From contig DUPH01000196.1 in the NCBI GenBank assembly GCA_012838435.1, positions 1-41,362 on the forward strand: DNA of 41,362 bases, written 5' to 3'. The translations under genes were made by a program, and so were the position numbers. Shown piece by piece: positions 1-41,362 of the stretch (positions are counted from its first letter, which is position 1; every line of letters begins with the position of its first letter). The stretch comes from Lentisphaerota bacterium (GTDB lineage: Bacteria; Verrucomicrobiota; Kiritimatiellia; RFP12; UBA1067). The notes beneath the pieces were generated by a model that saw nothing but the letters and a program-made list of their open reading frames with translations, ran no database searches and was not told the origin of the DNA.

Positions 1-3000
1 GCCCACGCGCCGCCGGTCGCGCTGATCCATACCGCCGCTCCTGCTGACGCCGTTGACACCGTGAGCCGTAATTCATTTCCGACGACACTAAAGGTATAGC
101 CCTTGTCGAAGGTTCCCGTCAGCAGGCTCATGGCACTCGGGTCACCCGTGATGGTGCCTTGGCACGTCAGCAGTACATACGTCCCGTTGGTTATTATGCC
201 GTTCCCCCAGAGCTGCACCTCCGCCGGCGCCAACACCACATCGCCCGTCACAGACACCACGCCCGCCGCAAGCGCCTGCCACGTCGGCGCGGTTATCGAC
301 AGCCCCGCATTCTCCTCAAGGACCAGCCCGGCCAGCGTCTTGCTGGTACCGGCTGCAACCTGCAAGCTGAGCACGCCTCCCGCCGCGACAGTAACGGGCG
401 AATCGACCAGTTCACCGGCAGGCGACACCCGCAGGACGCCGTTGGAAACGATCGTCGCGCCGCTGAACGTATGGACGGCATCCAACTCCAAGAGGCCCGC
501 GCCGCACTTCACCAACCCGCCGTCGGGCTGGCCGCCTAAATCAGGCGCGGGTGTCAGCGGCGTTGCCACCCGACAAGAGACGTCGGGAAGCACGTCAAAG
601 ATTGCACCACCGGCCCCCACATTCAGCCTGGAAACCTGCAACACGGCAGATGCCGTCTGCTGATACACGCCGCCATTGAAAAGAACGTTCCCTTCGGATT
701 GTGTACCGTTTTTGAAGATCGACCGTGCACTGAGCATGCCGCCATTCAGATTCAACGTGCCTTTGGCGTTCGCATAATCCAACGCAAGGCACAGCGAGTT
801 GTTGGTTATGATAAGCGCACCGCCATTGATATCGAGCACTGTTTCACAGCCGCTGCAACAGGCCAGTTGCATCGAAGCACGGGGGCCCACCACCAGCATT
901 CCCCCGTTGATTTCAATTCTCGGCCGCGCTGTACCGCCAAGTTCCCCGCAGTAAAAAGCCCCGGTCACCAGTCTTCCGCCGTTCACAATGAACTGCGGCT
1001 TTGCGGTCAGGGAGTCCATGTCGTTCATCATCGACGCCAGCCAGACGCCTTTACTTTCAGGGATAAACACCTCGCCGTCATTGAGCGTGAACGACGATTC
1101 ACACCCGCTAGGAGCCGTGATCAGGCTGCCGTTGCCCCGCCCCACTGTAATGTAGTCTTCACAGATGATCGTGCCGCCATTCACGACCATGTGTCCCTCG
1201 GTCTCGGCACCGGGCTCTTGCGTGCTCTGGCCCCCGATGATCACCGCCTGCGCAAAGTAGTTCGTCTGTCCCGGCACGCCCAGCACGACGCGTCCGTTGA
1301 AGACGTTGTAGCTGCGATACCCCTGCGTCGGTGAATCGCCCACAGCCCCACGGTTTAACACCAGCCTGCCCGTTCCCAGGTTGTCGCCTGCGCTCAGTTG
1401 ATTCTCGCCCGCGTAGCTGTACGTCAACGTGCCGCTGCCCCACTTGATGAAGGCACCCTGCTCGGCGACAATCGGTCCGCTGAACGTGATGTCGGCGTCG
1501 GTGTCCAGCGTGGCGGCCTGCCAATTCTCTGTGGTTCGCAGGGTGTATCCGCCCGGCCAAACCGCATTCTCGCCGGTGTACTTGAATGTGCCCTCGCCGA
1601 TTGTCAGTCCGCCGACCGGCTCGTCGGGCGTCTCAACCGTTCCGTTCCGGACCAGCAACTCGCCCGTGAACGTCGCCCCCTCCGCCAGCGTGAGAACACT
1701 CGATCCCGTTTTGGTCAGGCCGCCCGGCCCCGCGACAGGCGTGGCGACCGTCAGCGTCGTTCCGGCAGACGGCGCGATCACCGCACCCCGCTCCCCGAGC
1801 GACAAGTCCGCGTTGAAGGTTGTCGAAGCCGGCGCAGTGAAAGTCACGCCGTCCAACATCAACGGCACGGCGGCCGCCGGCCCGTTGGAGATCGATAGCG
1901 TACCGCCCCCCGCAACCGAGAGGCTTCCACCTCCCGAAAGCGCGCGGTCGAATCGCAACGACGCTCCGGCATCGATCGTGAGTTGCATCGCCGATGGGAT
2001 CGTCAGATCCGCGTCAACCGTATGAGCCCCTCGCGCGACAACCATGCCGCCAGCGTTCGTCGGCGACCCCGCCGTCAACGCGCCGCCACGCCATGTGTAG
2101 GCGTGCCCGCTATCTACCGCGAGATAACCGAACGATGCGCCGCTGCCGGTGGTCACGGTCGCGGGTGCCTGGATGGCATCGCCGAAAAGCACGTTCGCCG
2201 TTTCGTCGTTGGCCGGAGCAACCGTCCAGTTCGCTGCATCGCTCCATGCCCCTCCGCCGGTTTGATTCCAGACTGACCAGACGGCACTCCCGCTCGTACC
2301 GATGCGCACAAAAATCGTGTTTCCTTGAATCTCAAATCCCGAGGTCTGCTCCAGCCCTTCCACCGTCCAGCCCGACAGGTCGGGAGCGTTCCCCGCGAAA
2401 GTCAGCAGCGGATAGCGACCGGCCTCCGTGAAAGAGGCGGTCGAACCGAGCTTCACCAGACGCAGCGCGAGCGTCCCGTCAAATCCCGCCGGCAGCGCCA
2501 GCGCATCGTACGTCAATCCGTTCGCGCCGATTTCCAGCACCACGCGCGCACCGTCGGCGATGAATGTGGACGGCGTCAGGGTCTGCCCCACACCATCGGC
2601 CAGCGACAAGGTCGTACCGCCCATCAGCGTGAGATCGGCAACCGCAAGCGTCCCCGCCACCCGTAGCGTGCCGTCCGAAACCACAGTCGGCCCCGTGTAG
2701 GTCTGCGCGCCTACCAGCACCAGTTCGCCGCCACCCAACTTGGCCACACCGCCATCGGGTGTCCCGCCCAGCCCGTCATCATGCGTCAGCGGCTGCGTGA
2801 CCGTCACCGTCATTCCGGCCGGCACCTCAACCACGCAGCCGCCCGCGCCGACAGCCGCCACACTGAGGTTCGTCAGCATCATACTCTGGCACGCCTCCAG
2901 CACGCCGCCATCGAACAACACTTCGCCAACACCCGCGCCCACGCTCTCAATCCCGCGCGTCACCAGCCGTCCGCTGCTCAACCGCAGCCGCCCCTTGGCC

Positions 3001-4540
3001 GTCGCCGCATTCTCAGCCAGTCGGATCTTCGTATTGGGCACCCGCAATGTTCCCCCCGCAACAACCAACTCGCTCTCCACGCCGGCCCCGTACGCCAGAC
3101 GGAACGCATCCGCCGCCCAGCCCGTCACCGTCGCAAGACCGCCGTTGAACACAAAGCGGGGACGCGACGCGCCACTGCTGCCGCCATACAATATCGCGGT
3201 ACTAAATTCGCCGCCGTTCATCTCAAAAAGCGGCCGCGCCGTGATGGTCGTCATGCTGCTAAGCTTGGACGCCAACCAAAGCCCGTTCAACTCCACCCGG
3301 CCGTCATAAATCCGCACGCTCGACACGAGCCCTCCGGGCGCGGTCACCTCAGAGCCATTGTCCCGCCCGACCGTCAAGATATTACCGACTCTGGTGTAAC
3401 CGCCCCTGATCTCAAGATGTCCCGCCGTTTCCGCCCCCGGCAACGTTGTGGTCTGTCCACCGATAACGACCGTGTTGGGCAGCCAGTTGGTCTGCCCGGC
3501 AGCGCCCAGCACGACTTTGCCATTCAGGACATTGAACGTCCGCAACCCCTGAGTCGGGCTCTCGCCGTATGCACCCAGATTGATGGGGGCCAAGTAGTCC
3601 CATGACCCTTCACCGACACCGAGGGTGTTCTCGCCCTCGCCTGCGAGCGTCAAGGTACCGGTGCCGGTTTTGATGAACACGCCATTTTGGGCGGTAACCG
3701 TGCCCGTGAGCGTCACGTCGGTGTCGCACTCAAAGGTACCCCCTAGCTGCGGGTCGCCGGTCTGGATTGTCAGTCCTTTTGCGGCAACCACCGGCGCGCC
3801 AACGTATTTCAAGCGGCCTTCGCCGAGGATGATCTCGCCGCCGTCGGTCAGCGAATTCAGCGTCAGCGTGCCGTTCTGGATCACGCGCGGCCCCGTGCCG
3901 CTGAACCCGCCTGACAGCACCGCGACACTGGCACCGCGCTTGGTCACCGGCCCCGTGCCGTCGACCGCACCCGCCAACGTGAGCGTCGTGCCGGTGCCGG
4001 GATCAAGACACAAGCCGCCGCTATTCACCGTCACCGCAGCGGACAACTCTGCCGAAGACACCGCACCCAGTGTCACATCATCGAACACCACCGGGACATT
4101 CAGCGCAGTCGTGTCCGCAAGTGAAAGCGTCCCGCCTCCGGCCACACTCATCTGCCCGCCACCTGCCGCGCCGCCACTGAGCAGCACCTCAGCCCCTGGG
4201 TGTACGGTGACCGCCAATTCAGAGGGCACGCTCAGCGCCGAAGCCACCGTATGGCAGCCGCGCTTCACCGTCAGGCTGCCATCGGCACCCGGCGCACCGA
4301 AGGTCATTCCGGCACCCGACAGCGTGTAAGGGTCATCCGCATCAAACATCAAGCTGCCGAGGGTCACGCCAGAACCGATGGTAATATGCGTGGCCACGCC
4401 CGGCGCTTCGCCCAACCAGACCGACGCCCCCGGGTCTTGTGCCGGAAGCGTGCTCCAGTTGGCTGCCTCACCCCATGCCCCGTCTCCCGGTTTCAGCCAG
4501 ACCGACGGCGCTACCGTCGAGCCCGTCACGCGCATCACCA
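1..4540 (-). repeat. Tandem ~2.23 kb modules within the beta-strand-repeat gene
   Basis: Two full modules and the beginning of a third follow one another. Corresponding landmarks recur at a constant distance: the segment encoding SPTQG(L/Y)R lies at 3546 and at 1320 (2226 bp apart, 742 codons), and the K-x-G-x-G-x-L/LELDA beta-strand motifs near 2750 and 515 are also about 2.2 kb apart. Module heads share a W-x(n)-GGAW-x(2)-AANW pattern. Protein similarity is clear but diverged, so this is an old internal duplication rather than a recent one. Confidence 0.7.
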
Positions 4541-6298
4541 CACGTTTTTGAGCCGCCTGCACCTCGAACGTGGCCTCGACCCCGAGCGGCGTCGCTGCCG
4601 ACCAACTGCTGACATCCGGCGCTGTCCCGGCGTAGGTCGCCACCACATACTCACCCGGCAGCCAGTACGAGGAGTGCGCATTCAGGCCGACCAACGAAAT
4701 CACAAGCTCACCGATCTGCGTGTTCGCAGGCAAGACCAGATAGTCGTTCGCCCCATCCCCCACCTCAAGTTCAAGGGTTGCGACGCCATCCATACCCGCC
4801 ATCAACCGGTCCGACGTGTACGCCACGGCCTGCCCGTCCGCCAGGCTCAAGGCCGCACCACCACACACCACCACCGTACGGGGCAAACCGCCCTGTATGC
4901 GCAGCATCCCCTGCTCCACTACCGTCGGACCCGAATAGTCGCACCCTCCCGCCAAGGTCAACCGGCCTTCACCGCGCTTGGTCAGCCCGCCGTCTTTCGT
5001 CTGCGCGGGGTCGCGCGCGATCTGCTGCACCACCGTCACATCCTGCCCCGCCGTATCGATCACCCCGCCGCCCGGTCCCACCAAAAACTGATTGAGTCCG
5101 TAGAGGTAGTTCGCCAGCGACTCATTGTTCTCGCTATCCCGCAGCCCGATCGTCCGCAGCGTTCCGCCATCCAAAATCAGACGCGCGAAACTGACATTGT
5201 TGGCCGACCGCGTGGTCGCCGGCACACTGAGCAGACCACTGCCAGGGTTGCCATCACCGACTACCACCACATTCGTGCGCGGCCCCGAACCCGACGAGCG
5301 CCACGCAAACAGGTCGGTCGCCGCCAGCGTGCCGCCTGAACCGATATGCACATACGAGCCGCCGTTCAAATCCGCTTGTTCATACAGGATGACCCCCAAA
5401 GACACCTGCCCCGCAGACACCGTGCCGCCGCTGCCAATACGCAGTTCCCCGCGCGCCCACGCCCCCAAACTCAACCAGCGATCGAACTCCGCAACCGCAT
5501 TGTTGGACACACAAAAAACGGAATCTGCGTAACGTCCGACTAGAGTACCTTGGTCGGCGAAACTATTCGCCGTCAACACGCCGCCGTCCACACAAAGCAC
5601 CCCGCTCCCCTGCGTCGCGCTGGACGATCCCTCCCCCAACATAAACGCCGCGACATTCAGAGCCGCGCCGCTCTCGACCACCACACGCCCCGGCGTCGTG
5701 CTGCCGACGCGAAACGTCTGGCGGTCGCCGCCCCGTTTCGTCAACACCGCGCCGGAAACAAGCCGCAGGGTTCCGCCCCTGACATCCAGATACGAACTGG
5801 CATTGGTCAACCCCATCGTCCCCGCGAAAACCCACTCGCCATCGCCCCGCTTGACCAGCGTCCGGTTACCCGAATAGGCGAGCACCCCGGCAGTCGTCAG
5901 TTGCCCCGCACCCGCAACGTTGAACTGCATATCGGTGTTCAGCGTCACATCGCTCTGCACCGTGAGCGTCCCCTCCTCGACCACAAGCCCATAGTCACCC
6001 GAGACGGCGCCTTGCAGCGTCAACGGCTGCCCCCGCAACGAATAGGCACCGCCGCGCGAAACCAACCCTTTGAGCGCCAGACCGGTCATGTCATTCTGGA
6101 TGGCGACCGGCACGCCGACAGCCGACAGGTAAGCGACAGAGCCGCACCAGACGCAACCTGCCCCGCCTGCCAATTCTGGGTTTCGCTCCATAAACCGTCG
6201 GCACCACTCGACCAAGTACCGTCCGCAGCCCAGAGTGACGCATGCCCAACCAACACGCACGCGATGACCGACCACACACATCTGCAAGCACTGTTCAT
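1..6298 (-). CDS. Giant secreted autotransporter-type beta-strand-repeat protein (partial, one frameshift)
   Basis: Read on the minus strand, this is one long open frame of more than 2,000 codons that leaves the window at base 1, so the C-terminus is not seen. Start: ATG at 6296-6298, seven bases after an AGGAGG (6307-6312), followed by a Sec signal peptide ending near ASLWA and then a Trp-rich segment (GTWSSGADGLWSETQNW). The frame breaks at about 6141: the signal-peptide frame ends at 6086, while the long frame continues in the other register, and adding one base there gives a natural SGAGSVAYLS join. Many copies of the PF12951-type repeat are visible (KRGEGRLTLAGG...YSGPTVV, KLGGGELVLVG...YTGPTVV, KCGAGLLELDA...FSGATIV), together with Trp-rich module heads near 4500, 2280 and 40. 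Such proteins form surface-exposed beta-helical stalks. Whether it ends in an autotransporter barrel or another anchor cannot be told. The frameshift may be real or a sequence error. Confidence 0.85.
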
Positions 6299-6409
6299 AT
6301 CCAACCCTCCTGCAAGGCCGTTTGATGATCCACCACAATATGACTTCCGTTACCGTTCTGTCCGAAGCGACACCCCCGCGATTGTCACGAAGCCCAGTCG
6401 ATGACACAG

Positions 6410-6438
6410 AGTATAAAAAATGCACATTATCCAGTCAA
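6410..6438 (-). promoter_or_regulatory. Promoter of the beta-strand-repeat gene
   Basis: On the minus strand TTGACT (6433-6438) and TATACT (6410-6415) are separated by exactly 17 bases. Transcription would start near 6403 and leave a leader of about 105 bases before the ATG at 6298. Confidence 0.7.
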
Positions 6439-6521
6439 CGATAGGAGTATAGAGGAAACGCACCGCCATTGCGTTCGATTTCAGACATAACTTTTTTCAA
6501 ACATTCGCGGGAAAGTGATCG

Positions 6522-6545
6522 TTGCGACCACACAGTGGCTCGCAA
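6522..6545. repeat. Dispersed palindromic repeat, copy a
   Basis: Arms TTGCGACCAC and GTGGCTCGCAA flank a 3-base centre, with one unpaired base. It is followed by TGAGAGTAAAA. The inverted copy at 35064-35087 has the same arms and the same TGAGAGnAAAA extension, and related copies with TTTGTGACCAC arms lie at 8059-8083 and 34394-34418. Confidence 0.75.
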
Positions 6546-6678
6546 CCATGAGAGTAAAAACGCCACGATGCAGAGCTTGGCGAACGTTCCCGCGAGCCGA
6601 TTTGCTCGCAGCCGTGCGTCTGGTCGAGCGGTCGCGACGCAGACATGCCCGCCCCTTAAACTCTGCTTAGGAATGCGC

Positions 6679-6707
6679 TTGCAAGTTAAATTCATAAGGT
6701 GTATGTT
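6679..6707 (+). promoter_or_regulatory. Candidate promoter of the decayed island
   Basis: TTGCAA (6679-6684), a 17-base spacer and TATGTT (6702-6707), ending 30 bases upstream of the ATG at 6737. Confidence 0.5.
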
Positions 6708-6736
6708 GCGAACACCCTGTTTAATCGGAGAACCCC

Positions 6737-6880
6737 ATGAATGACTTCGCCAGCATGTTTGAAAAAGCGACCGGACAATTGCCGTTTCCCTGGCAATGTG
6801 CGCTCTATAAGTGTTTCATCACCGGAAAAATCCCCGATTCGGTTTCAATCCCCACCGGCTTGTTGGCGCAGCTCCATTGA
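6737..6880 (+). pseudogene. Remnant of a Cas3-like helicase N-terminus
   Basis: A 47-codon open frame starts at an ATG that follows a GGAG ribosome site and reads MNDFASMFEKATGQLPFPWQ, then ends IPDSVSIPTGLLAQLH and a stop. The layout (acidic start, F-x-x-x-F, G-x-x-PFPWQ, then G-x-x-P-x-x-x-x-IPTG) is that of the N-terminus of Cas3-type DEAD/DExD helicases of CRISPR systems such as the former type I-U. There the IPTG would continue as GKT of the Walker A motif. Here the match stops exactly at that point, and none of the helicase body follows in any frame. No CRISPR repeats or other cas genes are in the window. The family call rests on this short stretch only, so it is moderate; it could be the N-terminus of another DEAD-box helicase. 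Confidence 0.45.
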
Positions 6881-7045
6881 AGCGGATGATGCGCGTGTGA
6901 ACACGCACCACAGGACAGGTGTCCGCGTTATCGGCGCGGCTCGATTGGGGATTTGCGCTCGCATCCATGGAGGCCGCTTGTTACAGTACTTACCGGAAGG
7001 TGCGCGCAAGAACAGGACGACAGACTAAAAGGAGGAGTGAACGCG

Positions 7046-7864
7046 ATGGAGGAACGGCGGAGAGCAGTACCGGATCAGACAGATCGGCCGGATTACCAGA
7101 TGAGAGGACGCAGGAAGTTGCGGCCGAGCGGCGGCTACCGCAAGACGGCAAGCTTCCAAGCGGTCACGGTCATCTACGATGCCACCTATTGGTTCTGCGA
7201 AAAGTTCCTCGACCCGCGGTCGCGCATGGTGGATCAGATGGTGCAGGCGGCGCGGTCGGGCCGCCAGAACATCGCCGAGGGCAGCCGTGCGTCGGCCACC
7301 TCGTCGCAAACGGAGCTACGCCTGCTCAATGTCGCTCGCGCGAGCCTGGAGGAACTGCTGCTCGACTTCGAAGACTTCCTGCGCCACCGGCACTTGCCGC
7401 AGTGGAAACGGGACAGCGCAGAGGCGCACGCAGTACGCGCGGTCCCGCGACGCTTCAGAGAAGATCAGACTGATCAGGCCGATCTGACTGATCTGACCGA
7501 TCAAGAGCGCTGGGCGCTGTATGCGCCATGGTTGGAACACGCCGACCCCGCCGTGCGCGCAAATACGCTGATCTGCCTGATCAACCAAGCGAACTACTTG
7601 CTCGACCAGCAAATCGCAGCCGTGGAAGAGCAGTTCGTCGAAGGCGGCGGCTACAGCGAACGTCTCGCCGCCGCGCGCTTGGTCGAGCGGGAGCGGCGCA
7701 GACACGATCAGGCCGATCCGTCTGATCCGTCTGATCACATCCCTACTTGTCCGCAATGCGGCAAGCCCATGGTGCTGCGGACAGCCAAGAGCGGCAGGAA
7801 CGCCGGTCAGCAGTTCTGGGGCTGCTCTGGTTATCCCCAATGCAAAGGGGCGGTGAACACATGA
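7046..7864 (+). CDS. Four-helix-bundle protein with suffix domain and C-terminal topoisomerase-type zinc finger
   Basis: 272 residues; start ATG at 7046 chosen because GGAGGAG (7031-7037) precedes it. Residues ~28-130 form the four-helix-bundle family first known from 23S rRNA intervening sequences (AVTVIYDATYWFCEKFL, then RSRMVDQMVQAARSGRQNIAEGS). Residues ~150-220 match the 'suffix' domain seen behind that bundle (ALYAPWLEHADPAVRANTLI, ICLINQANYLLDQQI, GGYSERLAAAR). The C-terminus carries a zf-C4 topoisomerase finger, CPQCGKPMVLR...FWGCSGYPQCKG, with four cysteines, suggesting nucleic-acid binding. Asp-rich linkers (DQTDQADLTDLTDQ, DQADPSDPSDH) are encoded by 9-bp DNA repeats. The function of the family is not established. 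Its neighbours are a helicase remnant and a DprA-like remnant, and its stop overlaps an ATG for the latter, so the two were probably translationally coupled. Confidence 0.8.
   Translation: MEERRRAVPDQTDRPDYQMRGRRKLRPSGGYRKTASFQAVTVIYDATYWFCEKFLDPRSRMVDQMVQAARSGRQNIAEGSRASATSSQTELRLLNVARASLEELLLDFEDFLRHRHLPQWKRDSAEAHAVRAVPRRFREDQTDQADLTDLTDQERWALYAPWLEHADPAVRANTLICLINQANYLLDQQIAAVEEQFVEGGGYSERLAAARLVERERRRHDQADPSDPSDHIPTCPQCGKPMVLRTAKSGRNAGQQFWGCSGYPQCKGAVNT
7073..7094 (+). repeat. 9-bp GATC minisatellite, block 1
   Basis: GATC at 7073 and 7082, then GATT at 7091, 9 bases apart. It encodes DQTDRPDY near the N-terminus of the four-helix-bundle protein. Confidence 0.6.
7463..7507 (+). repeat. 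9-bp GATC minisatellite, block 2
   Basis: Five GATC starts at 7463, 7472, 7481, 7490 and 7499, exactly 9 bases apart, with the unit GATCnGnCn. In frame it encodes a D-x-x tripeptide repeat between the helix bundle and the suffix domain. Confidence 0.85.
7706..7737 (+). repeat. 9-bp GATC minisatellite, block 3
   Basis: GATC at 7706, 7715, 7724 and 7733, again 9 bases apart and in the same codon register. It encodes DQADPSDPSDH between the suffix domain and the zinc finger. Confidence 0.85.
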
Positions 7865-8051
7865 CCGGCACACGAACATCTCCAGCATAGGCAACGCGGC
7901 CATCCTTGACCGGCCCATGGTCGCGCTGTTGTGCTCGGAAAAATGTCCCGGCAAGCTTATCCTCGACACCTACGACCTCGCCAAGCTGTTCCGCAAGCAG
8001 GGCGTCACCGTCAACGGCCATGATGCGCAACCGCGTCATCGCCGAATTGCG
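7861..8051 (+). pseudogene. Remnant of a DprA-like nucleotide-binding protein
   Basis: The ATG at 7861 overlaps the preceding stop (ATGA) but its frame closes after nine codons. The other register carries TNISSIGNAAILDRPMVALL, then CSEKCPGKLILDTYDLAKLF, then RKQGVTV. This resembles the N-terminal part of short DprA/SMF-like Rossmann-fold proteins (I-G-N-x-x-L-L-x-x-P, a Cys-x-x-x-Cys-P-G segment, then TYDLA and GVTV before the nucleotide-binding GG loop). After GVTVNG the match stops and the frame runs into a palindromic repeat at 8059. So the gene appears both frameshifted near its start and cut off after about 60 codons. The family call is from motif memory only. Confidence 0.5.
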
Positions 8052-8058
8052 ACCACTT

Positions 8059-8083
8059 TTTGTGACCACTCAGTGGTCACAAA
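8059..8083. repeat. Dispersed palindromic repeat, copy b
   Basis: A perfect 11-bp inverted repeat with arm TTTGTGACCAC and a 3-base centre (TCA). Another TTGCGACCAC half-site precedes it at 8047-8056. It lies directly after the DprA-like remnant. The copy at 34394-34418 has the same size and shares the flanking ACTTTTTG and AAAGnnGAG. Confidence 0.85.
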
Positions 8084-8140
8084 GACGAGGTTAAAACCTT
8101 GCACCGCGCAGCCGCGCTCCGCCCGCGACCATTCACAGCA

Positions 8141-8830
8141 TTACGGGCGCTTTGCTGGGCTGTCTTCCCGCACGGCTTTGATGATTGCGTCGGCGATGGC
8201 TTGCATGCCGCGGTCGCCGGGGTGGGCGGCGACGCCTTTGTGCGTGTACTCGCGCTCGGAGCGCGCGTAGTTGGCCTCGTCTCTGCCAAGCGCGCCGATA
8301 TCAACGTAGCGTCCGCCGACCTCCTGGCACGCTGTCTTGAGCGCCCCGTCCTTCGCAGCGTTTGCCCAAAAGCAACTGCGCACAACGATCTGCGGACGGC
8401 GTTCCGCACGGATGGCGGTAAGCAGTTCGGCGGTCTTTGTCGCGAAGAGTGTCTGCTGCGTGGCGTTGGTCAATGCGGGCACGTTCTCGCCGATCGCGAC
8501 CACGATCAGGTCCGGCGCGAACGCGGCACACTCTTTCACTAGGTCGGTGCTGTCGTAAGTGCCGTACTGACGTTCAAACGACGCAATGTTTTTGACCAGT
8601 ATCTTCGGCTTGGTGCCGTCCGGTCCGCTCAATCCTTTGGCCACAAGATGCACGTAGTCCTTGTCGAGCGCACTGGCGGCCATGCCCCAGTTGCCCTCCC
8701 AACCGATACCTTTGTTCGGCCCGTGCAGCGTGATGCTGTTACCTAAGAACAGGATTTTTTGAATGCCCGCTGCCTGAGCCATCCACCCCGCACACAGCAG
8801 GGCAAGCGCAACCATGATCGTTTTTTTCAT
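8141..8830 (-). CDS. Secreted SGNH/GDSL-family hydrolase
   Basis: 229 residues from the ATG at 8830; an in-frame upstream start at 8869 would precede the obvious signal peptide MKKTIMVALALLCAGWMAQA. Block I is FLGNSIT with the nucleophile Ser32. Block III is represented by IGEN (residues 113-116) and block V by HPGDRGM with His203. The Asp usually found three residues before that His is not in place (Val200), so the catalytic triad may be arranged differently. The family removes acyl or acetyl groups from carbohydrates and lipids; the substrate is unknown. It starts 44 bases after the stop of the MocA-family gene upstream and is probably the last gene of that operon, giving a periplasmic or extracellular sugar-related role. 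Confidence 0.8.
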   Translation of the reverse strand: MKKTIMVALALLCAGWMAQAAGIQKILFLGNSITLHGPNKGIGWEGNWGMAASALDKDYVHLVAKGLSGPDGTKPKILVKNIASFERQYGTYDSTDLVKECAAFAPDLIVVAIGENVPALTNATQQTLFATKTAELLTAIRAERRPQIVVRSCFWANAAKDGALKTACQEVGGRYVDIGALGRDEANYARSEREYTHKGVAAHPGDRGMQAIADAIIKAVREDSPAKRP

Positions 8831-8874
8831 CGCTCTTGTTATCTCCTCAGATGCGTTCTTCCCGCACAACCGCC

Positions 8875-10287
8875 CTACACGTTGAGCGCGTATCCCTTGC
8901 GATACGCAGGCGCGACCATGGCATTCGCGGCTTCACAGTTCGTGAAGCGCAACGCCTCGCAATCCCACTCCAGCCGCACATTCGGGTGGCGCACCGCGAT
9001 TGCTCCGAGCGCCGCGTTCTCGGCCACATAGCCGGCCGTCTCAAACGGGTTGTTTGACTTGCGGCCGATCTTGATCGCAGTGGTGAAATCTTCAAAGTGG
9101 CTGCCGATCTGCGTCATCCAGAAGTTGGGCTTCGCCTTCTCCTCCGCCTTGATGTCGCGGATCATCGTGCGCATATCGCTTTCTGGAATCACGCGACAGC
9201 CGTCGGCACCATGCGACCCGTATTTGAGCGTGTACTTGCTGCCGTACACCACCGCGCCCGCATTCCACTGCTTCGGCACGATGCGATTGCCCAACTCGCG
9301 CCCCTCCTCCAGCATTGACGGTCGCGGCACCTCGTTGCAGAACTCGCCGTCATGCCACACGATCGTCATTGTCTTGCCGTTGGCGAGATCGTACTCATAG
9401 CGGATGCGCGCGGCATTGGGGAACGCCAGCCGGTCGCGCACGGGATCCCACCCCGGCGTCACCTCTGCCATGATGCGCTGCGGGCTACGCAGATTGAGCG
9501 CGTCGTAGATCGGGTCGAGCAGATGGCAGCCCCAGTCGCCGGGAGTGCCGGTGCCGAACGGCGTCCACGCGCGCCAGCGGTTGGGCGTGAAATAGGGCGA
9601 GTAAGGATAATACTCGGCCGGTCCGATCCAGCGATCCCAGTCGAGCCCTTCGGGCACTCGCTCCTGTTTGGCCAGTTCCGGGATTTTGCTGGCGGAGTCG
9701 AGCAGGCGCATGGTCGTCCACGTATGGACCTCGCGGATCTCGCCGAGCAGCCCCTTGCGTACCCAAGAGGTGAAGGTCCGGTGGCTGGCGAAGGAGTGAC
9801 CTTGGTTGCCCATGTGGGTCACCACGTTGTAGCGGCGCGCGGCCTTCATCAACTGGTTCACCTCCCACACCGTACGCGCGAGCGGCTTCTCGGTGTAGAC
9901 ATGCTTGCCGATCTGCATGGCGTCGAGCGTGAGCAGTGCGTGCCAGTGGTCCGGCGTCGCCACGAGCACCGCGTCGAAGCTCTTGCCGGCTTTGTCGTAC
10001 ATCTCGCGGTAGTCCGCAAAGGTCAGCACGGACGGAAACATCTTCTTGGTCTCCGCGAGGCAGCGCGGATCGACATCCGCCACGGCTACGACCTGCCCGA
10101 GTTTGGCATCGGTCAACCCCTTGAGGTCGGCCCGCCCCTGTCCACCGACACCCACCGCCGCGAAGCGCACGGTCTCACTGGGCGGCGCTTCACCGCTGCC
10201 GGCGATCAGTCTACGCGGAAGGATTGAAAACACGCCCGCCGCACCGACGGAACGGAGAAAAGTACGACGCTTGAAACCGCTCTTCAT
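8875..10287 (-). CDS. Tat-exported Gfo/Idh/MocA-family oxidoreductase
   Basis: 470 residues, ATG preceded by GGGAGG at six bases. A twin-arginine signal (FKRRTFLRSVGAAGVF, residues 6-20) is followed by the Rossmann fold with GVGGQG (46-51), VADVDPR (68-74) and the family's EKP motif (133-135) in HVYTEKPLAR. The C-terminal alpha/beta domain carries MGNQGHS, GDWGCHLLDPIYDAL and the late ETAGYVAENAALGAIA segment typical of secreted members in PVC and Bacteroidota. These proteins use tightly bound NAD(P) on sugars, and exported members occur among polysaccharide-degradation genes. It lies 11 bases after the coiled-coil gene and upstream of an SGNH hydrolase, all on one strand. The substrate cannot be predicted. 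Confidence 0.9.
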   Translation of the reverse strand: MKSGFKRRTFLRSVGAAGVFSILPRRLIAGSGEAPPSETVRFAAVGVGGQGRADLKGLTDAKLGQVVAVADVDPRCLAETKKMFPSVLTFADYREMYDKAGKSFDAVLVATPDHWHALLTLDAMQIGKHVYTEKPLARTVWEVNQLMKAARRYNVVTHMGNQGHSFASHRTFTSWVRKGLLGEIREVHTWTTMRLLDSASKIPELAKQERVPEGLDWDRWIGPAEYYPYSPYFTPNRWRAWTPFGTGTPGDWGCHLLDPIYDALNLRSPQRIMAEVTPGWDPVRDRLAFPNAARIRYEYDLANGKTMTIVWHDGEFCNEVPRPSMLEEGRELGNRIVPKQWNAGAVVYGSKYTLKYGSHGADGCRVIPESDMRTMIRDIKAEEKAKPNFWMTQIGSHFEDFTTAIKIGRKSNNPFETAGYVAENAALGAIAVRHPNVRLEWDCEALRFTNCEAANAMVAPAYRKGYALNV

Positions 10288-10298
10288 GATGGTCCTCC

Positions 10299-13200
10299 CT
10301 ATTTTTGGCCGTCGCCTTCGCGGGCCAGTTCTTCAAAATAACGCTTTACCAACTCACGGTATTCGGCCGGTGTTTTTTTCAACATCTCCGCATAGGCTTC
10401 CGACCCTAATTCGCCACGGAAGCGAATCCATGCCGGATTGAGCGGTATGTGGCGTGCGGCGTCCTGACCGCCCGCGCCACGTCCGGTCACCGCACGCCGC
10501 GCAACGCCGTCCAGACGCGCCTGCGCCTGTGCCCAAGCTGCGGCCTGTCGCTCTTGGTGCGTACCTAGCACCGCCGCCAGACGTTCCGCCGCCGCGTCGG
10601 CTTTTTCGGCAGCGGCAAGCTGTTGCGCATTGACCGGCTCGGTTTGAGCGTCGGCCTGCTGTTCGGCGTGCTGCGCCAATTCCAGAGCCTGCCGGGCTTT
10701 CGCTTGCCCTTCACGCGCCTGATTTTGCGCCTGATCATCGGTAGCAGCGGTCGCTTGTTCGAGCGTCTGTAGCGCCTGCTCGGCCAGAGCCGCCGCCTCA
10801 CCGCTCAGCGTCGCCGCTTCACCTCCCTGACGCGCAGCTTCCTGCAAGTCGGGGTTCTTTGCGTTCTCGGCCAACCGTCCGGCCTGCTGCGCCTCGCGCG
10901 CCGCCTCGGTCGCCCGTTGCGCCGCCGACTTTGCCGCTTCCGCCGCCGCCTGTTTCATGCCGTCCAGACGGTCGGTCGCCTGCTGCGTACTCTGCTGTGC
11001 CAGTGCGGCCGCCTCAGCCGCCAGACGTGCCGCCTGCCGCGCCTCCTCCAACGCCTGGCTGGTGGCGGCGCGTTCCTGTGCCTCGCTCATCTGCTGCGCT
11101 TCGGCCTGTGCCGTGCGCTCGCCCGATGTCTCGGCCAACTCGGCGGCCTGTCCGGCCAACTCGGCGGCCTCGGCCAATTGTTCAGCCAGCACTTGGGACA
11201 AGGGCCCCGCCGCTTGCGATGCCTCGACCGCATCGGCGGCGGCGGCTACCGCCTTCTGCGCTTGCGTCGCCGCCTCTTGTGCCTGCTGTACCGCTTCACG
11301 CGCCTGTTCGGCCACTGCCTCGGACGGTGCTTGGCGTGCAGCCGCGGCCTGTGCTTCCTGTGCCAGTTTCTCTAGTTGCTGCCGCGCCTGCTCAGCCGCT
11401 TGCGTCGCCTTTTCGCGTGCCTCGTCCGCCACCTGCTTCGACTGTTCCGCCAACCCCTGCGCCTCATTAAACGCCGCGCCGCGCTGCTCTTCCGGAAGAG
11501 CGGCAGCCTGTTCGGCGGCCTGTGTCGCCTCGCGTGCCAATTCAGCGGCACGCTGGGTCATGGTCGCCGATTCCGAGGCGAGTTGCGCCGCCTCCTGAGC
11601 CTGCTCCATGCCGGCGTGTTCGGCGGCCTCGCGCGCGGCTTCCACCGCTTCCGCATTGGCTTGCGCGGCCTGTTCGGTCGCGGCATCCGCCGCCTGTCCG
11701 CTCTTTTCCTGTGCCGCGTTCGCTTGATCCTGCTGGCCGGCCTGACGCGCCTCGGTCGCTTGCCGCGCCTGCTCGGTCCCCTCGCCGACTTGCTCGGCGG
11801 CCTGTGCCGCTTGCTCGGCGGCACGCGCGGCCCGTTCAGCAATCGCCTGCCGCTCGGCAGCATCTGCCACCGCTTCATTGGCGGCGCGTTGTTCGGCGGC
11901 TTTTTCGGCGGTCTGTGCCGCCTCCTGAGCCTGCTCTGCGGCATGCGCGCTCTGCTCTGCCGCCTGTTGCAACGCTTCCGTCACCGCCCGGTTTTCCGCT
12001 GCGGCTTCGGCCTGCACGTTCGCTTCCAATGCTTCGCGTGCGGCTTCCTGCGCCAGACGCGCCGCTTCCTCGGCCTTGGCCTGTGCGGCGGCTTGCCGCT
12101 TCAATGCCTGTTCCTGTTCCGGCGTCAACGCCTGTTGCGCCGTCAGCATGGCTTGACGCGCTTGACGAATCTCTTCCAACGCCGCATTAAACGTCGGCTC
12201 TTCGACCTGTGGCTTGGCCTGCCACATCTTCTGTTCGGCCTCGTTCTGCCGGTTCACCCACTGCTGCATCTGCTGCCGGTCCAGCGGGGCATCCGTCGCC
12301 TCCTGCGCCAACGCCTGCTCGCGTTGCGCCACCTCGGCCAACCGACTCAACGCTTCCTGCTGACGGCTCTCCTCCTGCAACGCGCGGTTGACCAGATCAT
12401 TGACCTTTTCAGCCGCTTCGCGTAGCGCGCGTTCGGCCTCCTCGCCTGTCTGCTTGCGCGTCTCCGACGTAGCCAAAGGAATCTGCTCCAGCTTTTGAAA
12501 CGCCGGCTCGACCTTCGTGTCGCGCGTGTCGAGGATCGCCTCAGCGAAAGCTTCGAAAGGCGTCTTCTCGCTCTGCTCCGCCGTCTGCGACAAACGCTCC
12601 GCAGCTTGCAGAACATCGCCGCGCGCCTGCTCCAACTTCGCGGCCGCCCGCTCCGTCAATTCGGGACGGTCGTAGGACCACTTTTCCTGCGCGACACGGT
12701 TCGCCGCCTCGTTCAGCTCTTGCGCGGCTTTGCGCAACTGTCCCTCTAAAGCCTTCTTCGCCGCCTCGCGGACCTGCTCGCGCAGCGTGCGCGCGTCTGT
12801 TTTCAAATACACTGTAATCGCGCGGCTCTCGCGGACTTGCGGCCCGCCCAACTCAGGCGGCTGGTTGTCCGCCGCGCGGAAACAGAGCGTGAACGTACGC
12901 ACACCGCTATCGTACAATGCTTGCAGGTCCGGGCCGCCCGAAACTTCGGTGCTGACGGCACCGGGTGCCGACACCGAAAGCGGCTGGCTGATCTCGGGGC
13001 GTTTCTCGGCCTTGATTACCAGTGTCAGGGCACTGAAACCGTAATCGTCCGTCGCGCGGCCGGTGCAGACGAGCCGGTCATACGGCGGCAGACTCAGGCG
13101 CGATGCCTCGGGATGTTCCAGCGTGATTACGGGCGGGCGGTCCGGCCACGCCGTGTAGGCGGACCATGACGGACAATTGGTGAAGCCGTGCGTATCGCGC

Positions 13201-14333
13201 AATGCGAGTGTCCAGCGCCCGGTGCGGTTGGTCGTCAACGTTTGCAGCCATACTGCGTTGGTGGCCGTACCGCCGGGATTCGGCAAGGCCAAATCGTTTA
13301 CGATGAACGACGCCGCGCAGGCACGGTCAAACGCCGCTTCGATGCGCACACGCGTGCCAGCCGGTGCCGCGATCTCCTGCACCACGCCCACGGTCTGCGT
13401 GGCAGCCAGTCCGGTGTAGGCCGGAAACGTATACGCCACCCGCGTCTCACGCACACAGGGCGCCGTGACCACCAGAATCGTGTACGGCCTTGTCCAAGCG
13501 TTACCGTAGCGCACGCGGTACTCGAATCCTTCCTCCACCGACGGCAGGTCCAGTTCATACGTCACGGGATCGGCACCCGGCGCTGACAGCCGTTTCATGC
13601 GCTCCACGGTCTTGCGTCCGTCCGTCCGCTGGAAGTGAATCTCGGCACGCAGGCCGTGCCGTTCGGGCGCCACGACCTCAAAACGCAGCGGCTTGCCGGC
13701 CAGCAGCATCACATCGCCGGGTTCGATCTGTAGGGCGCTAGCTTGTAGCGTATCGAACTCGCGGTGCGGCGCAAGTGCCCGCATCAGCAACAGCCAGCCT
13801 TGTTGCGGCCAGACAGCAAGAAGCACACCCAGTACCAACAACGCCGCGACCGCCAGCAACAAGAAAGGTTTGACCGTCCGCACGCTGAACTCACGGCGCG
13901 GCGACACATCGGCCAGATCGCTCTTCGCCTCTTGCGTCAGCAAGGCGACCAACTCGCGGGAGGCCCATTCCGCATCCGTACCGCCACAGGTCGCCAGGTC
14001 CAGTGCCGAACTGATACGCTCCTGCATCTCGGGGTGACGTGTTTCCAATACGCGGGCCATGCGCGTCAACGTCAAAGGGCGAGCGAGCGGCACCACCAGC
14101 ATCGACCAAGCCGCAGCGACGGTCAGGGTCAACCCCGCCAATGAAAACGCCCAGCGCGCGGCCGGATGCGCCAGCACCACCGCCGCGTCGATCGCCATCA
14201 CGGTCAGTATCGCGCCCGTGGCCACTGCCGCGACCGCCAGCAGGCCGCGCGTCAGCATCAAAAGCCTTACGCGGCGGATTAGACGCCTCAATCGGCCTGC
14301 CAGTTCAGGCGGGAGTTTGTTTGTGGGCACCAT
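10299..14333 (-). CDS. Giant membrane-anchored Ala/Gln/Glu coiled-coil protein (DUF4175-like)
   Basis: 1,344 residues. The N-terminus has two membrane segments (about 25-55 and 62-87) and a third at about 153-176. Residues ~180-480 look like beta-sandwich domains of an extracytoplasmic part (RVAYTFPAYTGL, VTLEHP-like and DDYGFSALTLVIKA motifs, the latter common in DUF4175-type proteins of PVC bacteria). From about 500 to 1,250 the chain is almost entirely charged or Ala/Gln/Glu-rich helix, with about 550 residues of near-pure A/E/Q low complexity, surely a long coiled coil. The C-terminus is a conserved-looking block (NPAWIRFRGELGSEAYAEML, then TPAEYRELVKRYFEELAREG). Function is unknown; an envelope-spanning structural role is an inference. 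Many antisense open frames in this region are only shadows of its biased codons. It is first in an operon with the MocA-family and SGNH genes. Confidence 0.8.
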   Translation of the reverse strand: MVPTNKLPPELAGRLRRLIRRVRLLMLTRGLLAVAAVATGAILTVMAIDAAVVLAHPAARWAFSLAGLTLTVAAAWSMLVVPLARPLTLTRMARVLETRHPEMQERISSALDLATCGGTDAEWASRELVALLTQEAKSDLADVSPRREFSVRTVKPFLLLAVAALLVLGVLLAVWPQQGWLLLMRALAPHREFDTLQASALQIEPGDVMLLAGKPLRFEVVAPERHGLRAEIHFQRTDGRKTVERMKRLSAPGADPVTYELDLPSVEEGFEYRVRYGNAWTRPYTILVVTAPCVRETRVAYTFPAYTGLAATQTVGVVQEIAAPAGTRVRIEAAFDRACAASFIVNDLALPNPGGTATNAVWLQTLTTNRTGRWTLALRDTHGFTNCPSWSAYTAWPDRPPVITLEHPEASRLSLPPYDRLVCTGRATDDYGFSALTLVIKAEKRPEISQPLSVSAPGAVSTEVSGGPDLQALYDSGVRTFTLCFRAADNQPPELGGPQVRESRAITVYLKTDARTLREQVREAAKKALEGQLRKAAQELNEAANRVAQEKWSYDRPELTERAAAKLEQARGDVLQAAERLSQTAEQSEKTPFEAFAEAILDTRDTKVEPAFQKLEQIPLATSETRKQTGEEAERALREAAEKVNDLVNRALQEESRQQEALSRLAEVAQREQALAQEATDAPLDRQQMQQWVNRQNEAEQKMWQAKPQVEEPTFNAALEEIRQARQAMLTAQQALTPEQEQALKRQAAAQAKAEEAARLAQEAAREALEANVQAEAAAENRAVTEALQQAAEQSAHAAEQAQEAAQTAEKAAEQRAANEAVADAAERQAIAERAARAAEQAAQAAEQVGEGTEQARQATEARQAGQQDQANAAQEKSGQAADAATEQAAQANAEAVEAAREAAEHAGMEQAQEAAQLASESATMTQRAAELAREATQAAEQAAALPEEQRGAAFNEAQGLAEQSKQVADEAREKATQAAEQARQQLEKLAQEAQAAAARQAPSEAVAEQAREAVQQAQEAATQAQKAVAAAADAVEASQAAGPLSQVLAEQLAEAAELAGQAAELAETSGERTAQAEAQQMSEAQERAATSQALEEARQAARLAAEAAALAQQSTQQATDRLDGMKQAAAEAAKSAAQRATEAAREAQQAGRLAENAKNPDLQEAARQGGEAATLSGEAAALAEQALQTLEQATAATDDQAQNQAREGQAKARQALELAQHAEQQADAQTEPVNAQQLAAAEKADAAAERLAAVLGTHQERQAAAWAQAQARLDGVARRAVTGRGAGGQDAARHIPLNPAWIRFRGELGSEAYAEMLKKTPAEYRELVKRYFEELAREGDGQK

Positions 14334-14368
14334 AGAAAATGACCTTGCTGGAGCAACTTGAAAGGCTA

Positions 14369-14397
14369 ATGGTAATGCGCGCGACCGTGGTTGTCAA
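14369..14397 (-). promoter_or_regulatory. Promoter of the coiled-coil/MocA/SGNH operon
   Basis: On the minus strand TTGACA (14392-14397), 17 bases, TACCAT (14369-14374). The start would fall near 14362, leaving a leader of about 29 bases. Confidence 0.65.
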
Positions 14398-14424
14398 TGT
14401 TGCGCCAACATGGATTCGCGCCAT

Positions 14425-14461
14425 AAAAAAACCACGCAGGACCTTACGCAGTCCCACGTGG
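14425..14461 (-). terminator. Rho-independent terminator of the small secreted protein gene
   Basis: On the minus strand, arms ACCACG plus GGAC pair with GTCC plus CGTGGT around a TGCGTAAG loop, followed by a run of T (bases 14425-14430 are A on the plus strand). It sits 24 bases after the stop at 14486. Confidence 0.8.
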
Positions 14462-14485
14462 TCATTCCTATCGAGTCACGCGTAC

Positions 14486-14734
14486 TCAGGACTTTTTAGG
14501 GCAATTGCCTTTCTTGGCTGCACCCTTCTTGGCCTTCGGGCATTCCTTGGCTTTCGGGCACTGCGCCTGCTTGTCGCATTTACCGTCGGCCTGTTTGACC
14601 TGTGCCGGGCACTCGCTCGTCTCGCATTTGGGTGTGGCCTTTTTCGCTTTCGGGCAGGCAGCCGGGCATTGCGCCACTGCCACCGATGCCGTCATTGCTA
14701 CGGCCAGAGCCATCATTGTCACGATACGCTTCAT
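14486..14734 (-). CDS. Small secreted Cys/Lys/Pro-rich protein
   Basis: 82 residues with an AGGAG site seven bases before the ATG. The signal peptide (MKRIVTMMALAVAMTASVAVA) is followed by a ~61-residue mature part with eight cysteines and repeated CPKAKK/CPKAKE units. No known domain is recognised. The even number of cysteines in an exported protein suggests disulfides or metal binding, which is only an inference. The gene has its own promoter (14799-14827) and terminator (14425-14461), so it is a free-standing transcription unit, which supports it being real despite its size. Confidence 0.75.
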   Translation of the reverse strand: MKRIVTMMALAVAMTASVAVAQCPAACPKAKKATPKCETSECPAQVKQADGKCDKQAQCPKAKECPKAKKGAAKKGNCPKKS

Positions 14735-14798
14735 GTGTCGTCTCCTATCGCTTCGACGCTCCAGCGGTCCTAAATCTGAAGCGTCTCAGATGGCGTTA

Positions 14799-14827
14799 AA
14801 GGTAGCTAAATCGGGACGGGTTGTCAA
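14799..14827 (-). promoter_or_regulatory. Promoter of the small Cys-rich protein gene
   Basis: On the minus strand TTGACA (14822-14827), 17 bases, TACCTT (14799-14804). The leader of about 60 bases contains a small inverted repeat, ATCTGA...TCAGAT, around 14775-14792. Confidence 0.65.
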
Positions 14828-14842
14828 TGGGTCTTCAGATGC

Positions 14843-16702
14843 TCACTGCCAGCGCGCGCCGACCGGTCCGCCGTCGGTCGCGAGCGTGCTACCGGGCGAG
14901 CCCGGCTTGAGGCGGTAATCGCGGGCGGCGGGATTCACGAACTGCGGTTCGCCAACGAGCGAAGCTTGATCCATCCCCAACTCCGACTGGTAACGGACGA
15001 AGTCCGATTGCTCGTAATTCGTCTTTTCCATCCAGCGCATGATCGGCTTGTCCGGCGACCAGTAGAGGTTGTTGTTTAGGGTCAGCCCTTCGCGCCAGTC
15101 ATTGAACATGCGCGTGCAGCGGTCGCTGCTGCGGCAGAAGATGTTGTTGCGGATCACGAAGTTGGTGGTTGCCGAACGGTTGTTGTAGAACATCAGATGC
15201 GCGCCGTTGGGGTCCGGCCGCTGATTGTGCGACCAACAATCGCCGGCATCCACGCAGGTGTTAAACTCGAAGAGGATGTTCTCGGTACGGCCACGGTTCC
15301 AGAACTCGAAGGAATATTCGGCCTGCCAGATGATGTTGTGGCGGTAGATAATGCCGATCTCGTCGTCATCGCGGCCTTGGTTGGTGAGCGCGGCGTCGTA
15401 GATCTGCCACAGACGGTTGTACTCGACCACATGGTCATGGGCATGCCCCCAGAACTCAATGCCGTTGCCGAAACGCACCGGATAGCGGGTGCCGTTATCG
15501 CGTGTCCTCCAATATTGCAGGCCGCCGCCGATCCACGAGACGTCACAGTTGCGGATGGTGATGTTCCGGGTGCTACCGCCGCCGAATCCGTGCGCCGCGC
15601 CGTAACGGACAGCGAGTCCGTCGTACGTGATGTCGTGCCTGCCGCCTTGATTGATGATGTGGCGTGTAAGCGCCAATTCCACGCTATTGAAAGCCTCGGC
15701 GGGATTGGCGGACCACGCCAGGAAAATCCGTTTCCCTTCGGGATCGTACCAGTAGTCCAGCGGTGACTTGATATCCTCCAGCGACCACTTCTTGACGCCC
15801 CACTTCTCGCCGTGGTTGAGGATCACGATGCCGACGTCCATGGGGATCGGCTTGCAATGCTCGATGCTCGCCTCCCACAGCCCGAGCGTCTCGAAATCAA
15901 ACACCGCACCGGCGGGCAGGATGTCACCCAAGTTGATGTGTAGACGCGGTGCTTCGGCGACCGCCTCATGCTTCATCAGGAGCACATCGATGGTCTGCCA
16001 TGCCGCGCCGACTTCGGTCCGCTTCTGGCCGGCGAGGGCAGTGGTATAAGGCGAACGGTTGAGGATGGCCCGCACAGACTCCAGTGTGAAGGGGAGCGAC
16101 GAACGGACGCGCAACCGCAGCATCATGCAGGGCGCGGGTTGCGTCACCGCCGGTCCCCAGAGTTGGATGTGATTGCTGGCCTTGCCGGGAGCCTCGCAGG
16201 TGACACGGGTGAAGGTCGCGCCCTCTTCCTGCACGCGCTCAATACGCACGGCGGCACCAGCCTCGTTGTGCTTGCTCCACGTCGCACCGCGCAGGTCCGT
16301 GCCCTGACCAATCAGGCGCGGCTCAAGTTTTCGGGTGGCCCAGAGACCGGGGCGCTCTTCGCTCCACTCGTCGGCCTGATCGCGGGCCACAGAACCTTGC
16401 AGGATCGGTTTGGCGCCTTCACCGTAAGCGCCATAGAGAATGCGCGCATCGGGCGTACCGCTCTTCGGCATGAGCTGCCCGCGCCAGAGTCCGCCGCATT
16501 TGAAGAGCACCCGGTCGCCGGGAATGAGCGTGGCCGTGTTAACCTTGTCGAGCGTACGCCACGCGGCATCGGGCCGCGTGCCCTCCGCGCTGTCATTCCC
16601 CGCTTCGCTATCGACATGAAAAACGGCTGGCGCGGTGCGCTCCGCAACCGCAAAACCGGCGGCAAGCCCGATGGACACAAAGATTCCTGTAAAACGATTC
16701 AC
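14843..16702 (-). CDS. Secreted right-handed parallel beta-helix protein (polysaccharide lyase/hydrolase-like)
   Basis: 619 residues; the start is GTG at 16702, eight bases after GGGGAG, since the nearby ATG is out of frame. A signal peptide (to about residue 20) precedes FHVDSEAGNDSAEGTRPDAAWRT and RVLFKCGGLWRGQL, the typical head of pectate-lyase-like beta-helix proteins. Residues ~130-300 appear to be an inserted beta-sandwich, carbohydrate-binding-like domain. The helix then resumes, with runs such as NITIRNCDVSWIGGGLQYW, NGIEFWGHAHDHVVEYNRLW and NFVIRNNIF. The C-terminus returns to LKPGSPG. The family cuts or binds acidic polysaccharides; catalytic residues cannot be assigned by eye. No partner genes are adjacent except the small secreted protein. 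Confidence 0.75.
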   Translation of the reverse strand: MNRFTGIFVSIGLAAGFAVAERTAPAVFHVDSEAGNDSAEGTRPDAAWRTLDKVNTATLIPGDRVLFKCGGLWRGQLMPKSGTPDARILYGAYGEGAKPILQGSVARDQADEWSEERPGLWATRKLEPRLIGQGTDLRGATWSKHNEAGAAVRIERVQEEGATFTRVTCEAPGKASNHIQLWGPAVTQPAPCMMLRLRVRSSLPFTLESVRAILNRSPYTTALAGQKRTEVGAAWQTIDVLLMKHEAVAEAPRLHINLGDILPAGAVFDFETLGLWEASIEHCKPIPMDVGIVILNHGEKWGVKKWSLEDIKSPLDYWYDPEGKRIFLAWSANPAEAFNSVELALTRHIINQGGRHDITYDGLAVRYGAAHGFGGGSTRNITIRNCDVSWIGGGLQYWRTRDNGTRYPVRFGNGIEFWGHAHDHVVEYNRLWQIYDAALTNQGRDDDEIGIIYRHNIIWQAEYSFEFWNRGRTENILFEFNTCVDAGDCWSHNQRPDPNGAHLMFYNNRSATTNFVIRNNIFCRSSDRCTRMFNDWREGLTLNNNLYWSPDKPIMRWMEKTNYEQSDFVRYQSELGMDQASLVGEPQFVNPAARDYRLKPGSPGSTLATDGGPVGARWQ

Positions 16703-16761
16703 GCAAACATCTCCCCTTTCTTTAACAGGCGGCTCTGACAGACCGCCGCGACATAGGTTCC

Positions 16762-16790
16762 AGTGTAGGGAACAACGGGCCAGAAATCAA
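16762..16790 (-). promoter_or_regulatory. Promoter of the beta-helix gene
   Basis: On the minus strand TTGATT (16785-16790), 17 bases, TACACT (16762-16767). A GGCGG...CCGCC hairpin follows in the leader near 16729-16748. Confidence 0.65.
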
Positions 16791-16840
16791 TACACGAATC
16801 GGCTTCGGCTCCGCGTTCTTCTAAATCCCTCGTCGTTCGT

Positions 16841-16869
16841 TTGCTTTTTCAGCCCCCTTTTCATATAAT
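16841..16869 (+). promoter_or_regulatory. Promoter of the carboxynorspermidine synthase-like gene
   Basis: TTGCTT (16841-16846), 17 bases, perfect TATAAT (16864-16869). It diverges from the beta-helix promoter 50 bases away. Confidence 0.75.
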
Positions 16870-16890
16870 GACGGGCAGTGGTGAATGTCC

Positions 16891-16906
16891 GCATGCCTTG
16901 GCATGC
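16891..16906 (+). promoter_or_regulatory. Leader hairpin upstream of the dehydrogenase
   Basis: A perfect 7-bp inverted repeat (arm GCATGCC, 2-base centre) in the ~80-base leader between the TATAAT box and the start codon. It could be an RNA hairpin or a dimeric operator; no riboswitch class is recognised. Confidence 0.4.
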
Positions 16907-16957
16907 CTGGCTCACGACAATCACCCGGACCTTTAACCCCGAACGAGGATTTTTCAG

Positions 16958-18154
16958 ATGGCAAAAGTGATGATCATCGGCGCCGGCGGTGTCGGCGCAG
17001 TCGTTGCCCATAAATGTGCGCAGGTCCCCGAGGTGTTCGAGGAGATCGTGCTCGCGTCACGTACCCTGAGCAAATGCGACGCGATCGCGGCGCAGCTCCC
17101 CCGTCCGATCACCACCGCACAGGTCGACGCCGACAACGTGCCTGAGACCGTGGCCCTGCTCAAGAAGCACCGCCCCGATCTCGTGATCAACGTGGCCCTC
17201 CCCTATCAAGACCTGCACATCATGGACGCCTGCCTTGAGGCCGGCGTGCACTACCTTGATACCGCGAACTACGAACCGCGCGACACCGCGAAGTTCGAGT
17301 ACCACTGGCAGTGGGCGTATCATGACGACTTCAAGAAAGCGGGGTTGACCGCCCTGCTCGGCTCGGGTTTCGATCCCGGCGTCACCAGCGTCTTCTGCAC
17401 CTACCTGCAGAAGCACTATGTGCCCGAGATCCACGAGATCGACATCATCGACTGCAACGCCGGCAACCACGGCCAGCCCTTCGCGACGAACTTCAATCCA
17501 GAGATCAACATCCGCGAAGTCACGGCCAAGGGCCGTTACTGGCAGGAAGGTGAGTGGAAAGAGACCGACCCGCTCTCCGTCAAGGCCCCCTTCACATTGC
17601 CCGAGGATCTCGGTTCGATGAACGTCTACCTGATGTACCACGAAGAGTTGGAGTCGCTGGCCAAGCACATCAAGGGACTCAAGCGCGCACGTTTCTGGAT
17701 GAGTTTTTCGGACAACTACCTCAAGCATCTCGAAGTGCTGGAGAATGTCGGCATGACGCGCATCGACCCCGTGAATTACAAGGGCGTCGACATCGTTCCG
17801 CTGCAATTCCTCAAGGCGCTCCTGCCTGATCCCGCCTCGCTCGGTCCGTTGACCAAGGGCAAGACCTGCATCGGTTGTCAGGTCAAGGGGCTGGACGCGG
17901 AAGGCAAACCCGTGACCTACTACATCTACAACATCTGTGATCACGAAGCGTGTTACCGCGAGGTCAAGTCGCAGGCGATCTCCTACACGACGGGCGTGCC
18001 CGCGATGATCGGCGCAAAGATGATCCTCACCGGCCGCTGGCAGGGCGCGGGTGTCTTCAACATGGAGCAGTTCGACCCTGATCCGTTCATGGACGCCCTC
18101 AATCGACATGGCCTGCCCTGGACCGTGGTGAATAAGGAAGTCTTTAACGGCTAA
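16958..18154 (+). CDS. Saccharopine dehydrogenase-family protein, probable carboxynorspermidine synthase
   Basis: 398 residues; AGGA eight to nine bases before the ATG. The N-terminal NAD(P) fold has GAGGVG (8-13). Motifs typical of carboxynorspermidine/carboxyspermidine dehydrogenases follow: VINVALPYQDLHIMDACLEA, YLDTANYEP, GSGFDPGVTSVFC, and a late YTTGVPAMIGAKMILTGRW. The enzyme reductively condenses aspartate semialdehyde with a diamine in the alternative spermidine/norspermidine route. The usual partner, carboxynorspermidine decarboxylase, is not adjacent here. A 19-bp hairpin starts two bases after the stop. Length fits the family (about 395-400). Confusion with lysine-pathway saccharopine reductases is possible but the motifs favour the polyamine branch. 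Confidence 0.85.
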   Translation: MAKVMIIGAGGVGAVVAHKCAQVPEVFEEIVLASRTLSKCDAIAAQLPRPITTAQVDADNVPETVALLKKHRPDLVINVALPYQDLHIMDACLEAGVHYLDTANYEPRDTAKFEYHWQWAYHDDFKKAGLTALLGSGFDPGVTSVFCTYLQKHYVPEIHEIDIIDCNAGNHGQPFATNFNPEINIREVTAKGRYWQEGEWKETDPLSVKAPFTLPEDLGSMNVYLMYHEELESLAKHIKGLKRARFWMSFSDNYLKHLEVLENVGMTRIDPVNYKGVDIVPLQFLKALLPDPASLGPLTKGKTCIGCQVKGLDAEGKPVTYYIYNICDHEACYREVKSQAISYTTGVPAMIGAKMILTGRWQGAGVFNMEQFDPDPFMDALNRHGLPWTVVNKEVFNG

Positions 18155-18155
18155 G

Positions 18156-18293
18156 CGCGTAGCCGTGCTACGCGTTGCCGATTTAGGATTTGGGAGTTGG
18201 GAGTTTTTTCACTTCTGAGTTCAATGTTCTGAGTTCCACGTTCTGCGTTCAGAAGCGGCGTGAAACGCCGCCCGGACGAGCAGACGCTCGTCC
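18156..18293. repeat. Intergenic hairpins and low-complexity repeat
   Basis: Three perfect inverted repeats: 18156-18174 (arm CGCGTAGC), 18255-18271 (arm GCGGCGT) and 18274-18293 (arm GGACGAGC). Between them, 18181-18253 is a degenerate simple repeat (GGGAGTTGGGAGTT..., then TTCTGAGTTC-type units) whose relatives are at 32610-32674 and 35680-35733. The first hairpin could help terminate the upstream gene, but there is no strong T run. Confidence 0.65.
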
Positions 18294-18329
18294 CTCCGGC
18301 GCTCCGCAAGCCTGGCAAAAGGATTTGTA

Positions 18330-19790
18330 ATGACACCCGTAACGAAGCACCTCGTCGGTTACAAATGGGTTGCGGTTCTGCTCTTCGTTGCCGCTGCGGT
18401 TTCAGGGTGCCGCGTGGTCCAGTCCGCGGCCGATGCGCCGGGACAGGCGGTCCGCGCCGTCACCCCGCCCAGCGTGCAGGCCAAAGAAGAAGGTCCCGAT
18501 CCAGTCGAGATTCAGTCGTTGGTGATGCGCTTTGGCGACGATTTTATCAGTCGCTTGACCACGGGCATCGACGCGCTCCAAATGAACGGCGAGCCCATGC
18601 CGACGACCGAGAAGCTGCGCAGCAAGCTCGCAGTGGGCTCGGCCGTCTGCGCCATTGCCTCGGGGCCCAACATCCAGGCCAACCTCCTCGACATGACCGC
18701 CTTCGTCATGGAGACGCGCATGTCACTCGAGACACCGCGATATGCGGAGCGCTTCGGTGCCACGGCACTGCCGCTGGTGGAAACGTGTCTCAACGCCGAG
18801 ACCGGCCTCTGGAGTGTCTGCGAGCGGATTCTTAAGCCGGAGCAGCAGACCGAACTGCGCGAGGCGATCGATCTCTGGCATCGTCAGAACTCGACGGGTG
18901 ATTGGCCGCCCGGCGTGCGCACGGTAGGATTGGCGATCGAGATCGTGCAGGCGAGGCGTCAGAGTAGCGGCCAAGGTGTCAATCTCCTCGGAGCGCTGTT
19001 GCTCGACCCGTTGGCGAAACTCGATCCCACCCGCCGGGAACTCGCCGAAATACGCCTTTTTGCCGAGCGCGCACTCTTCGTCGGGCGCAACATGCCCTAC
19101 CTGCTGCGCTGGCAGGTTGAACTGCTCAGCCAGACGACGCTGGAACAGCCCGTCATCCAGATGTGGACCACCAACGTGCCCCATCTGGTGCAGGCGGCAA
19201 GCCGCATGGAGAAGACCGTATCCCACGTTGCCGAGGCCGCCTCGCGCCTCGCTACGACAGCCGAGCAACTGCCGTCCCAGGTTGCCGCCGAGCGTGAAGC
19301 TCTGGTAAAGACGTTGCGCGACGAGCAGGAAAAGACCCTCACGCCTCTCGTGGAAGGTGTACGGGAGACTCTGCTGGCAGGCTCCGGACTCGCCACGAAT
19401 GCCACCACCATGCTCGCTACGTTCGACGGCGTACTGGAGCGGATGGGGGTTGATAGCTCGAAGAGCAACGCCCCACCAGCACAGGCGGCGGCAAGGGAAG
19501 AGAGCACACCCTTCCGCATTCAGGACTACAGCGAGGCAGCCGAACGACTTGAGGCCTCCGCGCTGCGTCTGACCGAACTGCTCCAGACCTTCGACCAAAC
19601 CCTCGGCGCCAACAGCCGCGAAGCGCTGGCGGCACAGATCGACCCTGTTGTCCGGCGCACCCGCGCGGAGACCGAAGCGCTGATTGACCACCTCTTCCAC
19701 CGCGCGTTGCAACTCATAGGCGCCCTGCTATTGGCCGCTCTGGCCTACCGCCTCATCGCGAGCCGAATATCACGTGCGCCGCGCTCGTGA
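18330..19790 (+). CDS. Putative lipoprotein with C-terminal membrane segment
   Basis: 486 residues; AAAGGA six bases before the ATG. The N-terminus has a signal with a lipobox ending at Cys27 (AAAVSGC), so it is probably a lipoprotein. The middle is alpha-helical; residues ~285-345 look like an amphipathic coiled coil (AASRMEKTVSHVAEAASRLA, then TTAEQLPSQVAAEREALVKT), reminiscent of the helical rods of chemoreceptors but without a signalling hairpin. A hydrophobic segment (about 460-478, LQLIGALLLAALAYRLIA) ends in a basic tail, which suggests a second membrane contact. No family is recognised. It converges with hisC, with only 19 bases between the two stops. Confidence 0.7.
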   Translation: MTPVTKHLVGYKWVAVLLFVAAAVSGCRVVQSAADAPGQAVRAVTPPSVQAKEEGPDPVEIQSLVMRFGDDFISRLTTGIDALQMNGEPMPTTEKLRSKLAVGSAVCAIASGPNIQANLLDMTAFVMETRMSLETPRYAERFGATALPLVETCLNAETGLWSVCERILKPEQQTELREAIDLWHRQNSTGDWPPGVRTVGLAIEIVQARRQSSGQGVNLLGALLLDPLAKLDPTRRELAEIRLFAERALFVGRNMPYLLRWQVELLSQTTLEQPVIQMWTTNVPHLVQAASRMEKTVSHVAEAASRLATTAEQLPSQVAAEREALVKTLRDEQEKTLTPLVEGVRETLLAGSGLATNATTMLATFDGVLERMGVDSSKSNAPPAQAAAREESTPFRIQDYSEAAERLEASALRLTELLQTFDQTLGANSREALAAQIDPVVRRTRAETEALIDHLFHRALQLIGALLLAALAYRLIASRISRAPRS

Positions 19791-19809
19791 CCGGGCTCAG
19801 CCGTCCAGT

Positions 19810-20841
19810 TCAGCCGTCCAGCGCGGCCAACAGCGCGTCGGTCTGGGATTCGGTCCCGATCGTGATACGCAAGTATTCTCCCGTCTCGGGGCCGGGAAAA
19901 TAACGCACGTAGATTTTCTCGGTCTTGAGCGCCTCAAAGAGCCGCGCGGCGTCGCCATCCGGCGGACGCGCGAACAGGAAGTTGGTTTGCGAATCGCAGA
20001 CTGTCCAACCGCGCTGACGCAGTTCCGTCGTCAGTCGGGCGCGGGTGGCGCGGATGCGCCGCACATTCTCCTGCATGTGCGGCAGGTCGTTCAACGCGGT
20101 CAGGCCTAGGATCTGCGCCAGCATGTCCATGTTGTACGAGTCCTTGATCTTATAGAGCGCACCGATCAACGCGGACGGGCCGATCACGTAGCCGAAACGC
20201 AGACCCGCCAACGAGAAGGACTTGGAGAGCGTACGCATCACCAGCGTGTTGGCGTTGTCCGCTGCCAAAGCTAGATCCATGCAGGTATCGTCGGCGAAGT
20301 CGCCGTACGCCTCATCGATCATCACCACGCCGCGGAAGGTGCGGCAGAAGGCGGAGACCGACGCCTTGTCGTGCATCAGGCTGGTCGGCGCGTTGGGGTT
20401 GGTGATGAAAAAGAGCGAAGCGGCGTCATCCGCCGGCGTACGCCATGTGAACCCCGGCCCCAGCGCAACCGGACGCCGCGTCACACCGCGGATATCCGTC
20501 AGCACCGGATAGAGCGAATAGGAAGGCTCGAAGTATCCCACGCTGCCGTCGTTCTCAACAAACGCGCGCGTGCAGAGCGCCAGAATCTCATCCGATCCGT
20601 TACCGACAAAAACCTGCTCGACCGTGCAGCCATGGATCTCGGCGATCCGTTGCCGCAGCGCCATGAAAACTGGGTCGGGGTAGAGGCGCAACCGGGCGGC
20701 ATCAAACGTGCGCAGCGCCTCGGCCACCTTGGGACTCGGCGCATAGGGATTCTCGTTGGTGTTGAGCTTGATGATACGCGCGTCTTTCGGCTGCTCACCG
20801 GGCGTGTAGGCTGTCAGGGCCTGAACATTTTTACAGATCAT
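19810..20841 (-). CDS. hisC: Histidinol-phosphate aminotransferase
   Basis: 343 residues, a usual length for HisC. The fold-type I PLP enzyme converts imidazole-acetol phosphate and glutamate to histidinol phosphate. Visible motifs are LNTNENPYAPSP, GNGSDEIL, FFITNPNAPTS, VMIDEAYGDF and the PLP-lysine segment TLSKSFSLAGLRFGY (Lys207). No other his gene is nearby. The last codons and stop lie in a 13-base tandem duplication (19798-19823), so a second LDG-stop follows the real one. A related aromatic or tyrosine aminotransferase role cannot be excluded. Confidence 0.9.
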   Translation of the reverse strand: MICKNVQALTAYTPGEQPKDARIIKLNTNENPYAPSPKVAEALRTFDAARLRLYPDPVFMALRQRIAEIHGCTVEQVFVGNGSDEILALCTRAFVENDGSVGYFEPSYSLYPVLTDIRGVTRRPVALGPGFTWRTPADDAASLFFITNPNAPTSLMHDKASVSAFCRTFRGVVMIDEAYGDFADDTCMDLALAADNANTLVMRTLSKSFSLAGLRFGYVIGPSALIGALYKIKDSYNMDMLAQILGLTALNDLPHMQENVRRIRATRARLTTELRQRGWTVCDSQTNFLFARPPDGDAARLFEALKTEKIYVRYFPGPETGEYLRITIGTESQTDALLAALDG

Positions 20842-20880
20842 GTGAAAACCAAATGATACGGGTTACAAAAAAACAGCAAG

Positions 20881-20909
20881 AGTGTAACACAGAACCCCCG
20901 CCACGTCAT
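20881..20909 (-). promoter_or_regulatory. Candidate promoter of hisC
   Basis: On the minus strand ATGACG (20904-20909), 17 bases, TACACT (20881-20886), about 40 bases before the start codon. The -35 box is weak. Confidence 0.4.
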
Positions 20910-21048
20910 AAGATTAGTGGCAGTGGTTGGTGGTTTCGGGTTTCATCACTAACGCACTAATGCCCCCTTCCTTTTCCATTGATTTTATGGCACTATGAAG
21001 ACGCGTTCAGATGCCACGGAAACCGCAATTTGAAAAAAGGAGAACACC

Positions 21049-22434
21049 GTGTCGGCCGAAATCACTCCGATTCTTAGTCCAGAAACCTCCCCAACTCTAC
21101 TTCCCCAAAAGCTCGGGTGGATCCCCACCTGGATCGTCGGCCGACGCTACTACGCTACAGTTCCTCCTGCCGACACCGCCCTCTTTTGCGAGCGTCAGCC
21201 CGACAATCCCCACGACGCCGACGCCATCGCCGTCTATGTGCCGGGCGGTGGCCAGGCGGGGCATCTGCCGCGCCACGACGCCGCTTACCTCGCACCGCTG
21301 GTTGATCGCGGTATCGTGCGTCTGGAAGCGCGGCTGGCCGGGCCGGACGATCCCGACAACCGCACACCAATCAGGCTGGAGGTCTGGGCCGCTGAACAGG
21401 TCGCCGATCTGGCCGGCCGTTCCGCCGACACCACCGAAGCGGTCTGGCACCATCAACTTCTGGGACTGTGGCAAAACCGGGCACGCTACACGCATACCGC
21501 GCTCGATGCATTTCGGGACGAGATGCGGCCGCTTTTCCATGCGGGCGGCCTGTGGCCCGAAACCCAGCTTTTCTACCGCCTGCTCAAAGGCACGGTCGCC
21601 GACGGCGTAGCGGTTGCGGAACAAGCCCGTCAGGAAGAGTTGAAACGCAAGGCCGAGGAGGCCGAACGCCGCCTTGCAGAACAATTGGCCGAGTGCCGTA
21701 CCGCGATTGCCTGCAAGCCGTGCGGTCCGCTGCTGCCGTTCGGCCACCTCTCCGTCCTGCCGTTGCGCGCAGTGCGTCCGACGGGAGTCATGCCGCTCGC
21801 GTCGGCCATACGCGAAGGCACCGCCGCAATCACCTGCCGCACGGAGACCGACTCCCTGTGCAAACTGCAGATGAGGGTAGAGCAAGGACACTGCGTGTTG
21901 GCGGTACAGCATGAGGTGCTCGACACAACGCTCGGTCGCGTCCGGGTTCTGCACGACTCTGTGTTCGCGCCCGGACTCGTGGAGAAAGAGTTGCTTTACG
22001 TCGTAAAAGCCGAGCGCGGCTCGTCCAAGCGGCGCAAGCCGGTTTTCATGGCCGATGCCGTCATGCCGGAGCCCGCCCTGCCCGAACTGCCGCAGGAGGC
22101 CACCGGGTTCGCCCTCTTCCGTGGTGTGAAGCCGCTGGAGATCGTGCTCTTCGCACATCCCGACTGCGCAGTCGCAGCGCTGCCCCTGCTGTGCATGCGC
22201 TCGTGGCATCTCAAACCCGCCACGCCCGAGCCGTCGGCTACCGAGGCCTTCGCCGCAATACAACCCATTTTTCTCGACACGGCGTTCAACATCAACCCGC
22301 CCTACATCAGCTTCACCGACAGCGCCCCCGGCGTCAGCGGCGTCGCCATGATCCTCAACAAGGGCCTCGTCTACCTGCGCGTTGAAATCAAAGAAGACGA
22401 CACATGCGAAAAGAAGCCCATTTGCGTTAATTGA
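21049..22434 (+). CDS. HIRAN-domain protein with ARPP-1-like C-terminal region
   Basis: 461 residues from a GTG start with AGGAG at eight bases. Residues ~28-105 form a HIRAN domain (WIVGRRYY, LFCERQPDNPHDADAIAVYV, then GHLPRHDAAYLAPLVDRG), a DNA-end or nucleic-acid-binding fold usually fused to helicases or nucleases. Residues ~190-225 are a short Glu/Arg/Ala coiled coil. Residues ~230-345 (PFGHLSVLPLRAVRPTG, then EGTAAITCRTETDSLCKLQ, VEQGHCVLAVQHEVLDTTLG) resemble the ARPP-1 domain. The last ~110 residues are unrecognised. A longer open frame exists on the opposite strand (21097-22545), but only this strand shows domains and a good ribosome site. It is followed after 27 bases by the FAD oxidoreductase. 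Confidence 0.75.
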   Translation: MSAEITPILSPETSPTLLPQKLGWIPTWIVGRRYYATVPPADTALFCERQPDNPHDADAIAVYVPGGGQAGHLPRHDAAYLAPLVDRGIVRLEARLAGPDDPDNRTPIRLEVWAAEQVADLAGRSADTTEAVWHHQLLGLWQNRARYTHTALDAFRDEMRPLFHAGGLWPETQLFYRLLKGTVADGVAVAEQARQEELKRKAEEAERRLAEQLAECRTAIACKPCGPLLPFGHLSVLPLRAVRPTGVMPLASAIREGTAAITCRTETDSLCKLQMRVEQGHCVLAVQHEVLDTTLGRVRVLHDSVFAPGLVEKELLYVVKAERGSSKRRKPVFMADAVMPEPALPELPQEATGFALFRGVKPLEIVLFAHPDCAVAALPLLCMRSWHLKPATPEPSATEAFAAIQPIFLDTAFNINPPYISFTDSAPGVSGVAMILNKGLVYLRVEIKEDDTCEKKPICVN

Positions 22435-22461
22435 AACGTCAAAAAAAGAGAAGGAGTAGAA

Positions 22462-23811
22462 ATGAACAGAAGAACATTTTTGAGTACGACGGCTTTGGCT
22501 GTGACGGGAATGAGGGCGCTGGCGCAGGAGACGATGGTTTTGCAACAGACTCCATCGCTTGATTCAATCGAAGAAAAACCGCGCAAAGTTCCTGTCGTGA
22601 AAGCGTGTGACGTGTGTGTGCTAGGCGGTGGCTGCACGGGTGTCTTTGCCGCCGTTCGGGCGGCGCAGATGGGCGCTCGTGTAGCACTGGTTGAAAAACA
22701 GAACGCATTTGGCGGCATGGCCACCGCAGGCATCGTCAACGTCTGGCACAAACTCATCAGCAATAGCCAAGACAGAAAGCAGATCATCGGCGGATTGACC
22801 GAGCAGGTGATCAAAAAGCTCGAACTGCTTGGGGCGGTAAATTCAGATGCCCACGGATTTTATCTCAATACTGAAGAGTTGAAAATTGAGCTTGATGCAC
22901 TTGTGTTGGAACATAAAATCACCCCGTATCTCAATACGGTTTATGTCGGTGCGCAACTGCAGCACAACCAGATCAACGCGGTTTTCATCGAGAATAAAAA
23001 TGGACGCCAGGCAATCAGGGCGAAGGTCTTTATCGATGCTACCGGCGATGGCGATCTGGCGATGCACGCCGGGCTACCGTTTGAAATACGCGATGGCCTA
23101 CAGCCGCCGACCACCTGTGCGAAAATCATCGGGTTGCCTAAAAATATCCGTAAGCTGATTGACGTGCATCGGGAGGAGTTCGGGCTGGTGCCAGACGCCA
23201 CATGGGATGCGGAAATCCCGAGCTCCAGCGGAGTTAAAATGTGCGCGTATCGTCATGTCTTCGATACGGTCGCCACCGATGCAGATCAGTTGACAGCCGC
23301 CGAGATCGAAGGGCGACGTCAAGTTCGTGTCTATATGAACATCGCACGAAAATATGGCGGAGAGTTTAATAAGCCCTGCCTGCTTGATCTGCCATCATCG
23401 CTCGGCATTCGCGAAACGAGATCATTTAGCGCCAACTACACGTTAACCGGTGAGGATGTGCTTGCATGCAGACGCTTCGAGGACGCGATCGCCAACGGGA
23501 CTTATCCCGTCGACATCCATGACCCTAAGACCGGCACATACAAGTTCCAGCGTTTAAAGGGTGATTTTTATCAAATCCCCTTTTCGACGATGGTAAGCGA
23601 CAAAAGTCCGAATCTTGTGTTGGCTGGCCGCATGATTTCGGCTGACCGCGTTGCGTTCGGTGCCGTGCGGGTGATGGTCAATCTCAATCAGACCGGTGAA
23701 GCCGCCGGAGTCGCGGCTGCGTTGGCGGTCTCAGGTTCAAAAACCGTACCGCAGATATCTGCGAAGGCCGTAAGGGAAAATCTGGCTAAACTCGGTGCGG
23801 TGATTATTTAA
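22462..23811 (+). CDS. Exported FAD-dependent oxidoreductase (FAD_oxidored family)
   Basis: 449 residues; AAGGAG before the ATG. The N-terminus (NRRTFLSTTALAVTGMRALA) is a twin-arginine-type signal. The FAD-binding Rossmann motif is GGGCTG (55-60) followed by LVEK at the end of strand two. Further family features are NAFGGMATAGIV, VFIDATGDGDLAMHAGLP and the C-terminal FAD-contacting VLAGRMISADRVAFGAVRVM. Proteins of this group are frequent in PVC and Bacteroidota near carbohydrate genes; substrates are mostly unknown. The coding sequence is visibly poorer in GC than its neighbours, with many A/T third positions, which may mark a later acquisition. Confidence 0.85.
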   Translation: MNRRTFLSTTALAVTGMRALAQETMVLQQTPSLDSIEEKPRKVPVVKACDVCVLGGGCTGVFAAVRAAQMGARVALVEKQNAFGGMATAGIVNVWHKLISNSQDRKQIIGGLTEQVIKKLELLGAVNSDAHGFYLNTEELKIELDALVLEHKITPYLNTVYVGAQLQHNQINAVFIENKNGRQAIRAKVFIDATGDGDLAMHAGLPFEIRDGLQPPTTCAKIIGLPKNIRKLIDVHREEFGLVPDATWDAEIPSSSGVKMCAYRHVFDTVATDADQLTAAEIEGRRQVRVYMNIARKYGGEFNKPCLLDLPSSLGIRETRSFSANYTLTGEDVLACRRFEDAIANGTYPVDIHDPKTGTYKFQRLKGDFYQIPFSTMVSDKSPNLVLAGRMISADRVAFGAVRVMVNLNQTGEAAGVAAALAVSGSKTVPQISAKAVRENLAKLGAVII

Positions 23812-23826
23812 AGGTAGGGTTTTGAC

Positions 23827-23856
23827 TTGCATCTTTCATGCGAAATTGTTGATAAT
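23827..23856 (+). promoter_or_regulatory. Candidate promoter of the TPR protein gene
   Basis: TTGCAT (23827-23832), 18 bases, GATAAT (23851-23856) in a TTGATAAT context, 34 bases before the ATG at 23891. Confidence 0.45.
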
Positions 23857-23890
23857 GTCGGCCACTTTCAATTACCAAAAGGCGATTTAC

Positions 23891-24898
23891 ATGAGCGGAA
23901 AAAGCGGAAAGAAGAGCGTCGCACCTGAGACACCCAAACCGGTGGAGGTGCCGATCCCTGAGAACCTGCCGGAAGAGTTGTTGCCCCTCTATGATTGGTG
24001 GAAGGCGAACGGCAAGCAGTTTTTGATTACATTGGCTGTCGCGGCGGTGCTGTTGAGCGGTGCGCTCACGTTCAAGCGCGTGCGCACAGGCAAGATCGCC
24101 GCTGCCAATCAGGAACTGCTCAGGGCCAATTCGTTGGATGAGTTGGAGGCAGCAGTCGCAAAATACGGCTCGACCAAGGCCGGGAATGCGACGCGGATGC
24201 GGCTGGCCAAAGCGTATTTTGATGCGTCGAAATATGAAGAGGCGCTGCAAGCGTACGATCTCTGCCTGCGCAAGGGCGCACCGGCTGGCTTTAAAGAGAT
24301 TGCGGAGTTGGGGCGTGCACATACGCTGGAAGGTCTCAACCGGCTGGACGAGGCGTTACAGGCTTTCCAGACATTTGAGAAGAACTACGCCAACCATTTT
24401 CTGCGTCCCCAGGCCGTTATGGGAATCGCCCGCGTCATGACCCTGCAAGGCAAGAAGGATGAGGCAAAAAAACTCCTCGAAAACCTGAAAGCTGAAAAAA
24501 CGGACGACGCCGTCTGGGAAATGGCAATCGCCAACCTCGAAGGGGTGATCACCCGTTACGAGCCGCGTGCGGAACGTTCGCTGTTTGACGCTGCCAATGA
24601 GGCCGCCAAGGCCGTTGACGCGCCAGCCCCGATCACCGTGCCTGCAACGACACCTCCGGTCGCAGTTCCGGCGGTACCGGTGCCTGCGCCCGCTCCGGCG
24701 GCGCCCGCTGCAGCGACACCGGCACCTGCTCCCGCGGCGGATGCGAAACCGGCACCTGCACCTGCTCCGGTAGCCAAGCCGACAGCGGCAGTTCCGGCAG
24801 AACCGGCAAAGCCGACTCCCGCAGCAGCAAAGCCTGCTCCCGCTCCGGCTCCGGCGGCGGATGCAAAGCCAGCTGCTCCGGCAGCGGCCGCGAAGTAA
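23891..24898 (+). CDS. Membrane-anchored TPR protein with Pro/Ala-rich tail (YfgM-like)
   Basis: 335 residues; ATG at 23891 chosen over upstream starts because AAAAGG precedes it at eight bases and the preceding sequence holds the promoter. A short cytoplasmic part is followed by one membrane span (about 42-61, KQFLITLAVAAVLLSGALTF). A periplasmic block of TPR-like helices follows (DELEAAVAKYGSTKAGNATR, then RLAKAYFDASKYEEALQAYD, AELGRAHTLEGLNRLDEALQ, MGIARVMTLQGKKDEAKKLL). This is the plan of YfgM-like chaperone or envelope-assembly partners. The last ~95 residues are a Pro/Ala/Lys low-complexity tail of APAPA/DAKPA units encoded by imperfect DNA repeats. It converges with tetR, six bases apart. 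Confidence 0.75.
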   Translation: MSGKSGKKSVAPETPKPVEVPIPENLPEELLPLYDWWKANGKQFLITLAVAAVLLSGALTFKRVRTGKIAAANQELLRANSLDELEAAVAKYGSTKAGNATRMRLAKAYFDASKYEEALQAYDLCLRKGAPAGFKEIAELGRAHTLEGLNRLDEALQAFQTFEKNYANHFLRPQAVMGIARVMTLQGKKDEAKKLLENLKAEKTDDAVWEMAIANLEGVITRYEPRAERSLFDAANEAAKAVDAPAPITVPATTPPVAVPAVPVPAPAPAAPAAATPAPAPAADAKPAPAPAPVAKPTAAVPAEPAKPTPAAAKPAPAPAPAADAKPAAPAAAAK

Positions 24899-24904
24899 CG
24901 CGCG

Positions 24905-25558
24905 TCAGCTATACTTCAAGCGCTGGAAGATGCCGTCGCAAATGTGATCTTCGAGGCGCTTGATCCACTCCTCATGGCTCACGTCCGGCGGACGGAACCG
25001 CGCCCCCCACCCTTGCTTGGTCAAGGCGTAGATCACGCATTGCGATTGGATGTTGCTGGCCCAGAGGGCAAGCGTCACGGGGTCGTCATCCTGCAAGCCC
25101 ATGCGCAAGAGACGCAGGAAGCATTGGCGCACCGGTTTGGCGAACTTTTCTTCGATATCGTACGTCAGGTCTGACGGCACGCACTCTTCAAGCGCCATCA
25201 GACGCGCCACCCAGAGTTCGGGCGGTTTTTGCGCCGCGCAAATTTGCAGTGAACGTGCCACCCACGTCCGCACGGCCCGCTGCCACGAGGCTGCATCAGT
25301 AACGGTGTCGGGGATTGTCAGCAGTGTCTTGCCCATATTTTCGAACAGGGTCGCGATCACCGCCTTGTAAAGCTCAGCCTTGGAATGAAAGTAGTAATTC
25401 ACGAGCGCAACGTTAACTCCGGCCTTCGCGCAAATCATGCGCGTCGTGGCGGCGCGGAAGCCGTGCTCGGCGAAGGTTTCGGCCGCAGCGTCCAATATCT
25501 TCTGGCGCGTGCTGACAGGATCATCTGCCGCGATAATTTTTGTTTGTGATTTCTTCAC
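24905..25558 (-). CDS. TetR/AcrR-family transcriptional regulator
   Basis: 217 residues from a GTG start that overlaps the ptsI stop (GTGA). The N-terminal HTH is clear: TRQKILDAAAETFAEHGFRA, then TTRMICAKAGVNVALVNYYF, HSKAELYKAV (residues ~17-66). The C-terminal ligand domain resembles the CecR/DUF1956-type subgroup. Such proteins repress efflux or stress genes upon ligand binding; the ligand and targets are unknown. Its position as the last gene of the PTS operon means it is co-expressed with it, and no divergent target gene is present. Confidence 0.85.
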   Translation of the reverse strand: MKKSQTKIIAADDPVSTRQKILDAAAETFAEHGFRAATTRMICAKAGVNVALVNYYFHSKAELYKAVIATLFENMGKTLLTIPDTVTDAASWQRAVRTWVARSLQICAAQKPPELWVARLMALEECVPSDLTYDIEEKFAKPVRQCFLRLLRMGLQDDDPVTLALWASNIQSQCVIYALTKQGWGARFRPPDVSHEEWIKRLEDHICDGIFQRLKYS

Positions 25559-27366
25559 TGTAAATAGAGAAGATCCGGTACCAGCTTGATGAGCTGGTTA
25601 CGACAGAAAGCGTAAATCTGGTCGGCCGGTGTGCCCATCATGCGCCGTACACTGTCGGCCAGCGCCTTGGCGTCGGCAAACGAAATCTGGCTGATGGCCC
25701 GTTTCACAAGGCGGATGAGATTCGGCGACATGCTGAGTTCATCCACGCCCATGCCGATAAATAACATCGCCATCACCGGATCGGCCGCCGTTTCGCCGCA
25801 CACCGAAACCCTCAGGCCGTTGGCATGCGCGGCCGTCACAGCAAGGTCGATCAATTGCAGCACGGCCGGATGTGTCGGTTGATAGAGACGCGCGACCGTT
25901 TCATTCACGCGGTCAACAGCCAGCGTGTACTGGATCAGGTCGTTGGTACCGATCGAGAAAAACTCGCACTCCTTGGCCAGCGCATCCGCGATCAGTGCCG
26001 CAGCCGGAACTTCGATCATCACACCACGCTGGATCGATTCGTCAAAGGGGATGCCTTGGGCCTTCAGTTCAGCCATGCAGGTGTGCAGTTCCATGTTGGC
26101 GGCATGCAGTTCATCAATCGTCGTGACCATCGGGTACAGGATCTGCACGTTGCCGTGCGCGCTGGCGCGCAGAACGGCACGCAGTTGGCGATGAAAGACA
26201 TCGGGATTGCGCAAAAGGAAGCGGATCGAGCGGTTACCCAGGAACGGATTGGCCTCTCTGTGCATTATGCCGCCGCTTTTGGGCATCTTGTCGCCGCCCA
26301 GATCCAACACGCGTATAGCAACCGCTTGTCCGTCCGGCAAAGCGCGCGCCACCTCCGTATATGCCTGCGTCTGCTCCTCCTCGCTCGGCTCGCGGTCTTC
26401 TTGCAGCCACAAGTACTCAGTGCGGTAGAGGCCGATTCCCTCGGCACCGGCCGTATGCAGATCGGCCAGCGCCGTACTGCTGTCGACATTCGCTAAAAAC
26501 GGCACAGGGCGGACATCCAGTGTGCGCCCCGGTTGCATCGTGGCTTGTTCCAGCGACTCTGTCAGCGTCCGCGAGCGGGCCATCATTTTTTCAAAGGCTG
26601 CGCGCTCTTCACTGTCCGGATTGACGACCACCTTGCCGCGCGTCCCATCGAGCAACAGCAGGTCACCGCTCTTGACGTGTGCCGAAAGCGCGCCCAGTCC
26701 GACCACGGCGGGAATACCCAGCGCACGCGCCAGCAATGAAGCGTGCGACGTGGTACTACCGCGGTCGGTGGCAAACCCGAGGATCTGATGCTTGGGGAGC
26801 GAAATTGCCTCAGAGGGCGAGAGTTCGTCTGCCACCACGATGCACGGATACTCCACGCGCAACGCAGACGCATCACTGCCGACGCCCGACAAATTACGCA
26901 GAATACGTTTTACGATATCGCCGACATCCTGCGCACGCTCGCGCAAATAGGAGTCGTCCATCGCATCGAAAATGGACGAGTAGGTGTCGGCAACCTGCTT
27001 GACCGCTGCCTCGGCGTTACGCAGGTCTTTAACGATTTTTTCTTTGCAGGTACTCTGTAGAGTCGGATCATCAAGAATCATCAGATGACCGTCAAAAATG
27101 GAGGCTTCATCACCGTTGATGCGTTTTTTCAACTCCTGCGCCAGCGTATTGATCTGCGTCCGCGTCAACGCAAACGCATCCACCAGCCGTGCCACTTCAT
27201 GTTCGACCTGTTCCGGCTCGATCCGGTATTCCGGCACCTGCTCGCTGGAACCGGCACGATACAGAAAGGCCGGCCCCATGACGAATCCACGGGAAACGGC
27301 TAGTCCTGTCATTACGCGCATCTCGTCACGCGCGGTATCGCAGGCGGCATGTGTGTCACTGTTCAT
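25555..27366 (-). CDS. ptsI: Phosphoenolpyruvate-protein phosphotransferase (enzyme I)
   Basis: 603 residues from the ATG at 27366, which overlaps the end of ptsH by 11 bases; an upstream in-frame start (27417) lies inside ptsH, and 27321 is an alternative. Enzyme I takes phosphate from PEP and passes it to HPr. Seen: GLAVSRGFVMGPAFLY at the head, the phospho-histidine segment DRGSTTSHASLLARALGIPA (His208), the LYRTEYLW and REANPFLGNRSIR segments of the PEP-binding barrel, FFSIGTNDLIQYTLAVDR, and CGETAADP with MGVDELSMSPN. All catalytic regions look intact. The cognate HPr and HPr kinase are directly upstream; no EIIA/B/C genes are present. Confidence 0.95.
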   Translation of the reverse strand: MNSDTHAACDTARDEMRVMTGLAVSRGFVMGPAFLYRAGSSEQVPEYRIEPEQVEHEVARLVDAFALTRTQINTLAQELKKRINGDEASIFDGHLMILDDPTLQSTCKEKIVKDLRNAEAAVKQVADTYSSIFDAMDDSYLRERAQDVGDIVKRILRNLSGVGSDASALRVEYPCIVVADELSPSEAISLPKHQILGFATDRGSTTSHASLLARALGIPAVVGLGALSAHVKSGDLLLLDGTRGKVVVNPDSEERAAFEKMMARSRTLTESLEQATMQPGRTLDVRPVPFLANVDSSTALADLHTAGAEGIGLYRTEYLWLQEDREPSEEEQTQAYTEVARALPDGQAVAIRVLDLGGDKMPKSGGIMHREANPFLGNRSIRFLLRNPDVFHRQLRAVLRASAHGNVQILYPMVTTIDELHAANMELHTCMAELKAQGIPFDESIQRGVMIEVPAAALIADALAKECEFFSIGTNDLIQYTLAVDRVNETVARLYQPTHPAVLQLIDLAVTAAHANGLRVSVCGETAADPVMAMLFIGMGVDELSMSPNLIRLVKRAISQISFADAKALADSVRRMMGTPADQIYAFCRNQLIKLVPDLLYLQ

Positions 27367-27652
27367 CGGGAATATCGAACTTACGGGCGACCAGCGCCTC
27401 CAACTCATCAAGTACATCGTGCGACTGCGGACCGGATGCCGTAACCTTAAGCTTGGTGCCGCACACTGCTTCCAGCGTCATCAAGGCCATAATGCTCTTG
27501 CCGGACACGACGGTTCCGTCCTTTTCGACATCGACTTCAGCATTGAAGCGTGATGCCACCTTGGCGAAAAGTCCCGCCGGACGGACATGCATGCCGTATT
27601 TATTCAGCAGCACGAATTCCCGGGTTTCTTTGTTTGTAGTAGTCTTGGCCAC
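27356..27652 (-). CDS. ptsH: HPr-family phosphocarrier protein
   Basis: 98 residues from a GTG start with GGAG nine bases before. His22 in NKYGMHVRPAGLFAK is the enzyme I phosphorylation site. Ser53 in VSGKSIMALMTLEA is the regulatory site, 31 residues later as in Gram-positive HPr, consistent with the HPr kinase next door. It couples enzyme I to acceptors; in the absence of sugar permeases here a regulatory role is likely (inference). Confidence 0.95.
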   Translation of the reverse strand: MAKTTTNKETREFVLLNKYGMHVRPAGLFAKVASRFNAEVDVEKDGTVVSGKSIMALMTLEAVCGTKLKVTASGPQSHDVLDELEALVARKFDIPDEQ

Positions 27653-27666
27653 TTTCCCGCTCTCCT

Positions 27667-28629
27667 CTATGTGGAATGGTGTCGCTTAATCCGCGACTCC
27701 AACTCGCTCACCGCGACAAACCCCGATGATCGAACCTTGTGTTCTTGCGCCGCCGTCTCCACCAGATTCACCAGATCACGGCCTAGAGCCACGGGGATAA
27801 CCAATTGCGGCACCTCCACACCGAGAAATTCACGACGTAAATCATCCATTCCTGTGCGGTCCAACTCGGCATCGGCCTCGCCCTGCCGTTTCAGCGTCAC
27901 CACCAGGTCCACCTGTTTCTCGCCACGCACCGCCGCCACGCCGAAAATAGAAGGCACGTGGATAATCCCGATCCCGCGGATCTCCATGAAGTACTGGGTC
28001 ACCGGCAAAGCCGACCCCAGCAGGGTGTTGTTGCTGTCACGCCGGAACTGCGTCAGGTCGTCCGCGACCAGCGCATGCCCCCGCTTGATTAGCCCCAGCG
28101 CGGTCTCGCTTTTGCCGAGCCCGGCCGCGCCCTCAATGAAGACGCCGACTCCCGCCACCTCCAACATCGTTCCGTGAACCTTGCACCGCGGCGCGTACAG
28201 CTCCTCCAGCACAAAGGAGACGGAATGGACAAAGTGGCGCGTCACCATGTTTGTCCGCAGCACACAGACGTTGTTACGCTTGGCCAAGCGCTCCACTTCT
28301 GGGAAAATGCGCTTGCCGCGCGTAAAGACGATGCACGGGATTTTTTTTGCAAACAACTCTTCAAGGCGCTGCACGCGCTGCGCCTCGGGCATGGACGAGA
28401 GATACTCGAACTCTGCCATACCGATCACTTGGATGCGCTTGTGCGCGAAGTGCCGGTAAAAACCCGACAAGGCGAGACCGGGGCGGTGTGCGACAGGCTC
28501 AACAATTACCCGTCGCAGACCGATCCGTCCCGTCACCAGTTCCAAGCCAAGCCGTTCACGGCCGGCCTCAAAAAACTGGCCGACCGTAACGCGTGACGGC
28601 CGGGCTTGGCTCTGCTTCGGTCCCGCCAT
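27667..28629 (-). CDS. hprK: HPr kinase/phosphorylase
   Basis: 320 residues, typical length. The enzyme phosphorylates and dephosphorylates the regulatory serine of HPr. The N-terminal substrate-like domain covers ~1-130. The kinase core has VHGTMLEV (His152), Walker A GAAGLGKS (167-174), LVADDL with Asp190/Asp191, the MEIRGIGIIHV segment and the signature-like GVEVPQLVIPVALGRDLVNL near the C-terminus. Its ATG overlaps the hpf stop by one base (TAATG), and ptsH follows after 14 bases. Presence in a Gram-negative with LPS genes matches the PTS-Ntr type systems of alphaproteobacteria and PVC members. Confidence 0.95.
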   Translation of the reverse strand: MAGPKQSQARPSRVTVGQFFEAGRERLGLELVTGRIGLRRVIVEPVAHRPGLALSGFYRHFAHKRIQVIGMAEFEYLSSMPEAQRVQRLEELFAKKIPCIVFTRGKRIFPEVERLAKRNNVCVLRTNMVTRHFVHSVSFVLEELYAPRCKVHGTMLEVAGVGVFIEGAAGLGKSETALGLIKRGHALVADDLTQFRRDSNNTLLGSALPVTQYFMEIRGIGIIHVPSIFGVAAVRGEKQVDLVVTLKRQGEADAELDRTGMDDLRREFLGVEVPQLVIPVALGRDLVNLVETAAQEHKVRSSGFVAVSELESRIKRHHST

Positions 28630-28952
28630 TACTTCCTGCTCGCGACCCGTGTATACGAATGTTTGCGCTTGCGAATCGTCTTGCGCAGTTGCTTTTCAAC
28701 ACGCGCCACGGCCGTGTCGATCGCCGCGCGCGCGTTATCGGCAAACTCTTTGCTACCGACCGCTGTCAGGTTCTTCTGTTGCGCAACGACCTGCGCCTCG
28801 TACATATGGCGCTGCATATCCACGACCACGCGCACGCTCTCGATTCTTGGGAACTCCTCTACCAACTTGGTCGCGCGGAGTTCCGCATATCTCTTGATTC
28901 CGGGCGGTGCATCTTGCTGACGAATCGTCACTTCAATGGGCATAACTGGCAT
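28629..28952 (-). CDS. hpf: Ribosome hibernation promotion factor (short type)
   Basis: 107 residues. Three in-frame ATGs occur in a row; the first (28961) touches the AGGAGG itself, so the second (28952), nine bases from it, is chosen. The fold is the HPF/YfiA beta-alpha-beta domain (IEVTIRQQDAPPGIKRYAEL, RVVVDMQRHMYEAQVVAQQK, then DNARAAIDTAVARVEKQLRK), with a basic tail KTIRKRKHSY. It binds the 30S subunit and stabilises inactive ribosomes. It is the short form without the C-terminal dimerisation domain. It lies 51 bases after lptB, as in proteobacteria, but rpoN is missing between them. Confidence 0.9.
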   Translation of the reverse strand: MPVMPIEVTIRQQDAPPGIKRYAELRATKLVEEFPRIESVRVVVDMQRHMYEAQVVAQQKNLTAVGSKEFADNARAAIDTAVARVEKQLRKTIRKRKHSYTRVASRK

Positions 28953-29003
28953 AGGTGGCATCCTCCTTGGTTGTCCCGCATGGGAGCGGGCTTGTTAGTT
29001 TGG

Positions 29004-29759
29004 TTACATTCTGAAATTCTGTCCGAGATAGAGACGGCGCGCCGTCTCATCCTGCACTAAGAAATCACTCGATCCTTCGCGCAGGATCTTACCGTCATAA
29101 ACGAGATAAGCACGGTCCACGATCGACAGCGTCTCGCGAACGTTGTGATCGGTCACGATGATGCCGAGCCCGCGGTCGCGCAGCCCCCTGACGATCTCCT
29201 GGATGTCATGCACCGCCAACGGATCCACCCCGCTGAACGGTTCGTCCAGCATCAGGATCGCCGGACTGCGCACCAGTGCGCGCGCGATCTCAAGCTTGCG
29301 CCGCTCGCCGCCGCTCAGCGTGTAGGCGCGTTGCCGGGCAACCTTCGTCAGGTTCAGGCTGGCGAGCAGTTCCTCGGCGCGTGCGCGGCGTTCGGCTTTC
29401 GTCAAATCCATGGTTTCAAGAATCGCCAGCACATTCTCCTCCACCGTCAGCTTACGGAAGGTGGAGGGCTCCTGCGCCAGATAACCCAGTCCAAGCCGCG
29501 CACGACGGTAGACCGGCATGCGCGTGATGTCCTGCCCGCGGAACGTGACCGTACCGTCATTCGGACGCACCAAGCCCACCACCATGTAAAAGGTGGTCGT
29601 TTTGCCCGCTCCGTTAGGCCCCAACAGACCGACGATCTCGCCACACGAGACGTGCAGCGACACACCATCCACGACGGTGCGCGTCCCGTAATGCTTCACC
29701 AAGCCGTCCGCTTGAATATCCGGCACTCGCTCGATGTTTTGTTCAACTGCATCATTCAT
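29004..29759 (-). CDS. lptB: LPS export ABC transporter ATP-binding protein
   Basis: 251 residues from the ATG at 29759; a GTG at 29771 overlapping the lptA stop is an alternative that would add four residues. Walker A GPNGAGKT (47-54), the LptB-type Q-loop stretch LGLGYLAQEPSTFRKLTVEE, signature LSGGERRKLEIARAL, Walker B AILMLDEPFSGVDP and the switch histidine in IIVTDHNVRETL are all present. LptB powers LPS extraction from the inner membrane with LptF/LptG, which are not in the window. Confidence 0.95.
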   Translation of the reverse strand: MNDAVEQNIERVPDIQADGLVKHYGTRTVVDGVSLHVSCGEIVGLLGPNGAGKTTTFYMVVGLVRPNDGTVTFRGQDITRMPVYRRARLGLGYLAQEPSTFRKLTVEENVLAILETMDLTKAERRARAEELLASLNLTKVARQRAYTLSGGERRKLEIARALVRSPAILMLDEPFSGVDPLAVHDIQEIVRGLRDRGLGIIVTDHNVRETLSIVDRAYLVYDGKILREGSSDFLVQDETARRLYLGQNFRM

Positions 29760-29767
29760 TCGTGAAA

Positions 29768-30394
29768 TCACATTCCCTGCGGGATCAGTTTCTTGGTGTC
29801 GGCTTTGTTGAAGGTACCCGGCGGCAGCACCACGCGTCCCGGCGACACCTCCATCCGCTCATCGTCCAGCCAGAACGTAATGCGGTTACCGGTCACCTCG
29901 CCGCCCTCATCGCCCTGCCGCATCAGGCGGGCATTGCCGGTCATCACGATCTGGCCATCCTTTCTGGTATAGACTGCCTTGTCACAACTCGCCAACCGGT
30001 TGAGGTTGGTGATGACCACCTTGCCGACCGCCATAATCTGCTGCACGTCGTTGGTTCCCTCCATGAACACCAGCAGGCGGTCCGAGCTCATCATGAACTG
30101 TGGGTCGTCCACCACCACATTTTCATCAAAAAGGATCACACCCTCTTTATTGTCAAACTCAATGCGTTCAGCGGTGATCACCGCCTCGCGCTGGGGTTCC
30201 GCCTGCGTCCCAGCCCCCGCCGCCTTCGCATCGGTTACTTTGGCCACGCCGGCTTCCTTGGTTGCGCCGGCTTCCTTGGCCTCTCCGACCTCCTTGGCCG
30301 CGCCGCCATCCGCCGCCGCTTGGGCAAACACACCTGCCGCCGCCAGCAACCCCGCCGCCACGACAATCATCCCCGTAAACCGTTTCAGTTTCAT
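29768..30394 (-). CDS. lptA: LptA/OstA-type periplasmic LPS transport protein
   Basis: 208 residues. The signal peptide ends near VFA (residue 24). An Ala/Lys/Glu-rich spacer with repeated AKEAG units (about 33-65) is followed by an OstA-like jelly-roll: AVITAERIEFDNKEGVILFD, ENVVVDDPQFMMSSDRLLVF, AVGKVVITNLNRLASCDKAV, then MTGNARLMRQGD. LptA bridges the periplasm in LPS export. It overlaps lptC upstream by ATGA and lptB downstream. Confidence 0.85.
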   Translation of the reverse strand: MKLKRFTGMIVVAAGLLAAAGVFAQAAADGGAAKEVGEAKEAGATKEAGVAKVTDAKAAGAGTQAEPQREAVITAERIEFDNKEGVILFDENVVVDDPQFMMSSDRLLVFMEGTNDVQQIMAVGKVVITNLNRLASCDKAVYTRKDGQIVMTGNARLMRQGDEGGEVTGNRITFWLDDERMEVSPGRVVLPPGTFNKADTKKLIPQGM

Positions 30395-30936
30395 AAGAGC
30401 CTCCCGAAATTACTCCGAATGCGATACGTCCGTATCTCGCACTCGCCCATGATCTTAATATACTCGCCCACCGTTGAAAAGTACATACCGCGCCCTTTAA
30501 GCCGGTCATTGTCCTTTTCAACCGTCACCCGACCATCGCAGTACCCGTGCCGGGCCTCGCGATCAAACAGGCATCCCTCGGCCGTGAGCACGCCGTCTGG
30601 CTTTCCCTCGGCCGTCAAAAGCTCTACCGTCACACCTTCCGCAAAAATCAAGCCGTTCGTGAAGACCTGCGCCTTTTCCGCGCGCAACCGCGCCCGGATG
30701 CGCCCGTCTTCGTAGTAGTCCAGCGGCAACGCGAGGTTTTCGACCGGCGTCGTCATGGCCGCCTTGGCCGTTGACCAACGTTCGGCCAACGGACGCCACG
30801 CAGCATCGTCGTGCCGGTTGAACCAACGCGCGACGTCCGGATCCTCGGCCGTCGCCGTCGCCTGGACGACGCTCGCCGCGAAGACCGCCAGCGCCACGCG
30901 CAATACGCTGCGCCTCTGTTCAGCGCACCAGACCAT
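30391..30936 (-). CDS. lptC: LptC-like LPS export protein
   Basis: 181 residues; the start overlaps the kdsA stop by 17 bases and GGGAG precedes it. One N-terminal hydrophobic segment (about 10-28) is followed by beta-strand motifs of the LptC/OstA fold (LPLDYYEDGRIRARLRAEKA, LIFAEGVTVELLTAEGKPDG, VLTAEGCLFDREARHGYCDG, VTVEKDNDRLKGRGMYFS). Its position between kdsA and lptA is that of lptC in other Gram-negatives. Sequence alone supports the fold; the name rests partly on context. Confidence 0.75.
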   Translation of the reverse strand: MVWCAEQRRSVLRVALAVFAASVVQATATAEDPDVARWFNRHDDAAWRPLAERWSTAKAAMTTPVENLALPLDYYEDGRIRARLRAEKAQVFTNGLIFAEGVTVELLTAEGKPDGVLTAEGCLFDREARHGYCDGRVTVEKDNDRLKGRGMYFSTVGEYIKIMGECEIRTYRIRSNFGRLL

Positions 30937-31738
30937 GAATCGCTCCCAGCGTTTGCCACAATCGTTTCAAATCCTTGAAGGGAATGGCGTTCGCCTTGTC
31001 CGAGAGGGCTTCGGCAGGATTGACATGCGTCTCCATGAACACGCCGTCGACCCCCGTCGCCACCGCAGCGCGCGCCAAGGCCGGTGCCCAGCGTCCGTCC
31101 CCCCCGCTCATCTTGCCCGCGCCGCCCGGCCGCTGCACGCTGTGTGTGGCGTCGAACACCACCGGCACGCCCAATTCACGCATAATCAGCAAACTGCGCA
31201 TATCCGCCACCAGATTGTGATAGCCAAAGCTCGCCCCGCGCTCGGTCAGGATGATCTTGTCGTTTCCGGCCGAACGGATCTTCTCAATCACGTTGACCAT
31301 GTCTTCAGGCGCGAGGAACTGCCCCTTCTTGACGTTGACCGCCTTGCCGGTCTCCGCCGCCGCCACCACGAGGTCAGTCTGACGGCACAGGAACGCCGGA
31401 ATCTGCAGGATGTCCACCACCTCGGCGGCAATCGCCGCCTGATCAGGCTCATGGATGTCGGTCAGGACCGGCACCCCGAAGCGGTCACGCACCTCTTGCA
31501 ACACCGCCAGTCCTTCGACCAACCCCGGCCCGCGATAGGAATCCACCGAGGTGCGGTTCGCCTTGTCGAACGAAGCCTTGAAAACCAGCGGCACCTCCAG
31601 CTCTTCTGCGAGCCGCACCAGACGCGCCGCGAGGTCCACCGTGCCCTTGGTCGACTCAATCACGCACGGTCCGGCAATGAATGCCAGCCGCTTGCCGCCG
31701 AACACGACGTTGCCCACTTTGACCTGTTTCACGCTCAC
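30920..31738 (-). CDS. kdsA: 3-deoxy-8-phosphooctulonate synthase
   Basis: 272 residues from a GTG start overlapping the kdsB stop (GTGA). It condenses PEP with arabinose-5-phosphate to KDO-8-phosphate for LPS core. Seen: FIAGPCVIES, FKASFDKANRTSVDSYRGPG, VLTDIHEPDQA, IPAFLCRQTDL, VNVKKGQFLAPEDM, LTERGASFGYHNLVADMR and FDATHSVQRPGG. The length is normal. Confidence 0.95.
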   Translation of the reverse strand: MSVKQVKVGNVVFGGKRLAFIAGPCVIESTKGTVDLAARLVRLAEELEVPLVFKASFDKANRTSVDSYRGPGLVEGLAVLQEVRDRFGVPVLTDIHEPDQAAIAAEVVDILQIPAFLCRQTDLVVAAAETGKAVNVKKGQFLAPEDMVNVIEKIRSAGNDKIILTERGASFGYHNLVADMRSLLIMRELGVPVVFDATHSVQRPGGAGKMSGGDGRWAPALARAAVATGVDGVFMETHVNPAEALSDKANAIPFKDLKRLWQTLGAIHGLVR

Positions 31739-32499
31739 TCTTTCGACTCCTGGCCTTCGCTTTCCACTCTTTGCCTAAGCATTGCTTCGACCGCCGGCAC
31801 ATCCTCCGGCGTGTCAACGCCCACACCCAAATCCTCGGTCTGAATGACCGCGATACGCGCGCCCAGATAGAGGGCACGCAACTGCTCCAAACTCTCAGTC
31901 CGCTCCAATAGGCACGGCGGCTCCCGCACGAGCCGCTTCAGAAACGCGCCGCGATAGGCATAGATGCCCAGGTGGCGCAGATAGAGCCCGGACGCCAAAT
32001 CCGGTTCACCGTCGCGGCGACACGGAATCGGCAGCCGCGAAAAGTAAAGCGCCCCGCCGTCACGCGCCAACACCACCTTGACCACCGTACGCGCTTCGAG
32101 ATCGCGCATCGAACGGATCGGACACGCAGCGGTCGCCATGGCCCAGCCGGCATCTGCCTTCATACGCGCGGCCAGCGCGTTGATCAGCGCCGGATCGATC
32201 AACGGCTCGTCCCCCTGGATATTGATCACGATATCGTCATCGCTGGGCTGCGCCGCCTCGGCCACCCGGTCGGTGCCGGATGGATGGTCGGCGCGCGTCA
32301 TCGCCACTTTGACAAAACCGGACACCGCGTCCGCAATCCGGACGTCATCAGTGGCGACCATAATGTCATCAAGCGCACTCGCCCGCCGCGCCGCTTCCAC
32401 GACCCACTGCACCAATGGCTTCCCACAAATCGGGTGCAGGCTCTTGCCTGGAAACCGCGTCGAACCCCAGCGCGACGGGATCACGCCTATTACACGCAT
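31735..32499 (-). CDS. kdsB: 3-deoxy-manno-octulosonate cytidylyltransferase (CMP-KDO synthetase)
   Basis: 254 residues; AGGA upstream of the ATG. It activates KDO with CTP for transfer to lipid A. Seen: VIPSRWGSTRFPGKSLHPI (residues 7-25), VATDDVRIADAV, MTRADHPSGTDRVAEA, VINIQGDEPLIDP and YFSRLPIPC. First gene of the ten-gene run, behind a candidate promoter at 32533-32561. Confidence 0.95.
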   Translation of the reverse strand: MRVIGVIPSRWGSTRFPGKSLHPICGKPLVQWVVEAARRASALDDIMVATDDVRIADAVSGFVKVAMTRADHPSGTDRVAEAAQPSDDDIVINIQGDEPLIDPALINALAARMKADAGWAMATAACPIRSMRDLEARTVVKVVLARDGGALYFSRLPIPCRRDGEPDLASGLYLRHLGIYAYRGAFLKRLVREPPCLLERTESLEQLRALYLGARIAVIQTEDLGVGVDTPEDVPAVEAMLRQRVESEGQESKE

Positions 32500-32532
32500 G
32501 CTGTTATTTCCTAATGAATTGAAAACGAGCGT

Positions 32533-32561
32533 ATTTTCCGTGTTTCTTCAATGAGAGTCAA
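32533..32561 (-). promoter_or_regulatory. Candidate promoter of the kds-lpt-hpf-pts operon
   Basis: On the minus strand TTGACT (32556-32561), 17 bases, GAAAAT (32533-32538), about 34 bases before kdsB. The -10 box is imperfect. Confidence 0.45.
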
Positions 32562-32569
32562 GCTTCAAC

Positions 32570-32605
32570 CCGGGGGCGATTCAACTCCGTTGAACGCGCC
32601 CCCGG
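32570..32605. repeat. Long composite hairpin between lysS and kdsB
   Basis: Outer 9-bp arms CCGGGGGCG/CGCCCCCGG enclose an inner 6-bp hairpin (TTCAAC, TCC, GTTGAA). No T run follows on the minus strand, so it is not a classical terminator. The inner motif recurs at 38996-39014. Confidence 0.75.
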
Positions 32606-32609
32606 ATTA

Positions 32610-32748
32610 TTTAGGATTTAGGAGTTAGGAGTTTTCTACTTCTGCGTTCTGTGTTCTACGTTCTGCGTTCTGAGCCACCTCACAGCCTTACCGCCTCACT
32701 GCCTTACCGCCTCACAGCCTTACCGCCACTGCCCACTGCCTTACTGCC
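32610..32748. repeat. Low-complexity intergenic repeats
   Basis: 32610-32674 is a degenerate (TTAGGAG)/(TTCTGCG) repeat resembling 18181-18253. 32676-32748 repeats a 15- to 16-base unit around CACAGCCTTACCGCC, ending on the lysS stop codon. Confidence 0.65.
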
Positions 32749-34207
32749 GACTGGGAGTTTGCAGTTTCTTCAGCTGCGGGAAGAGAATCACGTCGCGAAT
32801 CACCTCGGTACCGGTCAGCATCATGACCAGCCGGTCAATCCCCATACCGAGCCCGCCCGTCGGCGGCATGCCGTGCTCCAGCGCGGTGATAAAATCCTCG
32901 TCGATCTTTTCCGTGTCTTCGCCCACCTGGTCGGCAAACGCTTTGCGTTGCGCTTCGGGGTCATTCTGCTCGGTATAGCCGGGGCACAACTCCTTGCCGG
33001 CAACGACAAACTCAAAGACGTCGACCAGTTCCGGATCATCCGCGCAGGCTTTGGCCAGCGGCACGAACTGACGCGGAACGCGCGTCACGAACGTCGGCTG
33101 ACGCAACGTCTTTTCAACCAATTTGTCGTAAACTTCGTGGGTAATCAGTAGGTGATCCCACGCCGGATCGATCTCAAGCCCCTGTGCCTCTGCCTTGGCA
33201 CGCGCCTGCTGCACCGTCAAATCGAACCAGTCCTGCCCCATCATCTCCTTGACCGCGTCCTTGTAGGCGATCTCGCGGTAAGGCGGCGTGAAGTCTAAAA
33301 TCTCCTTGGCTTCGCCGTACTCGACGGTCAGGCGTCCCAAAACCTTCTCGCAGAGGTGCGGCAGCAGTCCCTCGATAATCGCCTTCATCGAGGTGCGGTC
33401 GCCATACGCCTCGTAGACCTCGAGCACCGTGAATTCAGGATTGTGCGTGCGGTCGATGCCCTCGTTGCGGAAGTTCTTGCCCAGTTCGAAAATCTTGTCG
33501 AAACCGCCCACAATCAGGCGCTTGAGGTAGAGTTCCGGTGCGATACGCATCACCATCTCGGTATCGAGCGCGTTGTGGTGCGTGTAGAAGGGCTTGGCAG
33601 CGGCGCCGCCGGCCTGAGCCTGCATCATCGGAGTCTCGACCTCGATAAAGCCGCGGGCATGCAAAAAGTTACGGATTTCCGCGAGGATCGCGCTGCGCTT
33701 GTTGAAGCGGTCGCGCGACTCGGGATTCATCATCAGATCCAGATACCGCTTGCGGTAGCGTTCCTCGACATCCTGCAAGCCGTGGAACTTCTCCGGCGGC
33801 TGTAAAATCGCCTTGCCCAGGAAACTCCATGAATGCACTTCAATGGTCGGCTCGCCCGCGCGGGTCGTGAAAAGCCGCCCCTCGACCCCGATGAAATCGC
33901 CAAGGTCCAGATGTTTGAAGCCCTCGAACAACGTCTCGCTGAGCAGATCCTTCTTGATGAAGATCTGGAAGTTGGCCGTCCCGTCGCTGATCGTGGCGAA
34001 CGAGGCCTTGCCCATGCGCCGGATCGTCATCAGCCGACCCGCCGCCCGCACTTTTTTATCCTCTTCAAATCCAGCGCGTACTTCGGAAAGACGGGTACGT
34101 TCGAACGCCCGTCCGTACGGTTCGAAGCCCAACTCCTCCAGCTTCCGGAGATTCACAATGCGCTGCGCGCGGTACTCATTGACCGATTGTTGTTGTTCCT
34201 CTGACAT
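32741..34207 (-). CDS. lysS: Lysyl-tRNA synthetase, class II
   Basis: 488 residues. The N-terminal OB-fold (GRLMTIRRMGKASFATISDG) binds the anticodon. The class II core has motif 1 around RSAILAEIRNFLHARGFIEV, motif 2 in NFRNEGIDRTHNPEFTVLE and motif 3 in GLGMGIDRLVMMLTG. It charges tRNA-Lys. AGG and a candidate TATGCT box (with GTGACT 16 bases upstream) lie ahead of the start. Length and motifs are normal. Confidence 0.95.
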   Translation of the reverse strand: MSEEQQQSVNEYRAQRIVNLRKLEELGFEPYGRAFERTRLSEVRAGFEEDKKVRAAGRLMTIRRMGKASFATISDGTANFQIFIKKDLLSETLFEGFKHLDLGDFIGVEGRLFTTRAGEPTIEVHSWSFLGKAILQPPEKFHGLQDVEERYRKRYLDLMMNPESRDRFNKRSAILAEIRNFLHARGFIEVETPMMQAQAGGAAAKPFYTHHNALDTEMVMRIAPELYLKRLIVGGFDKIFELGKNFRNEGIDRTHNPEFTVLEVYEAYGDRTSMKAIIEGLLPHLCEKVLGRLTVEYGEAKEILDFTPPYREIAYKDAVKEMMGQDWFDLTVQQARAKAEAQGLEIDPAWDHLLITHEVYDKLVEKTLRQPTFVTRVPRQFVPLAKACADDPELVDVFEFVVAGKELCPGYTEQNDPEAQRKAFADQVGEDTEKIDEDFITALEHGMPPTGGLGMGIDRLVMMLTGTEVIRDVILFPQLKKLQTPSRQ

Positions 34208-34298
34208 GACCTAGTTTTCCTTCCGTGACGGCACACTGTAGCATACTTTGCACCCCGTGTCAGTCACGAGAACAATTTCACCGCGGACCACGCGGTTG

Positions 34299-34361
34299 GA
34301 AGTAAGAGGTAAGAGGTAAGAAGTAATAGGTAATGGGCAGTGAGCAGTGGGCAGCGGGCGC
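34299..34361. repeat. Purine-rich simple repeat upstream of lysS
   Basis: Imperfect 7-base units (AAGAGGT type) pass into GGGCAGTGAGCAGTGGGCAGCGGG. No coding capacity is supported. Confidence 0.6.
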
Positions 34362-34393
34362 TTCAAATTACCCATCCCTTGGTTGTCTAACTT

Positions 34394-34418
34394 TTTGTGA
34401 TCACCAAGTGGTCACAAA
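34394..34418. repeat. Dispersed palindromic repeat, copy c
   Basis: Same length and arms as copy b (TTTGTGAtCAC and GTGGTCACAAA around CAA, one mismatch). It lies immediately upstream of the RhuM-family remnant. Confidence 0.85.
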
Positions 34419-34420
34419 GC

Positions 34421-34656
34421 TGAGCGCGACTAAGGACAGGTATTTAGACGTCAATTATCACATCAAGAAGATATTCGAGAGCCTCGAATTGCTACCAGAG
34501 GCAACTATTCGAAAATTTCGAATAGTTCAGTAGGAAGGTGGACGCCAAGTCACACGTTCAGTGGATCACTACAATCTCCAAGACAAACTCTTCCTGTCGG
34601 ACTACGACCGCTTCATCTTGCAATTGCAAGAGGCAAAGACCAAGGATTCTCCATGA
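34421..34656 (+). pseudogene. Remnant of a RhuM-family gene (internal stop and deletion)
   Basis: One reading frame carries KDRYLDVNYHIKKIFESLEL, then PEATIRKFRIVQ, a TAG stop at 34531-34533, then in the same frame EGGRQVTRSVDHYNL followed directly by QDKLFLSDYDRFILQLQEAK and a stop at 34654. The order HIKKIFES, ATIRKFRIVQ, EG-RQVTR-YNL is that of the N-terminal region of the virulence/RhuM protein family, and KLFLSDYDRF resembles its C-terminal end, so the ~250 residues between are deleted. The 5' end is lost at palindromic repeat copy c. Recognition is by motif memory; the frame continuity across the stop strongly supports a decayed gene. Confidence 0.6.
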
Positions 34657-35063
34657 GTCGTCCAAACACCTGTCCCTTTAGTCGTCTAATACCGATTTAA
34701 CAGGAATATAACAGATCCCCACGTGGCTCGTTTTTTGAAGTGGCCCTTCAGGCCACGAATGTTGGCGTGACCCAGACCCAAGGCGGCGTTCCGCTTACCC
34801 TGGGCTAAGGTGAAGCCGCCACTCCGGGGCTTTGGCTCTGCGCTCAACGCTCATGCACTAACGAACTCCTGCAGGCGGAGCCCACAACTCAATTTAAGAT
34901 GCTCGCAAGTCTGGCAAATGATTTGGAGCGGCGGCAAGCGGTATTCCGCGCGACGCCGCTTTAGCGTGGACGGACCGGAAAGCGGTGCCGCGACCCGCGC
35001 ACAGCGCGGCTCTTGTCACTCGCACTCCAAAATAAAAACCGAGCAATGCTTTTGCTCTCAAGA
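34657..35063. other. Non-coding region with hairpins
   Basis: No supported gene. It contains a perfect hairpin GTGGCC-CTTCA-GGCCAC (34740-34756), a longer inverted pair GGCGGC...GCCGCC around 34782-34820, and a GC-rich stretch near 34925-35015 with further short inverted repeats. It looks like an accumulation of dispersed non-coding repeats. Confidence 0.5.
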
Positions 35064-35087
35064 TTGCGAGCCACTACGTGGTCGCAA
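35064..35087. repeat. Dispersed palindromic repeat, copy d
   Basis: Inverted copy of repeat a: arms TTGCGAGCCAC and GTGGTCGCAA around TAC. The complement of the bases to its left reads TGAGAGCAAAA, matching the right flank of copy a. Confidence 0.8.
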
Positions 35088-35188
35088 TAAGAGGGGTTGA
35101 CTCGTGACCCGCGACGTGCGACCGCCAAGGGCTCCAATCTCAAATCACAAATTGTTTCCGCCCAGCCCGTTATTATATTGTCTGTTCA

Positions 35189-35602
35189 CTACACAAGCCG
35201 CTCGCCCGTCGTCCCGGCCGCCAGCGACACATGCTTGAGCCCTTTGATGGCTTTGAGGCGGTTGAGCAGCGTGTGGATTTCGGAAGGTTGGCCGCGCACG
35301 GCGATGATCTCTAGGCAGTTGTGATGATCGAGATGCACATGCTGCGTCGAGATGATCGCCGTGTGGTGGTCGTGCTGAACCTGCGTGAGGATTTTAACAA
35401 TGTTGCTGGTGTGGTGGTCGTAGACCAGCACGATCGCGCCAGCCACCTCTTCTCCGTCCTGCCACTCGGTCTGCACCAGACTGGCGCGGATCAGGTCGCC
35501 GACCGCCTTCGAGCGGGTCGGACAACGCTCCGCCTTGATTTTCGCATCGAACTGCCGCATGAGCGACTCTTCCAACGAGACGCTGAAACGTGTCAGGGAC
35601 AT
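35189..35602 (-). CDS. nikR: NikR-type nickel-responsive regulator
   Basis: 137 residues from the ATG at 35602, which has GGAGGAG just upstream; the in-frame start at 35635 would add an unsupported extension. A ribbon-helix-helix domain (LTRFSVSLEESLMRQFDAKI) is followed by an ACT-like domain with the metal-binding set His/His in QHDHHTAII, HVHLDHHNCLE (His, His, Cys) as in NikR. It represses nickel uptake genes when Ni(II) is bound. No nickel transporter, urease or hydrogenase gene is in the window, so its target lies elsewhere. Its own promoter is at 35626-35654. Confidence 0.9.
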   Translation of the reverse strand: MSLTRFSVSLEESLMRQFDAKIKAERCPTRSKAVGDLIRASLVQTEWQDGEEVAGAIVLVYDHHTSNIVKILTQVQHDHHTAIISTQHVHLDHHNCLEIIAVRGQPSEIHTLLNRLKAIKGLKHVSLAAGTTGERLV

Positions 35603-35625
35603 GACTGCTCCTCCTTCATCGCTAG

Positions 35626-35654
35626 ACCGTAGCACGTCTGCCGCACAGATGCAA
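35626..35654 (-). promoter_or_regulatory. Promoter of nikR
   Basis: On the minus strand TTGCAT (35649-35654), 17 bases, TACGGT (35626-35631), leading to a short leader of about 17 bases. Confidence 0.5.
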
Positions 35655-35679
35655 TAATGAGATGAAGAGGGTTCCTAGC

Positions 35680-35733
35680 TTCAAGTTTAACACTTCTGTG
35701 TTCGATGTTTGACGTTCGACATTCGGCGTTCTC
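35680..35733. repeat. Low-complexity repeat of the TTCTGnGTTC type
   Basis: Degenerate units ACTTCTGTGTTCGATGTTTG, ACGTTCGACATTCGGCGTTC. Related stretches are at 18181-18253 and 32610-32674. Confidence 0.6.
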
Positions 35734-35738
35734 ACAAA

Positions 35739-35775
35739 ACAAAAAAAAAGGGGATGGCGAATATTCCGCCATCCC
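35739..35775 (-). terminator. Rho-independent terminator of the deoR-E1 operon
   Basis: Perfect 9-bp stem GGGATGGCG/CGCCATCCC with a 7-base loop, followed on the minus strand by C and nine T. It lies 35 bases after the E1 stop codon. Confidence 0.9.
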
Positions 35776-35809
35776 GTTCGACTCTAAACAGGTCCGTTCG
35801 TTTCCGTGA

Positions 35810-38107
35810 TTAGAGAAGCTGGTTCACTGCGGCGACGATGTCGCGGTCATGCGGCAGGAAGGCGTCTTCCAGCGAATAGGCCTGCGGCGCGATGCCGTTC
35901 TTGGCACCGACGCGCAGAACCGGAGCGTCCAACGAATCAAAGGCTTCGGCCATGATACGCGACGCGATCTCGCCGGTGTAGCTACCGATGTCGACACAAT
36001 GGCTGGCAACCACGCAGCGGCCGGTCTTGCGCACCGAGGCGAGGATCGTCTCGATGTCCAGCGGCACCAGTGAGCGGATGTCGACAACCTCGGCTGAGAT
36101 ATCCTGCGCAGCGAGCGTGTCCGCCGCCTTCAGCGCCTCGTAGAGCATCGGCCCCCACGTGATGATCGAAACCTTATCGCCGGCGCGTTTGACATCGGCC
36201 TTGCCCAGCGGGATCAGGTACTCTTCCGCCGGCACCACGCCTTTGTAGTTGTACATGATCTGCGACTCAACGAAGAGAACCGGATTGTTGTCGCGGATCG
36301 CGCTCTTCAGCATGCCTTTGGCATCGTAGGGCGTGGCCGGATAGACGACGTAAAGCCCCGGAATGTGGGCGAACATTGACTCCAGCGTCTGGGAGTGCTG
36401 GCCGCCGTAGCCCTTGCCACCGCCGACCGAGGCGCGGATGACCAGCGGCACCTCAATGCTGGCACCGGACATGTAGTGCCATTTGGCCGCCTGATTGGAA
36501 ATCTGGTCGGAGGCCATCAGGCCAAAGTCCATATACATCAGCTCGACCACCGGACGCAGGCCGGTCATGGACGCACCGACCGCCGTGCCGCAGATGCAGG
36601 CTTCCGAAATCGGCGCATTGAAGACGCGGTCACGACCAAAAGCCTCGGTCAGCCCCTTGGTGACCTTGAAGGCGCCGCCGTACTCGGCGATGTCCTCGCC
36701 CCATTGCACCACGCGGCTGTCGCGCAGCATCTCTTCGATCATCGCTTCCTTGATCGCGTCCTTGTAGGTGATCTGGCCGTCTTCAGTGCGCTTGATCACA
36801 GGCAACTCGCCCACGGGCTTGACGGTGGCGAACTCCTCGGGCACCGTGTCCACGCGGGTGTCGGTGTACATGTATTTGATCACGTCGGCCGGATCGGGAT
36901 CCTGTGACCACGCGGCCTTGGCTGCCATGCGGGCATTGCGGTCAGCCACCTTGGCTTTGAGATCGGCGAGCTTCTTGGGCGTGATGCAGCCGTTGTCGAG
37001 CATCTGCTGCTCGAAGTTCGCGATCGGGTCGAGCGCCTTCCATGCGGCCTCTTCCTCTTTAGTGCGGTATTCGTTACGCGGGTCGCCGAGCGAATGGCCG
37101 TAGTTACGGTAGGTGTCGAACTCCAGCAACACGGGACCTTCGCCCTTGCGGCACAGCTCGGCTGCGCGGCGCATGGCGTCCATGCAGGCAAGAATATCCA
37201 TGCCGTTAATCACCTCGGCGTGCATGTTGTTGTCCGCGAAGCCAGCCGCGCGACGCGCAACCGTGGCGGTGCCCGAAACCTCGCCGTCCGTGCGCCCGGT
37301 AAAGCCATAGTGGTTGTTGATGATGGCATAGACAATAGGCAGACCGAAAGGCTCCTTGGTGTAGTCAGGATTGGCGAACTGACCCATGGCAGCCCAGTTG
37401 AGCGACTCCAGCACGACGCCGTTGGCGTAAGCGCCGTCGCCCGCGAAGCAACAGGTGACCTTGCCATTCTTGAAGTAGCGCGAGCTGATCGCTGAACCGG
37501 TGGCGATCGGCACGCCGCCGCCGACGATCGCGTTAGCGCCAAGGTGGCCGGCCGAGAAATCCGCGATGTGCATGCCGCCGCCGCGCCCCTTGCAGTAGCC
37601 GTCCTCTTTGCCGAACAGCTCAGCGATCGCCCGGTAGACGTGATCTTCCAGGGCGGCTTCAATCAGCTCTTTGCGCTTGGCAGCTTTGCAATCCGGAATA
37701 CGGGCCTTCAACTCGTCCACGCTCATGCCGCGGATGGCGGCGCACCCTTTGGCCAGTGAATCGCCGTGACCGCGGTGGGTCGAGGTGATCTGGTCGTCAT
37801 AGCGCATCGCCGCGCAGCAACCGACGGATGTGGCTTCCTGTCCGATCGAGACGTGCGTGGGACCGCGGTACTGATAGCCTTTGCAAGCATCGTACGCGCC
37901 GGAGCGCAGCTTGACGATCATCTCTTCAAACTCGCGGATCATCAACATGTCTTCCAACACATCGACAGTCTGAGCGGGCGTGAGGGTGCCAGCGGCGAGT
38001 TCCTCTTTCAGTGAACCCTTGTACTGGTAGGCGGGGATCTTGCCGAGCGAGTGGACGGTCGGCTTGAACTTCGGTTTCAGCGTGCTGAGGTAGTTGTTCG
38101 TACTCAT
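35810..38107 (-). CDS. Fused E1 alpha/beta subunits of a thiamine-dependent 2-oxoacid dehydrogenase
   Basis: 765 residues. Residues ~45-420 are an E1-alpha domain (LMIREFEEMIVKLRSG, GQEATSVGCCAAM, THRGHGDSLAKG, GGMHIADFSAGHLGANAIVG) with the TPP motif GDGAYANGVVLESLNWAA ... INNHYGFTG. After a linker, residues ~440-765 are E1-beta (ITYKDAIKEAMIEEMLRDSR, VFNAPISEACICGTAVGASM, GGGKGYGGQHSQTLESMFAH, VVASHCVDIGSYTGEIASRI). It decarboxylates a 2-oxoacid (pyruvate or branched-chain) and passes the acyl group to an E2. The two subunits are normally separate or fused; the fused form is known in some PVC bacteria. No E2 or E3 gene is near. It is 29 bases after the DeoR-type gene, sharing its promoter. 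Confidence 0.9.
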   Translation of the reverse strand: MSTNNYLSTLKPKFKPTVHSLGKIPAYQYKGSLKEELAAGTLTPAQTVDVLEDMLMIREFEEMIVKLRSGAYDACKGYQYRGPTHVSIGQEATSVGCCAAMRYDDQITSTHRGHGDSLAKGCAAIRGMSVDELKARIPDCKAAKRKELIEAALEDHVYRAIAELFGKEDGYCKGRGGGMHIADFSAGHLGANAIVGGGVPIATGSAISSRYFKNGKVTCCFAGDGAYANGVVLESLNWAAMGQFANPDYTKEPFGLPIVYAIINNHYGFTGRTDGEVSGTATVARRAAGFADNNMHAEVINGMDILACMDAMRRAAELCRKGEGPVLLEFDTYRNYGHSLGDPRNEYRTKEEEAAWKALDPIANFEQQMLDNGCITPKKLADLKAKVADRNARMAAKAAWSQDPDPADVIKYMYTDTRVDTVPEEFATVKPVGELPVIKRTEDGQITYKDAIKEAMIEEMLRDSRVVQWGEDIAEYGGAFKVTKGLTEAFGRDRVFNAPISEACICGTAVGASMTGLRPVVELMYMDFGLMASDQISNQAAKWHYMSGASIEVPLVIRASVGGGKGYGGQHSQTLESMFAHIPGLYVVYPATPYDAKGMLKSAIRDNNPVLFVESQIMYNYKGVVPAEEYLIPLGKADVKRAGDKVSIITWGPMLYEALKAADTLAAQDISAEVVDIRSLVPLDIETILASVRKTGRCVVASHCVDIGSYTGEIASRIMAEAFDSLDAPVLRVGAKNGIAPQAYSLEDAFLPHDRDIVAAVNQLL

Positions 38108-38136
38108 AATGATCGTGTCTTTCGGTTAGTGTGGGG

Positions 38137-38916
38137 TTAAACAAGAATGGTATCGACTCCGGCGCGTTGGAACGCCTTCCGCTCAGCGGTCGGCATCTGT
38201 TTGTCTGTGATCACGGTAGAAATCTGGTCGATCGTACCGAATCTCACGAAGCTCGTCTTACCGAACTTCGTACTGTCGGCCAGCAGCACGATGCGTGAGG
38301 CGCGCGCCATCGCCTGCTCTTTGGTGAAAGCCTCGGCTGGATCGGTGGTGGTCATACCCTGCTGGACCGAAACACCGATGGTGCCCATAAAAGCGATATC
38401 GAGATGCATCTGATCCAGCACCGCGCGCGTGAGCGGCCCGACGAACGTCTGGCTGAGCAAGCGACACTCGCCGCCGGTCAGGATCATGCGGGGACCGCCG
38501 TTACTGAAAACCTGCGCCACGCGCAACGAGTTGGTAACGACGGTCAACTGCTTGAACGGAATGAGTAAGCGCGCCAGCGCGACGGTCGTACTGCCACCGT
38601 CGAGATAGATGACATCACGCGGGCCAACAAGCGTGAGGGCGGCTTCGGCGATGCGTTGTTTCTCCGGCGCGGCCATAGCGGTCTTATCGTCGAACAACGG
38701 TTCCGCAGCGCACCGTTCCGGTGCCATGGCACCGCCATGGATGCGGCGCAACTCACCGGAGGCCTCGAGCGCGGCCAAATCACGCCGCACCGTGGCGGCT
38801 GAGACCCCTAGCTCTGCGGCCAACTCCTCCACGCGCAGGATGCCGTGTTCATGCACGAGGTCGCGAAGCTTGCGCCAGCGGACTTCGGCCAACTCTTTGG
38901 TTGCGGTTTCACTCAT
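38137..38916 (-). CDS. DeoR-family transcriptional regulator
   Basis: 259 residues. The N-terminal HTH (RWRKLRDLVHEHGILRVEEL, then AAELGVSAATVRRDLAALEA, LRRIHGGAMAPE) is the DeoR type, and the rest is the sugar-phosphate sensor domain (YLDGGSTTVALARLL, VVTNSLRVAQVF, LTGGECRLLSQTFVGPLTRA, FMGTIGVSVQQGMTTTDPAE). Ligands of the family are phosphorylated sugars. Being first in an operon with E1, it probably controls itself and that enzyme; an inverted repeat lies over its promoter. Confidence 0.9.
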   Translation of the reverse strand: MSETATKELAEVRWRKLRDLVHEHGILRVEELAAELGVSAATVRRDLAALEASGELRRIHGGAMAPERCAAEPLFDDKTAMAAPEKQRIAEAALTLVGPRDVIYLDGGSTTVALARLLIPFKQLTVVTNSLRVAQVFSNGGPRMILTGGECRLLSQTFVGPLTRAVLDQMHLDIAFMGTIGVSVQQGMTTTDPAEAFTKEQAMARASRIVLLADSTKFGKTSFVRFGTIDQISTVITDKQMPTAERKAFQRAGVDTILV

Positions 38917-38940
38917 TCGCGTTCACTTCCGCTCGAAAAC

Positions 38941-38975
38941 GCGCATAGTTAATCAGATATGCGCATCATTCGCAA
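38941..38975 (-). promoter_or_regulatory. Promoter and probable operator of the deoR-E1 operon
   Basis: On the minus strand TTGCGA (38970-38975), 17 bases, TTAACT (38947-38952). A perfect 7-bp inverted repeat GCGCATA/TATGCGC with a 10-base spacer (38941-38964) covers the spacer and -10, one helical turn between half-site centres plus a bit, as expected for a dimeric repressor. Confidence 0.5.
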
Positions 38976-38995
38976 GGCGAAAGATTGGCTGATGC

Positions 38996-39074
38996 GATTC
39001 AACTTCGTTGAATCCCAGCTACCCAAAACACCCAGAATGAAACCGAGGTTTCATGAGACTTCAGGTGTCTCATG
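38996..39074. repeat. Three hairpins at the 3' end of ubiE
   Basis: 38996-39014 (arm GATTCAAC), 39038-39053 (arm TGAAACC) and 39052-39074 (arm CATGAGAC). The last two overlap the ubiE stop codon. On the minus strand the following sequence is only moderately T-rich, so termination is possible but unproven. The first repeats the inner hairpin at 32580-32594. Confidence 0.6.
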
Positions 39075-39809
39075 GTTTTTCCCGGTGTAGCACGAGCAGA
39101 TGCCGAAGGTATAACACGTGCTGTGGCAGGCGTCAAAGCCAGCCGCGCACAGCAAATCCAGCATAACTTGGCCTTGCGGCACCTGTTCGATCGAAGCCGG
39201 CAGATAGCGGTACTCTTGTACGTGTCCTGAGAAGAGACGCCCGAGCAGCGGCATGACGCCCCTGAGGTAGAGCCGGAAGAGTGCGCGCATCGGCATACGC
39301 TCAGGCTGTGAAAGTTCAAGGATCACAACGCGTCCGCCCGGCGCGAGCACGCGGCGCATCTCTGCCAGCCCCGCCGCGATGTTTTCAAAATTGCGCACGC
39401 CGAAGGCAACGGTCACCGCATCAAACGAGCCATCCGCAAACGGCAGTTCCAGACAGTCCCCGTGTACCAAATCAATACGGTCACACAATTTCGCACGTTC
39501 GATTTTTGCACGGCCTGTCGCCAGCATGCCCGCCGACAGATCAATGCCCGTGATGTGGGCGCGCGGCAGACGGCGTGCGGCGAGGATCGCGAAATCCGCC
39601 GTTCCCGTCGCAACATCCAGTATACGCTCCGGCGGTGGTTGATCTTGTACGAGCAGACGCAACGCACGCCGCCGCCAACCGCTATCGATGCCGAACGAAA
39701 GAATGCGGTTAAGACGGTCGTAGCGGTGTGCAATCACATCGAAGGCTTGCGTGATCTGCTCGCGCTTGCGTTCGCCACTGCTGTAAGGCGTAATAGATTC
39801 AACACTCAT
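39051..39809 (-). CDS. ubiE: UbiE/MenG-type quinone biosynthesis methyltransferase
   Basis: 252 residues from the ATG at 39809, inside the last codons of the preceding gene (11-base overlap). SAM-binding motif I is RILDVATGTADFAI, followed by ITGIDLSAGML; then FDAVTVAFGVRNFENIAAGL and LELSQPERMPMRALFRLYLR, the UbiE signature regions. It C-methylates demethylmenaquinone or a ubiquinone precursor; in an anaerobic-type organism menaquinone is more likely (inference). The C-terminal residues NHETPEVS are encoded by the terminal hairpin and look added. Confidence 0.9.
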   Translation of the reverse strand: MSVESITPYSSGERKREQITQAFDVIAHRYDRLNRILSFGIDSGWRRRALRLLVQDQPPPERILDVATGTADFAILAARRLPRAHITGIDLSAGMLATGRAKIERAKLCDRIDLVHGDCLELPFADGSFDAVTVAFGVRNFENIAAGLAEMRRVLAPGGRVVILELSQPERMPMRALFRLYLRGVMPLLGRLFSGHVQEYRYLPASIEQVPQGQVMLDLLCAAGFDACHSTCYTFGICSCYTGKNHETPEVS

Positions 39810-41184
39810 GGGATTGGGCGGAGAGAAAGTCATCCAGCAGGACGGCGAGACGCGCACGCGCAATAGCGAAGAGCTTGCCTTCGGCCGCGCTCAGATGGTC
39901 GGTCAACGCCTGATAGCAGGCGTAGGGATCGCCGTCGGCCAGCATGCGCAGGCGACGGCACGCCTCGCCGAAGTGGCCGCGGTTGTGTACCAACTCCCAG
40001 CAACGCGCGAAACGCTGGACTCGCGCGAGCGTTGCAAAGTCCATCGCGTCAGAGTACAGCAGTTCGTAAGGCGGTTCGGGGTTGAAGACGAGGCCGAAGC
40101 GTTGCGCCTCGCGCACGAAACGCGTGCCCGGCAGGCCTTTCAGCAAGTTGACCTGCACTTTGGGGGGAGCGCAGACGGTGACCAGTTTGTTGAAGCTGCG
40201 CGCGAAGGCCGCCTCGTCCTCGCCGGGCAATCCAAAAATCAGGTCGGCATGAACCGTCGCGCCGGTCTCTTGCGTCAAGACGCGTACATTTTCAAGCGTG
40301 TGCGCGGTGTCGGGACTGCGACCGATCGTGGCTGCGACGTGCGGGGTCAAGGTCTGGACACCGACTTCGAGATGCAGGGTCTCGTTTGGGAAAGCGGTCA
40401 GTCGCTTGAGCACATCCGGGTGCAGGCAATCGGCTTGGATTTCTAGATGCAGGCGGGTATCGTCGGTGACGCGGTCGAGGAAAAAGTCGAGTACCGCGCA
40501 GGCGTGTGCGACCGGTGCATTGAAACTACGGTCAAGAAACTTGAACTGACGCAGACCACGCTGCCAGAGTCGGTCAAAGGCGGGTAGCAGGCGCGAGAGC
40601 GGGAGCAGGCGGAGGCCGGTGCCAGCCGACGTGCAGTAAGCGCAGGAGAATGGGCAGCCGCGGCTCGTCTCAACATAAACCGTACGTTGGGCGAGGTCGG
40701 TGTCGGTGTAGAGATCGTAAGGCAGCGCGAGGGTGGCGGGGTTTTCTCCCGTATCCTTGATCACGACAGCAGGGAACGGGGATTCGTCATCGTCAGTCAG
40801 CACACTTTCACAGAAGGCGCGGAAGGCGGATTCCCCCTCCCCTACGATCACGGTGTCGAACAGGTCGGTGTGCGGGTAGTCGGCGGTAAGCTCAGGACCG
40901 CCGGCTACAAGGCGCACGCCGGGCGATACCCTGCGCAGGATGCGCGCGGTCGCCTCGGCGAGGCGCACGTTCCAAAGGTAGGTTGTGAAGCTGACCACGC
41001 GCGGCGAATAAGCAAGGATGCGCTGTGCAAGCTGCAGCGGCGTGATCTCCAGATCACACTCCAACAGACTGGCGCGCGGTGCGAGCGCACCCAGATTGGC
41101 GATCAGCGATCGCGCGGCGAACGCGCAATGGCTGTAACGCGCATTCACGCCCACCAGCAAGATGTCGGTGTTGCTTTGCGTCAC
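39799..41184 (-). CDS. B12-binding domain radical SAM protein
   Basis: 461 residues from a GTG start overlapping the upstream stop (GTGA). Residues ~8-130 form a cobalamin-binding-type Rossmann domain (ILLVGVNARYSHCAFAARSL, VVSFTTYLWNV, LVAGGPELTADYP, VIVGEGESAF). The 4Fe-4S cluster motif is Cys177-x3-Cys181-x2-Cys184 in ETSRGCPFSCAYCTS, and the radical SAM barrel runs to ~390 (HLEVGVQTLTPHVAATIGRS, ADLIFGLPGEDEAAFARSFN). A C-terminal helical region follows, as in DUF4080-containing members. The substrate is unknown. Its overlap with ubiE suggests shared expression. Confidence 0.85.
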   Translation of the reverse strand: MTQSNTDILLVGVNARYSHCAFAARSLIANLGALAPRASLLECDLEITPLQLAQRILAYSPRVVSFTTYLWNVRLAEATARILRRVSPGVRLVAGGPELTADYPHTDLFDTVIVGEGESAFRAFCESVLTDDDESPFPAVVIKDTGENPATLALPYDLYTDTDLAQRTVYVETSRGCPFSCAYCTSAGTGLRLLPLSRLLPAFDRLWQRGLRQFKFLDRSFNAPVAHACAVLDFFLDRVTDDTRLHLEIQADCLHPDVLKRLTAFPNETLHLEVGVQTLTPHVAATIGRSPDTAHTLENVRVLTQETGATVHADLIFGLPGEDEAAFARSFNKLVTVCAPPKVQVNLLKGLPGTRFVREAQRFGLVFNPEPPYELLYSDAMDFATLARVQRFARCWELVHNRGHFGEACRRLRMLADGDPYACYQALTDHLSAAEGKLFAIARARLAVLLDDFLSAQSHEC

Positions 41185-41362
41185 TGACGTTTCTCGGTAT
41201 CCCGGCGCGTCGTGTAGGTCTGGATCAACTCGGCCACAGGCGCGGGATCATCAAGGCCGTGCGGATGATGACCCACGCCAGGCTTGTGGAAGACAGTGAT
41301 CGTGCCGCCCAAAGCCTTGTAACGCTGCTCGATCACCGCCGTGTTCTCTTCGACCGGCACAA
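41181..41362 (-). CDS. Alpha/beta hydrolase-like protein, C-terminal part
   Basis: The frame is open from the right edge of the window to TGA at 41181-41183. It reads VPVEENTAVIEQRYKALGGT, ITVFHKPGVGHHPHGLDDP and ends PVAELIQTYTTRRDTEKRQ. The GVGHHPHGL segment is the usual C-terminal catalytic-His region of alpha/beta hydrolases of the acyl-esterase type seen in secreted carbohydrate gene sets. The rest of the gene is outside the window. Its stop overlaps the GTG of the radical SAM gene. Confidence 0.6.
   Translation of the reverse strand, partial: VPVEENTAVIEQRYKALGGTITVFHKPGVGHHPHGLDDPAPVAELIQTYTTRRDTEKRQ

Follow-up and report, generated by a model that had tools for sequence, protein, structure and literature searches.

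A Verrucomicrobiota protein joining a HIRAN domain to a remote ARPP-1-like region, with relatives beside CRISPR-Cas genes

Iyer et al. (2022; PMC9503650) reported that genes of the ARPP family (PF20208, DUF6569) recur in conserved pairs, either with the gene of a HIRAN protein or with that of a WYL regulator, and the association of HIRAN and ARPP genes is in this sense already known. The fold of the ARPP proteins, according to the same paper, is a beta-meander that has been duplicated, the first copy containing an inserted barrel; this barrel carries absolutely conserved residues, a Cys and a Gln among them, and an SRAP-like covalent chemistry on sugars has been proposed for it, the catalysis of ARPP-1 itself being presented as a prediction only (PMC9503650). 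HIRAN fusions, loss of the barrel or a pseudo-enzyme state, and CRISPR neighbors are all absent from section 3.8 of that article, taken apart from its supplement. Literature searches returned nothing under DUF6569 and, judged by title, no related work on ARPP-1 together with rhodanese.

On the HIRAN side, F142 of human HLTF is needed for duplex binding, and this residue is missing from most of the bacterial HIRAN domains compared in the same study (PMC8262856). The HIRAN domain of yeast Rad5 keeps 2 of 10 HLTF residues for single-stranded DNA (ssDNA) and binds ssDNA with a dispensable free 3' hydroxyl (PMC7804152), so that specificity for 3' ends is not implied by the HIRAN name. Bacterial HIRAN proteins that lack a helicase have also been described, namely HipL and HipN, in which HIRAN is accompanied by HipS-like and kinase domains and which their authors propose as possible sensors of DNA ends in phage defense (PMC8262856). 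Regarding regulation, WYL has been presented as a regulator of CRISPR-Cas systems (PMC4012209); searches for HIRAN with WYL gave mostly unrelated word matches among the matches listed, and no IrrE-type/XRE regulator with a CRISPR-associated operon was found in titles and the beginnings of abstracts.

The gene considered here lies in a stretch of 41,362 nucleotides (hereafter the window; contig DUPH01000196.1, assembly GCA_012838435.1) from a Lentisphaerota bacterium whose genome we denote G000, and its features are collected in table 1. Two orthologs (P0001 and P0002) were found, one with 72% identity in Verrucomicrobia bacterium ADurb.Bin070 (G001, contig L009) and one with 52% identity in G007 (L003), which together with the window protein form what we call the window clade. 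The leader AAAAAAGGAGAACACC stands 5' of the GTG codon in the window and AAAAAAGGAGAACGCC stands 5' of an ATG codon in L009; because the two are almost identical in relatives that share 72% of their residues, the GTG start is credible. Between these two genes, dN/dS is 0.28 overall and, by segment, 0.23 for the HIRAN domain, 0.10 for the helical extension (the lowest among six segments), 0.26 for residues 216-344, and 0.47 for residues 345-450: the window gene is under purifying selection and encodes a constrained protein. An antisense open reading frame (ORF) of 482 aa (21097-22545) was also considered as a real gene and was rejected because the orthologs and dN/dS agree with the + strand.

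Table 1. Features of the HIRAN-ARPP-like gene and its neighbors, in window coordinates.
Feature	Position	Strand	Basis
Gene of the HIRAN-ARPP-like protein	21049..22434	+	single ORF, GTG start, 461 aa; orthologs and dN/dS
Ribosome-binding site AGGAG, 5' of the GTG start	21038..21042	+	sequence; near-identical L009 leader
HIRAN domain, residues 29-114; predicted ssDNA-end binder	21133..21390	+	PF08797, HLTF alignment
Helical extension, residues 115-186	21391..21606	+	common to the wider family together with HIRAN
Predicted long helix or possible coiled coil, residues 187-219	21607..21705	+	low-confidence model
ARPP-1-like first part with degenerate barrel, residues 220-344	21706..22080	+	hhalign; motif scan
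ARPP-1-like second part, residues 345-450, with EATGFAxFRG stretch	22081..22398	+	hhalign to residue 412
Neighbor: FAD-dependent oxidoreductase, regarded as outside the system	22462..23811	+	PF12831, E 4e-93
Neighbor: hisC, divergent, at the position of the IrrE-type gene of G001/G007	19810..20841	-	TIGR01141 above cut-off

The HIRAN domain announced in the original prediction is borne out by profile searches: PF08797, the sole Pfam match in the window protein, was found with E 3e-15 and 56.2 bits (curated cut-off 24.7), and a profile of the three orthologs matched the human HLTF HIRAN structures 2MZN, 4S0N, 5BNH, 4XZF, and 4XZG with E values of 5e-10 to 1e-9. In the resulting alignment, R71, Y72, Y73, N91, D94, and H110 of HLTF face identical residues of the window protein (R33, Y34, Y35, N53, D56, and H72), K113 faces R75, and Y93 faces H55. 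With K113, the first six make up what we take, numbering included, to be the ssDNA pocket of HLTF, six of whose seven residues are thus identical. The position of F142 is not a Phe, which points to the binding of ssDNA rather than of a duplex, and from its sequence this HIRAN domain is predicted to bind ssDNA ends, perhaps with end specificity. PADLOC returned a weak match to its PDC-M03B model, apparently HipN-like, restricted to the HIRAN part (E 0.018). The HIRAN domain had also been said normally to accompany helicases or nucleases; HipL and HipN are known without a helicase (PMC8262856), and Cas3, Cas9, and DruE/DpdE-like genes do occur, as described below, but as neighbors of relatives.

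Within the window protein itself, no helicase or nuclease domain was named by Pfam, NCBIfam, PHROGs, or PADLOC, and the proposed architecture, a single chain with HIRAN and an ARPP-1-like region but no recognized helicase or nuclease domain, agrees with these searches and with the PF08797 and hhalign results. Of the coiled coil proposed between the two regions, only a helix was recovered (residues 170-219), hinted at by a poor structure prediction made from two sequences (pLDDT 33.5) and usable for helix hints only.

The ARPP-1-like assignment of the C-terminal part is more delicate. PF20208 gave no match to the window protein up to E 10, and none to P0001 and P0002 up to E 1; a search of the window's own genome found none either, no control genome matching in that search, though the same model, run on 96 genomes from the phylum, did match in two. 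Profile-profile comparison told otherwise: aligned by hhalign with five ARPP-1 sequences, the C-terminal part of the three orthologs reached a probability of 88.6 and E 2.7e-6 over 158 columns, with a score of 48.4 against 24.6 for the best of 150 column shuffles and 11.8 for the reversed alignment, and it still reached a probability of 73.2 (E 3e-5) when the G274 row was removed. With eight ARPP-1 sequences, these values rose to a probability of 93.4 and E 2.6e-7 over 184 columns, spanning window residues 226-412 (55.3 against 22.0 for the best of 100 shuffles). Other comparisons weaken this link, namely those of the window-clade C-termini with four fusions alone (probability 39, E 3e-4, 26 columns), of single sequences with ARPP-1 (probability 21 for the window protein and 11 for P0002), and of the barrel-less members with the window clade (probability 0.9). 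Taken as a group, six members with a short barrel stretch (G044 left aside) matched ARPP-1 with a probability of 58.7, or 81.3 with more rows (44.6 against 18.3 for the best of 100 shuffles), and the G348 protein alone had a sub-threshold PF20208 match (0.0017).

Related HIRAN proteins also carry a full-length ARPP-1 domain in the same chain: one fusion in G274 (L041; HIRAN 1.5e-18, ARPP-1 1.5e-67) and three in G649 (ARPP-1 4.7e-71, 3.5e-71, and 2.8e-72). On account of these fusions and of the profile-profile comparison of the orthologs, the C-terminal part of the window protein appears to be a remote ARPP-1 domain, although PF20208 itself does not match it. The ARPP-like part of the original prediction therefore holds at the level of profile-profile comparison and not of a direct PF20208 match, and two further points call for correction: the C-terminus set apart as unrecognized includes the second part of the ARPP-1-like region, residues 226-412 aligning to ARPP-1, and the architecture is not an isolated one, four related genes in two genomes joining HIRAN to a full ARPP-1. 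The EATGFAxFRG stretch of this second part aligns across P0001, P0002, and P0003, the last being a protein of G044.

We take the conserved Gln and Cys of the ARPP barrel to correspond to the motifs GxxQ(N/D/H)R and C(V/T/I)E...RW. Both motifs are present in four of four stand-alone ARPP-1 proteins (alignment read by eye) and, by motif scan, in four of four fusions of G274 and G649, and both are missing from all three window-clade proteins; the window protein has three Cys in its barrel stretch, all ahead of the place of the Cys motif. The stretch between the motifs that mark the ends of ARPP measures 172-176 residues in the fusions, 109-110 in the window clade, and 35-44 in seven other members that lack a full ARPP-1 match (two in G343, two in G405, and one each in G348, G350, and G044). 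Read in this light, what remains of the barrel in the window protein would be worn, and in the seven shorter members it seems to be gone. Since the motifs thought to be catalytic are absent from the whole window clade, its ARPP-like domain is probably a pseudo-enzyme. This bears directly on the idea of an active ARPP enzyme that HIRAN delivers to DNA ends, where it would act on, or cross-link to, ribose moieties in an SRAP-like manner (Iyer et al. 2022): the proposed chemistry (PMC9503650) and the intact motifs of the four fusions are compatible with it, but the Gln and Cys motifs gone from the window protein and from two of two orthologs, and the shortened barrel stretch in seven of seven other members, make it a very unlikely account of this gene.

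A search across the phylum (387 genomes) retrieved proteins that share the HIRAN domain and its helical extension, the G274 fusion being one of them. Complete or nearly complete members were found in 6 genomes out of 345 in the window's class and in 4 out of 197 in a second class, although many of these genomes are incomplete. In a tree of the HIRAN and helical parts, the window protein and its G001 and G007 orthologs group together with support of 100/100, their placement among the other branches being unsettled. Around this core, the architecture varies. In G025 and G036 (L043 508-1527 and L042), HIRAN and the helical extension are joined to a different C-terminus, which in G025 shows a sub-threshold TY-Chap1 match (E 0.047), TY-Chap1 being another domain of ARG-centered systems (PMC9503650), and DNA methyltransferase genes lie some kilobases from the HIRAN gene in both genomes. 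G044 (L006, P0003) and G540 (L127 7806-9020) encode longer proteins in which HIRAN is preceded by a Cys-rich N-terminal part; to the eye, P0003 has a SWIM-like CxC...CxH motif, and HIRAN is its sole Pfam match above cut-off. A short HIRAN protein is divergent from a WYL regulator in G241 (L047, 516-1088 and 1235-2290), and a stand-alone ARPP-1 gene is divergent from a WYL gene in G105 (L033), which fits the pair described in PMC9503650.

Mobile elements gave little. No relative was found on viral contigs with three single-protein queries, and plasmids held no match to the window protein or the G348 protein; the G274 fusion retrieved three plasmid records, all of which contain an ARPP-1 (DUF6569) gene. 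The G348 protein retrieved 14 phage records, in which the match was limited to its residues 4-125, that is, to HIRAN; these are proteins of Pseudomonas and Xanthomonas phages (hits H4 to H17), some of them annotated as HIRAN or as helicase-like transcription factor.

The neighborhoods of the relatives are where a possible link with defense comes into view. In G007, the HIRAN-ARPP gene follows an M78 gene truncated at the end of its contig and runs into a type I-G cas operon, with cas3g, csx17, csb1, csb2, cas4g/cas1g, and an array of 18 repeats; in G343, a WYL regulator, a HIRAN-ARPP gene, a small acidic ORF, a second HIRAN-ARPP gene, cas9, cas1, and cas2 succeed one another on one strand. Two relatives thus have a regulator, a HIRAN-ARPP gene, and then cas genes on a single strand, a placement seen in G007 and G343 and not in the window, where a reading of the ORFs showed no cas gene and the direct repeats included no CRISPR-like array. 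In G649, DruE-like and DpdE-like helicase genes come after one fusion and type I restriction-modification genes after another, with a small ORF in between each time. The small acidic ORF of G343 (L039 6637-6939) encodes 101 aa with a hydrophobic tail and has no Pfam match.

We counted 12 HIRAN-ARPP loci (one each in G000, G001, G007, G044, G343, G348, G350, G405, and G274, and three in G649), leaving out G025, G036, and G241, in which the C-terminus is either unlike ARPP or missing, and G464, where the gene is broken. Defense genes adjoin four of the 12 (G007, G343, and two of G649), a raw count; seven, the window included, show no clear defense gene in the fetched stretch, mostly as judged from ORFs; and one, on a G649 contig of 3.6 kb, is too short to tell. 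PADLOC left nine of ten neighbor proteins from five of these seven loci (G348, G044, G001, G274, and G350) without a match. The tenth, an ORF upstream of the HIRAN-ARPP gene in G348 (L037 7872-9344), matches Argonaute-associated SIR2-PNTD models in part (2.9e-17) and was not counted as defense, and two small ORFs near the gene in G001 resemble an antitoxin-toxin pair by eye, with no PADLOC match. Because the pattern was noticed after looking and the count is raw, the placement of HIRAN-ARPP genes beside defense genes is suggestive only.

These same counts leave some room for a housekeeping protein of DNA repair or of the replication fork, in which HIRAN would sit on DNA ends where forks have stalled, with the ARPP-like domain recruiting repair factors, the defense neighbors being coincidental since defense islands gather many genes. 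The HIRAN domain of HLTF/Rad5 works at forks (PMC7804152), seven of 12 loci are without a clear defense neighbor in the fetched stretch, and the broken HIRAN-helical gene of G464 (L107 514-1047), which has a stop inside the match, adjoins recR. We nevertheless hold this reading to be rather unlikely, given a distribution as patchy as the one reported above, many incomplete genomes notwithstanding, and given that two lineages have the gene in an operon-like series with a regulator and cas genes.

IrrE-type and WYL regulators are sensors of DNA damage or of ssDNA. In G001, an XRE-M78 (IrrE-type) gene ends 23 nt upstream of the HIRAN-ARPP gene, with no cas gene in the 15 kb covered, and the M78 gene of G007, in the portion that the contig end has spared, is 71% identical to it. 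A homolog with 67% identity exists in the window's genome on another contig (C335; L100), directly before cas3 and cse1, and the same order of regulator and cas3 is found in G003 (65%; L101, C328), while in G087 (54%; L102, C186) the regulator is followed by a 584-aa protein with no NCBIfam or Pfam match and then by a cas3 HD gene. Matches were obtained in 35 genomes, of which G003, G000, G087, G007, G012, G006, and G028 had their neighbors examined: the four closest homologs (G003, G000, G087, and G007) adjoin cas genes, in G007 with the HIRAN-ARPP gene in between; partial copies (G012:C56 and G007:C363) have their downstream side cut by contig ends; and no cas gene was seen beside the distant homologs of G006 and G028 (about 40%). 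Standing beside cas genes, the XRE-M78 regulator therefore connects the HIRAN-ARPP gene to CRISPR also in genomes that have them at separate places.

Because the nearest regulator homolog of the window's genome lies on another contig, beside cas3-cse1, the HIRAN-ARPP protein would there act in trans, or its gene would have been separated from the regulator. Pushed further, the latter view makes of the gene a decaying remnant, deprived of its regulator and cas partners and of any present function; a regulator adjacent in G001 and G007 yet not in the window, the C-terminal dN/dS of 0.47, and the broken copy in G464 would all be expected of such a remnant, which the intact frame, the retained ribosome-binding site, and the overall dN/dS of 0.28 make a poor prospect for the window gene.

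The immediate surroundings of the gene suggested another partner. As originally proposed, it is adjacent to a gene for an FAD oxidoreductase, 27 nt downstream on the same strand; this pairing is local, no FAD oxidoreductase adjoining the HIRAN-ARPP gene in G001 or G007, and the oxidoreductase was rejected as a conserved partner. That the two would work together from one operon is extremely unlikely in our view, the more so as a redox enzyme and a DNA-binding domain have no evident functional link. A gene that looks like PTS enzyme I by eye lies within about 7 kb of the HIRAN gene in both the window (25555-27417) and G001 (L035 679-2526), which suggests a chromosomal region shared within the genus.

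On the whole, we give roughly even chances to the view that this protein is a DNA-end-binding accessory of defense or DNA-damage operons. Its HIRAN domain would hold ssDNA, probably with a free 3' end; its ARPP-like domain would no longer do chemistry and might instead bind either a partner protein or a ligand, nucleotide or sugar; and the whole could report DNA ends to the defense or DNA-damage apparatus, or recruit it, under an IrrE-type (XRE-M78) or WYL regulator. A bolder version, which we regard as doubtful, is that the HIRAN-ARPP proteins of Verrucomicrobiota form an unrecognized accessory family of CRISPR-Cas and of other DNA-targeting defense, sensing 3' ends and signaling to the IrrE-type protease or WYL regulator. 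If this were so, the ends sensed could be those made by Cas3, by Cas9, by spacer acquisition, or by restriction, the regulator thus signaled could set the expression of the defense operon, and the ARPP domain may have been an enzyme at the start, as in the intact fusions, and later a signaling or scaffold module in the cas-linked branches. Were it true, the loose association in print of a HIRAN gene beside an ARPP gene would become a physical one, ARPP domains could be said to persist without their proposed catalytic residues, an IrrE-type protease regulator would, in this lineage, be linked with type I-G and type I-E cas operons, and there would be a testable route by which DNA ends tune CRISPR expression.

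Among the closest systems described so far are the WYL regulators of CRISPR-Cas, which the WYL gene ahead of HIRAN-ARPP and cas9 in G343 recalls, although the word HIRAN is absent from the main text of that paper (PMC4012209). Like HipN and HipL, the window protein is a bacterial HIRAN protein without a helicase, but Pfam detected no kinase or HipS-like domain in it. It resembles HLTF in the sequence of its HIRAN domain and in retaining most of the ssDNA-pocket residues, and differs from it in having no detected SNF2 helicase or RING and no Phe at the position of Phe142. Finally, the C-terminal part is remotely homologous to the ARPP of Iyer et al. (2022; PMC9503650), with the difference that its Gln and Cys motifs are gone and that HIRAN and ARPP, described there as paired genes, are here one chain.
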